Part shown: piece by piece, positions 1 through 46,998 of the stretch
Layout: each line of letters starts with the position of its first letter
How positions within the stretch are numbered: the first letter of the stretch is position 1
Source: Nostoc sp. TH1S01
GTDB lineage: Bacteria > Cyanobacteriota > Cyanobacteriia > Cyanobacteriales > Nostocaceae
Direction of reading: 5' to 3'
Length of the DNA: 46,998 bases
Assembly: GCA_018993265.1 (NCBI GenBank)
Contig: JAGKSW010000145.1
Coordinates: forward strand, 1-46,998
Program-made: the position numbers and the translations under genes
The notes under the pieces: model-generated
The model's database searches: none
What the model was told of the DNA's origin: nothing
The model's input: only the letters and a program-made list of their open reading frames with translations

Positions 1-22
1 ACTCTGTTACCTGAATCCTTAC
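1..22. repeat. Terminal inverted repeat shared with the right edge
   Basis: The first 22 bases are the exact reverse complement of the last 22 bases (46977-46998), and similarity stops at base 23. Two window ends sharing a reverse-complement word is unexpected. It may be an assembly-graph effect or a true repeat copy. Confidence 0.7.
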
Positions 23-117
23 GAGAAAACCATTTTTCTGCCCGTAGTAGCTATATACTTACTCTACGAAATACAGAAATTTGTGCATCTTCAAAATATA
101 CAGCAGATAGCGGGTAA
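1..117 (+). other. Open reading frame running in from the left edge
   Basis: Frame 1 is open from the first base to a TAA at 115-117 (38 codons). It could be the 3' end of a gene that starts outside the window, or chance. I recognise no domain. Its first seven codons (TLLPESL) match the methyltransferase frame that runs off the right edge, because the two window ends are inverted copies of one 22-base sequence. Confidence 0.2.
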
Positions 118-232
118 ATGAGGTACGATTTTTCGCCAAAAAGCTAGATACTGCAAGATACGTTAAACCCTATTCCTTGTTCCCTGTTTGCTGCTGTAAG
201 AATTAGCATCTGCCAGACATCTCAAAATTTGC

Positions 233-2680
233 ATGAAATTGAAACTGCATTTTCAAATTATGGCAGCGATAGTTGCATTAGCGATCGCTGTGACTCATGG
301 TGTACTCTATGCTCAAACACCATCTGCTGCATCCCTTGGTCAATGGTCTGCGGTTGACCCTTGGCCAGTTTATGGTGTACACCTGACACTCATGCCCGAT
401 GGTAATGTTCTCGCCTGGGATAGCACTAACAACGGATTTGGGGGCGCAACTAACAAAACAATCCTCTGGAATCCAACTACCAATACTAAAACCGAACTCA
501 ACTCCAACGCATCTTTACAAGGAGAGGAGTTATTTTGCGCTCCTCACACTCAATTACCAGATGGTAAAGTATTTACAGTTACCGGGACTGTAGGTGTTGC
601 CGATAGTACCACACACATCTTTGACAATCAAAGCAATCAGTGGTCACTCCACCAAAATATGAATACTGGGCGATATTATCCCAGTTCTACCTTATTAGCT
701 AACGGCAATATCTTAGTCACTGGTGGATCTTACCCCATAGATGCAGATACACCAGAAATCTTTGAGTCTGGAACATGGCGGAGTTTAAGCAGTGCCAAAA
801 TCCCTTTCGCTTTACCTAAAGGTTTTATTGATAACACTTCTTATTTCCCCTGGACACAGGTAGCCCCTAACGGCCAAATATTTTATGTCGGGCCAGAAAG
901 TTCTCTGCGTTACATCGACACGAATGGTACGGGTAGTATCACCACCGTCGGCGAACGGGATGGCATTTTCCGTGACTATGGTAGCTACGCTATGTACAGC
1001 ACAGGTAAATTCCTGGTAGCCGGCGGAGGCCCTGCACCTAAAAGTACCTACACAATTGATATCAATGGCAATCAACCTGTAGTTTCCAGAACCGGGGATC
1101 TGACCTATGGACGACGACAACAAAACCTCACCATTTTGGCTGATGGTCAAGTTTTAGTCACTGGTGGTAACTCTAACCCCAATGGCAAAGATGGACAACC
1201 AGGATCTCAGTTTGACCTGAACACCGCAGTCTACGCTGGTGAAATTTGGAATCCTGCTACTGGACAGTGGAAGACATTAGCTAGTATGGCTAAACCGCGC
1301 CAGTATCATTCCACAGGCTTGTTATTACCTGATGGGCGTGTAGTTGTTGCTGGTGGTGTATGTGGCCCTTGTGGTGCAACCGGTCACAATGAACAAAATG
1401 CGGAAGTTTTTTCCCCGCCTTATCTGTTTAACCTCAATGGTACTCTTGCCACCCGTCCTACGATTAGTTCTGCACCAAATAGCATTAACTACGGTCAAAT
1501 TTTCAATGTCACATCACCAGAAGCCGCCAGCATTAACAAAGGTCATCTGATTAAACTGGGTGCAGTTACTCATGCAACTAACTTCGACCAACGTTTAGTA
1601 CCCCTATCTTTTACCAAATCTGGGACGACAATTACTGTCACAGCACCTGCTAACGCGAATCTCGCACCACCAGGTTACTATATGCTGTTTTTGGTCAACT
1701 CGGCTGGTATGCCTTCTGTAGCGAAAATTATACAAGTAGGTGGTAATCCTTCCCCTGTACCACCACCCAACGCCCAAGTACCACTATATAGACGGCAGTC
1801 CATCCAGTCATTCAATTATCCTACCTACTATGTTGGCGACACAAATTCCCTTGGCTATATCAAGCCGGTGAACGCTAACAGTAGTGCTGTAGATAAGAAC
1901 AGTGCCACATATAAAATCGTCCCAGGGTTAGCAAATCAGCAGTGCATTTCCTTTGAATCGGTTAATGTTGCAGGTACATTCCTGCGTCATCAAGGTTATC
2001 GTTTGAAATTAAATCCAAACGACAACACAGATTTATTCAAGGCTGATGCGACATTCTGTCCTAAAGCTGGACTTGCAGATACAACTGCTGTGTCATTTGC
2101 CTCTTTCAACTTTCCCAACTACTATCTACGCCATCGTAACTATGAGTTGTGGATTGATCCCCAAGGGACTGATAGTATCTACAAGCAGGATGCTACTTTC
2201 AAGTTTGCCACACCTTGGACACCGGGAACTGATGATTTGAGTGGATTACAATCTTTGCAATCACTCAATAATGCCTCCTACTATATTGGACAGACAAATT
2301 CTCTCGGTTATATCCAAACAGTCAGTAGTAATAGTGATACATTGACGAAAAATAATGCTACTTGGAATCTTGTTTCAGGACTGGCAAATTCTAATTGCAT
2401 TTCGTTTGAGTCGAGAACTAATCCCGGTTATTACTTAAGGCATCAAGGTTATCGTTTGCAATTAAATCAAAACGATAGTACAGCACTGTTCAAAGCCGAT
2501 GCGACATTCTGTCCCAAAGCTGGATTAGCAGATACAACTGCTGTTTCATTTACGTCTTTTAACTATCCCACTTACTATCTACGTCATCGTAACTATGAGT
2601 TGTGGATTGACCCCCAGGCTACTGATACAGTGTACAAGAATGACGCATCATTCAAAATTGCTGTACCTTGGTCACCATAA
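233..2680 (+). CDS. Secreted galactose/glyoxal-oxidase-like protein with C-terminal AbfB domains
   Basis: Predicted exported copper-radical-oxidase-like protein of 815 residues. Residues 1-28 form a signal peptide (basic start, hydrophobic core, AQ at the cleavage region). Residues ~35-390 hold kelch-type beta-propeller repeats with recurring LPDG(K/R)V...GG motifs. Residues ~405-500 look like the DUF1929 early-set domain (PPGYYMLFLVNSAG). Candidate copper and radical residues by analogy with galactose oxidase are Cys102 (FCAPHTQ), Tyr148/Tyr149 (RYYPSS), Tyr358-His359 (RQYHS) and His447 (THATNFDQR). Two similar C-terminal blocks (~515-660 and ~670-815) carry YYLRHRNYELWID motifs typical of AbfB arabinose-binding modules, suggesting it binds a polysaccharide such as envelope or sheath glycan and oxidises an alcohol or aldehyde group. 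Substrate unknown. It stands alone, with a terminator-like hairpin behind it. Confidence 0.85.
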   Translation: MKLKLHFQIMAAIVALAIAVTHGVLYAQTPSAASLGQWSAVDPWPVYGVHLTLMPDGNVLAWDSTNNGFGGATNKTILWNPTTNTKTELNSNASLQGEELFCAPHTQLPDGKVFTVTGTVGVADSTTHIFDNQSNQWSLHQNMNTGRYYPSSTLLANGNILVTGGSYPIDADTPEIFESGTWRSLSSAKIPFALPKGFIDNTSYFPWTQVAPNGQIFYVGPESSLRYIDTNGTGSITTVGERDGIFRDYGSYAMYSTGKFLVAGGGPAPKSTYTIDINGNQPVVSRTGDLTYGRRQQNLTILADGQVLVTGGNSNPNGKDGQPGSQFDLNTAVYAGEIWNPATGQWKTLASMAKPRQYHSTGLLLPDGRVVVAGGVCGPCGATGHNEQNAEVFSPPYLFNLNGTLATRPTISSAPNSINYGQIFNVTSPEAASINKGHLIKLGAVTHATNFDQRLVPLSFTKSGTTITVTAPANANLAPPGYYMLFLVNSAGMPSVAKIIQVGGNPSPVPPPNAQVPLYRRQSIQSFNYPTYYVGDTNSLGYIKPVNANSSAVDKNSATYKIVPGLANQQCISFESVNVAGTFLRHQGYRLKLNPNDNTDLFKADATFCPKAGLADTTAVSFASFNFPNYYLRHRNYELWIDPQGTDSIYKQDATFKFATPWTPGTDDLSGLQSLQSLNNASYYIGQTNSLGYIQTVSSNSDTLTKNNATWNLVSGLANSNCISFESRTNPGYYLRHQGYRLQLNQNDSTALFKADATFCPKAGLADTTAVSFTSFNYPTYYLRHRNYELWIDPQATDTVYKNDASFKIAVPWSP

Positions 2681-2715
2681 ATTTTGCTGATTTTTAGCAG
2701 TTATTTATTCATCAT

Positions 2716-2743
2716 CTGTCGGATAAAATCTGGCAGTTTTTTT
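2716..2743 (+). terminator. Rho-independent-like terminator after the oxidase gene
   Basis: CTGTC at 2716-2720 pairs with GGCAG at 2732-2736 (one G-U), the stem continues with GAT/ATC inside, and a run of seven T follows at 2737-2743. Confidence 0.5.
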
Positions 2744-3434
2744 ATATGTATTGGGCAATACAAGTTTGATATTTTTAGGTAATTCTCGTAATAATTTATC
2801 ATCATGATTGCTTTTGATAGGTCATGAGCAAATTTGACCTTAGTTGTCATCAATATATTGGTAAAGCAGGTAGTCCAGCTTTCTTAAAGGCAGTTGAGAT
2901 GATGAAAAATCGGACAAAAATCGAAGCTGAAAAGTGCGATCGCTCGATTTGGTAGTGAAATGTCAACGATTTAATAATCATAAAAGTATTGATATTTACC
3001 AAAAACAAAAGCTAAAACAAGGTGAAGAATTTGGTTTTTTGGGTGGCAAAACCGTAAAATTACAATCGTAACTGGAGATACAGAAATTAAGTTGTAGTCG
3101 TCTCTACACCCGATTTCCGGGCAATTGAGTACAGCTTAATATATCGTAAAATAACTTTGCTAAATCGCTGCAAATTGAGATGAGTAAAGCATTTGATGGT
3201 GAGTACCGCAATTCTTAAACCCCCACCCAAGAAATACTAGTACCCCTACCTTGAAACACTAGTCCCCTTACCCCAAGAGAAATTTTTTATTAATTAAAAA
3301 TAAAGCTTTGCAGTGGTTGAGTACAACCTTAATAAATCCAATAAATCCAACCGACATAGAGTGTACTGTCCTGTTGAGAGTCGCCTGCTATAAGCATAAA
3401 AATAGTACAAGGCTTTTTTACCCAGACAGTACCG
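2744..3434. other. Long intergenic region with possible gene remnants before nifP
   Basis: This 690-base stretch has no convincing gene. A 43-codon frame (2824-2955, starting MSKFDLSCHQY) is followed in another frame by a 39-codon stretch ending near 3070. They could be remnants of one small decayed gene, but I recognise neither. Around 3223-3285 there are imperfect direct repeats (AATACTAGTACCCCT and ACACTAGTCCCCT). The last ~100 bases should carry the nifP promoter; I see no confident box. Confidence 0.3.
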
Positions 3435-4187
3435 ATGCAACAGTCATTAGACAGTAATCAACAGGCGACAGTAGCGCCAGATTCTGTAAAAACATCCCTG
3501 CTGAAAAATTTACTCTCTGCTGGCACTTCTTTTGAGCCAGTGTTGAGTGATTTTCGGATTATTTTTGAACGTGACCCTGCTGCACGTAATTGGTTAGAGG
3601 TGGTGTTTTGCTACCCTGGATTGCACGCACTTTGTTTACATCGTCTGGCTCACTGGTTGCATTGTCGAGGAGTCGGTTTCTTTCCGCGCTTAATTTCTCA
3701 TATTGGTCGATTCTTAAGCGGAATTGAAATTCACCCAGGTGCAGAGATTGGTAAAGGGGTATTTATCGACCACGGGATGGGGGTTGTGATTGGTGAAACG
3801 GCGATTGTGGGAGACTACACGCTGATTTACCAAGGCGTGACTCTCGGCGGAACTGGGAAGGAAAGCGGAAAACGTCACCCCACTGTGGGTAAAAACGTTG
3901 TGATTGGTTCCGGTGCGAAGGTTTTAGGGAATATTCAATTAGGCGATCGCGTCCGTGTGGGTGCAGGTTCGGTTGTGTTGCGCGATGTTCCGGCTGATTC
4001 CACAGTTGTTGGCGTTCCTGGACGAATTATTTCTCGCAAAGACAAGAATCACTCTCCTCTAGAGCATAACAAACTCCCGGATGTGGAAGCCACTGTGATT
4101 CGTTCCTTATTGTCTCGCATTGAGCAACTTGAACAAAAACTCAAAAGTTATGAGTCAACAGTCAATGGTCAAAAGTCAAAAGAGTAA
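3435..4187 (+). CDS. nifP: Serine O-acetyltransferase (NifP/CysE)
   Basis: Transfers acetyl from acetyl-CoA to L-serine, giving O-acetylserine for cysteine synthesis. The copy linked to nif genes is called nifP and is thought to supply cysteine for nitrogenase Fe-S clusters. The 250-residue protein has the CysE helical N-terminus, then a left-handed beta-helix of hexapeptide repeats from about residue 95 ([23 protein letters not shown]) with the active-site loop [17 protein letters not shown] near 135-150. The tail is variable and charged (~205-250). It lies upstream of two small genes and nifV in the same direction, matching the Anabaena nifP-nifVZT arrangement as I recall it. cysE is an equally valid name. 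Confidence 0.93.
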
Positions 4188-4327
4188 AATCGGTTTCATT
4201 TCCGACTTTCTTTATGTAGTCAGGGAGTAGGGAATGGGGAGTGCGGATTAGGAAAGAAGCTTTATCTAAATGTTCTCAGTTTTTTTCCGAAATCAAATAG
4301 GAATCTATAGTAACTAATTTTACGCTA

Positions 4328-4353
4328 ATGACAAAGGACAAATGACCAATGAC
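4328..4353 (+). repeat. TGACAAA/GGACAAA short tandem repeat that supplies a start codon
   Basis: A tandem short repeat (ATGACAAAGGACAAATGACC and on) of the kind spread through Nostoc genomes runs directly into the next gene, so the ATG at 4349 lies inside the repeat. Confidence 0.6.
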
Positions 4354-4582
4354 AAATAATACTTTAGGCGAGCAAGTGTTACAGATACCGTTGAGCGATC
4401 GCTGGCGAATTTATCACCGTTTGCAAGAGTTAATGATTCCCTGCTCTTGTCATCCTGATGGTTCTTTACGAGTCCAAGTTAACAGTTTACTTGCAGCAAT
4501 TTTAGTCCGTAGTACAATTATGCAATTTTTCGCTCCGCGTCAAGAATTAGTCAATTGGTTGGAACATTGTTGGGATTTATAA
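4349..4582 (+). CDS. Asr1405/Asl0597-like small conserved cyanobacterial protein
   Basis: 77-residue protein of unknown function matching the cyanobacterial Asr1405/Asl0597 family as I recall it. The core reads IPLSDRWRIYHRLQEL, followed by CSCHPDGSLRVQV with a close pair of Cys and one His, and a hydrophobic C-terminal half ending ELVNWLEHCWDL. There is no signal peptide or clear membrane helix. It sits between nifP and nifV, the position its family member holds in Anabaena PCC 7120 by memory, so a link to nitrogen fixation is plausible but unproven. Its start codon falls inside a short tandem repeat, so the first few residues are probably variable between strains. Confidence 0.75.
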   Translation: MTNNTLGEQVLQIPLSDRWRIYHRLQELMIPCSCHPDGSLRVQVNSLLAAILVRSTIMQFFAPRQELVNWLEHCWDL

Positions 4583-4599
4583 ACCTGCATTGACAAACA

Positions 4600-4641
4600 G
4601 AAAAAAATCAGCCTCTCCAAGATTTTTACTCTGATTTTTTC
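4600..4641 (+). terminator. Terminator-like inverted repeat
   Basis: GAAAAAAATCAG (4600-4611) pairs with CTGATTTTTTC (4631-4641), placing a T-run on the descending arm. Suggests transcription can end between this gene and the DUF2949 gene. Confidence 0.45.
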
Positions 4642-4705
4642 AGTCGCTTAAATTGCATTCTCAACCTTTAATTCTCCTCTATACTTATCTGTTTCTGGTT
4701 TAGTT

Positions 4706-4903
4706 ATGTCCACCCGCACGAAAGAGTTAAAATTCATCAATTTTTTACATACAGAACTCGAACTCACCAATGCAGATATTGCTGTAGCCCTGCGACACAA
4801 AAAGTTTGATGATGCACCATTACCGATGCTGCTTTGGCAATATGGCTTGGTCAACTTAGAACAACTAGAACAAATTTTAGATTGGCTAGATGACCAAAGA
4901 TAA
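4706..4903 (+). CDS. DUF2949 family small protein
   Basis: 65-residue soluble protein with the cyanobacterial DUF2949 pattern: an N-terminal helix (FINFLHTELELTNADIAVALRHK) followed by LPMLLWQYGLVNLEQLEQILDWL. Function unknown. It lies in the nifP-nifV interval on the same strand as its neighbours. Upstream at 4671-4683 is AATTCTCCTC. Family assignment is by motif memory. Confidence 0.75.
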   Translation: MSTRTKELKFINFLHTELELTNADIAVALRHKKFDDAPLPMLLWQYGLVNLEQLEQILDWLDDQR

Positions 4904-4987
4904 AAGACTTTACAGTTTCAATGCGCTCGCGATCGCCAGCTACAACTTTTTGGCATAAATGACTTGCAATTATCGGGAGATAGCACT

Positions 4988-5107
4988 ATGATTTCCAGCT
5001 TAATTTGCGGATTTGTTTTCTTATTAACTTCAAGTCTAGTTAATACATATCTAGGCTATCTCCTACTCGAAAAAAGTGTGCATGACAATAGTGAAAATAA
5101 TCGTTAA
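4988..5107 (+). CDS. Possible 39-residue membrane peptide
   Basis: ATG at 4988 opens a 39-codon frame. Residues ~3-27 form a single hydrophobic segment (LICGFVFLLTSSLV and on), followed by a charged tail (EKSVHDNSENNR), the layout of a small one-helix membrane protein. GGGAGATAG lies 6-14 bases upstream and could act as a ribosome binding site. It sits alone in the 390-base gap before nifV. No family recognised; it could be chance. Confidence 0.35.
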   Translation: MISSLICGFVFLLTSSLVNTYLGYLLLEKSVHDNSENNR

Positions 5108-5290
5108 ATTATACTGTCGTTTTGTTCTCTTTCATACAGATGCGATGTCTTTATCTCGTTAATATTAAAGAATGATGAAGACAAAATATTAATTGTATTA
5201 ATTTATAGCATTTACCCTTACTCAGCGTTACGGAAAATAATTAACGCTCTAGAAAGAATATTAAGAAAAATTCCTATGAGGCTGTTTGAA

Positions 5291-6424
5291 ATGAGTGAAA
5301 TCATAATTAATGACACTACATTGCGCGATGGCGAACAAGCAGCAGGTGTTGCTTTTACCTTAAAAGAGAAAGTTGCGATCGCCAAATTTCTCGATGCTAT
5401 CGGCGTGCATGAATTAGAAGTCGGTATCCCAGCGATGGGAGAAGAAGAAATTCGTGCCATCTCAATCATTGCTGACTTGGGATTAAAAGCTAACCTCCTC
5501 GCCTGGAACCGCGCTGTAATTTCTGATATCAAAGCTTCCATTGCTTGTGGAATGCAGCGAGTACATATTGCGATTCCGGTTTCCGGTATCCAAATCGCTG
5601 CCAAGTTTCATGGACAGTGGCGAGTAAGTCTGCAAAGACTCAAAGATTGTATCAGTTACGCACGCGATCGCGGTCTTTGGGTTGCAGTCGGCGGCGAAGA
5701 TTCTTCTAGAGCCGATGAAAACTTTTTGTTGGATGTCGCTCTGTATGCTCAAGAATGGGGTGCATCTCGCTTTCGTTTCTGCGACACCGTAGGAGTTCTC
5801 GATCCTTTCACCACCTATAAAAAAGTTAAGCGCCTCGTTTCCTGGTTGTCGATTCCCGTAGAAATCCACACCCACAATGATTTCGGCTTGGCGACAGCAA
5901 ACGCACTCGCTGGGATTAAAGCTGGAGCCACATCTGTTAACACCACCGTCAACGGCTTAGGTGAAAGAGCAGGTAACGCCGCTTTAGAAGAAGTTGTCAT
6001 GGCCATCAAACGCATCTATGGCTTAGATATGGGAATTAACACACCCCGTTTGTTGGAATTATCGCAACTCGTAGCCGCCGCCGCTGGTGCTGGTGTACCA
6101 CCTTGGAAAGCAATTGTTGGTGAGAATACCTTTGCTCACGAATCTGGAATTCATGCCCACGGCGTACTCAAAAATCCCCAAACCTACGAACCCTTTGCAC
6201 CAGAAGAAGTTGGTTGGGAAAGACGTTTAGTCGTCGGTAAGCATTCTGGAAAGCATTTGGTATCTAGCTTGCTTCAGCAGCATGGTATCTTTCTCAACCC
6301 CGAAGAAACCCAATCTGTTTTAGATGCAGTTCGCCAACAATCAGTTAAGAAAAAACGTAGTCTGACAACAGAAGAACTGTTGAACTTGGTAAAAGAACAG
6401 AGGTATTCTCATGCAACCCGATGA
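5291..6424 (+). CDS. nifV: Homocitrate synthase NifV
   Basis: Condenses acetyl-CoA with 2-oxoglutarate to give homocitrate, the organic ligand of the nitrogenase FeMo-cofactor. The protein is a DRE-TIM metallolyase: [10 protein letters not shown] near the N-terminus, the metal-binding [16 protein letters not shown] in the middle, and HESGIHAHG further on. About 377 residues from the ATG at 5291, which has TGAGG nine bases upstream. An in-frame ATG at 5276 would add five residues; the later start fits homologues that begin shortly before [13 protein letters not shown]. nifZ starts 14 bases before the nifV stop, so nifV-nifZ-nifT are translationally coupled. Leucine-pathway isopropylmalate synthase is the main alternative, but it is usually longer and the context is nif. 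Confidence 0.95.
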
Positions 6425-6698
6425 ATATGAATTAGAGTCAGAACCTGATTTTGAAGTTGGTGAAAAAGTCAGACTCCGCAAACAAATTAAAAACGACGGG
6501 ACATTTCCAGGTCGAGATATTGGTGAAATTTTAGCAAAGAAAGGAGACATTGGTTACGTAGCAAGTATAGGAACTTTTTTACAACGTTCCTATATTTATG
6601 CGGTGCATTTTTTAGATAAAGGCATTGTTGTTGGTTGTCGCAAAAAAGAACTAGAATCTGCTGAGGAAAATCATGAAAGTAATGCTACGGATGAATGA
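6411..6698 (+). CDS. nifZ: NifZ
   Basis: 95-residue nitrogenase accessory protein. In other diazotrophs NifZ helps P-cluster formation in the MoFe protein. The sequence matches the family in [46 protein letters not shown] and the VGCRKKEL end. The start overlaps the end of nifV by 14 bases and the end overlaps nifT by 26 bases, so the three genes form one tightly coupled operon. Confidence 0.93.
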
Positions 6699-6876
6699 TA
6701 ATGGCAACTTAACCGTTTATGTTGCTAAAAAAGATTTGGAAGAAGTAGTAGTAAAGCAAACAGACGGAGAAGCTGGTAAAATTCTTACCTTAGCCAATGG
6801 TTGGGAATTAGAATTCCGCGAAATACCTGATGCTGCAAATTTACCTCAAACTGTAGAAGCTAAACGCTTGGCTTGA
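6673..6876 (+). CDS. nifT: NifT/FixU
   Basis: 67-residue NifT/FixU family protein ([24 protein letters not shown], then LTLANGWELEF). Its role is unknown; mutants elsewhere have mild effects. Last gene of the nifV-nifZ-nifT unit and overlaps nifZ. Heptamer repeats and a hairpin follow it. Confidence 0.92.
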   Translation: MKVMLRMNDNGNLTVYVAKKDLEEVVVKQTDGEAGKILTLANGWELEFREIPDAANLPQTVEAKRLA

Positions 6877-6881
6877 AAACA

Positions 6882-6912
6882 GAGGCTAGAGGCTAGAGGT
6901 TAGAGGCTAGAG
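6882..6912 (+). repeat. Heptamer short tandem repeat (GAGGCTA type)
   Basis: Four to five head-to-tail copies of AGAGGCTAG/AGAGGTTAG units immediately downstream of nifT. The same repeat type occurs at 15146-15190 and 37617-37646. Confidence 0.75.
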
Positions 6913-7052
6913 AAGAAAAATATCCATTCCTGATTTGTAGGCTATTACCTATAGGAATCTAGCAAAAAAATACAAGTCAACAGTAAAGAGAGAAGGCAAA
7001 AGGTAACAACCAATTTTTCCTTCTTCCTTTTTACTCAAGAATCAGCAACAAT

Positions 7053-7080
7053 GCCCCACAAGCATGGGGTTAATTATTTT
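7053..7080 (+). terminator. Possible terminator between nifT and the next gene
   Basis: CCCCA (7054-7058) pairs with TGGGG (7065-7069), followed by TTAATTATTTTG. It would end the nifVZT transcript just before the ferredoxin-like gene. Confidence 0.4.
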
Positions 7081-7104
7081 GTACTTAAATTTTGAGTAGT
7101 TAAC

Positions 7105-7644
7105 ATGGGTGACAAATATCTCAGATTATCGGAATTGAACTTAGAAGGTCAATTCCAAGGTTTCGCTGGCATTAAATCAGGAAAAGCTAAATATCTGCAA
7201 TTAGCGATTTCTTCTGGTAATTTATACGTTAAATTACCAAAAGATTTGCGTAGTTCGTTGCAATGTAGTTTAGCTCCTGGTGAACAAATTCATATTTTTG
7301 GAGTGAGTAAAGTCAACACACGTACAGGCAAAATCAAAATTAAAGCACATCAAGTCACGCCAGTTGCTGCTTGTCCCAATCAAGAATTATTAGCACAACC
7401 AGAAGCCAAAATTATGGTGTGTCAAAAGTCTGGCTGTGTGAAAAAAGGCGGTAAAGGTTTATTATCAGAATTAGAAAAAACTCTGTGCGATCGCGGTTTG
7501 CGAGATAAAGTAAAAATTGAACACACAGACTGTCAAAAGCGTTGCAGCAGCGCCCCTAACTGTGTTTTGTTACTCGGTAAAAAGAAGTATAAGAAACTTC
7601 ATCCAGAAGCGATCGCATCACTCCTAGAAAATCACTTAACCTAA
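7105..7644 (+). CDS. Two-domain protein with C-terminal thioredoxin-like [2Fe-2S] ferredoxin domain
   Basis: 179-residue protein. The C-terminal domain from ~103 holds four cysteines arranged as a thioredoxin-like [2Fe-2S] ferredoxin: MVCQKSGC, then CQKRCSSAPNC, as in the small subunits of NADH dehydrogenase and bidirectional hydrogenase. The N-terminal ~95 residues (LNLEGQFQGFAGIKSGKAKYLQLAI, then LAPGEQIHIFGVSKV) look like an OB-fold-type beta domain. It probably carries electrons or senses redox state; partner unknown. Same direction as nifVZT but separated by 228 bases with repeats and a hairpin, so it likely has its own promoter. A strong terminator follows. Confidence 0.85.
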   Translation: MGDKYLRLSELNLEGQFQGFAGIKSGKAKYLQLAISSGNLYVKLPKDLRSSLQCSLAPGEQIHIFGVSKVNTRTGKIKIKAHQVTPVAACPNQELLAQPEAKIMVCQKSGCVKKGGKGLLSELEKTLCDRGLRDKVKIEHTDCQKRCSSAPNCVLLLGKKKYKKLHPEAIASLLENHLT

Positions 7645-7680
7645 GTTCAATCTTCTTGTCAAATGTATATATTACTGTGT

Positions 7681-7710
7681 AGGGGTAAAAGTTTTACCCC
7701 TATTTGTTAT
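7681..7710 (+). terminator. Strong terminator hairpin
   Basis: AGGGGTAAAA (7681-7690) is perfectly complementary to TTTTACCCCT (7692-7701), followed by the T-rich ATTTGTTATT. It ends the ferredoxin-like gene transcript. Confidence 0.75.
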
Positions 7711-7828
7711 TAATATTGTCAACTGACAAGTTCTGAGTTAAAACTGTTGCAGTCTCAATAATTATCAAGTGTGTTAGCAACGCATAACGCACATTTCATG
7801 CTGACTAATCTAATCAGCTTTAATTGAA

Positions 7829-8965
7829 ATGTCTTTATTTACAAATTTAATCAATCTGCATTCAGGCAGTAAACCATTAGAAGACTTTTTTACTGAAATT
7901 GTTGCTTACTTTTTCTCAATTAATAAACATTTACTAATTGCTTGGTTGAAACATAACTTAATTATTAGTGATGAGTATTATTCCAGCGTCAACATTACAA
8001 CACAGAAGTATTACGAACTATTAGAGAATCATGAACACGGTAGTCAGCCTGATATTGTAATTCAATTAGCTAATGATACTAAAACAGAGATAATATTTAT
8101 CGAATCAAAAATAGGTTCCACAGAAGGATGGCAGCAGTTAAAAAACTATGCTGAAATTTTGAACAGTTTACCATACTATAGCCAGCAAACGCTAATTTAC
8201 GTTACTCGTGATTACGAACCAAAGCAAGAGATTAAAAGCTTCATAAAAAATAATTTGCCCAAAGTTAAATTTTATCAAATTAGATGGTATCACTTTCATA
8301 ATTTTTTAAAAAATAACTTTAATGATATTTTAGCTAAAGAAATATTAATGTTTATGGAAATTAATAAAATGTCGCAAAATAATCAACTTTCACCTGTTGA
8401 TATATTAGCAATGAAAAGTTTTAATAAAACACTCAATTTTATGGAAGCAACTCTCAGCGAAGAAGTTAAAGTAAAATTTCAACAACTTTTTGCAGGGATT
8501 AGCATAGCTAACCTAGATAGTTTATATCAGTTTAAATATCAGAAAAGATACATAATTGGAACTAGGCTGTTTAACAGAAGTTGGGGTTTTTGGTGTGGGC
8601 TTGGATATTTTGATTTAGAGCCAATTAACTTAAATGAATATCCATCACTAGGAGTTTGTTTAGAGGTTGAGTCCTATTATAAAAACCATAAGCTACTTGA
8701 ATCTATGCAAACAGTAATAAAAGATAAGCCAGATGAATGGTTTCCTCTTTACTTACAGGAATATCCAGCAGTTCCAGCCATAATTTATAAAAAAAGTCTA
8801 CAGTCTTTTCTTGCTACGGATGACCAACTGTCTGCTATTAAACAATTCTTTTTAGATTCTATTGATGAACTGAAAAATATTCAACATTATTTTGATGTTC
8901 CTTGGAAGGATATTAGTGCAGAAGAAGTGATAGCAGAAGATAGCAAGATTGAAGGCGGCCTATAG
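7829..8965 (+). CDS. PD-(D/E)XK nuclease superfamily protein
   Basis: 378-residue soluble protein, probably a DNA or RNA nuclease of the PDDEXK_4-like group. The catalytic signature is Asp75 (QPDIVIQL), then Glu92-Ser-Lys94 (IFIESKIGS), with Gln102 in the following helix (GWQQLKNYAEIL). The remaining two thirds show no domain I recognise. The gene is very A+T-rich compared with the nif genes and uses many AAT, ATT and TTA codons, consistent with transfer. It stands alone and converges with the penicillin-acylase gene, 38 bases away. Such nucleases are common in defence regions, but no partner gene is next to it. Confidence 0.75.
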   Translation: MSLFTNLINLHSGSKPLEDFFTEIVAYFFSINKHLLIAWLKHNLIISDEYYSSVNITTQKYYELLENHEHGSQPDIVIQLANDTKTEIIFIESKIGSTEGWQQLKNYAEILNSLPYYSQQTLIYVTRDYEPKQEIKSFIKNNLPKVKFYQIRWYHFHNFLKNNFNDILAKEILMFMEINKMSQNNQLSPVDILAMKSFNKTLNFMEATLSEEVKVKFQQLFAGISIANLDSLYQFKYQKRYIIGTRLFNRSWGFWCGLGYFDLEPINLNEYPSLGVCLEVESYYKNHKLLESMQTVIKDKPDEWFPLYLQEYPAVPAIIYKKSLQSFLATDDQLSAIKQFFLDSIDELKNIQHYFDVPWKDISAEEVIAEDSKIEGGL

Positions 8966-9003
8966 CAAAACTTATTCAGTTAATTTAATAGAATATATCA
9001 ACA

Positions 9004-11550
9004 CTAAAATTTAGGCATTAACTTCAAAGTTTTATCTGTATTACCTTTGACCGTCTTACTTTCCCAAAGCATGGGATGATACTCAATGTTACGCCAAGGT
9101 TCTATCATATCTGCATAATGTTGATGAAAAGCGTGTCCAGACTGTCCGGGAGCATGAATAGCAAGTGATTGATCCAAATTGCCCAAGTCTACTATCATTC
9201 GCAGTGAAGGGATATCTGTAACTTCAAAAGATTTATTGGCTCTCCAACGGTTAGCATTTACAGTTTCGCCATTTCCTGCTGTGGAAAAAGCACCACGATT
9301 AAATAATGCTTCAATTGGAGGAACACCAGATTTACCTAACGTTGCATTACGGAAAGTAATCGTATGCAATTGTCCCCAATTCCATTTTTGTGGATCTTTG
9401 CCTTGCAGACGCTCTAATTCTGCTACTGCTGCTGTAAAAGCTTGCTGCAAAATTTGGTTGCGGTTTTCTATTTGCGGTGTTTGACGATTATCCCACCAAA
9501 AACTATCAGGCTGAGTTACTAAATTCTGTACTACAGCATACCAGCGATCGCCTCCATCAGGATAAAATTCACTTGGTAGCTGATCATGAAAAGTAGCGGC
9601 TAATAAATGTTTCCAAAATACTTCAAATAATGCCGCTGCTGGTGATGACATTTCTAGCTGGAAATTCCAATTTATAAATAACTTCCGAATTTTTTCTAAT
9701 CGCGGATTATCCAAAGATATATTCTGCAACAATGGTACTAAAATTTGTGCAGTTAAATTTTTGTTATCCCCTTGAATTTCCTGCACATCTTCAATAGAAA
9801 TATCTTGAGTTTGTTGGTTAATCATTTCTGTAATTCGCGCCGCCCGATAGCCATATACCCAATCGGTTGTAATTACATTATGATAGTTTTCTGCTACTAA
9901 ATTATTAGCGGTCGCAATATAGCCTTGTTGGGGATTATAGCTATAAGGTAACTTTTCAAAATCAATATAGCTTTGCCATTCATATTCATCTGTCCAACCT
10001 GAAACCGGATAACGCCCGTTTCCCTGGGCGCGAATTGGCATTTTACCGGGCATTTGATAGCCAATATTGCCATCAATATCTGCATAAACTAAATTTTGAG
10101 CAGCTATATCAAAATCCTTTGCAGCAGCGCGAAATTCTTGCCAATTTTGGGCGCGATTTATGCCAGTAATCGAGTAAGCTAATCTCGAAGGTTCTAAAGC
10201 TGTCCAACGCAAAGCGACAGCATATTGTTGTGGGACTTGGACTGATGGCTGCGGTTGAAATTGTTGCAAATTGGGTGAAACATCGGAAAGAATTGGCCCG
10301 TGTCGCGTGTAGCGGACTGTCTGCACAATTGGCTGACTACCTGCAACTTGGATGGTTTGTGGAACAAGCTGCATATCTACCCATTTCCCATTAACTTCGT
10401 ACTGATTGGGATTGTTGGGATTGATTTTTTCGATATATAAATCCATCACATCAGATTGTACGTTAGTCACACCCCAAGCAATGCGATCGCTATGACCGAT
10501 AATCACCCCTAACATTCCCGCAAAGGAAAAACCAGCCACGTTATAAGGACATTCTGCATTCTTGTTGATACAATGCAATCCCACCTCATACCAAATCGAA
10601 GGAATCTGCACAGCTAAATGTGGATCATTAGCCAAAATTGGTTTCTTCGTGACTGTGCGTTCACCAGATATTACCCAGTTATTAGAACCGATACCAACTC
10701 CTGTTGCACCGATGAGGTTTTCCAACGCTTTGATTGGAGGGATAGTTGACTCTAAAGTAGAAGCGATCGCAATTGGGAAATTAGGTGGTAAATTTTCTTT
10801 GACTTTATCACCTGGATTAGTTTGCCACTCTGGCAAAATCACAGGTAAATTTTTGGGATAAGGTGGAAACAGTTCTTCAACTTGCTGTGGTGACAGACTT
10901 TTTAACAAAATAGTCCGTTCAATTTCACTTTGAAAATTCCTCCCCAAATCGTAAGCCATCACCTTACCCCAAGTTAAAGAGTGTAGGGGTTGCCAAGGTT
11001 CCGGTTTGTACCGAGGATTAAGTAATTGCAACACAGCATATTCTAAACTCAAGGCGCTACCTTGATGTTTTGCCAAATAAGCATTTACACCGTCAGCATA
11101 AGCTTGCAAATCAGCTTGCATCTGCCCATCCATTTGCTGAATTTCTTGCTGTGCTACTCTATCCCAGCCCATTGTCCGCAGATATTTATCTGTGTCTACC
11201 TGGGACTCACCAAAAATTTCTGCCAGCCGCCCAGAACCAATATGTCGCCAAAAGTCCATTTGCCAAAAACGGTCTTGGGCGTGTACGTAACCCTGCGCCA
11301 TGAATAAATCATGGGTGTTTGCTGCATATATATGGGGAATTCCCCATTGATCTCGCTGGACTGTCACCTCAGCCTTCAGTCCAGGTATGGAAATTGTGCC
11401 GCTTGCTTGGGGGAAAGAACGCCGGACAGTATAAATGGCAAATCCTCCTACCGATAGTCCCAACACTAGCAGCGTAATTACTACAAGTTGGAATCCTTGG
11501 TATAACCAACGTTTTTTTCTGCTTTTGATATATGAGTAGCGTGGATTCAT
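9004..11550 (-). CDS. Penicillin acylase family protein (N-terminal serine hydrolase)
   Basis: 848-residue Ntn-hydrolase precursor. Residues ~17-42 are a hydrophobic anchor or uncleaved signal, so it acts in the periplasm. The alpha part has the family motif DQWGIPHIYAANTHDLFMAQGYVHAQDRFWQMDFWR (~67-102). The autocatalytic site is Gly288-Ser289 in GIGSNNWVISG; Ser289 would become the N-terminal nucleophile of the beta chain. NDPHLAVQIPSIWYEVGLH follows, and near the C-terminus comes the GQSGHAFHQHY motif. Members hydrolyse amide bonds of penicillins or acyl-homoserine lactones; the substrate here cannot be told. In cyanobacteria an acyl-homoserine-lactone acylase is a reasonable guess. Monocistronic. 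Confidence 0.9.
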   Translation of the reverse strand: MNPRYSYIKSRKKRWLYQGFQLVVITLLVLGLSVGGFAIYTVRRSFPQASGTISIPGLKAEVTVQRDQWGIPHIYAANTHDLFMAQGYVHAQDRFWQMDFWRHIGSGRLAEIFGESQVDTDKYLRTMGWDRVAQQEIQQMDGQMQADLQAYADGVNAYLAKHQGSALSLEYAVLQLLNPRYKPEPWQPLHSLTWGKVMAYDLGRNFQSEIERTILLKSLSPQQVEELFPPYPKNLPVILPEWQTNPGDKVKENLPPNFPIAIASTLESTIPPIKALENLIGATGVGIGSNNWVISGERTVTKKPILANDPHLAVQIPSIWYEVGLHCINKNAECPYNVAGFSFAGMLGVIIGHSDRIAWGVTNVQSDVMDLYIEKINPNNPNQYEVNGKWVDMQLVPQTIQVAGSQPIVQTVRYTRHGPILSDVSPNLQQFQPQPSVQVPQQYAVALRWTALEPSRLAYSITGINRAQNWQEFRAAAKDFDIAAQNLVYADIDGNIGYQMPGKMPIRAQGNGRYPVSGWTDEYEWQSYIDFEKLPYSYNPQQGYIATANNLVAENYHNVITTDWVYGYRAARITEMINQQTQDISIEDVQEIQGDNKNLTAQILVPLLQNISLDNPRLEKIRKLFINWNFQLEMSSPAAALFEVFWKHLLAATFHDQLPSEFYPDGGDRWYAVVQNLVTQPDSFWWDNRQTPQIENRNQILQQAFTAAVAELERLQGKDPQKWNWGQLHTITFRNATLGKSGVPPIEALFNRGAFSTAGNGETVNANRWRANKSFEVTDIPSLRMIVDLGNLDQSLAIHAPGQSGHAFHQHYADMIEPWRNIEYHPMLWESKTVKGNTDKTLKLMPKF

Positions 11551-11749
11551 GGAGGAGTTCTGCCATTTTTATTACTGGAACAAATTGTCCTGGTAATTGG
11601 CAGTTTGGGGAATTTTTCTTTTCAATCGTTTACATCTGGGGCTGGGAGTGAGGAGTTGACTTGTCAATTTTTATCCTATGAGCTATTGACAGGTATATAT
11701 TGTAAAACTAATATTTAGCTTATCTAATTAAAAGAGAGTAGATAAACTT

Positions 11750-12481
11750 GTGACAGGACTGACAGGAAAAGTAAATCGGTCGGAGATACCTGCCAACATA
11801 CCGAAACCGATTATTTTAGAAACCCAAGGACTCACACGCCGCTTTGGTAAGGTTACGGCAGTTGACGACCTCAGCATATCTGTAAAACAAGGTGAAGTTT
11901 TTGGCTTACTGGGGCCGAATGGCGCAGGTAAGAGTACAGTGATTAAAATGCTGACGACTCTGTTACCTAGTAGTGCAGGGAAAGCAACCTTAGCTGGCTA
12001 CGACATCACCCATCAATCTACGGCTGTGAGAAGGGTGATTGGCTATGTACCACAAGCCCTTTCGGCTGATGGTAGCCTCACAGGTTACGAAAATCTGTTG
12101 ATATTTGCCAAGTTGTATGAAATTCCTAGCAAGTATCGAGAACGATATATTAAGGAAATTCTGGCATTTATGGGTTTAGCAGATGCTACTCACCGCTTAG
12201 TGAGAAATTACTCTGGTGGGATGATTCGCAAACTAGAAATTGCTCAATCAATTTTGCATCAGCCGCAAATTTTGTTTTTAGATGAACCAACAGTCGGGCT
12301 AGATCCCCTAGCACGTACTCAGGTTTGGCAACTAGTGCAGAAACTTTGTACTGATTTTGGCACCACGATATTTTTAACTACGCACTTTTTAGAAGAAGCC
12401 GATAGTCTTTGTGACCGAGTAGTAATTATGCAGCGCGGTGAAGAAATTACCCAAGGCGCACCCAAAGACCTAAAAGCCTAA
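11750..12481 (+). CDS. DrrA-type ABC transporter ATPase, truncated by an in-frame TAA
   Basis: ATP-binding subunit of an ABC-2 exporter of the daunorubicin-resistance (DrrA) kind. Walker A GPNGAGKST, signature YSGGMIRKLEIAQ, Walker B ILFLDEPTVGLDP and the switch H in LTTHF are all present, so the nucleotide-binding domain is complete at 243 residues. The start is a GTG at 11750. TAA at 12479-12481 falls in the middle of a normal C-terminus: the same frame continues for 40 codons (LGKPNATLDDVFIHYTGDQL and on) to TAG at 12602-12604, overlapping the permease start by 44 bases. LKAQLGKPNATLDD is the usual family text, so one change (CAA to TAA) explains the stop. It may be a truncated functional protein, a pseudogene, a readthrough site or a sequencing error. 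Confidence 0.85.
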   Translation: MTGLTGKVNRSEIPANIPKPIILETQGLTRRFGKVTAVDDLSISVKQGEVFGLLGPNGAGKSTVIKMLTTLLPSSAGKATLAGYDITHQSTAVRRVIGYVPQALSADGSLTGYENLLIFAKLYEIPSKYRERYIKEILAFMGLADATHRLVRNYSGGMIRKLEIAQSILHQPQILFLDEPTVGLDPLARTQVWQLVQKLCTDFGTTIFLTTHFLEEADSLCDRVVIMQRGEEITQGAPKDLKA

Positions 12482-12560
12482 CTCGGTAAGCCGAATGCAA
12501 CTTTAGATGATGTCTTTATTCACTACACAGGCGACCAATTAGTATCAGGAGTTAACTACC

Positions 12561-13418
12561 GTGACACAGCAAGAACCAGGCGTACTGCTCAACGGTTGGG
12601 TTAGAACCAAAGCGACGCGTAAGCATAATTTTATCTCTGCAATTAGTGAGTTAATTATCAAAACATTGGCGATCGCAGAATTGGAAATTCGCAAACTCCG
12701 CCATGATCCTACAGATTTAGTCGTTAGAGCCGTCCAGCCAGCACTATGGTTACTTATATTTGGGCAAGTTTTCGCCAAAACTAGAGCCATCCCCACCGGG
12801 GGAAATCTGCCTTATTTAGATTTTATGACGGCGGGGATTCTGGCGCAGAGTGTTTTGTTTGTCGCCATTTTCACTGGGGGAATGACTTTGATTTGGGAAC
12901 GGGACTTAGGAATTGTACATAAATTCCTCGCCAGTCCTACACCCCGCGTCGCTATGGTATTAGGCAAAGCAGTGGCTTGTGGAGTCCGGTGCTTATCACA
13001 GGTATTTATTATTTATGGATTGGCTCTGTTATTAGGAGTAAAGCTGAATTTGCATTTCTTGGCAATTATCCAAGTCTTACTGATTGTTTTTATGGGTGCG
13101 GGATGTTTTTGTATTTTTTCCCTGATTATTGGTTGTTTGGTGAAAACCAGAGAACGAATGACGGGAATTGGACAGTTATTAACCATGCCGTTGTTTTTTG
13201 CCAGCAATGCGATTTATCCGATTTCCTTAATGCCGAACTGGCTAAAATTTATTTCTCACATCAACCCCTTAACTTATGAAGTTGATGCTTTACGCGGCAC
13301 AATGCTACTCAACGGTACAAGTCTTTATGGATTTAGTCTGGATTGTACAATTCTCCTACTAACATTGATAATATTAACCCTCATCTGTGGCAAACTTTAT
13401 CCACGGGTGGCGATGTAA
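12561..13418 (+). CDS. ABC-2 type transporter permease (DrrB-like)
   Basis: 285-residue membrane subunit partnering the upstream ATPase. After a soluble N-terminus with LAIAELEIRKLRHDP there are six hydrophobic segments, with VQPALWLLIFGQVF, FMTAGILAQSVLF, the conserved ERDLGIVHKFLASPTPR loop and LTMPLFFASNAIYPISLMP before the last pair of helices, as in the ABC-2 family. It probably exports a lipid, drug or polysaccharide; substrate unknown. Starts with GTG at 12561, inside what would be the intact end of the ATPase gene, so translation is probably coupled. Confidence 0.88.
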   Translation: MTQQEPGVLLNGWVRTKATRKHNFISAISELIIKTLAIAELEIRKLRHDPTDLVVRAVQPALWLLIFGQVFAKTRAIPTGGNLPYLDFMTAGILAQSVLFVAIFTGGMTLIWERDLGIVHKFLASPTPRVAMVLGKAVACGVRCLSQVFIIYGLALLLGVKLNLHFLAIIQVLLIVFMGAGCFCIFSLIIGCLVKTRERMTGIGQLLTMPLFFASNAIYPISLMPNWLKFISHINPLTYEVDALRGTMLLNGTSLYGFSLDCTILLLTLIILTLICGKLYPRVAM

Positions 13419-13437
13419 CTAGGAGAACAACTAGCCC

Positions 13438-13908
13438 ATGAAGCTCGATAAACCCTCACATGCTGCTACTTCTGAAGAATGTGCAGCCAAAGTCATGGAG
13501 ACCATTCCATTAGTGATGCGGTTTATCAGGAAGGAGATGCGAGCGCATAACGCCGGGTTTTTGTCAATTCCTCAGTTGCGATCGCTGGCATTTATTAATC
13601 GTAATCCTGGTGGTTCACTTTCTGATTTGGCAGAACATCTTGGTGTCACCTCTGCGACAGCTTCAGCAACCATAGAACGGCTAGTACAGCGCAACCTAGT
13701 ACAACGTGAACATCATCCGCAAGAGCGACGACGGATAGTTCTCAACTTGACTGATGAGGGCAAGTACCATCTCCAGCAATCCCTCAATCATACTCGCGCT
13801 CAGATTGCTGACATTCTCAATAATTTGTCAGCCGAGGAATATTCTCAGATTGAACAAGGGTTAACCTTCTTAAAAAATGTCTTCGATCAAACGGAAATTA
13901 ACTCCTAA
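13438..13908 (+). CDS. MarR family transcriptional regulator
   Basis: 156-residue winged-helix regulator. The DNA-binding part shows LSDLAEHLGVTSATASATIERLVQRNLVQREHHPQERRRIVLNLTDEG, the MarR recognition helix and wing. Flanking helices form the dimer interface. It begins 20 bases after the ABC permease and overlaps the MFS gene by 32 bases, so it probably controls this efflux operon in response to a ligand. No operator could be identified by eye. Confidence 0.9.
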   Translation: MKLDKPSHAATSEECAAKVMETIPLVMRFIRKEMRAHNAGFLSIPQLRSLAFINRNPGGSLSDLAEHLGVTSATASATIERLVQRNLVQREHHPQERRRIVLNLTDEGKYHLQQSLNHTRAQIADILNNLSAEEYSQIEQGLTFLKNVFDQTEINS

Positions 13909-15145
13909 CAGCAATCCGGCTGAAAAACACGATCCCTTTGCGGCTTTAAGATTTCGAGACTATAGATTATTTACCATTGGGCGCTTGCTGCTATTTATTG
14001 GCTCGCAAATGCAAACAGTTGCTATCGGCTGGGAACTGTATGAACGGACTGATTCAGCTTTGGCTTTAGGTGGTGTGGGACTCGCCCAAGTTTTACCAAT
14101 TATTGCTCTTACCTTAATTGCGGGAGATTTAGCCGATCGCCGCGATCGCAAAATCACTGTTTTATCTTCAGTCATTTTACTCGCTCTTTGTTCCCTCACG
14201 TTAGGAGTACTTTCTTATACTAAGGGCGCAGTATTTTTAATTTATGCTTGCTTGGTATTATCTGGGGTTGCCAGGGCATTTCTCAAACCGGCGGGTGATG
14301 CTTTAATGTGGCAGTTAATACCTGTAAGTGCTTTTACCAATGCTGCCACTTGGAATAGTAGTAGCTTTCAGTTAGCCTCAGTCATTGGCCCCGCCTTGGG
14401 TGGATTTGGCATTGCTTTGCTGGGAAGTGCTACAGGGGTATATATCCTAGCTGCGATCGCAGCTTTTTTCTGCTTTTGTCTCACAGCCACAATTAAAGAG
14501 CAAAAAAATATTCGCACCAAAGAACCTATTTCTTTGCAAGCACTCTCCGCCGGCGTGAAATTTCTCTGGGAGAATCAGTTGATTTTAGCCGCCATTACCC
14601 TAGATATGTTTGCGGTGTTATTTGGCGGTGCGATCGCACTACTGCCGATTTTTGCCAAAGATATTTTGCACGTCGGGCCAGTGGAATTAGGATATATGCA
14701 GGCTGCCCCTTCCATCGGGGCGTTAATTATGGCTGTGAGTTTGGCATATCTACCCCCATTACGCAAAGCCGGGCCGGCCTTACTTTGGTCAGTTGTTGGT
14801 TTTGGTGTGGTCATTATTATTTTTGGTTTGTCCCGTTGGTTTTGGTTATCCTTACTCATGTTGGTGTTGAGTGGGGCGTTAGATAGTATTAGTGTAGTGA
14901 TTCGCCATACTTTAGTCCAAATTAAAACACCTGATCATTTGCGAGGTCGGGTAGCAGCAATTAATAGCGTCTTTATCAGTGCTTCTAATGAACTGGGTGG
15001 TTTTGAATCTGGTTTAGCTGCTGCAATATTTGGCCCCATTGCGGCGGTTGTCGGCGGCGGAGTTGGCACAATTTTAGTAGTGCTGGCAGTAGCTAAGATT
15101 TGGCCGGGTATGGTTAAACTTGGGGCTTTGGAAGAATTGGATTAG
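13877..15145 (+). CDS. Major facilitator superfamily exporter (EntS-like)
   Basis: 422-residue transporter with about twelve hydrophobic segments. The N-terminal half has FAALRFRDYRLFTIGRLLLFIGSQMQTVAIGWELYERT and the MFS loop motif GDLADRRDRKI, typical of the DHA3/EntS group that exports siderophores and macrolides. DHLRGRVAAINSVFISASNELGGFESGLAA marks the C-terminal half. Overlaps marR by 32 bases and so belongs to the efflux operon ABC-ABC-marR-MFS. Substrate unknown. Confidence 0.9.
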   Translation: MSSIKRKLTPNSNPAEKHDPFAALRFRDYRLFTIGRLLLFIGSQMQTVAIGWELYERTDSALALGGVGLAQVLPIIALTLIAGDLADRRDRKITVLSSVILLALCSLTLGVLSYTKGAVFLIYACLVLSGVARAFLKPAGDALMWQLIPVSAFTNAATWNSSSFQLASVIGPALGGFGIALLGSATGVYILAAIAAFFCFCLTATIKEQKNIRTKEPISLQALSAGVKFLWENQLILAAITLDMFAVLFGGAIALLPIFAKDILHVGPVELGYMQAAPSIGALIMAVSLAYLPPLRKAGPALLWSVVGFGVVIIIFGLSRWFWLSLLMLVLSGALDSISVVIRHTLVQIKTPDHLRGRVAAINSVFISASNELGGFESGLAAAIFGPIAAVVGGGVGTILVVLAVAKIWPGMVKLGALEELD

Positions 15146-15285
15146 GGGCTAGAGGTTAGAGGTTGGAGGCTAGAGGTTAGAGGTTAGAGGAAATATTTGA
15201 TGAGAAGAAACATTTTCTAACTAGCCCCTAATCCCTAATCCCTACTAGCCTCTAGCCCTTAGCCCCTAATCCCTAATCAAAACCT
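15146..15285. repeat. Heptamer repeats in two opposed blocks
   Basis: A block of GGCTAGAGGTTAGAGG units (15146-15190) is followed by the complementary type (CTAGCCCCTAATCCCTAATC and on, 15219-15280). The opposed orientation lets the two blocks fold into a long imperfect hairpin that could end the MFS transcript. Confidence 0.65.
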
Positions 15286-15362
15286 CAATCTCAAGGTAGA
15301 TACTAATCAGGAGTCACTTCGGATTGAATATAAGAACCGTGTACGCATACGGAAAAATCTAA

Positions 15363-18300
15363 ATGAAGCGCGACTCAACGGGTAAGTTTGTTAGCAACTG
15401 GGACTCAGAAAACAAACAACGAGTTAGTATATCTCTGACCAGTACAGCATGGCGATCGCTTGATGAAGAAGCGCACAAGCAAGGAATTTCGCGTTCGGAA
15501 TTGATTGAATACTTTGCCCGTAGCTTGGGAAATGAACCACATCCTGACTTTCAGGAAATACGGGAAAATGCTGAATATGCTTTATTACAAGAACGAATAG
15601 CCACCTTAGAGCAGGAGAAACAAGCTTTAGAAGCTTTACTAGAAAATGCCCCAGATCCAAAATTCATCGCCGCCCAAGCATCTGAACGTAAGGTAATCAC
15701 TATCCTAGAAAGCATTACAGATGCCTTCGTGGCTTTTGATTGTGATTGGTGCTACACATATATAAATCAGGCAGCAGCGCAAATTTTACACAAAACACCA
15801 GCGGAACTTATTGGTAAAAATGTTTGGCAGGAGGTGTTTCCGGAACTTGTTGGTGGTATAGCCTATAAATCTATGCATCAGGCAGTAGCGCAACAAGTAG
15901 CTGTTGCGTGGGAAGAATATGGGGAGTCTGTTGGTTGTTGGTTAGAAATCAAAGCTTATCCCTCGGTTGGGGGTTTGGCAGTGTATTTTCGTGATATTAC
16001 GGCTCGCAAACAAGCTGAAGCAGAAAAGGAACGCTTGTTGCAAGCACTGGAAATAGAACATACTCGCTTTACTACTGTTTTACAGCAGTTACCAGCCGGT
16101 GTATTAATTGCCGATGCGGCAACTGGTAAATTAGTGCTGGCTAATGAACAAGCTAAACACATTGTTGGTTACGACTATGAACAGTCTCTGGAATTAGAAG
16201 AATACGTACCGATTACCCCATTTGTCGCCTTTCGTACTGATGGACAAATGTATGAACCCTATGATTATCCATTAGCGCGATCGCTGCAAACAGGTGAAGT
16301 TATCTCTAACGAAGAATTGCGACTAGAAAATGATGGTCGCCAAACTTTTATTAGTGTCAATTCTGCACCAATACTCAATAGCCAAAATCAAATTGTGGCA
16401 GCTGTAGTTGTCCTGCAAGATATAACTGAGCGTAAGCAAATTGAAGAAAACTTGCGACAGACAGAAGAACGCTTACAACTGGCTTTATCTTCAGGGCAGA
16501 TAATTGCTTGGGATATGGATTTAATTACAAATCATGTGGTGTGTTCTCCTAATGCCTTTTGGCTTTGGGGAATAGAAGCCGGAACAGTAGAAGATTTTAT
16601 GGCTTTGATTCATCCAGATGATCAGCAGCGAATTGTGCAAGCAGCCCAAAGAGCCGCTGCGGGAGAAACAATTTATCAGCAAGAGTACCGCATTATTGCT
16701 CCCGACAAAACAATGCGTTGGATTAATAGTCAAGGCAGAGTTTACCTAGATGCAACTGGACGGGGAGTGCGGATAATTGGCATCACCGTAGATATTACAG
16801 AGCGCAAACAACTGTGGGAACAGGTGCAACATAAAGACAGACAACAGAAATTTTTAATTCAATTAAATGATGCGATTCGCCCAATTCCAGACTCGAAAGA
16901 AATTATGTGGCAAGTAGTGCGTGCCACAGGTCAGCATTTCCAAGTGAGTAGATGTACCTATGGGGAAATTGATCCTACCCAAGAATATGTAATTGTTGAG
17001 CGTGATTATTGCAATGGTGTGAGTAGTGTGGTTGGGACTCATCACATGAATTCTTTTGGCCGGGAAATCATTGCTGAACTCAAGCAGGGCAAAACAATTA
17101 TTGTGGATGATGTGGATGCTGATCCTCGGACTAGAGGATCAGGCGCAACTGCTTTTGATGTGATCCAAACTAAATCTCTGTTATGTGTGCCGTTGGTGAA
17201 ACAAGGAAAGTTTATCGCTTTACTTGTGTTACACCATATTGCGCCGCGCCACTGGCAACAGGAAGAAGTGACACTGATAGAGCAAATTGCCGAACAAACT
17301 TGGTTAGCTGTAGAGCGATCGCGTGCGGAAGAGGCATTACGAGAAAGTGAGGCACACCTGCAACTGGCGCTAAATGTTGGACGTATGGGATCATGGGATT
17401 GGGATGTCCAAACTGGTGCATTACATTGGTCAGAAGGACACTTCACGGTCTTAGGTCTGCAACCATATCAGTGTCAACCCAGTTATGAAGTTTGGCAGAG
17501 TCGGGTGCATCCAAATGATTTAGCACAAGCTGAAGCTAAACTTCAGCAAGCTATGCAGGCCAAGAAAGAGTATCATCATGAATATCGCCTGCGTTGGTTA
17601 GATGGCTCAATTCATTGGGTAGAAGCCAGGGGAAAGTTTACTTACGATTTGAAGGGAAATCCGAAAAACTCGATTGGCGTTGTCATTGATATTACAGAAC
17701 GCAAGCAAGTAGAACAAGAACGAGAACGATTACTAGAACGCGAACGCATTGCCCGAATGCGAGCAGAAACCGCACAACGCCAACTAGCAACCATATTTGA
17801 AACTTCACCAGTGGGAATTGCTCTGTTAGATCGCCAACAGCGATATATTGCGATTAACGAAGCATTAGCCAAAATCAACGGATTAACTCGTGAACAACAT
17901 TTAGGACATTCAGTTAAGGAACTTTTTGGTCAAGTTGATCCGGGAATAGTTGCCATCTTTGATGAAATTTACAATACCGGAGATCAATTTATTTCCCTCA
18001 GCCTGGCGATCAATCCTCCTGGTCGGAGCGATCGCTGTCCTGGTTACTACAATGTTTACTATCTGCCCACAATTAACTCCAACCATCAAATAGAAGATGT
18101 TTTAGCGTATGTGGTCGATGTGACTGAGCAAGTCAGGTTAGAGCGGAACCAACGCTTTCTGGCAGAGGCGAGCTCAGTTTTAGCATCTTCTCTCGATTAC
18201 CAAACTACCCTAGAGCGAGTCGCCCAACTGGCAGTACCGGAGTTAGCAGATTGGTGTACAGTCCACATAGTCAAAGAAGATGGTGTTATTGAACAGATTG

Positions 18301-19820
18301 CTGTAGCTCATCTTGACCCAGCCAAACAGCAATGGGCTGAGCAAATGAGCCAGAAATATCCTCTCAATCCGGATAGTCCTAGAGGCACTGCCTGGACATT
18401 ACGCACAGGTAAATCAGATTTCCTACCCGATATCCCCGATGAATTAATAGTCCAAGCCGCTCAAAACCCAGAACATTTAGAAATTTTGCGTTCTGTTGGG
18501 TTTAAGTCTGTGATGACAGTGCCATTAAAAACTCAAGATAAAATTTTGGGGGTAATTTCTTTTGTTGCAGCGGAGTCGGGAAAACGCTATGACCAAAGCA
18601 ACTTAGAATTAGCCGAGGAACTAGCTCGCCGTGCTTCCTTAGCCATTGATAACGCTCAATTATATCGTATTGCCCAACGCGATCACGCCAAAGCCGAAGC
18701 CGCTAACAGAATTAAAGATGAATTTCTTGCCGTACTGTCTCACGAATTGCGATCGCCCCTAAATCCGATTTTAGGTTGGACAAGACTGCTGCGAAGTCAA
18801 CGGCTAGACCCTAAAAAAGCTGACCAAGCATTAGAAACCATTGAACGTAATGCCAAGTTGCAAGCGCAATTAATCGAAGATTTATTGGATGTCTCGCGTA
18901 TTCTCCAAGGCAAAATGTCGTTAAACGTTGCACCAGTGAATTTGGCTGCAACCATTGAAGCCGCCTTAGAAACTGTCCGACTCGCAGCAGAAGCCAAAAA
19001 TATTCAGATCCAAACTACTCTCAACTCGCTTTCTGGTAAAGTTTCTGGTGATCCCAACCGCTTACAGCAAATTGTCTGGAACCTGATTTCTAACGCTGTC
19101 AAGTTCACCCACTCTGGAGGACGAGTAGAAGTGCAACTAGAGCAGGTGGGAATGTATGCTCAAATTAAAGTTCAGGATAACGGAATTGGCATTACTCCAG
19201 AGTTTTTACCATTCGTATTTGAATATTTCCGTCAGCAAGATGGTGCAACGACAAGAAAATTCGGCGGATTGGGCTTAGGACTGGCTATTGTCCGCCATTT
19301 AACCGAACTGCATGGCGGCACAGTGCAAGCAGATAGTTCAGGGCAAAATTTGGGTGCAATCTTCACTGTGAGATTGCCATTAAATGTTGTTGACCAAGCA
19401 TTATCCTCAGCTCGTAGTAATTTGGAAAGTGCGAACAACCTCAGCGGTATGCAGATATTGGTTGTAGATGATGATGCAGATATGCGCGATTTAGCAGAAT
19501 TTATCCTCACCCAAGCTGGCGCACAAGTTACTATAGCTGATTCAGCATTACAAGCATTGACCTACTTAAATCAATCTGTGCCACATTTACTAATTTCTGA
19601 TATTGGTATGCCAGAAATGGATGGCTATTCCTTGATTCGGCACATTAGACAATACCCACCCCAACAAGGCGGAACCATACCCGCGATCGCACTTTCTGCT
19701 TATGCGGGTGAAATCAACCAACAACAAGCACTACAAGCCGGATTTCAACAGCATATAGCCAAACCTATCGAACCAGATGAGTTAGTGAGAACAATTGCCA
19801 TGTTAATTGGAACTTTATAG
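15363..19820 (+). CDS. Hybrid sensor histidine kinase with ribbon-helix-helix-like N-terminus, five PAS, two GAF and a receiver
   Basis: 1485-residue soluble two-component sensor. In order: residues ~18-56 look like a ribbon-helix-helix domain (QRVSISLTSTAWRSLDEEAHKQGISRSELIEYF); coiled coil ~70-100; PAS domains at ~110-220, 230-365 and 370-485; GAF at ~497-655; PAS at ~660-785 and 807-925; GAF at ~930-1100; HisKA with phospho-acceptor His1127 (LSHELRSPLNPILGW); HATPase with NLISNAVKF, DNGIGI and GGLGLGLAIV (~1235-1345); receiver ~1362-1485 with VVDDDAD and phospho-acceptor Asp1413 (ISDIGMPEMDG). No membrane segments, so it senses a cytoplasmic signal such as redox, light or a small molecule. 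No response regulator is adjacent. There are no GAF cysteines in a phytochrome-like context that I could see. Confidence 0.93.
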   Translation: MKRDSTGKFVSNWDSENKQRVSISLTSTAWRSLDEEAHKQGISRSELIEYFARSLGNEPHPDFQEIRENAEYALLQERIATLEQEKQALEALLENAPDPKFIAAQASERKVITILESITDAFVAFDCDWCYTYINQAAAQILHKTPAELIGKNVWQEVFPELVGGIAYKSMHQAVAQQVAVAWEEYGESVGCWLEIKAYPSVGGLAVYFRDITARKQAEAEKERLLQALEIEHTRFTTVLQQLPAGVLIADAATGKLVLANEQAKHIVGYDYEQSLELEEYVPITPFVAFRTDGQMYEPYDYPLARSLQTGEVISNEELRLENDGRQTFISVNSAPILNSQNQIVAAVVVLQDITERKQIEENLRQTEERLQLALSSGQIIAWDMDLITNHVVCSPNAFWLWGIEAGTVEDFMALIHPDDQQRIVQAAQRAAAGETIYQQEYRIIAPDKTMRWINSQGRVYLDATGRGVRIIGITVDITERKQLWEQVQHKDRQQKFLIQLNDAIRPIPDSKEIMWQVVRATGQHFQVSRCTYGEIDPTQEYVIVERDYCNGVSSVVGTHHMNSFGREIIAELKQGKTIIVDDVDADPRTRGSGATAFDVIQTKSLLCVPLVKQGKFIALLVLHHIAPRHWQQEEVTLIEQIAEQTWLAVERSRAEEALRESEAHLQLALNVGRMGSWDWDVQTGALHWSEGHFTVLGLQPYQCQPSYEVWQSRVHPNDLAQAEAKLQQAMQAKKEYHHEYRLRWLDGSIHWVEARGKFTYDLKGNPKNSIGVVIDITERKQVEQERERLLERERIARMRAETAQRQLATIFETSPVGIALLDRQQRYIAINEALAKINGLTREQHLGHSVKELFGQVDPGIVAIFDEIYNTGDQFISLSLAINPPGRSDRCPGYYNVYYLPTINSNHQIEDVLAYVVDVTEQVRLERNQRFLAEASSVLASSLDYQTTLERVAQLAVPELADWCTVHIVKEDGVIEQIAVAHLDPAKQQWAEQMSQKYPLNPDSPRGTAWTLRTGKSDFLPDIPDELIVQAAQNPEHLEILRSVGFKSVMTVPLKTQDKILGVISFVAAESGKRYDQSNLELAEELARRASLAIDNAQLYRIAQRDHAKAEAANRIKDEFLAVLSHELRSPLNPILGWTRLLRSQRLDPKKADQALETIERNAKLQAQLIEDLLDVSRILQGKMSLNVAPVNLAATIEAALETVRLAAEAKNIQIQTTLNSLSGKVSGDPNRLQQIVWNLISNAVKFTHSGGRVEVQLEQVGMYAQIKVQDNGIGITPEFLPFVFEYFRQQDGATTRKFGGLGLGLAIVRHLTELHGGTVQADSSGQNLGAIFTVRLPLNVVDQALSSARSNLESANNLSGMQILVVDDDADMRDLAEFILTQAGAQVTIADSALQALTYLNQSVPHLLISDIGMPEMDGYSLIRHIRQYPPQQGGTIPAIALSAYAGEINQQQALQAGFQQHIAKPIEPDELVRTIAMLIGTL

Positions 19821-19855
19821 CAGAAGCCATTTTTAACTTGGCAACTAAACGCAAA

Positions 19856-19992
19856 TAGGACTTACGCACAGTCCACGGAAAATCGAACCACAGAGACGCA
19901 GAGAGAAGTTGCGTGCGCGGGTTCCCCGCGTTGAGCAAACTTCGGGAGTTCACGGAGAAATAAGAGTTTGAGAGTTTTTTGCGTAAGTCCTA
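19856..19992. mobile_element. MITE-like element, family A copy 1
   Basis: A 137-base element with perfect 13-base terminal inverted repeats, TAGGACTTACGCA at 19856-19868 and TGCGTAAGTCCTA at 19980-19992. It encodes nothing. Inside, 19903-19945 is a hairpin-containing sequence that recurs inverted at 33362-33404. Confidence 0.75.
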
Positions 19993-20006
19993 GCAAAAAA
20001 ATTTTG

Positions 20007-20032
20007 TAGAGACGTTTTATAAAACGTCTCTA
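20007..20032. terminator. 26-base perfect palindrome, possible bidirectional terminator
   Basis: TAGAGACGTTTTA (20007-20019) is immediately followed by its reverse complement (20020-20032), then TTTTTAAG. It lies between the two family A elements behind the histidine kinase and could end transcripts from either side. Confidence 0.55.
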
Positions 20033-20051
20033 TTTTTAAGAAAGATATCAA

Positions 20052-20181
20052 CAGGACTTACGCAAAAATAACTTAACTCCGTTATTACGAGAGATAGCGA
20101 AGTAATCCCCCCTGACACTGGGATTGCTTCCCTACACTCTGTTTCAGTCGCAATGACAATATCGGCGTTGCGTAAGTCCTG
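20052..20181. mobile_element. MITE-like element, family A copy 2
   Basis: 130 bases with the same ends as the first copy: CAGGACTTACGCA at 20052-20064 and TGCGTAAGTCCTG at 20169-20181. The interior differs completely from copy 1, so only the ends are shared, as expected for non-autonomous elements moved by one transposase. Confidence 0.7.
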
Positions 20182-20283
20182 AAAAATTAACTAGTACAGT
20201 ACTGCGGAAATAAAGCACCCATGATCAATTGCTGAAAAGCTCACTCTAAGGGTTTCTTCATTTCATACTTCAGCCTTGTTGTA

Positions 20284-20856
20284 CTAGGCTAAATTCTGTT
20301 TATTTTTTCGACGCTTAAATTGCCAGCTAATACCCCAAGCAGTTAGTGCCAACAAACCCAAATGAGTTGGAGGTTCGGGAACAGGGTTAAGTTGCCCACG
20401 AATTTCTCCACTAGGAAAGACGCTTGTATGAATATTAAAGTAGGCATTGCCATTGATTAGCTCTTGAGCTAAAGCATCGGTTAAAGGTCTAGTCAGGTCA
20501 TCAAAGCGCCAATCCCCTGTAATAATCCCAGAAGAACTACCTGCAATGGGTGGAAGATTTGCACCATCCAAATCGTGTACTACTGGGCCATTTGATCCTA
20601 CAGGGGCAATATGTATGTGAGCAAAAGGACGAGCGATAACACCTTGTAATCCAGAATAATTTACTACATAGTTGAAAATCCAACTACCAGGAGCGCCAGT
20701 CAGAGTACCTGTAGCTGTACCTGTACCTGGTGTACTAACAGGCGGATTTTCTTGAAAGCCATTCAGCTTACTGGTGAAAGAAATACTTGCGGCATTAGCT
20801 GTTAAAGGGTTGAAAGCAATGATTCCTGCACTTATACCAGTTAAAAGGAGCTTCAT
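20284..20856 (-). CDS. Secreted CHRD-domain protein with PEP-CTERM anchor
   Basis: 190-residue exported protein. Residues 1-23 are a signal peptide ending TANA/A. A CHRD domain spans ~25-155 (FTSKLNGFQENPP, then AHIHIAPVGSNGPVVHDL and YFNIHTSVFPSGEIRGQL). The C-terminus is a PEP-CTERM signal: VPEPP at ~160, a hydrophobic segment (LGLLALTAWGISW) and a basic tail (FKRRKNKQ). Such proteins are thought to be sorted to the cell surface by an exosortase. Function unknown. No operon partner; neighbours are repeats on both sides. Confidence 0.88.
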   Translation of the reverse strand: MKLLLTGISAGIIAFNPLTANAASISFTSKLNGFQENPPVSTPGTGTATGTLTGAPGSWIFNYVVNYSGLQGVIARPFAHIHIAPVGSNGPVVHDLDGANLPPIAGSSSGIITGDWRFDDLTRPLTDALAQELINGNAYFNIHTSVFPSGEIRGQLNPVPEPPTHLGLLALTAWGISWQFKRRKNKQNLA

Positions 20857-20990
20857 ACTTTTCTAAGTAGATTTACCACATAGTAATTGTACTGAAAAAT
20901 AGTTAATTTTTATATAAATTTAATACTAATTCTAGGTGCTGTTCTAAATGCACCTTTGAGCAGCAAAAAGGCCGCCCAAAAGCTTGCGTA

Positions 20991-21120
20991 ATATCGTGTC
21001 CGGCCAAATACTTATCATTAAGGCCGCAGAGGGAGCAGAGGAAGCAGAGGAGCAGGGGAGAGGGTTTTAACGTTTCTGCACAGATTGACCGAATCATAAC
21101 TGATTAACCGGACATGATAT
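20991..21120. mobile_element. MITE-like element, family B copy 1
   Basis: 130-base non-coding element with 13-base inverted ends that match at 12 of 13 positions: ATATCGTGTCCGG (20991-21003) and CCGGACATGATAT (21108-21120). A related left end occurs at 24389 and a diverged copy at 34237. It fills the gap between the CHRD gene and the sulfate transport genes; nothing else is seen in 20857-21202. Confidence 0.65.
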
Positions 21121-21202
21121 AATTCATGACGAAACTAGGCTAAAACTCTCTTCACTCTTGCCTGCTTTTAACGATAAATATTCATACCGACCTACTTAAA
21201 GT

Positions 21203-22078
21203 CTACTCAACATCTTTGATACGCGTTTTCCGTTCTAAAATTTCCTTGAGTATCAAAGTGACAACTGCCAACAGTGCTAATAATACAGCCGCAGAAAAGG
21301 CAGCTTCGGTTTCATACTGTTTATAAGCTTCTTCCACAAAGAGGGGTAAACTCTGGGTTTTGTCAGCAATGTTACCCGAAACTACCGAAACAGCACCGAA
21401 TTCGCCCATTGCTCTAGCATTGGTTAAAATTAAGCCGTAAAGTAATCCCCAACGAATGCTGGGTAAGGTGACGCGCCAAAATATCTGCCAATCTTTTGCA
21501 CCCAAGGTTTTAGCTGCTTCTTCTTGGTCGCTACCAAATTCTTCTAACACAGGAATTACTTCTCGTGCGACAAAGGGCATACTGATAAATGCTGTCGCCA
21601 GTACCATCCCAGGAAAGGCAAAGATAATTTTAATATCGTGGGCTTGCAAAAAAGGGCCAAACCAGCCATTGCGACCGTAGAGTAGGACAATCATTAACCC
21701 GGCAACTACGGGTGAGATGGAAAAAGGTAGGTCGATAATACTTAAAACTATGGCACGACCAGGGAATTTATGCCGCGCGATCGCCCAAGCTGCACACAAA
21801 CCAAATACGGTATTTAATGGCACAGCAATTAAAGCCAAGATTAAAGTTAACCAAGCTGCATGGAGAAAGTCAGTTTTTGCCAAATTTTCTAAAAAGGGGC
21901 CGACTCCTTTTTTAAAGGCTTGAAAAAAAACGTTTATCGCTGGGATGTATTGAATTAAGGCTAAATAAGCAATTGCAATGCCTATTAAAATCGTTGGCAC
22001 CCAACTTTTTTTCTGTTGAGTCTTGCCTATACTGATATTAGACTCAGATGAGTGAAATCTTGGCTCATTTACTGTCAT
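21203..22078 (-). CDS. cysW: Sulfate/thiosulfate ABC permease CysW
   Basis: Second membrane subunit of the sulfate importer. 291 residues with about six helices and the BPD_transp_1 coupling motif [37 protein letters not shown], plus [15 protein letters not shown], characteristic of CysW. Start overlaps the end of cysT by 14 bases, so the two permeases are made together. The set moves sulfate from periplasm to cytoplasm with SbpA and the ATPase CysA, which is not in this window. Confidence 0.93.
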
Positions 22079-22946
22079 ATCTTCTTGCCCACGCTTGTAA
22101 GAAATTAATAGCCAATAGCAATATCAAAGAAATTGTCAACAGAACCACGCCAATCACAGTAGCGCCAGAATAGTCATACTGCTCTAATCTTTGGAAAATC
22201 AACACCGGCGCAATTAAATCTTGAAACGGTGTGTTAGAAGCAATAATTACTGTTGAGCCATACTCACCAACCGCACGGGAAAAACCTAAAGCAATCCCAG
22301 TCAAAATTGTGGGAAATAAAGGCGGTAAAATTACTTTCCAAAAGGTTTGCCATTGAGAAGCACCCAAACACCAAGCCGCTTCCTCAATGTCATGTTCCAT
22401 TTCTTGCAATACAGGTTGTACCGTTCTCACCACAAAAGGTAGGGAAATAAATATCATGGCTACGCCTACACCCAACCGAGTGAAAGATACTTTAATTCCC
22501 ATTGGGGCTAACAGTGAACCAATCCAGCCGTTATCACTGTAAACTGTTGCCAATGTTAAACCCGCTACAGAAGTTGGCAGGGCAAAGGGTAAATCTACTG
22601 TGGCATCAACTAACCTTTTTAAAGGAAAGTCGTAACGCACTAAAACCCAAGCAATTAACGTGCCAAATACACCATTCAGCAGTGCCGCCGCTATGGATGT
22701 GACAAAAGTCACGTTGTAAGTTGCTAAGGCAATATCACTAGTAGCAATTTCCCAAAACTTCGCCGGCGGTTCTGTACTGGCTTTTAAGAACATAGCTGCT
22801 ATTGGCAAAAACAACATTACTGTTAGGTATGCCAAAGTAATGCGCCATGTCCAAGGTAGATGAATTAACTGATGCAGAAACTTTTTCCAAACAGGAGTAT
22901 TGGAAATGAGATTTTGTTCTGGGGATGGAGAAGAAGATACAGCCAT
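22065..22946 (-). CDS. cysT: Sulfate/thiosulfate ABC permease CysT
   Basis: First membrane subunit of the sulfate importer, about 293 residues. It shows the coupling loop [36 protein letters not shown] and [20 protein letters not shown], as in CysT/CysU. I place the start at the ATG at 22946 ([12 protein letters not shown]). An in-frame ATG at 22973 would add nine residues, but it lies in a TGACAAAGGACAAAT short tandem repeat and is likely spurious. Follows sbpA on the same strand. Confidence 0.92.
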
Positions 22947-22954
22947 AAATAATA

Positions 22955-23022
22955 TAAATTTGTCCTTTGTCATTGGTCATTGGTCATCGGTCATTTGACA
23001 AAAAACAAATGACTAATGACTA
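22955..23022. repeat. Short tandem repeat (GGTCATT type) between sbpA and cysT
   Basis: Head-to-tail GTCATTGGTCATCGGTCATT units followed by the complementary CAAATGACTAATGACTAAT, which can fold back on each other. Same type as 4328-4353 and 38640-38705. Confidence 0.65.
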
Positions 23023-23026
23023 ATAA

Positions 23027-24175
23027 TTACCGTTTCTTTTGTGCTTGAATCTTGTCAAAAATACCACCCTCAGCGAAGAATTTCTGATCGATTTCACTCC
23101 AACCCCCGTAATCTTGAACGGTACCTACAGTCTTCACGCTGGGGAATTTGTCTTTGACTTCTTTTGTTTGAGCTACAGTTTCATCAACTGGGCGGAATCC
23201 CAATTTGGCAAATTCTTGCTGTGCTTCTGGAGTATAGAGATATTTCACGAAAGCTTCTGCTACTTCGCGGGTACCATGCTTATCAACGTTTTTATCTACT
23301 ACAGCAATGGGGTTGTCAATGGAGATATTCACATCAGGGACGATGTAGTTGACTTTTTGACCTTTTTGTTGTGCCAAGATGATTTCGTTTTCATAGTTAA
23401 TTAAAGCATCTCCTTGACCTTGCTTGAAGAACGCATCAGTAGCTTCACGTGCATCTCTAGCTAAAATAGGTACATTGTTGTAAGCTGTCGTGACAAATTC
23501 CGTGGCTTTAGCTTCATCTCCACCAGTCTTAATTACGGAGTTCCACAATGCTAAAAAGTTCCACTTAGCCACACCTGATGTTTTTGGGTCAGCCGTAATT
23601 AGTTTTACCCCGTCTTTGGCTAAATCTGTCCAAGTTTTGATGTTCTTAGGATTACCTTCACGAGTAACGATCGCCGCCACAGATTTAGAAACAATACCAT
23701 TATTAGCAACTTCTTTTTCCCATCCTGGTTCAATCAGTCCAGCTTTCTGAATCTTTTCGGTGTCTCCTGCTAAAGCTAAGTGAACTACATCTGCTTCCAA
23801 ACCATCAATGACGGCGCGAGTTTGAGAACCAGAACCGCCATAGCTTTGCTTGAAGGTGACAGTTTGGTTATGCTCTTGTTTCCATTTTTCTACAAACTTG
23901 GGAATAATAGCTTCGTGAGCAGCTTTAGTCACCGCAAAAGAAACTAAGGTGATTTCTACATTGGATTTGTTCGCTGCAACTGGACTAGCAGAAGGTGTAC
24001 CATTGCCAGAATTACTGCTGCTATTTCCACCAGAGCAGGCGGCCAGCGCCACACTCAAAATAGCTCCTACCAATGTGAGCGATATAAAACCTTTGAGCGA
24101 ATTGAGCCTGAACCGATATGGTCTGCGGTGAGTAGTAAGTTGCGATCGCTTCAGGGGACGCTGCCAAAAATTCAT
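23027..24175 (-). CDS. sbpA: Sulfate-binding lipoprotein SbpA
   Basis: Periplasmic sulfate-binding component of the importer, 382 residues. The N-terminus is basic, then hydrophobic, with lipobox ALAAC at Cys47, so it is a lipoprotein tethered to the plasma membrane. The mature part contains QSYGGSGSQTRAVIDGLEADVVHLAL and GLIEPGWEKEVANNGIV, LITADPKTSGVAKWNFLALW and GDALINYENEI, standard for the sulfate/thiosulfate-binding family. First gene of sbpA-cysT-cysW. Regulation by sulfur supply is expected from relatives; no operator was identified. Confidence 0.94.
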   Translation of the reverse strand: MNFWQRPLKRSQLTTHRRPYRFRLNSLKGFISLTLVGAILSVALAACSGGNSSSNSGNGTPSASPVAANKSNVEITLVSFAVTKAAHEAIIPKFVEKWKQEHNQTVTFKQSYGGSGSQTRAVIDGLEADVVHLALAGDTEKIQKAGLIEPGWEKEVANNGIVSKSVAAIVTREGNPKNIKTWTDLAKDGVKLITADPKTSGVAKWNFLALWNSVIKTGGDEAKATEFVTTAYNNVPILARDAREATDAFFKQGQGDALINYENEIILAQQKGQKVNYIVPDVNISIDNPIAVVDKNVDKHGTREVAEAFVKYLYTPEAQQEFAKLGFRPVDETVAQTKEVKDKFPSVKTVGTVQDYGGWSEIDQKFFAEGGIFDKIQAQKKR

Positions 24176-24562
24176 TCCGTGCTTCCTCTCAATCTACAGT
24201 AAATTGATGTGTATATGTTTATATAAAATTTATGTTACTGGATGATTGCACGTATTAATAATGTTTTATTGCAAACTCAATTAAAAATTCATATTTTCTA
24301 TCGGGAATAGGGAGATTTTAGCAGATACAGGAGTTATGCACAAAGATTTTCTGTGGCAGAAGAATTCAGAAGCCAGAATTCAGGAGTCATATCGTGTCCG
24401 GTGAAAGACTGATCATTAAGGCCGCAGGGGGAGCAGCACAGCGACTGTATGTTTTTTTAGTTGGAAGTCCCCTATTCATCCACCACTTGCACAGAATTTA
24501 ATTGCAAAATTCTGGCTCCTGACTCCTGAATTCTGTTTTGATAAATACTTTTCAAACAACCT
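24176..24562. other. Intergenic region with nested repeats
   Basis: No gene is seen in these 387 bases. CAGAATTCAGGAGTCA (24374-24389) and its exact reverse complement (24521-24536) enclose 131 bases, inside which lies a partial family B element beginning ATATCGTGTCCGG at 24389-24401. The sbpA promoter should lie at the left end (24176-24260). Confidence 0.5.
24374..24536. mobile_element. Inverted-repeat element enclosing a partial family B repeat
   Basis: 16-base perfect inverted repeats at both ends, AT-rich interior, no coding frame. The interior begins with ~45 bases closely matching the family B copy at 20991 (same ATATCGTGTCCGG, ATCATTAAGGCCGCAG and GGAGCAG words), but no right end of family B is present. 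Confidence 0.55.
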
Positions 24563-24564
24563 CT
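24547..24564. repeat. Solo end of the multi-hairpin repeat
   Basis: ACTTTTCAAACAACCTCT matches the right end of the multi-hairpin element at 34503-34520. It reaches into the stop codon of the zinc-ribbon gene. Confidence 0.6.
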
Positions 24565-24934
24565 AAGATGTTGACAAAGCGATCAACAAACAAATGAGTA
24601 ATAAACCAAGTAACAATAGCCAAGTTTGATTGCGTTTTACCCAACTTTGAAAAGTTGTGCCAAAACTGCTGTTTTGACGCTGCTGTTCTTGGTGTAACTT
24701 GTATTCGGCAATATTTTGATAAAGGGTACAATCTTTGGCATAAGGACGCTGCGGAAAGTTGCAAGTGTCGTCAGCGTGGTAGGTGCAACTATCACACAAA
24801 TATTCGTCTCCGGTAGCACGGTGCAATGGAATACCGGGATGACCGAAGGCTTTGAGTGTTGTTCGGCAATAAGGACAGGTAATAGCCTGACTCTCAACGA
24901 GTTGATGGCAACGGGGACAAGATACAGTAGCCAC
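24563..24934 (-). CDS. Zinc-ribbon protein with C-terminal membrane helix
   Basis: 123-residue protein. An N-terminal zinc ribbon (CPRCHQLVESQAITCPYC, residues 5-22) is followed by a second Cys-rich stretch (CDSCTYHADDTCNFPQRPYAKDC), a charged linker, and one membrane helix at the end (TWLLLLGLLLICLLIAL). Tail-anchored with the metal sites in the cytoplasm is the likely topology. Conserved in cyanobacteria as far as I recall; function unknown. The stop codon lies within a repeat end, so the last residues may have been changed by repeat insertion. Confidence 0.75.
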   Translation of the reverse strand: MATVSCPRCHQLVESQAITCPYCRTTLKAFGHPGIPLHRATGDEYLCDSCTYHADDTCNFPQRPYAKDCTLYQNIAEYKLHQEQQRQNSSFGTTFQSWVKRNQTWLLLLGLLLICLLIALSTS

Positions 24935-25018
24935 AACTTGACCACAAATAAGTAAACACCCTGATTTTAGCGAAAGTTTCGTTTATCGGGACAAACAGAC
25001 AACAGGGAAATCTCCTTC

Positions 25019-25085
25019 TTACTTTTGCCTTTTAACTTTTAACTTTTAACTTTTAACTTTTGCCTTTTAACTTTTTACTTTTGCC
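25019..25085. repeat. TTTTAACTT/TTTTGCCTT short tandem repeat
   Basis: At least seven head-to-tail copies of a nine-to-ten-base unit (CTTTTAACTTTTAACTTTTA and on) between the zinc-ribbon and ilvA genes, close to the ilvA stop. Confidence 0.75.
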
Positions 25086-25093
25086 TTGTAGAA

Positions 25094-26614
25094 CTATCCC
25101 AAAAATAGTTTATATGCTAGATTCTGGCTTTCATTCCAATACTGATAACCAAGAGTATCGAGAAAGGCTTGCCATTCTTCCATTTCATGGGGCGGTACTT
25201 GCATACCCACAACAATGCGTCCATAGTCTGCGCCATTGTTGCGATAGTGGAACATACTGATATTCCAGTTCGGACTCATGGAACCTAAAAACTTCATCAA
25301 TGCGCCGGGACGTTCGGGAAACTCAAACCGATACAGTAATTCATTATGGGCAAGGGGAGAGTGTCCGCCAACCATGTGACGTAAGTGTAATTTGGTGAGT
25401 TCATCATCGGTTAAATCGATGGTTTTAAAGCCACAATTTTCAAAAGTTTCTACCATTTTGGCGCGATCAGCGCGGTTTAGAATCTGCACACCGACAAAAA
25501 TATGGGCTTCTTGTTCATCGGCGATGCGATAGTTAAACTCAGTTAAGTTGCGTTGACCAATACATTCGCAAAACTTCCGCAGACTACCGCGTTGTTCGGG
25601 AATGGCGACTGCAAATATCGCTTCCCGGCGTTCACCCAACTCGGCGCGTTCAGCGACAAATCGCAGGCGGTCAAAATTCATATTTGCACCGCAAGCCACA
25701 GCCACTAAAGTTTGCCCTTGAATTTGTTCTCGTTCAACGTAGGCTTTGGCAGCTGCGATCGCCAATGCCCCCGCTGGTTCTAAAATAGAGCGGGTATCTT
25801 CAAAGACATCTTTAATTGCCGCACAGGTATCATCTGTATCCACCAAAATAATTTCATCTACATATTCTTGGCACAGGCGGAAGGTTTCTTCCCCCACTTC
25901 GCGCACTGCTACCCCATCAGCAAACAAACCAACTTGCGACAGCCGCACCCGTTTTCCGGCTTTTAATGATTGGTTCATGGCATCCGCATCTACAGGTTCC
26001 ACACCAATAATCTTAATTTCTGGACGCAACCGTTTGACATACGCCCCAATTCCTGCAATCAAACCACCGCCACCAATAGCTACAAAAATTGCGTGAATGG
26101 GTTGCTGATATTGTCGCAAAATTTCCATGCCGATGGTTCCCTGACCAGCAATTACATCAGGGTCATCAAAAGGATGAATAAAAGTTAAGTCTTTTTCTGC
26201 TTCTAATTGTCGCGCATAAGCATAAGCGTCATCGTAGGTATTGCCATACAAAACAACTTGTCCGCCCCTAGCTTTGACTGCATCTACTTTTACTTGGGGT
26301 GTTGTGACAGGCATTACAATAATGGCAGTTGTTCCCAAGCGACTAGCAGCTAAAGCCACACCTTGGGCATGATTCCCAGCCGAAGCTGCAATGACACCCT
26401 GTGCTAACAAATCCGGCGGTAAGTTTGCCATTTTGTTATATGCACCCCGCAGCTTGAAAGAAAACACCGACTGCATATCTTCTCGCTTTAATAGCAGCTT
26501 GTTATTCAGTCTATTGGAGAGATTCGGAGCATACTCCAAAGGGCTTTCTTGGGCAACATCATACACACGGGCAGTCAGTATTTGTACTAGATAGTCACAA
26601 AGCATGGGTGTCAA
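25094..26614 (-). CDS. ilvA: Threonine ammonia-lyase, biosynthetic
   Basis: Deaminates threonine to 2-oxobutanoate, the first committed step to isoleucine. 506 residues, close to the usual length of the long biosynthetic form. The PLP lysine is Lys54 in SVFSFKLRGAYNK. AGNHAQGVALAA contacts the substrate and GGGGLIAGIGAY binds the PLP phosphate. Two regulatory ACT-like domains occupy ~330-506 (EQRGSLRKFCECIG and EFPERPGALMKFLGSMSP), so feedback inhibition by isoleucine is expected. Single gene; no leader peptide seen upstream. Confidence 0.95.
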   Translation of the reverse strand: MTPMLCDYLVQILTARVYDVAQESPLEYAPNLSNRLNNKLLLKREDMQSVFSFKLRGAYNKMANLPPDLLAQGVIAASAGNHAQGVALAASRLGTTAIIVMPVTTPQVKVDAVKARGGQVVLYGNTYDDAYAYARQLEAEKDLTFIHPFDDPDVIAGQGTIGMEILRQYQQPIHAIFVAIGGGGLIAGIGAYVKRLRPEIKIIGVEPVDADAMNQSLKAGKRVRLSQVGLFADGVAVREVGEETFRLCQEYVDEIILVDTDDTCAAIKDVFEDTRSILEPAGALAIAAAKAYVEREQIQGQTLVAVACGANMNFDRLRFVAERAELGERREAIFAVAIPEQRGSLRKFCECIGQRNLTEFNYRIADEQEAHIFVGVQILNRADRAKMVETFENCGFKTIDLTDDELTKLHLRHMVGGHSPLAHNELLYRFEFPERPGALMKFLGSMSPNWNISMFHYRNNGADYGRIVVGMQVPPHEMEEWQAFLDTLGYQYWNESQNLAYKLFLG

Positions 26615-26801
26615 AAGGTAGCAGATGCCGGATAAACTACAATTCTACGGCACTTTTGTACACTTTATTTCTGTCAAGATTTAATGTCTTGTTTGGCAAT
26701 GTTTTTTGTAGTGATAAAACAGCTAATTGCATAAGATATCTGACAAAATTAATAACACATTGTTTTCTTGTGAGCTGTTCTCTATTGCCACCAATGAATT
26801 T

Positions 26802-27479
26802 ATGCCTGACTATTTCTCAGATATATCTGTTAATACTATCCTTTTTGATTTAGATGGAACACTCACAGACCCTAAGCCTGGAATTACGCGCTGTATTCGG
26901 TATGCACTGTCTGAACTCGGTCATACACCACCGGAAGCTGATGAATTAGATTGGTGTATTGGCCCTCCCATCAAAGAAAGTTTTTCTCAGCTACTGAAGA
27001 CATCGGATGACACAATACTGGGACAAGCAATTTCACTGTATCGTAGCCGTTTTTCTACAATTGGATTATTTGAAAATAGTCTTTATCCGCAAATTAGAGA
27101 AACTCTCAAAGCTATTCGTTTTGCTGGTTATAAAACTTTTGTTGCCACTTCCAAACCCGATATTTATGCAACGCGAATTATTGAATATTTTGGCTTATCA
27201 CCGCTGTTCGATGGTATTTATGGGAGTCAACTTGATGGCAAACTGAGCGTTAAAGCCGACTTAATTCACTATATTTTAGTGACAGAAAATCTTTTACCTG
27301 CAACTACGATTATGGTAGGCGATCGCAAACACGATATGATTGGAGCCAAGCATCATCATATTACGACAATTGGTGTAACTTATGGCTATGGAACTGAGCA
27401 AGAGTTAAAAACTCACGGTGCAGATTTTATTGCCCATTCTCCAGATGAAATTGCCACCTTAATTTGTGCGAAGTTTTAA
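26802..27479 (+). CDS. HAD-family phosphatase (phosphoglycolate phosphatase-like)
   Basis: HAD hydrolase of about 225 residues from the ATG at 26802 (MPDYFSDIS). Motif I is LFDLDGTLTDP (nucleophile and acid Asp pair), motif II is ATSKPD, the lysine of motif III lies in KADLIHY, and motif IV is MVGDRKHDMIGAKH. The cap domain is alpha-helical (C1 type), as in phosphoglycolate phosphatases and 5'-nucleotidases. Substrate cannot be assigned. An earlier in-frame ATG at 26727 would add 25 residues of unlikely sequence. Converges with the Uma2 gene. Confidence 0.85.
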   Translation: MPDYFSDISVNTILFDLDGTLTDPKPGITRCIRYALSELGHTPPEADELDWCIGPPIKESFSQLLKTSDDTILGQAISLYRSRFSTIGLFENSLYPQIRETLKAIRFAGYKTFVATSKPDIYATRIIEYFGLSPLFDGIYGSQLDGKLSVKADLIHYILVTENLLPATTIMVGDRKHDMIGAKHHHITTIGVTYGYGTEQELKTHGADFIAHSPDEIATLICAKF

Positions 27480-27494
27480 TGTCCTGCTGCAACA

Positions 27495-27520
27495 TAGTTG
27501 TTGTAAATCTATAACAACTA
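27495..27520. terminator. Hairpin between convergent genes
   Basis: TAGTTGTT (27495-27502) pairs with AACAACTA (27513-27520); the second arm includes the Uma2 stop codon. Probably serves both the HAD gene and the Uma2 gene. Confidence 0.5.
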
Positions 27521-28177
27521 AATTGTGTCTGGGTCAATATTTAATTCTCGTAATTTCGCAGCTAAACGTTCTGCAACTTCTTCTGGTGTCGGAATTAATT
27601 TGCCTGAAGGTGTAAAAAATCGCAATAATCCTTGATGAATTCCCAAATATAAATTTAACTGTTGACTCCACAAATGCCCTTGAGGATTTGGTTCTAAAGG
27701 TTGATACACTCCATCTAACAAATGATATCCAGCAAATTCTAAACTATCTGGGTCGAACCAAAAATAATCAGGGGTACGAAAAGTATCTTGATAAATCTGT
27801 TTTTTTAAACCTTTATCGGTATCCGCAGTTTTTGGCGACAGAATTTCGACAATTACGTTAGGATATTTGCCCTCTTCTTGCCAAACTACCCAACTTTTTC
27901 GCGTTCGGCGTTCAGTTCCTAGCACTACAAAAAAATCTGGCCCGCGAAAGTCTTCTGATTTGCGCTGGTTAGGACTGTAGTAAATTGTCAGGTTAGCAGC
28001 TGCGTAAAAGTCTTGTCTGTCCCGCCACAACCATTCCAGACATTTCAAAAGTAAGATGATCTGTCGTAGATGCAGTTCAGTTTCCAACGGAGGTTCATCA
28101 CTATATAAGTCACCAGGGGGAAAGATAACATCTTCTGGTGTGTCTTGACGAGTGTTGAAATCTTGAGCAAGAGACAT
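27518..28177 (-). CDS. Uma2 family (DUF820) endonuclease-like protein
   Basis: 219-residue protein of the Uma2/DUF820 group, a PD-(D/E)XK-fold family greatly expanded in cyanobacteria. Motifs are FRGPDFFVVLG (Asp in strand 2), YPNVIVEILSPKTADTDKGLKKQIYQ (Glu and Lys side chains) and the DYFWFDPDSLEFAGYHL block. Biological role unknown; many copies per genome suggest a mobile or regulatory nuclease family. Monocistronic. Confidence 0.9.
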   Translation of the reverse strand: MSLAQDFNTRQDTPEDVIFPPGDLYSDEPPLETELHLRQIILLLKCLEWLWRDRQDFYAAANLTIYYSPNQRKSEDFRGPDFFVVLGTERRTRKSWVVWQEEGKYPNVIVEILSPKTADTDKGLKKQIYQDTFRTPDYFWFDPDSLEFAGYHLLDGVYQPLEPNPQGHLWSQQLNLYLGIHQGLLRFFTPSGKLIPTPEEVAERLAAKLRELNIDPDTI

Positions 28178-28277
28178 AGCGGGGATGAAGTGATCTGGGT
28201 ATGTGTCTAGTGTAATAGCTGGTGATGGAGTGCGATCGCTATACTAACTAACAGTGGCACAGCATCATACAAAATCA

Positions 28278-29102
28278 ATGGATGCAGCAATTATTATTTT
28301 TCTGATTCTGGGGCTGATTGTAACAGCGATTTTTATCAGTCCCATTTTGACCAAACGGCGAGGAAATCGCATAAAAAAACGTCCTTTTCCGCCCATTTGG
28401 AGTGCTGTTATTGAAAATAATCTACCAATTTACTTACGCCTAACTCCTGAAGAACGCCGACGACTGCAAGGACATATTCAAGTATTCTTAGTAGAAAAAC
28501 AATTTATTGGCTGTCAAGGCTTGCAAGTCACAGCAGAAATGAAAATTACAATTGCGGCTGTTGCTTGTTTACTGCTGCTAAATGAACGCGGCGAATACTT
28601 TCCTAAATTGCGTTCAATTTTGATTTATCCCAGCACTTATTTTGTTAATCAAACTGTGGCAGTGAGTGATTATGTTGTAGAAGAAAGACGCGATGCCAGA
28701 CTGGGAGAATCTTGGGTAAAAGACCAAGTAATTTTATCTTGGGAACAGGTGCAAAGAGACACCCAAAATTGGAGTGATGGACATAATGTTGTGTTACATG
28801 AATTTGCCCATCAATTAGATCAAGAAGATGGTAAAGCAGAAGGTGTACCAATTCTACCCAACAAATCAGATTATCTTGTTTGGTCGCAAGTAATGACAGC
28901 AGAATATCAAAAACTCTGCAATGATGTTCAACAAGATATCAAAACTGTAATTGATAGTTATGGGGCAACTAATCCCGCCGAATTTTTTGCCGTGGCGACT
29001 GAGACTTTCTTTGAGAAGCCACAGCAATTGTTAGAGAAGCATTCGCAGCTTTATAATTTGTTGCAACACTATTATCAAGTATATCCAGAGCAGTGGGTTT
29101 AG
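28278..29102 (+). CDS. MtfA-like zinc-dependent peptidase (M90 family)
   Basis: About 274 residues. An N-terminal hydrophobic segment (AAIIIFLILGLIVTAIFIS) anchors it to the membrane, followed by a basic stretch. The zinc site is HEFAHQLDQEDG (HEXXH), with a third ligand expected in the PAEFFAVATETFFEKP helix. The region LTPEERRRLQGHIQVFLVEKQFIGCQGL is typical of MtfA. In E. coli MtfA binds the Mlc repressor and has peptidase activity; its role here is unknown. I chose the ATG at 28278; a GTG at 28254 would add eight residues. Confidence 0.88.
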   Translation: MDAAIIIFLILGLIVTAIFISPILTKRRGNRIKKRPFPPIWSAVIENNLPIYLRLTPEERRRLQGHIQVFLVEKQFIGCQGLQVTAEMKITIAAVACLLLLNERGEYFPKLRSILIYPSTYFVNQTVAVSDYVVEERRDARLGESWVKDQVILSWEQVQRDTQNWSDGHNVVLHEFAHQLDQEDGKAEGVPILPNKSDYLVWSQVMTAEYQKLCNDVQQDIKTVIDSYGATNPAEFFAVATETFFEKPQQLLEKHSQLYNLLQHYYQVYPEQWV

Positions 29103-29276
29103 ATATTTAAGGCTTTACATGCAAATTCAGTGTATTCTCCTAGCATTTGTATGGTTATTTTTCATTAAAAACCTTTAATTATAAATTAAACTTTAAATTT
29201 TACGGCTATTCTCAAAATTATTATAAAATATGTCGAAATTGAACTAATATTTATTTTTCTTTAGTGTAACTAGATT
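29103..29276. other. AT-rich promoter region of the DUF262 gene
   Basis: Very A+T-rich (mostly A and T runs). No motif can be assigned with confidence. Confidence 0.3.
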
Positions 29277-30889
29277 ATGCCTGAGACTTATTATTTTATT
29301 AAAGATTTAATTAACGATTTAGAGAGAGGTAGAATTCGTATACCTTCATTTCAGAGAGGTTTTGTTTGGGATCCAGAACGAGTTGCTTATTTTATAGATA
29401 GTATATATAAAACTTTTCCATTTGGTTCTTTATTATTATGGAGAACTAGAAATCGTTTAAGTACTGACAAAAATCTTGGCCCATACAAGCTACCTAATAT
29501 TGATCCAGAATATCCTATTGATTATGTTCTTGATGGGCAGCAAAGGCTAACATCTATTTTTGGGATATTTCAAACCTCTCTTATTGCTGAAGAAACTAAA
29601 GAAATTAATTGGACAAATCTTTTTTTTGAAATTAACAGTAATGAGCCTGTGCCATTTAAACATTTAGATAATCTTGAAAACTATGATCCTAATCAGTTTT
29701 TTCCACTAAAGTACGTTTTTGATGCACCTAGATATAGACAAATAACTCGGAGTTTAGATGAAAAAATAGCGGAACAAATTGATGATTTAGTAGATAGGTT
29801 TACACAAGCAAGAATTCCTATTGAACGGTTTCAAACCGAAGAAAGAAAATATGTGGCAACTGTTTTTGAAAGAATTAATAGACAAGGTGTAGATTTAGAT
29901 ACATTTCAATTATTATCTGTTTGGAATTGGAGTGAAGATTTTGATTTACAAGAAAAATTTAAGAACTTATCTGAAGAGTTAAGTCCATTTGGTTTTAAAG
30001 ATATAGGATCTGACTTACTTCTTAAATGTTGCTCTTAGGATCTGACTTACTTCTTAAATGTTGCTCTGCGGTAATAATGAATACATCTAATCCACAAGCT
30101 TTTATAGAATTACCTGGTAGTGAAGTACGGCAAAAGTTTGACGAAATTGAAACAGGAATATTTAGAGCAATAGACTTTTTAAAAAGTGAGTTTAATGTTT
30201 TTTCTCTAAAGCTTCTACCAATGGAGAATATTTTGGTTGTTCTTACAGCATTTTTTGCTTCTTCACAAAAGCAACCACCTCCAATACCTGAAGAACAGAA
30301 TAAGGTAATAAAACAGTGGTTCTGGCGAGCTTGTTTATCTCAAAGATATGCTAGAGGCGGATCAAAAATTACAGATACAGACTTAGAGGAAGTAAGAAAT
30401 TTAAAAAATAATACACCTAATAAATTAGGAGATTTTGAACATAATATAGACTATAATTACTTTATAAAAAATGCTTTTAATATGTCTTCTATTGCTACTA
30501 AAACTTTTATTTTATTACTAGCACATAATAAACCACTAACTTTTATTCAGGGTACTTCTATATCCTTAGATAATGTTTTATCACAAGGCAACCGTAAGGA
30601 ATTTCATCATATCTTCCCTAAAGCTTACTTAAAGACTTTTGGTGATATTTATAAAGATGAGCAAATTAATTGTCTTGCTAATTTTTCACTCCTTGTCAGA
30701 ACTGATAATAATAAAATAAAAGACAAGTCTCCAATTGAGTATCTTAATGAAATGCCTACAAATGAAGATAGCCGAGAAACTATATTAAAAACACACTTCT
30801 GTTCCACGGCCATGTTAAAGAATGATTATAATATTTTTCTCAGAGAAAGAGCAGACTTACTTATGAAAAAAGTGCAAGAACTATCTTAA
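29277..30889 (+). pseudogene. DUF262/DUF1524 (HNH) defence-type gene split by a 32-bp tandem duplication
   Basis: Two overlapping frames, 29277-30038 and 30026-30889, together make one family protein. The first holds the DUF262 ParB-like NTPase part (RIRIPSFQRGFVWDPERVAYFIDSI, then DYVLDGQQRLTSIFGIF). The second holds the HNH nuclease part (EFHHIFPKAYL, then INCLANFSLL). The break is a perfect tandem duplication: 30004-30035 equals 30036-30067. Removing one 32-base copy joins the halves in frame through SDLLLKCCSAVIMNTS, giving ~526 residues. Relatives (GmrSD, SspE-like) cut modified or phage DNA. The gene is A+T-rich against its neighbours, suggesting transfer. Because the copies are identical, slippage could restore it, so it may be switched off rather than dead. 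Confidence 0.85.
30004..30067. repeat. Perfect 32-bp tandem duplication
   Basis: Two identical adjacent copies (30004-30035 and 30036-30067), beginning TAGGATCTGACTTACTTCTT. The length is not a multiple of three, so it shifts the reading frame of the DUF262/HNH gene. Confidence 0.95.
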
Positions 30890-31059
30890 CAAAGGTTATT
30901 TTTAATACCTCCTCAGCAAAAAATATTGCAAAATTTTAATGGTTACAATATCAAAATTGTGATTGCAATTATCTGTTAATATTCTTTACTATTTATTCTG
31001 ATTCTGTTAGGATAAAAGTGCTTGCTCTAACTATTGTTATTCAACAGTTAAATTCAGCT

Positions 31060-31395
31060 TTAACCTACTGCAAAATCTGTAAACTTCCGCATAGAAGGTG
31101 AATGAAAGCCAACTACAATATCTTGTTTTGGCACTCCCATTTTTACTAATTCATCCGCTATGTCTATTTCAGTTGAGTTCCACTGAATCCAAATTTTTTC
31201 ATTTTTGATGTCGATGTGCATTGAACAGCCATAAACACGACATTTATTTTCCCAACCGATATGAACAATTTGATAATGATTGCGTTCTGTATCAAAAATA
31301 GTTTCTACTTCAATATCTCCATAAGCAGGTTTATAACTTGCATATTTTGTTAGGAGTTGCTGAACATACTGCCGATATTGATCTAGTTTTGCCAT
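31060..31395 (-). CDS. xisI: XisI family protein
   Basis: 111-residue XisI family protein (family named for the fdxN element excision controlling factor). Family text includes YRQYVQQLLTKYASYKP, VETIFDTERNHYQIVHIGWENKCRVYGCSMHIDIK, IWIQWNSTEIDIADELVKMGVP and DIVVGFHSPSMRKFTDFAVG. In Anabaena PCC 7120 XisI and XisH are needed, with the recombinase XisF, for cell-type control of fdxN element excision. Its start overlaps the end of xisH by 13 bases. XisHI pairs are numerous in cyanobacteria and most are not linked to fdxN, so a role with the xisF 3 kb away is likely by position but not certain. Confidence 0.92.
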   Translation of the reverse strand: MAKLDQYRQYVQQLLTKYASYKPAYGDIEVETIFDTERNHYQIVHIGWENKCRVYGCSMHIDIKNEKIWIQWNSTEIDIADELVKMGVPKQDIVVGFHSPSMRKFTDFAVG

Positions 31396-31799
31396 GTTAC
31401 GATCTCCTGAGTGTCAACATCATAAATTAACAACTTGACTTGATATTCTTGAATTTGCATTTGGGTAAAAGGAAGCATAAAAAAATCGTTATAAGTTTCC
31501 AGGTTAACTGCTAAATATAAAATACGTTCTGGTTGTTTTTGTCTCAATGCAGTGCGGTAGTTGAGAAATTGACCAAAGGCGGTATGAAAGTCAGCGATGG
31601 CTGATGTACTAATGAAACTTTTGATTTCAACAGCAATTTTTCGACCATTTTTTTCAGCAGCAATTAGTTTTTCAGCCCCCAAATCAATATACATTTGCAC
31701 TCCACCAAAGCTAATGTACAAGGGGTCATCAGTAATTAACCAACCATCTTTTTGTAATGCCGATTTCACAATATTGTGAAATTTATCCTTCGCTGACAT
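31383..31799 (-). CDS. xisH: XisH family protein, PD-(D/E)XK-like
   Basis: 138-residue XisH family protein. The first part, DKFHNIVKSALQKDGWLITDDPL, is the family hallmark. A nuclease-like signature follows: Asp39 (MYIDLGAEKLIAAEK), Glu58-x-Lys60 (IAVEIKSF) and Gln77 (HTAFGQFLNYRTAL), suggesting a PD-(D/E)XK fold. It is needed for fdxN element excision in Anabaena PCC 7120. Expressed ahead of xisI on the same strand as xisF, as I recall for PCC 7120. The overlapping small-gene pair, one nuclease-like, also resembles a toxin-antitoxin layout. Confidence 0.92.
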   Translation of the reverse strand: MSAKDKFHNIVKSALQKDGWLITDDPLYISFGGVQMYIDLGAEKLIAAEKNGRKIAVEIKSFISTSAIADFHTAFGQFLNYRTALRQKQPERILYLAVNLETYNDFFMLPFTQMQIQEYQVKLLIYDVDTQEIVTWQN

Positions 31800-32040
31800 A
31801 ATCTATTTGTCTGCCTTTTAAGCATTCTATCTATAAATTATGCAATGTGTTAGGTTAAAACTGTTGTACTATCGATGAAACTTGAACTGCAATCACTTAT
31901 CTACTTTCAGTTAGCCAAAAACTAGCTCAGGAGTCAAATCTTTTCAAGAGTTACAGGCAACCCCACCGGGCGATCGCTTCATACTCTACACTAATTAATA
32001 TCCTGACTGCAAACCTGCACTGATTTCACAGATATTGTCC

Positions 32041-33330
32041 ATGCAGCTACTTAAAACAACTGACACAGATTTTTCCACCGCGTTCCAAGCACTCGTTAAT
32101 AATCGCCGGGAAGCCACGGTTGATGTTAGTGGTACAGTACGCGGCATTCTGGCTGATGTAAAAGTGCGGGGTGATGCCGCAGTTAAGGAATATACTAGCC
32201 GTTTCGACCATTTCAGCCCAGAATCTTTGCATCTGAGTGCGGATTTTATCGCCGCCCAAGCCGCCAAATGTCCTGCTGATGTGAGAGTTGCGCTGGAATT
32301 AGCCGCCGAACGCATTGGTAGCTTTCACCAAAAACAACTGCCCCAAGATATTGGCTACACCGACGCAACAGGGGTAAAACTCGGTTTAAATTGGGTTTCT
32401 CTCTCTCAAGTTGGTATTTACGTCCCTGGTGGACGCGCCAGCTATCCCAGCTCGGTGTTGATGAATGCTTTACCTGCCAAAATTGCCGGGGTAGAACGCA
32501 TTGTCATGACAGTACCTATGCCACGGGGTGAAATTAACCCGGCTGTGTTAGCGGCGGCGCAGGTGGCTGGCGTAACAGAAATATATGGTATTGGTGGGGC
32601 GCAAGCAGTAGCCGCCCTCGCCTACGGGACAGAAACTATTAAACCTGTAGATAAAGTTGTTGGCCCTGGTAATGCTTATGTTGCGGAAGCCAAGCGGGAG
32701 GTATTCGGGACTGTGGGTATTGACAGCATCGCTGGCCCTTCCGAAATTTTGGTGGTAGCTGACGATAAAAATAACCCAGAGTGGATAGCTTGGGATTTAT
32801 TATCGCAAGCAGAACATGACCCCAGCGCCCAATCTATTTTAATTACTGATTCAGAAACTTTCGCCCAGCAAGTTATCACCGCCGTTGAATTAGTTCTTAC
32901 CAGGCTGTCTACTCAAGCAGTAGCAACTGCTAGTTGGCAAAATCATGGTGCAGTTATTGTAGTGAGTGATTTGGCAGAAAGTATACCATTGCTGAATCAA
33001 TTGGCTCCTGAACACGTCGAGTTATGTGTTGATAACCCGCAGTTACTAGCTAGTCAAATTAAATGCGCCGGCAGTTTATTTTTAGGACGTTACACCCCAG
33101 AGGCGATAGGTGATTATTTGGGCGGACCTAACCATGTCTTACCAACTTCCCGTTCGGCGCGGTTTGCTTCTGGTTTGAGTGTGTATGATTTCCTCAAACG
33201 CATTACTTATTTAGAATGCAATCAAGCCGCGTTGCAAGACATTGGTAAAGCTGCGGTGACTTTAGCTGAGGCGGAAGGTTTACCAGCCCATGCGGGGAGT
33301 GTGGCTGTACGTTTGCAATCACCTGAATAG
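32041..33330 (+). CDS. hisD: Histidinol dehydrogenase
   Basis: Catalyses the last two steps of histidine synthesis, histidinol to histidine with two NAD. About 429 residues. The family signature VGPGNAYVAEAKREVFGTVGIDSIAGPSEILVVADD is complete; AEHDPSAQSIL and LAPEHVELCVDN supply zinc and catalytic His/Glu residues; the end has GPNHVLPTSRSARFASGLSVYDFLKR. I use the ATG at 32041; a TTG six bases earlier is possible. A core metabolic gene lying on the element side of the fdxN border is unexpected. Confidence 0.95.
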   Translation: MQLLKTTDTDFSTAFQALVNNRREATVDVSGTVRGILADVKVRGDAAVKEYTSRFDHFSPESLHLSADFIAAQAAKCPADVRVALELAAERIGSFHQKQLPQDIGYTDATGVKLGLNWVSLSQVGIYVPGGRASYPSSVLMNALPAKIAGVERIVMTVPMPRGEINPAVLAAAQVAGVTEIYGIGGAQAVAALAYGTETIKPVDKVVGPGNAYVAEAKREVFGTVGIDSIAGPSEILVVADDKNNPEWIAWDLLSQAEHDPSAQSILITDSETFAQQVITAVELVLTRLSTQAVATASWQNHGAVIVVSDLAESIPLLNQLAPEHVELCVDNPQLLASQIKCAGSLFLGRYTPEAIGDYLGGPNHVLPTSRSARFASGLSVYDFLKRITYLECNQAALQDIGKAAVTLAEAEGLPAHAGSVAVRLQSPE

Positions 33331-33484
33331 TGCTGAGTTGAAAGTGCTGAGTGCTGAGTCACCGAAGTTTGCTCAACGGGGGGAACCCCCGCACGCAACT
33401 TCTCGCTGAGTGTAATTAATTTTGCTTTTTACTCAACACTCTTGAAAAGGTTGGTCATCCGTCGTACAAAAAACAAAAGTTGAT
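33331..33484. repeat. Short tandem repeats plus an inverted copy of the family A interior hairpin
   Basis: GTGCTGAGT units (33332-33358) are followed at 33362-33404 by the reverse complement of 19903-19945, matching 41 of 43 bases. The two differences are at opposite sides of the same stem pair, so the hairpin is kept. It then runs into the PAP2 upstream region. Confidence 0.7.
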
Positions 33485-34237
33485 ATGGATGCAGAGAAAA
33501 GGACACCTGTTTCTTTTATCAAGAATTTGCTGGTTGCCCGTTGGCGATCGCTTTTACTCCTATTTCTTGGGGTATATTTACCATTGCAGATATTTCAAGT
33601 TTTGGCAGTCCAAGTTTGGCAATATCAAGCTGGCTTCCCTTGGGATGTACCGATTTTGTTAGCAGTTCACTCTACAGCCAACCCTCAGTTAGATACTCTG
33701 GCTGTGGTGCTGACTAAGTTAGGGTCATTTTGGACTGTGCTACCGATTTTAACTACAATTGCCCTGATATTACTTTGGCAAAAACGCTGGCGATCGCTAG
33801 TTTACCTACTCATCACTGCCTTGGGAAGTGCCTTTATCAACCGCACAGCCAAGGAATTATGGCATCGTCTCCGCCCAGATTTGTGGAAGTCTCTCGCGCC
33901 AGAGTTAGATTTTGCCTTTCCTAGCGGCCATGCCATGACGAGTACTACTCTGGCTATCATTGTGTTGATTTTAGCTTGGCAGAGTTCTTGGCGCTGGTTG
34001 GCGTGGATTGTTGGTAGCTTGTATGTATTGACTATTGCCTGGACACGCTTGTATTTAGGTGTTCACTTTCCTAGTGATATTCTCGCAGGTTGGATGGTGG
34101 CGATCGCTTGGGGAACTGGTGTGAGTATGATTATTAAACCCCATCTGGTAAAAGCTGTACCTGTCCCTGGTGTGCAACCTGCTGCGGAAACTACTTTACT
34201 TCCTGAAGAAAAGAAAAAGTTAGCCGCAAATGAGTAA
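33485..34237 (+). CDS. PAP2 family membrane phosphatase
   Basis: 250-residue integral membrane lipid phosphatase (phosphatidate, undecaprenyl-pyrophosphate or related). About six membrane helices. The three PAP2 motifs are present in order: KELWHRLRPDLW (K-x6-RP), FAFPSGHAMTST (PSGH) and RLYLGVHFPSDILAGW (R-x5-H-x3-D), so the active site is intact and faces the periplasm. C-terminal ~30 residues are a Pro/Glu/Lys-rich cytoplasmic tail. Same direction as hisD, 154 bases apart, with repeats between, so not clearly one operon. Confidence 0.92.
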   Translation: MDAEKRTPVSFIKNLLVARWRSLLLLFLGVYLPLQIFQVLAVQVWQYQAGFPWDVPILLAVHSTANPQLDTLAVVLTKLGSFWTVLPILTTIALILLWQKRWRSLVYLLITALGSAFINRTAKELWHRLRPDLWKSLAPELDFAFPSGHAMTSTTLAIIVLILAWQSSWRWLAWIVGSLYVLTIAWTRLYLGVHFPSDILAGWMVAIAWGTGVSMIIKPHLVKAVPVPGVQPAAETTLLPEEKKKLAANE

Positions 34238-34343
34238 TATGTCCGGTTCAAGACTTATCATGAAGGTAGCAGAGGGGCAGAGGAAGAGTTTTTGGGTTTT
34301 GTGCATAGATTCGGGAATTATCACTAATTAGCCGAACATCCTC
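34237..34343. mobile_element. MITE-like element, family B copy 3 (diverged)
   Basis: Begins ATATGTCCGGTTCAAGACTT right at the end of the PAP2 gene and ends near TAGCCGAACATC, which resembles the inverted right end of the copy at 20991-21120. Shares the ACTTATCAT and GCAGAGG words with that copy. Confidence 0.5.
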
Positions 34344-34352
34344 TTAGACGAT

Positions 34353-34513
34353 GTTTGAAAAGTATTGGGCGAATAGAATTCGCTACTACACAAGCAAAGT
34401 CCACCTGCGTGGACTAACACAAAATCAAGATTTTCAAACCCACGTAGGTGGGTTTCGTCTGTGTAGCCGCGATTTCCAATCGCCCGGTGAGTAATAATTT
34501 AGACTTTTCAAAC
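34353..34513. repeat. Multi-hairpin (cloverleaf-like) repeat element
   Basis: The ends GTTTGAAAAGT (34353-34363) and ACTTTTCAAAC (34503-34513) are perfect inverted repeats. Inside are: GCGAAT/ATTCGC (34369-34383), CTACACA (34386-34392) pairing with TGTGTAG (34460-34466), GTCCAC/GTGGAC (34399-34414), AAACCCAC/GTGGGTTT (34436-34455) and GCGATT/AATCGC (34469-34483). The nested stems form a four-arm structure. A solo end lies at 24547-24564. Non-coding; mobile or regulatory role unknown. Confidence 0.75.
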
Positions 34514-34589
34514 AACCTCTTAAATATTTTTATTTTAAAAAAGATTATTTTTTCTAGTTGGCTTGTGATGAACAAAAAAATTTTTAACT

Positions 34590-34612
34590 TTCGCTATTCT
34601 CAAATTAGCGAA
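34590..34612. promoter_or_regulatory. Hairpin carrying an internal TATTCTCA word
   Basis: TTCGCTA (34590-34596) pairs with TAGCGAA (34606-34612). The stem-loop contains TATTCTCA (34595-34602), the sequence expected at a rejoined fdxN junction. It lies just upstream of the 42-residue ORF. It could be a secondary XisF-like site, an operator, or chance. Confidence 0.3.
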
Positions 34613-34623
34613 CGATAGTAATT

Positions 34624-34752
34624 ATGGCTTACGAATCTTGGTCACAAGTTGTCATTCGTACAGTTCTGGAATGGGAAAGACGTAAAACAGGGTTAAAATC
34701 TACCTCGGATCTTCCAGAACAAAAAACAAAGTCCAAACGCAAAATTGCCTAA
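34624..34752 (+). CDS. Possible 42-residue protein tail-to-tail with xisF
   Basis: ATG at 34624 opens a 42-codon frame (MAYESWSQVVIRTVLEWERR, then a Lys-rich end KTKSKRKIA) whose stop overlaps the xisF stop by 3-4 bases on the opposite strand. The composition, a short amphipathic helix with a basic tail, looks protein-like. Its size and position next to a large serine recombinase recall small recombination directionality factors, but I recognise no family. An unrelated small protein is equally possible. Confidence 0.45.
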   Translation: MAYESWSQVVIRTVLEWERRKTGLKSTSDLPEQKTKSKRKIA

Positions 34753-36293
34753 TAACGATACTCAATGGCTGTCACGAAGTTGCCATCTACAAATATTTTT
34801 TTGATGCAGCCATTGAGTATTAATTTTTTATCTTGAGCTTCTAGTTCTTGCCAGTAACTTTTATTAGCAAAAGCCTGTATAATTCGTTCTTTAGCAATTA
34901 GCGATTCTTTGACTGTATTATTTATTGTTTCAAGCGCGATTGCAATTTGTTCTTTCAGGTCATTTTTGATTTGTTCAATTGCTGAACTTGGTGGCAATGT
35001 TTCCAGAGTATTCAGCGATGCACGCAGTGTTTTTACTTCTGGTGGTTCATCTACAGAAACTTGCTCATCTGTGTCAACCAAATTCGCTAAACGTTCGGCT
35101 TCTTGTGCTAAGAAATCTACTACTTGGATATCTAATATTTTTGATGAAATCATATTTTTATTGCTACAGTTACCAGCTTTATACAAACGGCACTGATAAT
35201 AATAAATAGCTTCACCATCTTTATTTACTCGTTTTGCATGGCGCGTCATCGAACCGCCACAATGAGCGCATTTGATTAAATTAGCAAATGGGTTTACTTC
35301 GTTGTCTTCTCTGGAAGCCCAGCGATTATTGCGATTTTCTCTGATAATTTGTTTGACTCGTTCGTGTTCTTCATAGGTAATTATTGCCTGATCATCATGA
35401 GTTCCCCATTTTACTTTCCACTCGTCAAAGTTTTTGCGTTTTCCCTTTGACTTAACGTAAGTATCATAAGGCAAACCCCCAGCATAAACAGGGTTTACTA
35501 ATAACGCTTTTAAACCTGCGATCGACCATCTCAACCCAGACCAAGGATAACGCAAGGGGTGGTTAGCTTTATTGGGTGTAAATACAATCTTATCTAAGTC
35601 ATCGTCACTAACTATTCGTGAAGATGTTTCTGGCTTGTGCAAATCAAAAGCTTTTGTTTCTATACCGAAATCTGCGTGCAGCTTCCGCACAGTCGCCGCC
35701 ACCGAACCGCACTCAAAAAAAGTGTTAAAAATATATCTAGCTACATCAGATACAGTTAATTCTCTACGTCCTTCTAATAAGCAAACGCATGGTGAGCGAT
35801 CGCAGATATATTTATCTTTGTCGATACGATATCCTAATGGTGCAACTCGGTGGCTTTTTCCTTGATTTACCCGATGACGACGTTCACTCTTTAACCTCTC
35901 TGTCACCATTCGCACTTCAAATTTGGCAGCCGCCAGCAACATATCAATTGTTAATTCCCCGCCCAGGCTGTCAGGGTCAACTCCTTGGTCTAAAGCTATC
36001 AGTTTAATTCCCTTGGAACGCAACACCTCCAACAATGAATAAAACAACCGCGATGATGAACCAATCCGGTCAATCCGGGTAAATTGCAGAGATTTAACTT
36101 TACCCTTGGGCGAAGTCTTCAAATCATTAATTAATTGTTGTAGCCCTTCCCTGACTTCAGTTGTCCGTGACTGAATATCCCAATATACTTTAGAACATCC
36201 TGCACCGCGCAAGCGTTCTATTTGTTTACGCAACGCACCTTTATCTGTTTGCTGTTCTTCACCACTGACTCTGGCATAACCCCAAATTTCCAT
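34749..36293 (-). CDS. xisF: XisF, fdxN element site-specific recombinase (large serine recombinase)
   Basis: Cuts and rejoins DNA at the fdxN element borders during heterocyst development. 514 residues, the length I recall for Anabaena PCC 7120 XisF. The resolvase domain is ~1-150: YARVSGEEQ with nucleophile Ser10, LQFTRIDRIGSSSRLFYSLLEVL and FEVRMVTERLKSERR. The recombinase domain follows (~165-340), then a zinc ribbon (CAHCGGSMTRHAKRVNKDG with CRLYKAGNC at ~358-395), a coiled coil (~425-475) and a C-terminal IKKIFVDGNFVTAIEYRY. The gene starts only ~50 bases from the fdxN border and is transcribed away from nifS, as in Anabaena. Confidence 0.95.
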   Translation of the reverse strand: MEIWGYARVSGEEQQTDKGALRKQIERLRGAGCSKVYWDIQSRTTEVREGLQQLINDLKTSPKGKVKSLQFTRIDRIGSSSRLFYSLLEVLRSKGIKLIALDQGVDPDSLGGELTIDMLLAAAKFEVRMVTERLKSERRHRVNQGKSHRVAPLGYRIDKDKYICDRSPCVCLLEGRRELTVSDVARYIFNTFFECGSVAATVRKLHADFGIETKAFDLHKPETSSRIVSDDDLDKIVFTPNKANHPLRYPWSGLRWSIAGLKALLVNPVYAGGLPYDTYVKSKGKRKNFDEWKVKWGTHDDQAIITYEEHERVKQIIRENRNNRWASREDNEVNPFANLIKCAHCGGSMTRHAKRVNKDGEAIYYYQCRLYKAGNCSNKNMISSKILDIQVVDFLAQEAERLANLVDTDEQVSVDEPPEVKTLRASLNTLETLPPSSAIEQIKNDLKEQIAIALETINNTVKESLIAKERIIQAFANKSYWQELEAQDKKLILNGCIKKIFVDGNFVTAIEYRY

Positions 36294-36336
36294 AACAACG
36301 CATAGATACGACTTTCAATTATATTTGATAGTAACT

Positions 36337-36354
36337 ACTTCTAGTCTCAGAAGT
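36337..36354. other. fdxN element right border (XisF attachment site)
   Basis: FdxN-coding sequence begins at 36345 (TCT CAG AAG), preceded in frame by TAG (36342-36344) where fdxN of other strains has a Tyr codon. ACTTCT (36337-36342) and AGAAGT (36349-36354) are arms of a dyad whose axis falls on TC at 36345-36346. The Anabaena border repeat is TATTC by memory; here the sequence is TAGTC, so only TA-TC agrees. I infer a two-base TC crossover. Confidence 0.7.
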
Positions 36355-36401
36355 TCTCTGAACAAATGCAAAAGCATCAGGGTGAAATATTAGGGGTATA
36401 A
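36345..36401 (+). pseudogene. fdxN: 3' fragment of fdxN, separated from its 5' part by the element
   Basis: Eighteen codons plus TAA encode SQKFSEQMQKHQGEILGV, matching the C-terminus of the Anabaena bacterial-type ferredoxin FdxN as I recall it. Out of frame upstream, the preceding triplet is TAG. The 5' part with the cysteine motifs is not in this window and should lie at the other border of the element. Excision would join them and restore a Tyr codon. The stop is 2 bases before the nifS ATG, so after excision fdxN and nifS are co-translated. Confidence 0.9.
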
Positions 36402-36403
36402 GA

Positions 36404-37606
36404 ATGAGCGTCATTTATCTAGATAATAATGCGACTACTAAGGTAGACCCACAGGTTTTAGAGGCAATGATGCCTTATTTAACCGAATATTACGCCAACC
36501 CCTCAAGTATGCACACCTTTGGCGGGCAACTGGCTAAAGCAGTGAGAACAGCCAGAGAACAGTTAGCCGCCCTCTTAGGTGCAGATGAATCAGAAATTGT
36601 TTTTACCAGTTGTGGAACCGAGGGAGATAACGCAGCCATTCGCGCCGCTTTGTTAGCCCAGCCAGAAAAGCGCCACATCATCACCACCCAAGTAGAACAT
36701 CCGGCGGTGCTGAATGTCTGCAAACAGCTAGAAACCCAAGGTTACAGTGTTACTTATCTTTCGGTGAATGGTCAGGGGCAGTTGGATCTAGATGAACTAG
36801 AAGCCTCACTGACAGGGAATACCGCCTTGGTCAGCATCATGTATGCTAATAACGAGACAGGTACGGTTTTCCCGATTGAGCAGATTGGATTGCGCGTCAA
36901 AGAACGCGGCGCACTGTTCCACGTAGATGCAGTGCAAGCAGTGGGTAAGATTCCCCTGAACATGAAGACCAGTACAGTAGATATGTTAACTATGTCTGGT
37001 CATAAGATTCACGCACCCAAAGGTATTGGCGCGTTGTATGTGCGCCGGGGCGTGAGATTCCGTCCCCTGTTAATTGGTGGACATCAAGAACGCGGTCGCC
37101 GCGCGGGTACAGAGAATGTTCCTGGTATCGTTGGTTTAGGGAAAGCAGCCGAGTTGGAATTGCTGCATTTAGAAGAAGCAACTGCGAGAGAAAGACGGTT
37201 GCGCGATCGCTTGGAACAAACTCTCCTTGCTAAAATACCTGATTGTGAAGTTAACGGCGATACCAAAAATAGATTGCCCAACACCACCAACATCGGTTTT
37301 AAATATATCGAAGGTGAAGCAATCCTACTTTTGTTAAATAAACACAATATCTGTGCCTCATCTGGTTCCGCTTGCACCTCTGGTTCACTCGAACCATCCC
37401 ACGTTCTGCGGGCAATGGGTTTACCATACACCACTTTGCATGGTTCCATTCGCTTCAGCCTTTGTCGCTACACCACCGACGCTGAAATCGATCGCGTCAT
37501 TGAAGTCATGCCCGAAATCGTAGAACGTCTCCGCGCTCTGTCGCCATTCAAAAACGACGACGCAGGTTGGTTGCAATCTCAAGAACAAACACTGGCACAT
37601 CGGTAA
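36404..37606 (+). CDS. nifS: Cysteine desulfurase NifS
   Basis: PLP enzyme that removes sulfur from cysteine and passes it to NifU for nitrogenase Fe-S cluster building. 400 residues. The PLP lysine is Lys201 (TMSGHKIHAPKG), the PLP ring stacks on His99 (QVEHPAVL), and the catalytic cysteine is Cys324 in the mobile loop NICASSGSACTSG. RRAGTENVPGIVGLG and the start MSVIYLDNNATTKVDP are typical. Sits 2 bases after fdxN's stop and 113 bases before nifU, with short repeats between. In Anabaena it is transcribed with nifB-fdxN-nifSU, so expression in this arrangement would depend on element excision or an internal promoter. Confidence 0.97.
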   Translation: MSVIYLDNNATTKVDPQVLEAMMPYLTEYYANPSSMHTFGGQLAKAVRTAREQLAALLGADESEIVFTSCGTEGDNAAIRAALLAQPEKRHIITTQVEHPAVLNVCKQLETQGYSVTYLSVNGQGQLDLDELEASLTGNTALVSIMYANNETGTVFPIEQIGLRVKERGALFHVDAVQAVGKIPLNMKTSTVDMLTMSGHKIHAPKGIGALYVRRGVRFRPLLIGGHQERGRRAGTENVPGIVGLGKAAELELLHLEEATARERRLRDRLEQTLLAKIPDCEVNGDTKNRLPNTTNIGFKYIEGEAILLLLNKHNICASSGSACTSGSLEPSHVLRAMGLPYTTLHGSIRFSLCRYTTDAEIDRVIEVMPEIVERLRALSPFKNDDAGWLQSQEQTLAHR

Positions 37607-37717
37607 GTAAGAAATAGGGGCTAGGGGCTAGAGACTAGAGGCTAGGGAAACACCACTCAGCACTCAACACTCAGCACTTAGCACTCACTACTCAGCACTC
37701 AGCACTCAGCACTTAAA
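37607..37717 (+). repeat. Two short tandem repeat blocks between nifS and nifU
   Basis: GGGGCTAGAGACTAGAGGCT-type heptamers (37617-37646) are followed by at least nine copies of a CACTCAG/CAGCACT heptamer (37651-37713) ending just before the nifU ATG. Confidence 0.8.
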
Positions 37718-37719
37718 AT

Positions 37720-38634
37720 ATGTGGGACTACACAGATAAAGTATTAGAACTGTTTTACGATCCCAAGAATCAGGGAGTCATCGAAGAAACGGGTGAACCT
37801 GGAGTTAAGGTTGCAACGGGAGAAGTAGGAAGTATTGCCTGCGGTGATGCTTTAAGACTCCACCTGAAAGTAGAAGTCGAATCTGATAAGATTCTGGATG
37901 CACGCTTTCAAACCTTTGGCTGTACTAGTGCGATCGCTTCTTCTAGTGCATTGACCGAAATGGTTAAGGGTTTGACTTTAGATGAAGCCTTGAAGGTATC
38001 AAATAAAGATATTGCCAATTACCTCGGCGGCTTACCCGAAGCCAAAATGCACTGCTCAGTTATGGGTCAAGAAGCCCTAGAAGCCGCAATCTATAACTAT
38101 CGTGGCATTCCTCTAGCTGCCCATGACGACGATGACGAAGGCGTGTTAATTTGCTCCTGCTTTGGTATTACTGATACAAAAATTCGCCGCGTAGTGAAAG
38201 AAAATAACCTTACTACTGCGGAGCAGGTAACAAATTATGTCAAAGCTGGTGGCGGATGCGGTTCCTGTTTAACAAAAATTGATGATATTATTAAAGATGT
38301 AGAGCAGGAAGTCGCCACAGCCAGTAAAAACAGCAATAACGGCACAAAAACTACAGAAATTCTTAATTCCGGTCATATAGCTACAGCCACAAGACCACTA
38401 ACAAACGTTCAAAAGATTGCCTTAATTCAAAAAGTTCTCGACGAAGAAGTAAGACCCGTCCTGATTGCAGACGGTGGAGATGTAGAACTCTACGACATAG
38501 AAGGAAACACCGTTAAAGTCATCCTCAAAGGTGCTTGTGATTCTTGTCCCAGCAGCACCGCTACTTTAAAGATAGCGATTGAATCGAGACTGCGCGATCG
38601 CATCAGTAAAGACATCGTAGTTGAAGCAGTCTAA
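37720..38634 (+). CDS. nifU: Fe-S cluster scaffold NifU
   Basis: Three-domain scaffold on which NifS-derived sulfur and iron form clusters for the nitrogenase proteins; 304 residues. The N-terminal IscU-like domain has Cys41, Cys68 and Cys112 (AKMHCSVMG). The central [2Fe-2S] ferredoxin-like domain has CSC at 145-147 and GGGCGSC at 178-183. The C-terminal Nfu-type domain has Cys273 and Cys276 (GACDSCPSS). All three are complete. Downstream of nifS on the same strand. The stretch 187-230 is a flexible Ser/Asn/Thr-rich linker. Confidence 0.97.
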   Translation: MWDYTDKVLELFYDPKNQGVIEETGEPGVKVATGEVGSIACGDALRLHLKVEVESDKILDARFQTFGCTSAIASSSALTEMVKGLTLDEALKVSNKDIANYLGGLPEAKMHCSVMGQEALEAAIYNYRGIPLAAHDDDDEGVLICSCFGITDTKIRRVVKENNLTTAEQVTNYVKAGGGCGSCLTKIDDIIKDVEQEVATASKNSNNGTKTTEILNSGHIATATRPLTNVQKIALIQKVLDEEVRPVLIADGGDVELYDIEGNTVKVILKGACDSCPSSTATLKIAIESRLRDRISKDIVVEAV

Positions 38635-39774
<1,140 letters not shown>

Positions 39775-39926
39775 GTAATTCCCTAATTAGGAGTCAAGGA
39801 AAGTATGAAGTATGAAGTGTGAAGTATGAAAATTCCCTTCATTCAGCTTTAGCCTTCAGCCTTCATTCTTCTCCTCTCCCTTTTTTCCCCTCATTTCCCC
39901 ATCCCTAACTGTTACCGAGGCAGACC
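39775..39926 (+). repeat. Intergenic short repeats between nifH and nifD
   Basis: GTATGAAGTATGAAGTGTGA-type units (39804-39829) and complementary TTCATTC/CAGCCTTCA units (39839-39868) can pair. GTTACCGAGGCAGACC immediately precedes the nifD ATG. Such structures between nifH and nifD may set the excess of NifH over NifD. Confidence 0.6.
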
Positions 39927-41369
39927 ATGACACCTCCAGAAAACCAAAATCTTGTAGATGAAAATAAGGAACTTATTAAAGAAGTTCTGCAAGCTTATCC
40001 AGAAAAATCTCGTAAAAAACGCGAAAAACACCTCAACGTCCACGAAGAAGGTAAGTCCGATTGCGGCGTTAAGTCTAACATCAAATCCATTCCTGGTGTA
40101 ATGACCGCTCGTGGTTGTGCTTACGCAGGTTCTAAAGGTGTGGTTTGGGGCCCTATTAAGGACATGATCCACATCAGCCACGGCCCAGTAGGATGCGGTT
40201 ACTGGTCTTGGTCTGGTCGTCGTAACTACTACGTAGGTGTAACTGGTATCAACTCTTTCGGTACCATGCACTTCACCTCCGACTTCCAAGAACGCGACAT
40301 CGTATTCGGTGGTGACAAAAAACTCACCAAAATCATCGAAGAACTTGAAGTTCTCTTCCCCTTGAACCGTGGTGTTTCCATCCAATCTGAATGTCCCATC
40401 GGTCTAATCGGGGATGACATCGAAGCTGTTGCTAAAAAAGCTTCTAAGCAAATTGGTAAACCAGTTGTACCCCTACGTTGCGAAGGTTTCCGTGGTGTAT
40501 CTCAGTCTTTAGGACACCACATCGCTAACGACGCTATCCGTGACTGGATTTTCCCTGAATTTGACAAAGCTAAGAAAAACAATACTCTCGACTTCGAGCC
40601 AAGCCCCTACGACGTAGCATTAATCGGTGACTACAACATCGGTGGTGATGCTTGGGCAAGCCGGATGTTATTAGAAGAAATGGGCTTGCGTGTTGTAGCT
40701 CAGTGGTCTGGTGACGGTACACTCAACGAGTTGATTCAAGGCCCTGCTGCTAAATTAGTTCTGATCCACTGCTACCGTTCTATGAACTACATCTGCCGTA
40801 GTTTGGAAGAACAATATGGTATGCCTTGGATGGAATTCAACTTCTTCGGCCCCACCAAGATTGCTGCATCTTTACGCGAAATTGCAGCTAAATTTGACTC
40901 TAAGATTCAAGAAAACGCTGAGAAAGTCATCGCTAAGTACACACCAGTGATGAATGCGGTACTTGAAAAGTATCGTCCTCGCTTGGAAGGTAACACCGTT
41001 ATGTTGTACGTAGGTGGTCTACGTCCTCGTCACGTTGTTCCCGCTTTTGAAGATTTGGGTATCAAAGTTGTCGGTACAGGCTACGAATTCGCTCACAACG
41101 ACGACTACAAACGTACCACCCACTATATCGATAACGCCACCATCATTTACGATGACGTTACCGCCTACGAATTCGAGGAATTCGTTAAAGCTAAGAAGCC
41201 TGACCTAATCGCTTCTGGTATTAAAGAGAAGTACGCCTTCCAAAAGATGGGTCTTCCCTTCCGTCAAATGCACTCTTGGGATTACTCCGAACTTGGCAAT
41301 GGGGCGAAAATGTCAGGTAAATCAATATTTTATTGTGGTGGTAGAAAAAAGAGTCTATTTTTAGCCTAA
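39927..41369 (+). CDS. nifD: Nitrogenase MoFe alpha subunit NifD, 3' end replaced by element sequence
   Basis: Catalytic alpha chain of the MoFe protein. The first 454 codons (to 41288) are genuine NifD; the last 26 ([13 protein letters not shown] and on) are encoded by the nifD element, ending at TAA 41367-41369. P-cluster Cys include Cys64 ([10 protein letters not shown]), [11 protein letters not shown] and QSECPIG. FeMo-co ligands Cys282 (LIHCYRSMN) and His449 (MHSWDYS) are both retained. The missing end (about 40 residues after DYS) lies with nifK beyond the far border. The unexcised protein is probably inactive or unstable. High-expression codon use stops exactly at the border. Confidence 0.96.
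41279..41289. other. 11-bp core of the nifD element left border
   Basis: GGATTACTCCG at 41279-41289 is identical to the 11-base direct repeat flanking the nifD element of Anabaena PCC 7120, as I recall it. NifD similarity stops immediately after it (TCC, then element GAA). XisA, a tyrosine recombinase normally at the other end of the element near nifK, would act here. The second copy is not in the window. Confidence 0.93.
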
Positions 41370-41697
41370 ATACAGGTTGTAGGGTTATGTGAGAACAATA
41401 TATTTTTGCGGCTTAAGACAATATAACTCCTATATAGTCTAGTTTTTGGGTTTTGGTTAGATTTTGGTTAATTAAAGACTGTAAATTAAAAAACTATTTT
41501 AATTGATATTTTTTAGATTAATATGGGACGGTTGGGCGATCGCTTCAATTTCACACAAAATAATTATCGAGGTGATGGGAGAGAATAATGTGGGACTGAA
41601 AGGTTGCGTCCAGACCAACGAGTAAGATAAGCTGCGGAAGATAATGTTGGTGAGACAATTGACTATGTAGATTGTGAGAACTTTTTGAACTGCTGCT
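41370..41697. other. AT-rich element end with no gene seen
   Basis: The first 328 bases of element after the nifD stop are A+T-rich (TTTTGGGTTTTGGTTAGATT and similar runs) with one GCGATCGC at 41535-41542. A 92-codon frame on the minus strand (41499-41777) overlaps the next gene and looks like a shadow. Confidence 0.4.
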
Positions 41698-43140
41698 TTA
41701 TCGATTTGGCCGTCTTCTGTAGTGTGCTTTGACGTATGAGCCATTTCGGTAATGTGCTTTAACATATACATAATCACTTTTATTAAATATTCTCTGATAT
41801 TCTTCTAGAGTAATTCTTGACCTCGTTTCCTGAATAGGCTGTTGAGGTGATTTGTAAGTAGTATTAGAAGATTGCGAACGATTAATTTGAGAAAGATGAT
41901 TGATTTGTTCCTTTAATCTAGCTATCTCATTTTGCTGCTGCTGATATTGTTGGTATAGTATCTGGTATTGTTTTTGCAACTCAGATTTCTGCGAATTCAA
42001 TTGAGACTTTTCAGTTTGCAAGTTTACAAGTTCAGATTTCTTGCTTTGGGCATCATTAGTAATATCTTGAATTCGCTTTTGTAGTTCTGCTTTCTGTTGA
42101 TTCAGTTGTAAGACTAGATTTTGCAAATAATCAATTCTATCTTGTTTTCCTTTGTCAATTTCTGTGTAACTCTGAATATCTCTTTGTAAATCAGATATTA
42201 AATTTTGCAATTTATCTATTTCAGACTGCTTTGTTTGTATTAATTCTGTTAAATGTCGGGTATTTTGACGCAGCCCAGATAATTCAGTCTCTTTATCAGA
42301 CAAAAGTTTATGTAAATCAGAAATATTTTTAGTAAGGTTAGAAATTTCTTGAATACGCTTATTTAACTCGTTAGTATTTTCTTGTTCGCTTATAATTAAG
42401 CTATTAAATTGGTTAGATAAAAGACTAATTCTAGAGCGTAACTCTTTAACAAGCTCTTGATAGGTATTATCGGTTACAGAGTTATCAGTTCCTAAGACTA
42501 GTTTTGCTGACAAAAGCTTAAGTAGCTCATCAATTTTGTAGGCAAGACGAAGACGATATGGACTAATTTGATTAGCATTTTGTGCTATCTCTGAAGCCAA
42601 TTTTTCAATGACTTCGGAAAAAATTATCTGTGAAGGTTTTCTGGTTCTTGTAAAAATAACCAGATTAGTTATTATCCTCTCAAGTCGTTCATAATCCTTT
42701 TCAGCCTGACTAGCTAAAAGATAACGAGCAGAATCTTGTATTCTTTCCAATATGCGATATTTCTGCGGTTTTCGAGGCTCTAGTTCTTGTAAAATTTCAT
42801 TTCTCTTATACTCTAATGCTTCGAGAGTTCTTGCTATTTTTTCGTGATTTACTACGGCATCTTCAGCAAGGCGTTCTAGGACACCTTCATAAAGCCATGC
42901 TTGAGACTCTAAATTATTGAGTTTTTGAATTTGCTTATGATTATCTGGCTGAGAAACTATATCTGTCCTCTGCAATTGTTGTTGTAAGTTGTTAATCTTT
43001 GCGGAAACAGAACCTTTAAAGCAAGCAAGTAACAATTCTAAAGCTTGACCAAAAGGAAAAGAATAGTCAGCTAACCAACCAAAAGTAATCCAGAAACATA
43101 AAGAACATAGTAAGAAGAAAATGACTTTGATATAGTTCAA
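41698..43140 (-). CDS. Membrane-anchored long coiled-coil protein with VKAHYR repeat tail
   Basis: 480 residues. Residues ~3-37 hold a hydrophobic anchor (VIFFLLCSLCFWITFGWLA), residues ~45-145 are mostly helical, and ~225-430 form a long coiled coil rich in Gln, Leu, Lys and Glu with heptad spacing (SELQKQYQILYQQYQQQQNE and similar). The C-terminus contains YVYVKAHYRNGSYVKAHYRRRPNR, two copies of VKAHYR separated by NGSY, a short basic motif that other cyanobacterial proteins also carry as V(R/K)xHYR. Its role is unknown: a structural, surface-binding or phage-exclusion protein is possible. It lies on the nifD element ahead of a small gene on the same strand. Confidence 0.75.
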   Translation of the reverse strand: MNYIKVIFFLLCSLCFWITFGWLADYSFPFGQALELLLACFKGSVSAKINNLQQQLQRTDIVSQPDNHKQIQKLNNLESQAWLYEGVLERLAEDAVVNHEKIARTLEALEYKRNEILQELEPRKPQKYRILERIQDSARYLLASQAEKDYERLERIITNLVIFTRTRKPSQIIFSEVIEKLASEIAQNANQISPYRLRLAYKIDELLKLLSAKLVLGTDNSVTDNTYQELVKELRSRISLLSNQFNSLIISEQENTNELNKRIQEISNLTKNISDLHKLLSDKETELSGLRQNTRHLTELIQTKQSEIDKLQNLISDLQRDIQSYTEIDKGKQDRIDYLQNLVLQLNQQKAELQKRIQDITNDAQSKKSELVNLQTEKSQLNSQKSELQKQYQILYQQYQQQQNEIARLKEQINHLSQINRSQSSNTTYKSPQQPIQETRSRITLEEYQRIFNKSDYVYVKAHYRNGSYVKAHYRRRPNR

Positions 43141-43204
43141 ACACTTCTTAAGTAAATTCCTGGTTGGCTCTAAATCTGAGTCTTGAAGCTCAAAGTAGAA
43201 CTGG

Positions 43205-43570
43205 TTAACGAAAAAATTGTTTTCCTATCTGTTGACCTATAACCGTACCTGAGTTACTATTTAAATTCTGATTTACACCTGATTCAGTGGTCTGAGAAAC
43301 ATTGGAAGTATTTTGTAGCTGCTGATATCGGTTAACCAACCTCTCTAAATCTTCTTGAAATTTTTTATCGGATTCTGCTTCACTCACAATTGCAGCTTGT
43401 AACAGTTTTGGTTCTTCCTTAACCCTTTCAATCTGAAGCCTATCCTGAAATCTTTTTCTCAAGAAATCCAGTACATCAGATCCAGCTTTCTCTAAAGCAC
43501 CACCTGTAGCCTTATCAATTACATAAAGCGTAATATTTACTGCTTGTAGAGCTAGTACAGATAAATCCAT
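43205..43570 (-). CDS. Small helical protein with Gly/Ala-rich N-terminus
   Basis: 121 residues, no homology recognised. The N-terminal part (VNITLYVIDKATGGALEKAGSDVLDFLRKRF) resembles the short helical modules at the N-termini of cyanobacterial NB-ARC, caspase and other conflict proteins, where small domains act as interaction modules. A charged helical middle follows, then an Asn/Ser-rich tail with GTVIGQQIG, a small repeat seen in pore-associated or CARD-like effectors. Upstream of the coiled-coil gene by 64 bases on the same strand, so co-expressed. The assignment is speculative. Confidence 0.6.
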   Translation of the reverse strand: MDLSVLALQAVNITLYVIDKATGGALEKAGSDVLDFLRKRFQDRLQIERVKEEPKLLQAAIVSEAESDKKFQEDLERLVNRYQQLQNTSNVSQTTESGVNQNLNSNSGTVIGQQIGKQFFR

Positions 43571-43748
43571 ATGTATGAGAAATTGTTTGTGGTTTGGTCA
43601 ATAGTTAAATTATTATACACTGATTTTCAGTATATCTACCCCGCATTAGCATAATTATGATACTAATTTTTGCTATACCTATGACATAACGGAGCTAACA
43701 AAGATGATTTAATTTCTTATATGAGCAGCAATAAAATAAAGCTAGACT

Positions 43749-43982
43749 TCAAGCAATATCCTCTAAATAAGGAACGTGTTCATCTTCGTATTTTTCAATT
43801 AAAACACCAATAACTTCCATCAAAGATGCAAGCGGATGATTCTCATCTTCACCAATTTTATCAATGAGACAATATAGCATCTCAACCAATAGCTCATATT
43901 CCTCTTCAGTATGAGGAACAAAAACATTTTCGGCAATAGATAACCAAGCAACGATAGTTTTATCAAGGTTATCATTTTGCAT
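43749..43982 (-). CDS. COG5499-like antitoxin fragment without the HTH domain
   Basis: 77 residues from the ATG at 43982, which has AAAGGA six to eleven bases upstream. An upstream in-frame ATG at 44033 would add 17 basic residues. The sequence VPHTEEEYELLVEMLYCLIDKIGEDENHPLASLMEVIGVLIEKYEDEHVPYLEDIA matches the N-terminal part of HigA-like antitoxin regulators, which normally continue into a helix-turn-helix; here the protein ends first. It may be a stand-alone antitoxin domain or a remnant. Partner toxin not evident next to it. Confidence 0.65.
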   Translation of the reverse strand: MQNDNLDKTIVAWLSIAENVFVPHTEEEYELLVEMLYCLIDKIGEDENHPLASLMEVIGVLIEKYEDEHVPYLEDIA

Positions 43983-44048
43983 TATTCCTTTCACTTTTCT
44001 ATTCTTCTGCAAAGATAACTTTCCTAACTTCACCCATTACTTTTGTGC

Positions 44049-44240
44049 TTAGGCTTCATTGCCTTTTTGTGTTGCTGATTTTAAAAGTTCTGTCTGCTGA
44101 TTATATTGTAGGAGGTGGGAATATTGCTTTTGAAGTTCAATATAATAATTCACCAACTTCTGCGGGTTATGTTCATTTTCCTGAGAGATTGTATGGCGAA
44201 TTTTGCGTATTTGACTAATTGCCTCATCACTATTCGTCAT
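44049..44240 (-). CDS. Small partner of the PIN toxin, probable antitoxin
   Basis: 63 residues, helical: DEAISQIRKIRHTISQENEHNPQKLVNYYIELQKQYSHLL. This pattern (x-EIR-x2-RHxISxE...HxPxKL...YxxxQ) occurs in small proteins beside PIN-domain genes in cyanobacteria. Overlaps the PIN gene by 11 bases and follows it, so the toxin-first order would couple its synthesis to the toxin. Function inferred from the pair. Confidence 0.7.
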   Translation of the reverse strand: MTNSDEAISQIRKIRHTISQENEHNPQKLVNYYIELQKQYSHLLQYNQQTELLKSATQKGNEA

Positions 44241-44712
44241 TTTGCGATCCTATTAACTCTAATGGCGTGACTAATGTGGGAACGTATAAACCCAGCATAA
44301 CGTTCAGCCGTCGAATATGCCCAAACTTGTTAGCATTTGCTAAGTGGCGGCAATTCCAAGTCAACAGAAAATCACATTTATGATAAGAAGCCAAGGCAAG
44401 ATGTAGTGCATCTCCAAGAGGATCGCTAGGCATTAAGTGTTGCTGAATATACACTTCAACAATTTGGGTGATTGCAGATTCAATTGGAACAAATAATAAA
44501 TTGCTAATCAGTTCTATTGCTTCCCTCTTGCTGGGAAAGTTACCTCGATTGAGTTCATCCAACACTGCAATACTAGTTACAAGCTCATAGTTCTCTTTTG
44601 CATTGTTCCACCATTCCCGTGTCCACTGTCGCCGTGCTACCATATCAGGCTCAGTACGCACCTCGTAATAAAAACTGGGAATAGATGTTTCAATGTAAAC
44701 TTTTGGCTTCAT
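44230..44712 (-). CDS. PIN-domain ribonuclease (VapC-like toxin)
   Basis: 160-residue PIN-domain protein. Acidic residues of the active site are Glu8 (VYIETSIPSFY, where most VapC have Asp), Glu53 (LDELNRG), Asp101 (SDPLGDALHLALA) and Asp114 (KCDFLLTWNCRHLAN). The C-terminus has PTLVTPLELIG, the common TPxEL end of this group. Probably cuts RNA and is held by the downstream 63-residue protein. A toxin-antitoxin pair on the nifD element could help keep the element in vegetative cells. Confidence 0.85.
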   Translation of the reverse strand: MKPKVYIETSIPSFYYEVRTEPDMVARRQWTREWWNNAKENYELVTSIAVLDELNRGNFPSKREAIELISNLLFVPIESAITQIVEVYIQQHLMPSDPLGDALHLALASYHKCDFLLTWNCRHLANANKFGHIRRLNVMLGLYVPTLVTPLELIGSQNDE

Positions 44713-44851
44713 TGTGGTAAGGAATCAAATAAGAGCGTGACAATATTTTAGCGATCGCACCAATTACCTAAAGTAGTGATCATATATTCAATCAAGACAA
44801 ACAGTAATTTACTATTATATTTCTTTATTTGAATTAATTTCAAGCAACTAA

Positions 44852-45475
44852 CTACTCATTACTGAATTGCTGAACAATTGCCTGCACAATAGCCAAAATA
44901 GCCCCTACATTATCCAAATAATATCTCTGCTGATCAAGAAAAGCTATTTTTTGGGAAAGTTGCAGAAATTGCCATACTTCTCCTGTTGTTACACATCCAT
45001 ACACAGGTTTTTCTGCTTGGTTAGCTGAACGATTAAATAAATCTGCTGCTACCATTTGGGCGATACATTGTCCTAACCCAGCTTCAACATCATTTTTCTT
45101 AGCTTCTACAATGGTGATAATTGGCGAGGTCTACGACGGGCTGCGCCTACGCAAAGGTGGTAAAGGTGGAGCTAATGCGAGAATAAAATCACATTCTCCT
45201 ATCAAACCTTGGCTTGGATCAACATCTAGTATTTGTCCAGAAAAAATAGCTAACCTCTCTTGGCTGATATCGCGGCAGGCTAGTAAAATCGGTGCAATAA
45301 TAAACTCACTCCGAGCTTTTTCACTAATCAAAAATAATTGGGTTCGCTTTTTGAGAGTTTCATCCAACCAAGCAGGTATAGGAAGAGGTACAAGCTGGGG
45401 AAACAGATCAGCTTCTTGGGTAGTGATTCCCAAATCAGTCGCAGCCTTTTCTAGGGTAAAGTCACTGTAAGCCAT
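44852..45475 (-). pseudogene. PD-(D/E)XK nuclease paralogue broken by a repeat insertion
   Basis: One frame of 208 codons encodes a paralogue of the intact protein at 45644-46246, but codon 115 is TAG (45131-45133). Before it: MAYSDFTLEKAATDLGITTQ through GECDFILALAPP. After it: PIITIVEAKKNDVEAGLGQCIAQMVAADLF, aligning with VVVIVEAKKADLRTGFGQCIAEMVAAQRF. The stop lies in a GC-rich insert (GCGCAGCCCGTCGTAGACC on the coding strand, ~45119-45145) that looks like a Nostoc interspersed repeat. Insert length keeps the frame; only the TAG breaks the gene. Divergent from its intact paralogue, which starts 169 bases away. Confidence 0.85.
45112..45148. repeat. GC-rich interspersed repeat inserted in the nuclease gene
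   Basis: GGTCTACGACGGGCTGCGCC and the next few bases (TACGC) differ strongly in composition from the surrounding A+T-rich element. I recall this word as common in Nostoc genomes. It introduces the TAG into the reverse-strand gene. Confidence 0.65.
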
Positions 45476-45643
45476 AGTTTTGCAGTGCTTTGATTGTATT
45501 ATGATATATGCCCTAGCGTAGCTTAACCGTAGCTATTGTATGGAGTTGGTAGGTTATTGCCAGAACGTTAGGCGGACGCGGCTGCTAGAAACAAGTCTTA
45601 AATCGCTAAACTGAATCTAGACTTGTAAATAAAATTAGTAATT

Positions 45644-46246
45644 ATGCCTTATAGCCAGTTTACAACTATCAGTAAAGTTAAAGAAGCTTTTGGATTAAAA
45701 ACACAGGAAGGTGGAAGATTTATTCCCCCAACTGAACCAATAGAAGCATCTGCTACACTGACTGCATATCTTGAAGAAAGTCTACCACTTGCTGCTTCTG
45801 CTAGTGAAAAAGCGCGTTCTGAGGGGATTATTTACCCGGTATTATTGGAAGTTAGACGCATTTTAAGCCGTCAAATTAGCTTATTTTCTGGAGAAGATTT
45901 TACAGTTGATGAGGCAGTTGGACTTAATGGAATGTGTGATTTTCTGTTAAGTAAATCGCCAGAAGTTCTAGAAATTGAAGCACCTGTAGTTGTAATTGTA
46001 GAGGCTAAAAAAGCAGACTTAAGAACTGGATTCGGACAATGTATTGCAGAGATGGTTGCAGCGCAAAGATTTAATGCTGCAAAAAATCGTCCGATTTCGG
46101 TTATTTATGGTTCGATTAGTAATGGTACGCAATGGCGATTTTTGAAGTTAGACGAGAATCTTGTGACTATCGACTTGATGGATTATCCTCTCCCGCCTGT
46201 GGAAGAAATTCTAGGAATTTTAGTGTGGATGGTGAAAAATAGTTAA
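45644..46246 (+). CDS. PD-(D/E)XK nuclease-like protein, intact paralogue
   Basis: 200 residues. The nuclease signature is Asp99 (NGMCDFLLSKSPEV), Glu120-Ala-Lys122 (VVVIVEAKKADLRTGFGQCIAEM) with Gln132 downstream. The N-terminus FTTISKVKEAFGLKT and the SEKARSEGIIYPVLLEVRRI helix are shared with the broken paralogue. Such small nucleases resemble the N-terminal domain of type I restriction R subunits and Rpn-type transposon proteins. Divergent from its broken sister and convergent with a DNA methyltransferase gene, 56 bases away. Confidence 0.75.
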   Translation: MPYSQFTTISKVKEAFGLKTQEGGRFIPPTEPIEASATLTAYLEESLPLAASASEKARSEGIIYPVLLEVRRILSRQISLFSGEDFTVDEAVGLNGMCDFLLSKSPEVLEIEAPVVVIVEAKKADLRTGFGQCIAEMVAAQRFNAAKNRPISVIYGSISNGTQWRFLKLDENLVTIDLMDYPLPPVEEILGILVWMVKNS

Positions 46247-46302
46247 TTGATGTGTGGGAATATTAAGAAGAGCTAGTGCGATCGCCTGAATTAAATTTCC
46301 AC

Positions 46303-46998
46303 TCAACAATTAAGGCGTTGGCGAGAACTTGACTGTGCCATAATATTGCTTTCTATCCAAAGTCTGCCTTCATGAAGTGGAACATCATGTTTTCTGTTTT
46401 TCCACTTGACATTCCGTTGTCTAATCTGTTCAAAAGACCAACAATCAAAACCTGCTGTGATCGCTAATTCACCTAACCACTTCTCAACAGGAACATATAC
46501 ACCATAAGGTGCTGAATCTCCCACTACAATGCAAACTTGACAATTATCTGTTGTAACTCGATGCAGAGAGTGGAATACAAATGCCATGTCAGCAAAATAA
46601 GCAGTAATCATTGTATGATATGCTTTATTGCCACCCTTAGTTGCTCTAACTTCTTCTAACTCTTTACAAACAGGTATTAGTTCATCTTTGATTGGTTCAA
46701 TAACAGATTCAGCTATCAAAGCATCTAAGCTAAGTTTTTCTTTAGAAACGTGCTGTGAACTTGAGCGTATTAAAAACTTACGCACTGTCTCATGTAAATC
46801 ACCCCAAGAATTAACTTCACCCCAAAAAGTCATTTCGAGACGTGTTGCATCTGCGTAATCATAATTATTTGCATAGGGTTGAGATGTGATAACTAAATCA
46901 ATTAATTTATCTGGAACACCTGTTAAATTTCTCGCATCACCTTGAATAAAATTAGTTCGGCTGGCTTTAGTAAGAGGTAAGGATTCAGGTAACAGAGT
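46303..46998 (-). CDS. DNA methyltransferase, partial (5' end beyond the window)
   Basis: C-terminal part of an amino-DNA methyltransferase; the frame is open from the right edge for 231 codons to the stop at 46303. Motif IV reads VITSQPYANNYDYADATRLEM, where relatives have TSPPY: the first Pro of the SPPY catalytic motif is Gln (codon at 46879-46881). FIQGDARNL before it is the region preceding motif IV, and QVCIVVGDSAPYGVYVPVEKWLGELAITAGFDC suits motifs VI-VIII. The ATG at 46833 seen alone would cut off motif IV and is not the start. With the nuclease next to it this may be a modified restriction pair or a regulatory methylase. Confidence 0.8.
   Translation of the reverse strand, partial: TLLPESLPLTKASRTNFIQGDARNLTGVPDKLIDLVITSQPYANNYDYADATRLEMTFWGEVNSWGDLHETVRKFLIRSSSQHVSKEKLSLDALIAESVIEPIKDELIPVCKELEEVRATKGGNKAYHTMITAYFADMAFVFHSLHRVTTDNCQVCIVVGDSAPYGVYVPVEKWLGELAITAGFDCWSFEQIRQRNVKWKNRKHDVPLHEGRLWIESNIMAQSSSRQRLNC

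Follow-up and report, generated by a model that had tools for sequence, protein, structure and literature searches.

The closest described counterpart of the locus analyzed here is the fdxN element of Anabaena/Nostoc PCC 7120, whose borders reportedly carry the five-base repeat TATTC. Our locus shares with that element the interruption of fdxN behind nifB, an xisF gene close to the right end and encoded on the other strand, the presence of xisH and xisI, and TATTC at the left border; it differs in the right border, which reads TAGTC. Other genomes of the family also contain XisF-like elements in nifK and in a gene that we take to be hupS. Their geometry is the same, but the interrupted genes and the sequences of the arms are different, the recombinases have about half of their residues in common with XisF and, in the case of nifK, the core is either TC or AG.

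A survey of such elements included three fdxN and eight nifK cases, defined repeats by exact match, placed the nifK recombinase closest to XisF, reported xisH and xisI as required for excision and considered seven inverted cases likely mis-assemblies (PMC4874684). The words 'dinucleotide', 'crossover' and 'inverted repeat' do not occur in the main text of that survey, and we found no XisF cut position in the sections consulted. For phage large serine integrases (the Listeria LI integrase and phiJoe), the relevant portions of two reports describe a two-base central crossover and imperfect inverted attP arms (PMC3783163, PMC5311408). The system described below appears to share the two-base core and the inverted attP arms with these integrases, and differs from them in that excision of the fdxN element is part of cell differentiation and in the reported requirement for xisH and xisI. 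We found no paper on the dinucleotide of a heterocyst serine recombinase or on the fdxN TATTC in the openly accessible literature, subscription journals lying mostly outside this search. The fdxN element is of a known kind, and we do not claim priority for assigning its core, an earlier assignment simply not having been found in the searchable literature.

The two borders of the fdxN element in Nostoc sp. TH1S01

The window, that is, the whole stretch of 46,998 nucleotides that was analyzed, is one contig (C104) of a source genome of 7.65 Mb in 247 contigs. Its features relevant to this work are the following:

31060..31395, - strand: xisI (Pfam PF08869, E 3.7e-49)
31383..31799, - strand: xisH (Pfam PF08814, E 1.6e-59)
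34749..36293, - strand: xisF, large serine recombinase (Pfam Resolvase, Recombinase and Zn ribbon domains, above cut-off)
36318..36323, - strand: TATAAT, a possible -10 box for xisF immediately beyond the P arm; conserved in most of 22 elements
36324..36344, + strand: P half-site, a 21-base arm consisting of TTTGATAG and 13 bases, then the core; it ends in TAG and mirrors the P' arm of the left border (14/21 paired in this genome)
36345..36346, + strand: predicted crossover dinucleotide TC, core of attR (left/right border identity; axis of the attP dyad)
36345..36401, + strand: 3' end of fdxN, 18 sense codons and a stop, read directly; the 5' half is on contig C115
36347..36367, + strand: B' half-site, coding sequence of fdxN, matching the intact fdxN of same-genus relatives
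36404..37606, + strand: nifS, directly 3' of the fdxN tail (NCBIfam TIGR03402, above cut-off)

Positions 36345-36401 (TCT CAG AAG ... GGG GTA TAA) contain the last codons of fdxN and lie beside xisF at the right border of an fdxN element. As the initial annotation had pointed out, these codons come directly after an in-frame TAG (36342-36344) and close to xisF, whose ATG at 36293 lies 51 bases from the core, the gene reading away from the border. The 301 bases around this border occur only once in the source genome, and downstream of the fdxN tail nifS is followed by nifU and nifH, all with family matches above cut-off (NCBIfam). The xisF, xisH and xisI genes are full-length open frames matching their own families, and XisF has relatives with 82-95% identity in 21 other genomes, the closest named ones being those of Nostoc sp. 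FACHB-110 and FACHB-280 (95%), which identical coordinates match to G160 and G162. The stretch with xisH and xisI presumably lies inside the fdxN element, which spans more than one contig.

Elsewhere in the window, the nifD ORF (39927-41369) matches the NifD family only up to profile position 439 of 466; its frame passes through HSWDYS and then continues with about 26 unrelated-looking residues. The corresponding stretch (41280-41369) is likely a second element border, that of a nifD element, on the same contig.

The other border, which the annotation had placed downstream of nifB, was located on contig C115. There, an uninterrupted nifB is followed by the left half of fdxN, 98 codons ending TGT TAT TCT and then TAA AAG, with the core TC at 8189-8190. 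The gene is split as in the fdxN element, its 5' part after nifB and its 3' part before nifS, and no complete copy, beside nifB or elsewhere, was found in this genome: the single match at E<=1e-25 covers query residues 1-102 and contains an internal TAA. The left border reads TATTC and the right one TAGTC, so that the five-base sequence is not identical at both ends. Close to the end of a third contig (C19), another nifB start is fused in frame to the end of a 2Fe-2S ferredoxin (L003, 1393-2256; Radical_SAM 65-213, Fer2 211-273); this fusion may have arisen by recombination of two genes that were each interrupted, or it may be a remnant or a chimera of the assembly.

Joining the two fdxN halves at TC would give TAT TCT CAG AAG, as previously predicted, and the same codons are present in the intact fdxN of two same-genus genomes (G161 and G166). 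Intact genes from relatives (22 genes read of 23 loci, L100 being left out) have TAT TC at this site in 21 of 22 cases, among them those of all four genomes of the source genome's genus that lack the element (G161, G163, G165 and G166). The exception, G148 (L113), has TAT AC, with a Thr codon, which indicates that TC is not fixed by the fdxN gene itself. An exchange at TC would also convert the TAG TCT of the right border into TAT TCT, while an exchange to the left of 36344 would leave the stop in place. This replacement of a stop by a Tyr codon, emphasized in the initial annotation, is right on paper but looks incidental. Neither ATG, GTG nor TTG is present in the right fragment between the previous in-frame stop (36303) and the TAG, and the left fragment is itself terminated by TAA directly after Ser-98; for these two reasons the replacement is unlikely to work as a switch. 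The Fer4 motif (residues 3-25) belongs to the part of fdxN left of the break. A likelier consequence of the insertion would be that nifS and the genes behind it are separated from the nifB side of the operon.

Comparison of border pairs in three target genes

A search of 217 genomes of the family for XisF gave 75 with an XisF-like match at E<=1e-40 and 22, the source genome included, with a match of at least 82% identity. The left fdxN border was recovered in all 22. The P end to which the fdxN tail is joined is the one beside xisF in 20 of them; in the other two (G019 and G017) it is a further, distal one that was located by a search for the tail. Both borders are on one contig and in the direct orientation expected for excision in 16 genomes, on separate contigs in five (the source genome among them) and inverted in one (G202).

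TC is identical at the left and right borders of all 22 fdxN elements. The base before it (-1) is unequal, T on the left and G on the right, in six of them (G000, which is the source genome, G157, G162, G159, G160 and G198), and the base after it (+1) is unequal in four others (G158, G125, G014 and G181), so that no other dinucleotide is common to both borders in the whole set. Provided that one mechanism holds for all the elements, these mismatches would exclude the neighboring dinucleotides. This pattern does not depend on aligning the cores: when the outer element motif (CTATCA-like, 13 bases from the core) served as the anchor for both borders and offsets from -12 to +12 were counted, the dinucleotide at offset 0 was equal in 22/22 fdxN elements and that at the next best offset in 20/22.

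The right borders read TATTC in 14 elements, TAGTC in six, TGTTC in one and GGCTC in one, so eight of the 22 depart from TATTC. The TAGTC that the annotation had regarded as unusual is indeed the sequence of our right border, but it is not a one-off: it is found in five of the seven in the genus of the source genome and in G198. As the right borders vary in their first three bases, what all of them have in common with their left borders is TC and not a five-base repeat. We considered TATTC as a functional five-base repeat and rejected it, positions -1, -2 and -3 being variable between borders, and we would not treat this repeat as defining the fdxN element family. A further right border, in Tolypothrix sp. 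FACHB-123 (L074), reads TATTC; only the right side was read there.

To the right of the core, the letters at the two borders of the same strain tend to agree. Over ten bases, 164 of 220 left/right letters match, compared with 152.6 expected by re-pairing within groups of related genomes (164 was reached in 8 of 20000 shuffles); on the tree, which offers few independent pairs, no sign test of this mirroring reaches 0.05. Strain-rare letters beside the core are present at both borders in, for example, G159 (AAAGAAG) and G160 (TCAGCAG). That letters next to the core match as if by conversion is only a lead.

The comparison was extended to 47 paired XisF-family elements, 22 in fdxN, 21 in nifK and four in the presumed hupS. 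The name of the third target is our assumption, as a 72-residue piece gave only a sub-threshold Pfam match (PF01058) and no NCBIfam match. For nifK, whose element recombinases are 51-54% identical to XisF, both borders were obtained in 21 of 24 genomes examined; left out were G063 (no P motif beside the recombinase), G194 (right border not found, left core AG) and G032 (nifK intact with TC, besides an AG right border whose left partner was not found). The nifK core is TC at both ends in 15 elements and AG at both ends in six, never mixed. In the hupS-type elements (four genomes tried), the core is TC and equal at both borders in 4/4. The joined products are conserved as well, NifK reading H-x-R-S-L-L-F in 21/21 (HLRSLLF in the intact NifK of G032) and FdxN reading YS in 22/22. 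No target gene was recognizable in the upstream regions of the 44% relatives L169-L171.

The geometry common to the three groups is an outer motif, 13 bases, a two-base core and mirror-image arms. Offset 0 is the only position at which the dinucleotide is identical on the left and right in 47/47 pairs, the next best offset giving 38/47, although these pairs share descent, so that the number of independent tests is far below 47. Serine codons begin with either TC or AG, and in fdxN, nifK and hupS the core coincides with such an opening pair of bases, which may be a chance coincidence of three genes out of three. At least four switches of the nifK core between TC and AG are required by the recombinase tree and by the nifK tree alike (both quickly built, some of their forks being weak); for instance, G031 (TC) and G030 (AG) are sisters on both trees within one genus group, which represents one core switch. 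We regard these joint switches, together with the axis of attP in the three genes (see below), as the strongest independent evidence for the core.

Arms around the core and competing explanations

The initial annotation had based the TC crossover on a dyad in attR, ACTTCT-N6-AGAAGT (36337-36354), whose axis does lie between 36345 and 36346. This dyad is weak, as attR over the 22 fdxN elements has 8.05/21 complementary bases with the TC axis and 8.36 with another, and, since TC does not stand out, we have set it aside as main evidence. What it reflects is a short stretch common to B' and P', and the informative dyad is that of attP in the excised circle. When attP was reconstructed by joining both element arms as in that circle (P-TC-P'), the 21-base arms of the fdxN elements were complementary at a mean of 15.9/21 positions with the axis on TC and at no more than 7.9 with the other axes tried. 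In the source genome 14/21 are paired; shuffling one arm 100000 times gave that many in 82 cases. Similar results were obtained for nifK (14.7/21 at the position of the TC/AG core and 7.9 elsewhere) and hupS (14.0/19 at the core and 9.8 elsewhere). The TAG preceding the core is the mirror image of a CTAGAAG motif in the other element arm, and in G198 the sequence CTTCTAG-TC-CTAGAAG forms a perfect palindrome around TC.

In the serine integrase model, the motif of the zinc ribbon is expected to lie nearer to the core in attB than in attP, by five bases. Summed over four B halves, this shift ranked first among the offsets; it is only weakly visible, with single ranks of 2, 14, 7 and 2 of 25. Beyond the P arm, positions 22-27 read T, A, T, A, A and T in 19, 20, 17, 19, 21 and 20 of the 22 fdxN elements, and the P' arm of the same elements lacks this TATAAT consensus. 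As regards a change in the xisF promoter upon excision, this conserved TATAAT was all that was seen, no -35 box being settled; XisF sitting on attR might mask its own promoter.

With a probability of about 0.87, we consider that 36345-36346 is the core of attR, and that XisF would cut with a two-base stagger at both TCs, rejoin fdxN and release an attP circle. XisF would bind the P and B' half-sites on either side of the core and make staggered cuts at 36345-36346 and at 8189-8190 of C115, and the rejoining would produce an fdxN reading ...TAT TCT CAG AAG... and a circle with P-TC-P'. The recombinase has the three domains of the large serine recombinases, the central dinucleotide is equal at both borders and the attP arms are inverted about it; the two-base overlap and the rotation of subunits are presumed from this family. 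Comparison among genomes shows the two borders, the anatomy of the half-sites, a core whose position does not vary and, in nifK, cores that switch together at both ends. The two-base TC crossover proposed in the initial annotation is thereby strongly supported by comparison.

An exchange at CT (36346-36347), or anywhere in the shared TCT, would fit the source genome taken alone, where both borders read TCT and the +1 base is T on both sides, so that its exclusion rests only on the relatives. There, the +1 base differs between borders in the four fdxN pairs mentioned above, offset +1 gives equal dinucleotides in just 29 of the 47 pairs and the attP axis falls on TC and not on CT, and we consider such an exchange very improbable. 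We give marginally less credit to the explanation that the shared letters are simply a conserved Ser codon, which any element inserted there would display. The position of the core in all three genes and the YS found in 21/22 intact FdxN proteins agree with it, but the borders are half element and half gene, and separate copies still agree in every one of the 47 pairs. In addition, the right border has element DNA to the left of the core and the left border has it to the right, and the borders diverge there; the attP dyad consists of element DNA on both sides; and the nifK elements carry TC or AG together at both ends. Just as hard to accept is that the border is a decayed remnant, no longer excisable, whose T-to-G mismatch marks the loss of function. 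The one-base difference within the TATTC repeat of PCC 7120 would fit such decay; against it speak the full-length xisF, xisH and xisI frames, the same TAG border in four other same-genus genomes and in G198, all with xisF frames without stops, and the family matches of nifS, nifU and nifH downstream.

Composite and inverted elements and the role of the core

An exchange at TC would also offer a reading of the irregular elements. G019 (L090) and G017 (L089, its parts being on two contigs) have an extra P-type end: the second end, without xisF beside it, is joined to the fdxN tail and carries TC, and the P end on the xisF side has the core GT in G019 and CC in G017. Because only the outer pair of ends has matching cores, excision according to the core rule would be expected to take out the entire composite and leave fdxN rejoined. 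In G202 (C1 1920664-1944174; L121 and L122), the two parts of fdxN point towards one another, and the space between them has nifS-, nifU- and nifH-like frames after the fdxN tail. Since simple excision could not rejoin oppositely oriented halves, recombination at TC would restore fdxN there by inversion, unless the assembly is wrong.

We tentatively propose, at less than even odds, that the core of the XisF family could be a free address code. The recombinase would read the arms and need only matching cores, so that the core could follow the Ser codon of the host gene (TCN to AGY) at both borders; short-tract conversion would maintain the match, and the non-matching extra ends of the composites (GT in G019 and CC in G017) would be silenced.

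Finally, the natural variation of these borders narrows the predicted XisF cut to two bases across three target genes. The rule of an outer motif, 13 bases and a core would predict the cut site of other XisF-type elements, and the nifK strains with TC or AG, together with the mismatched ends in G019 and G017, provide natural test cases for it.
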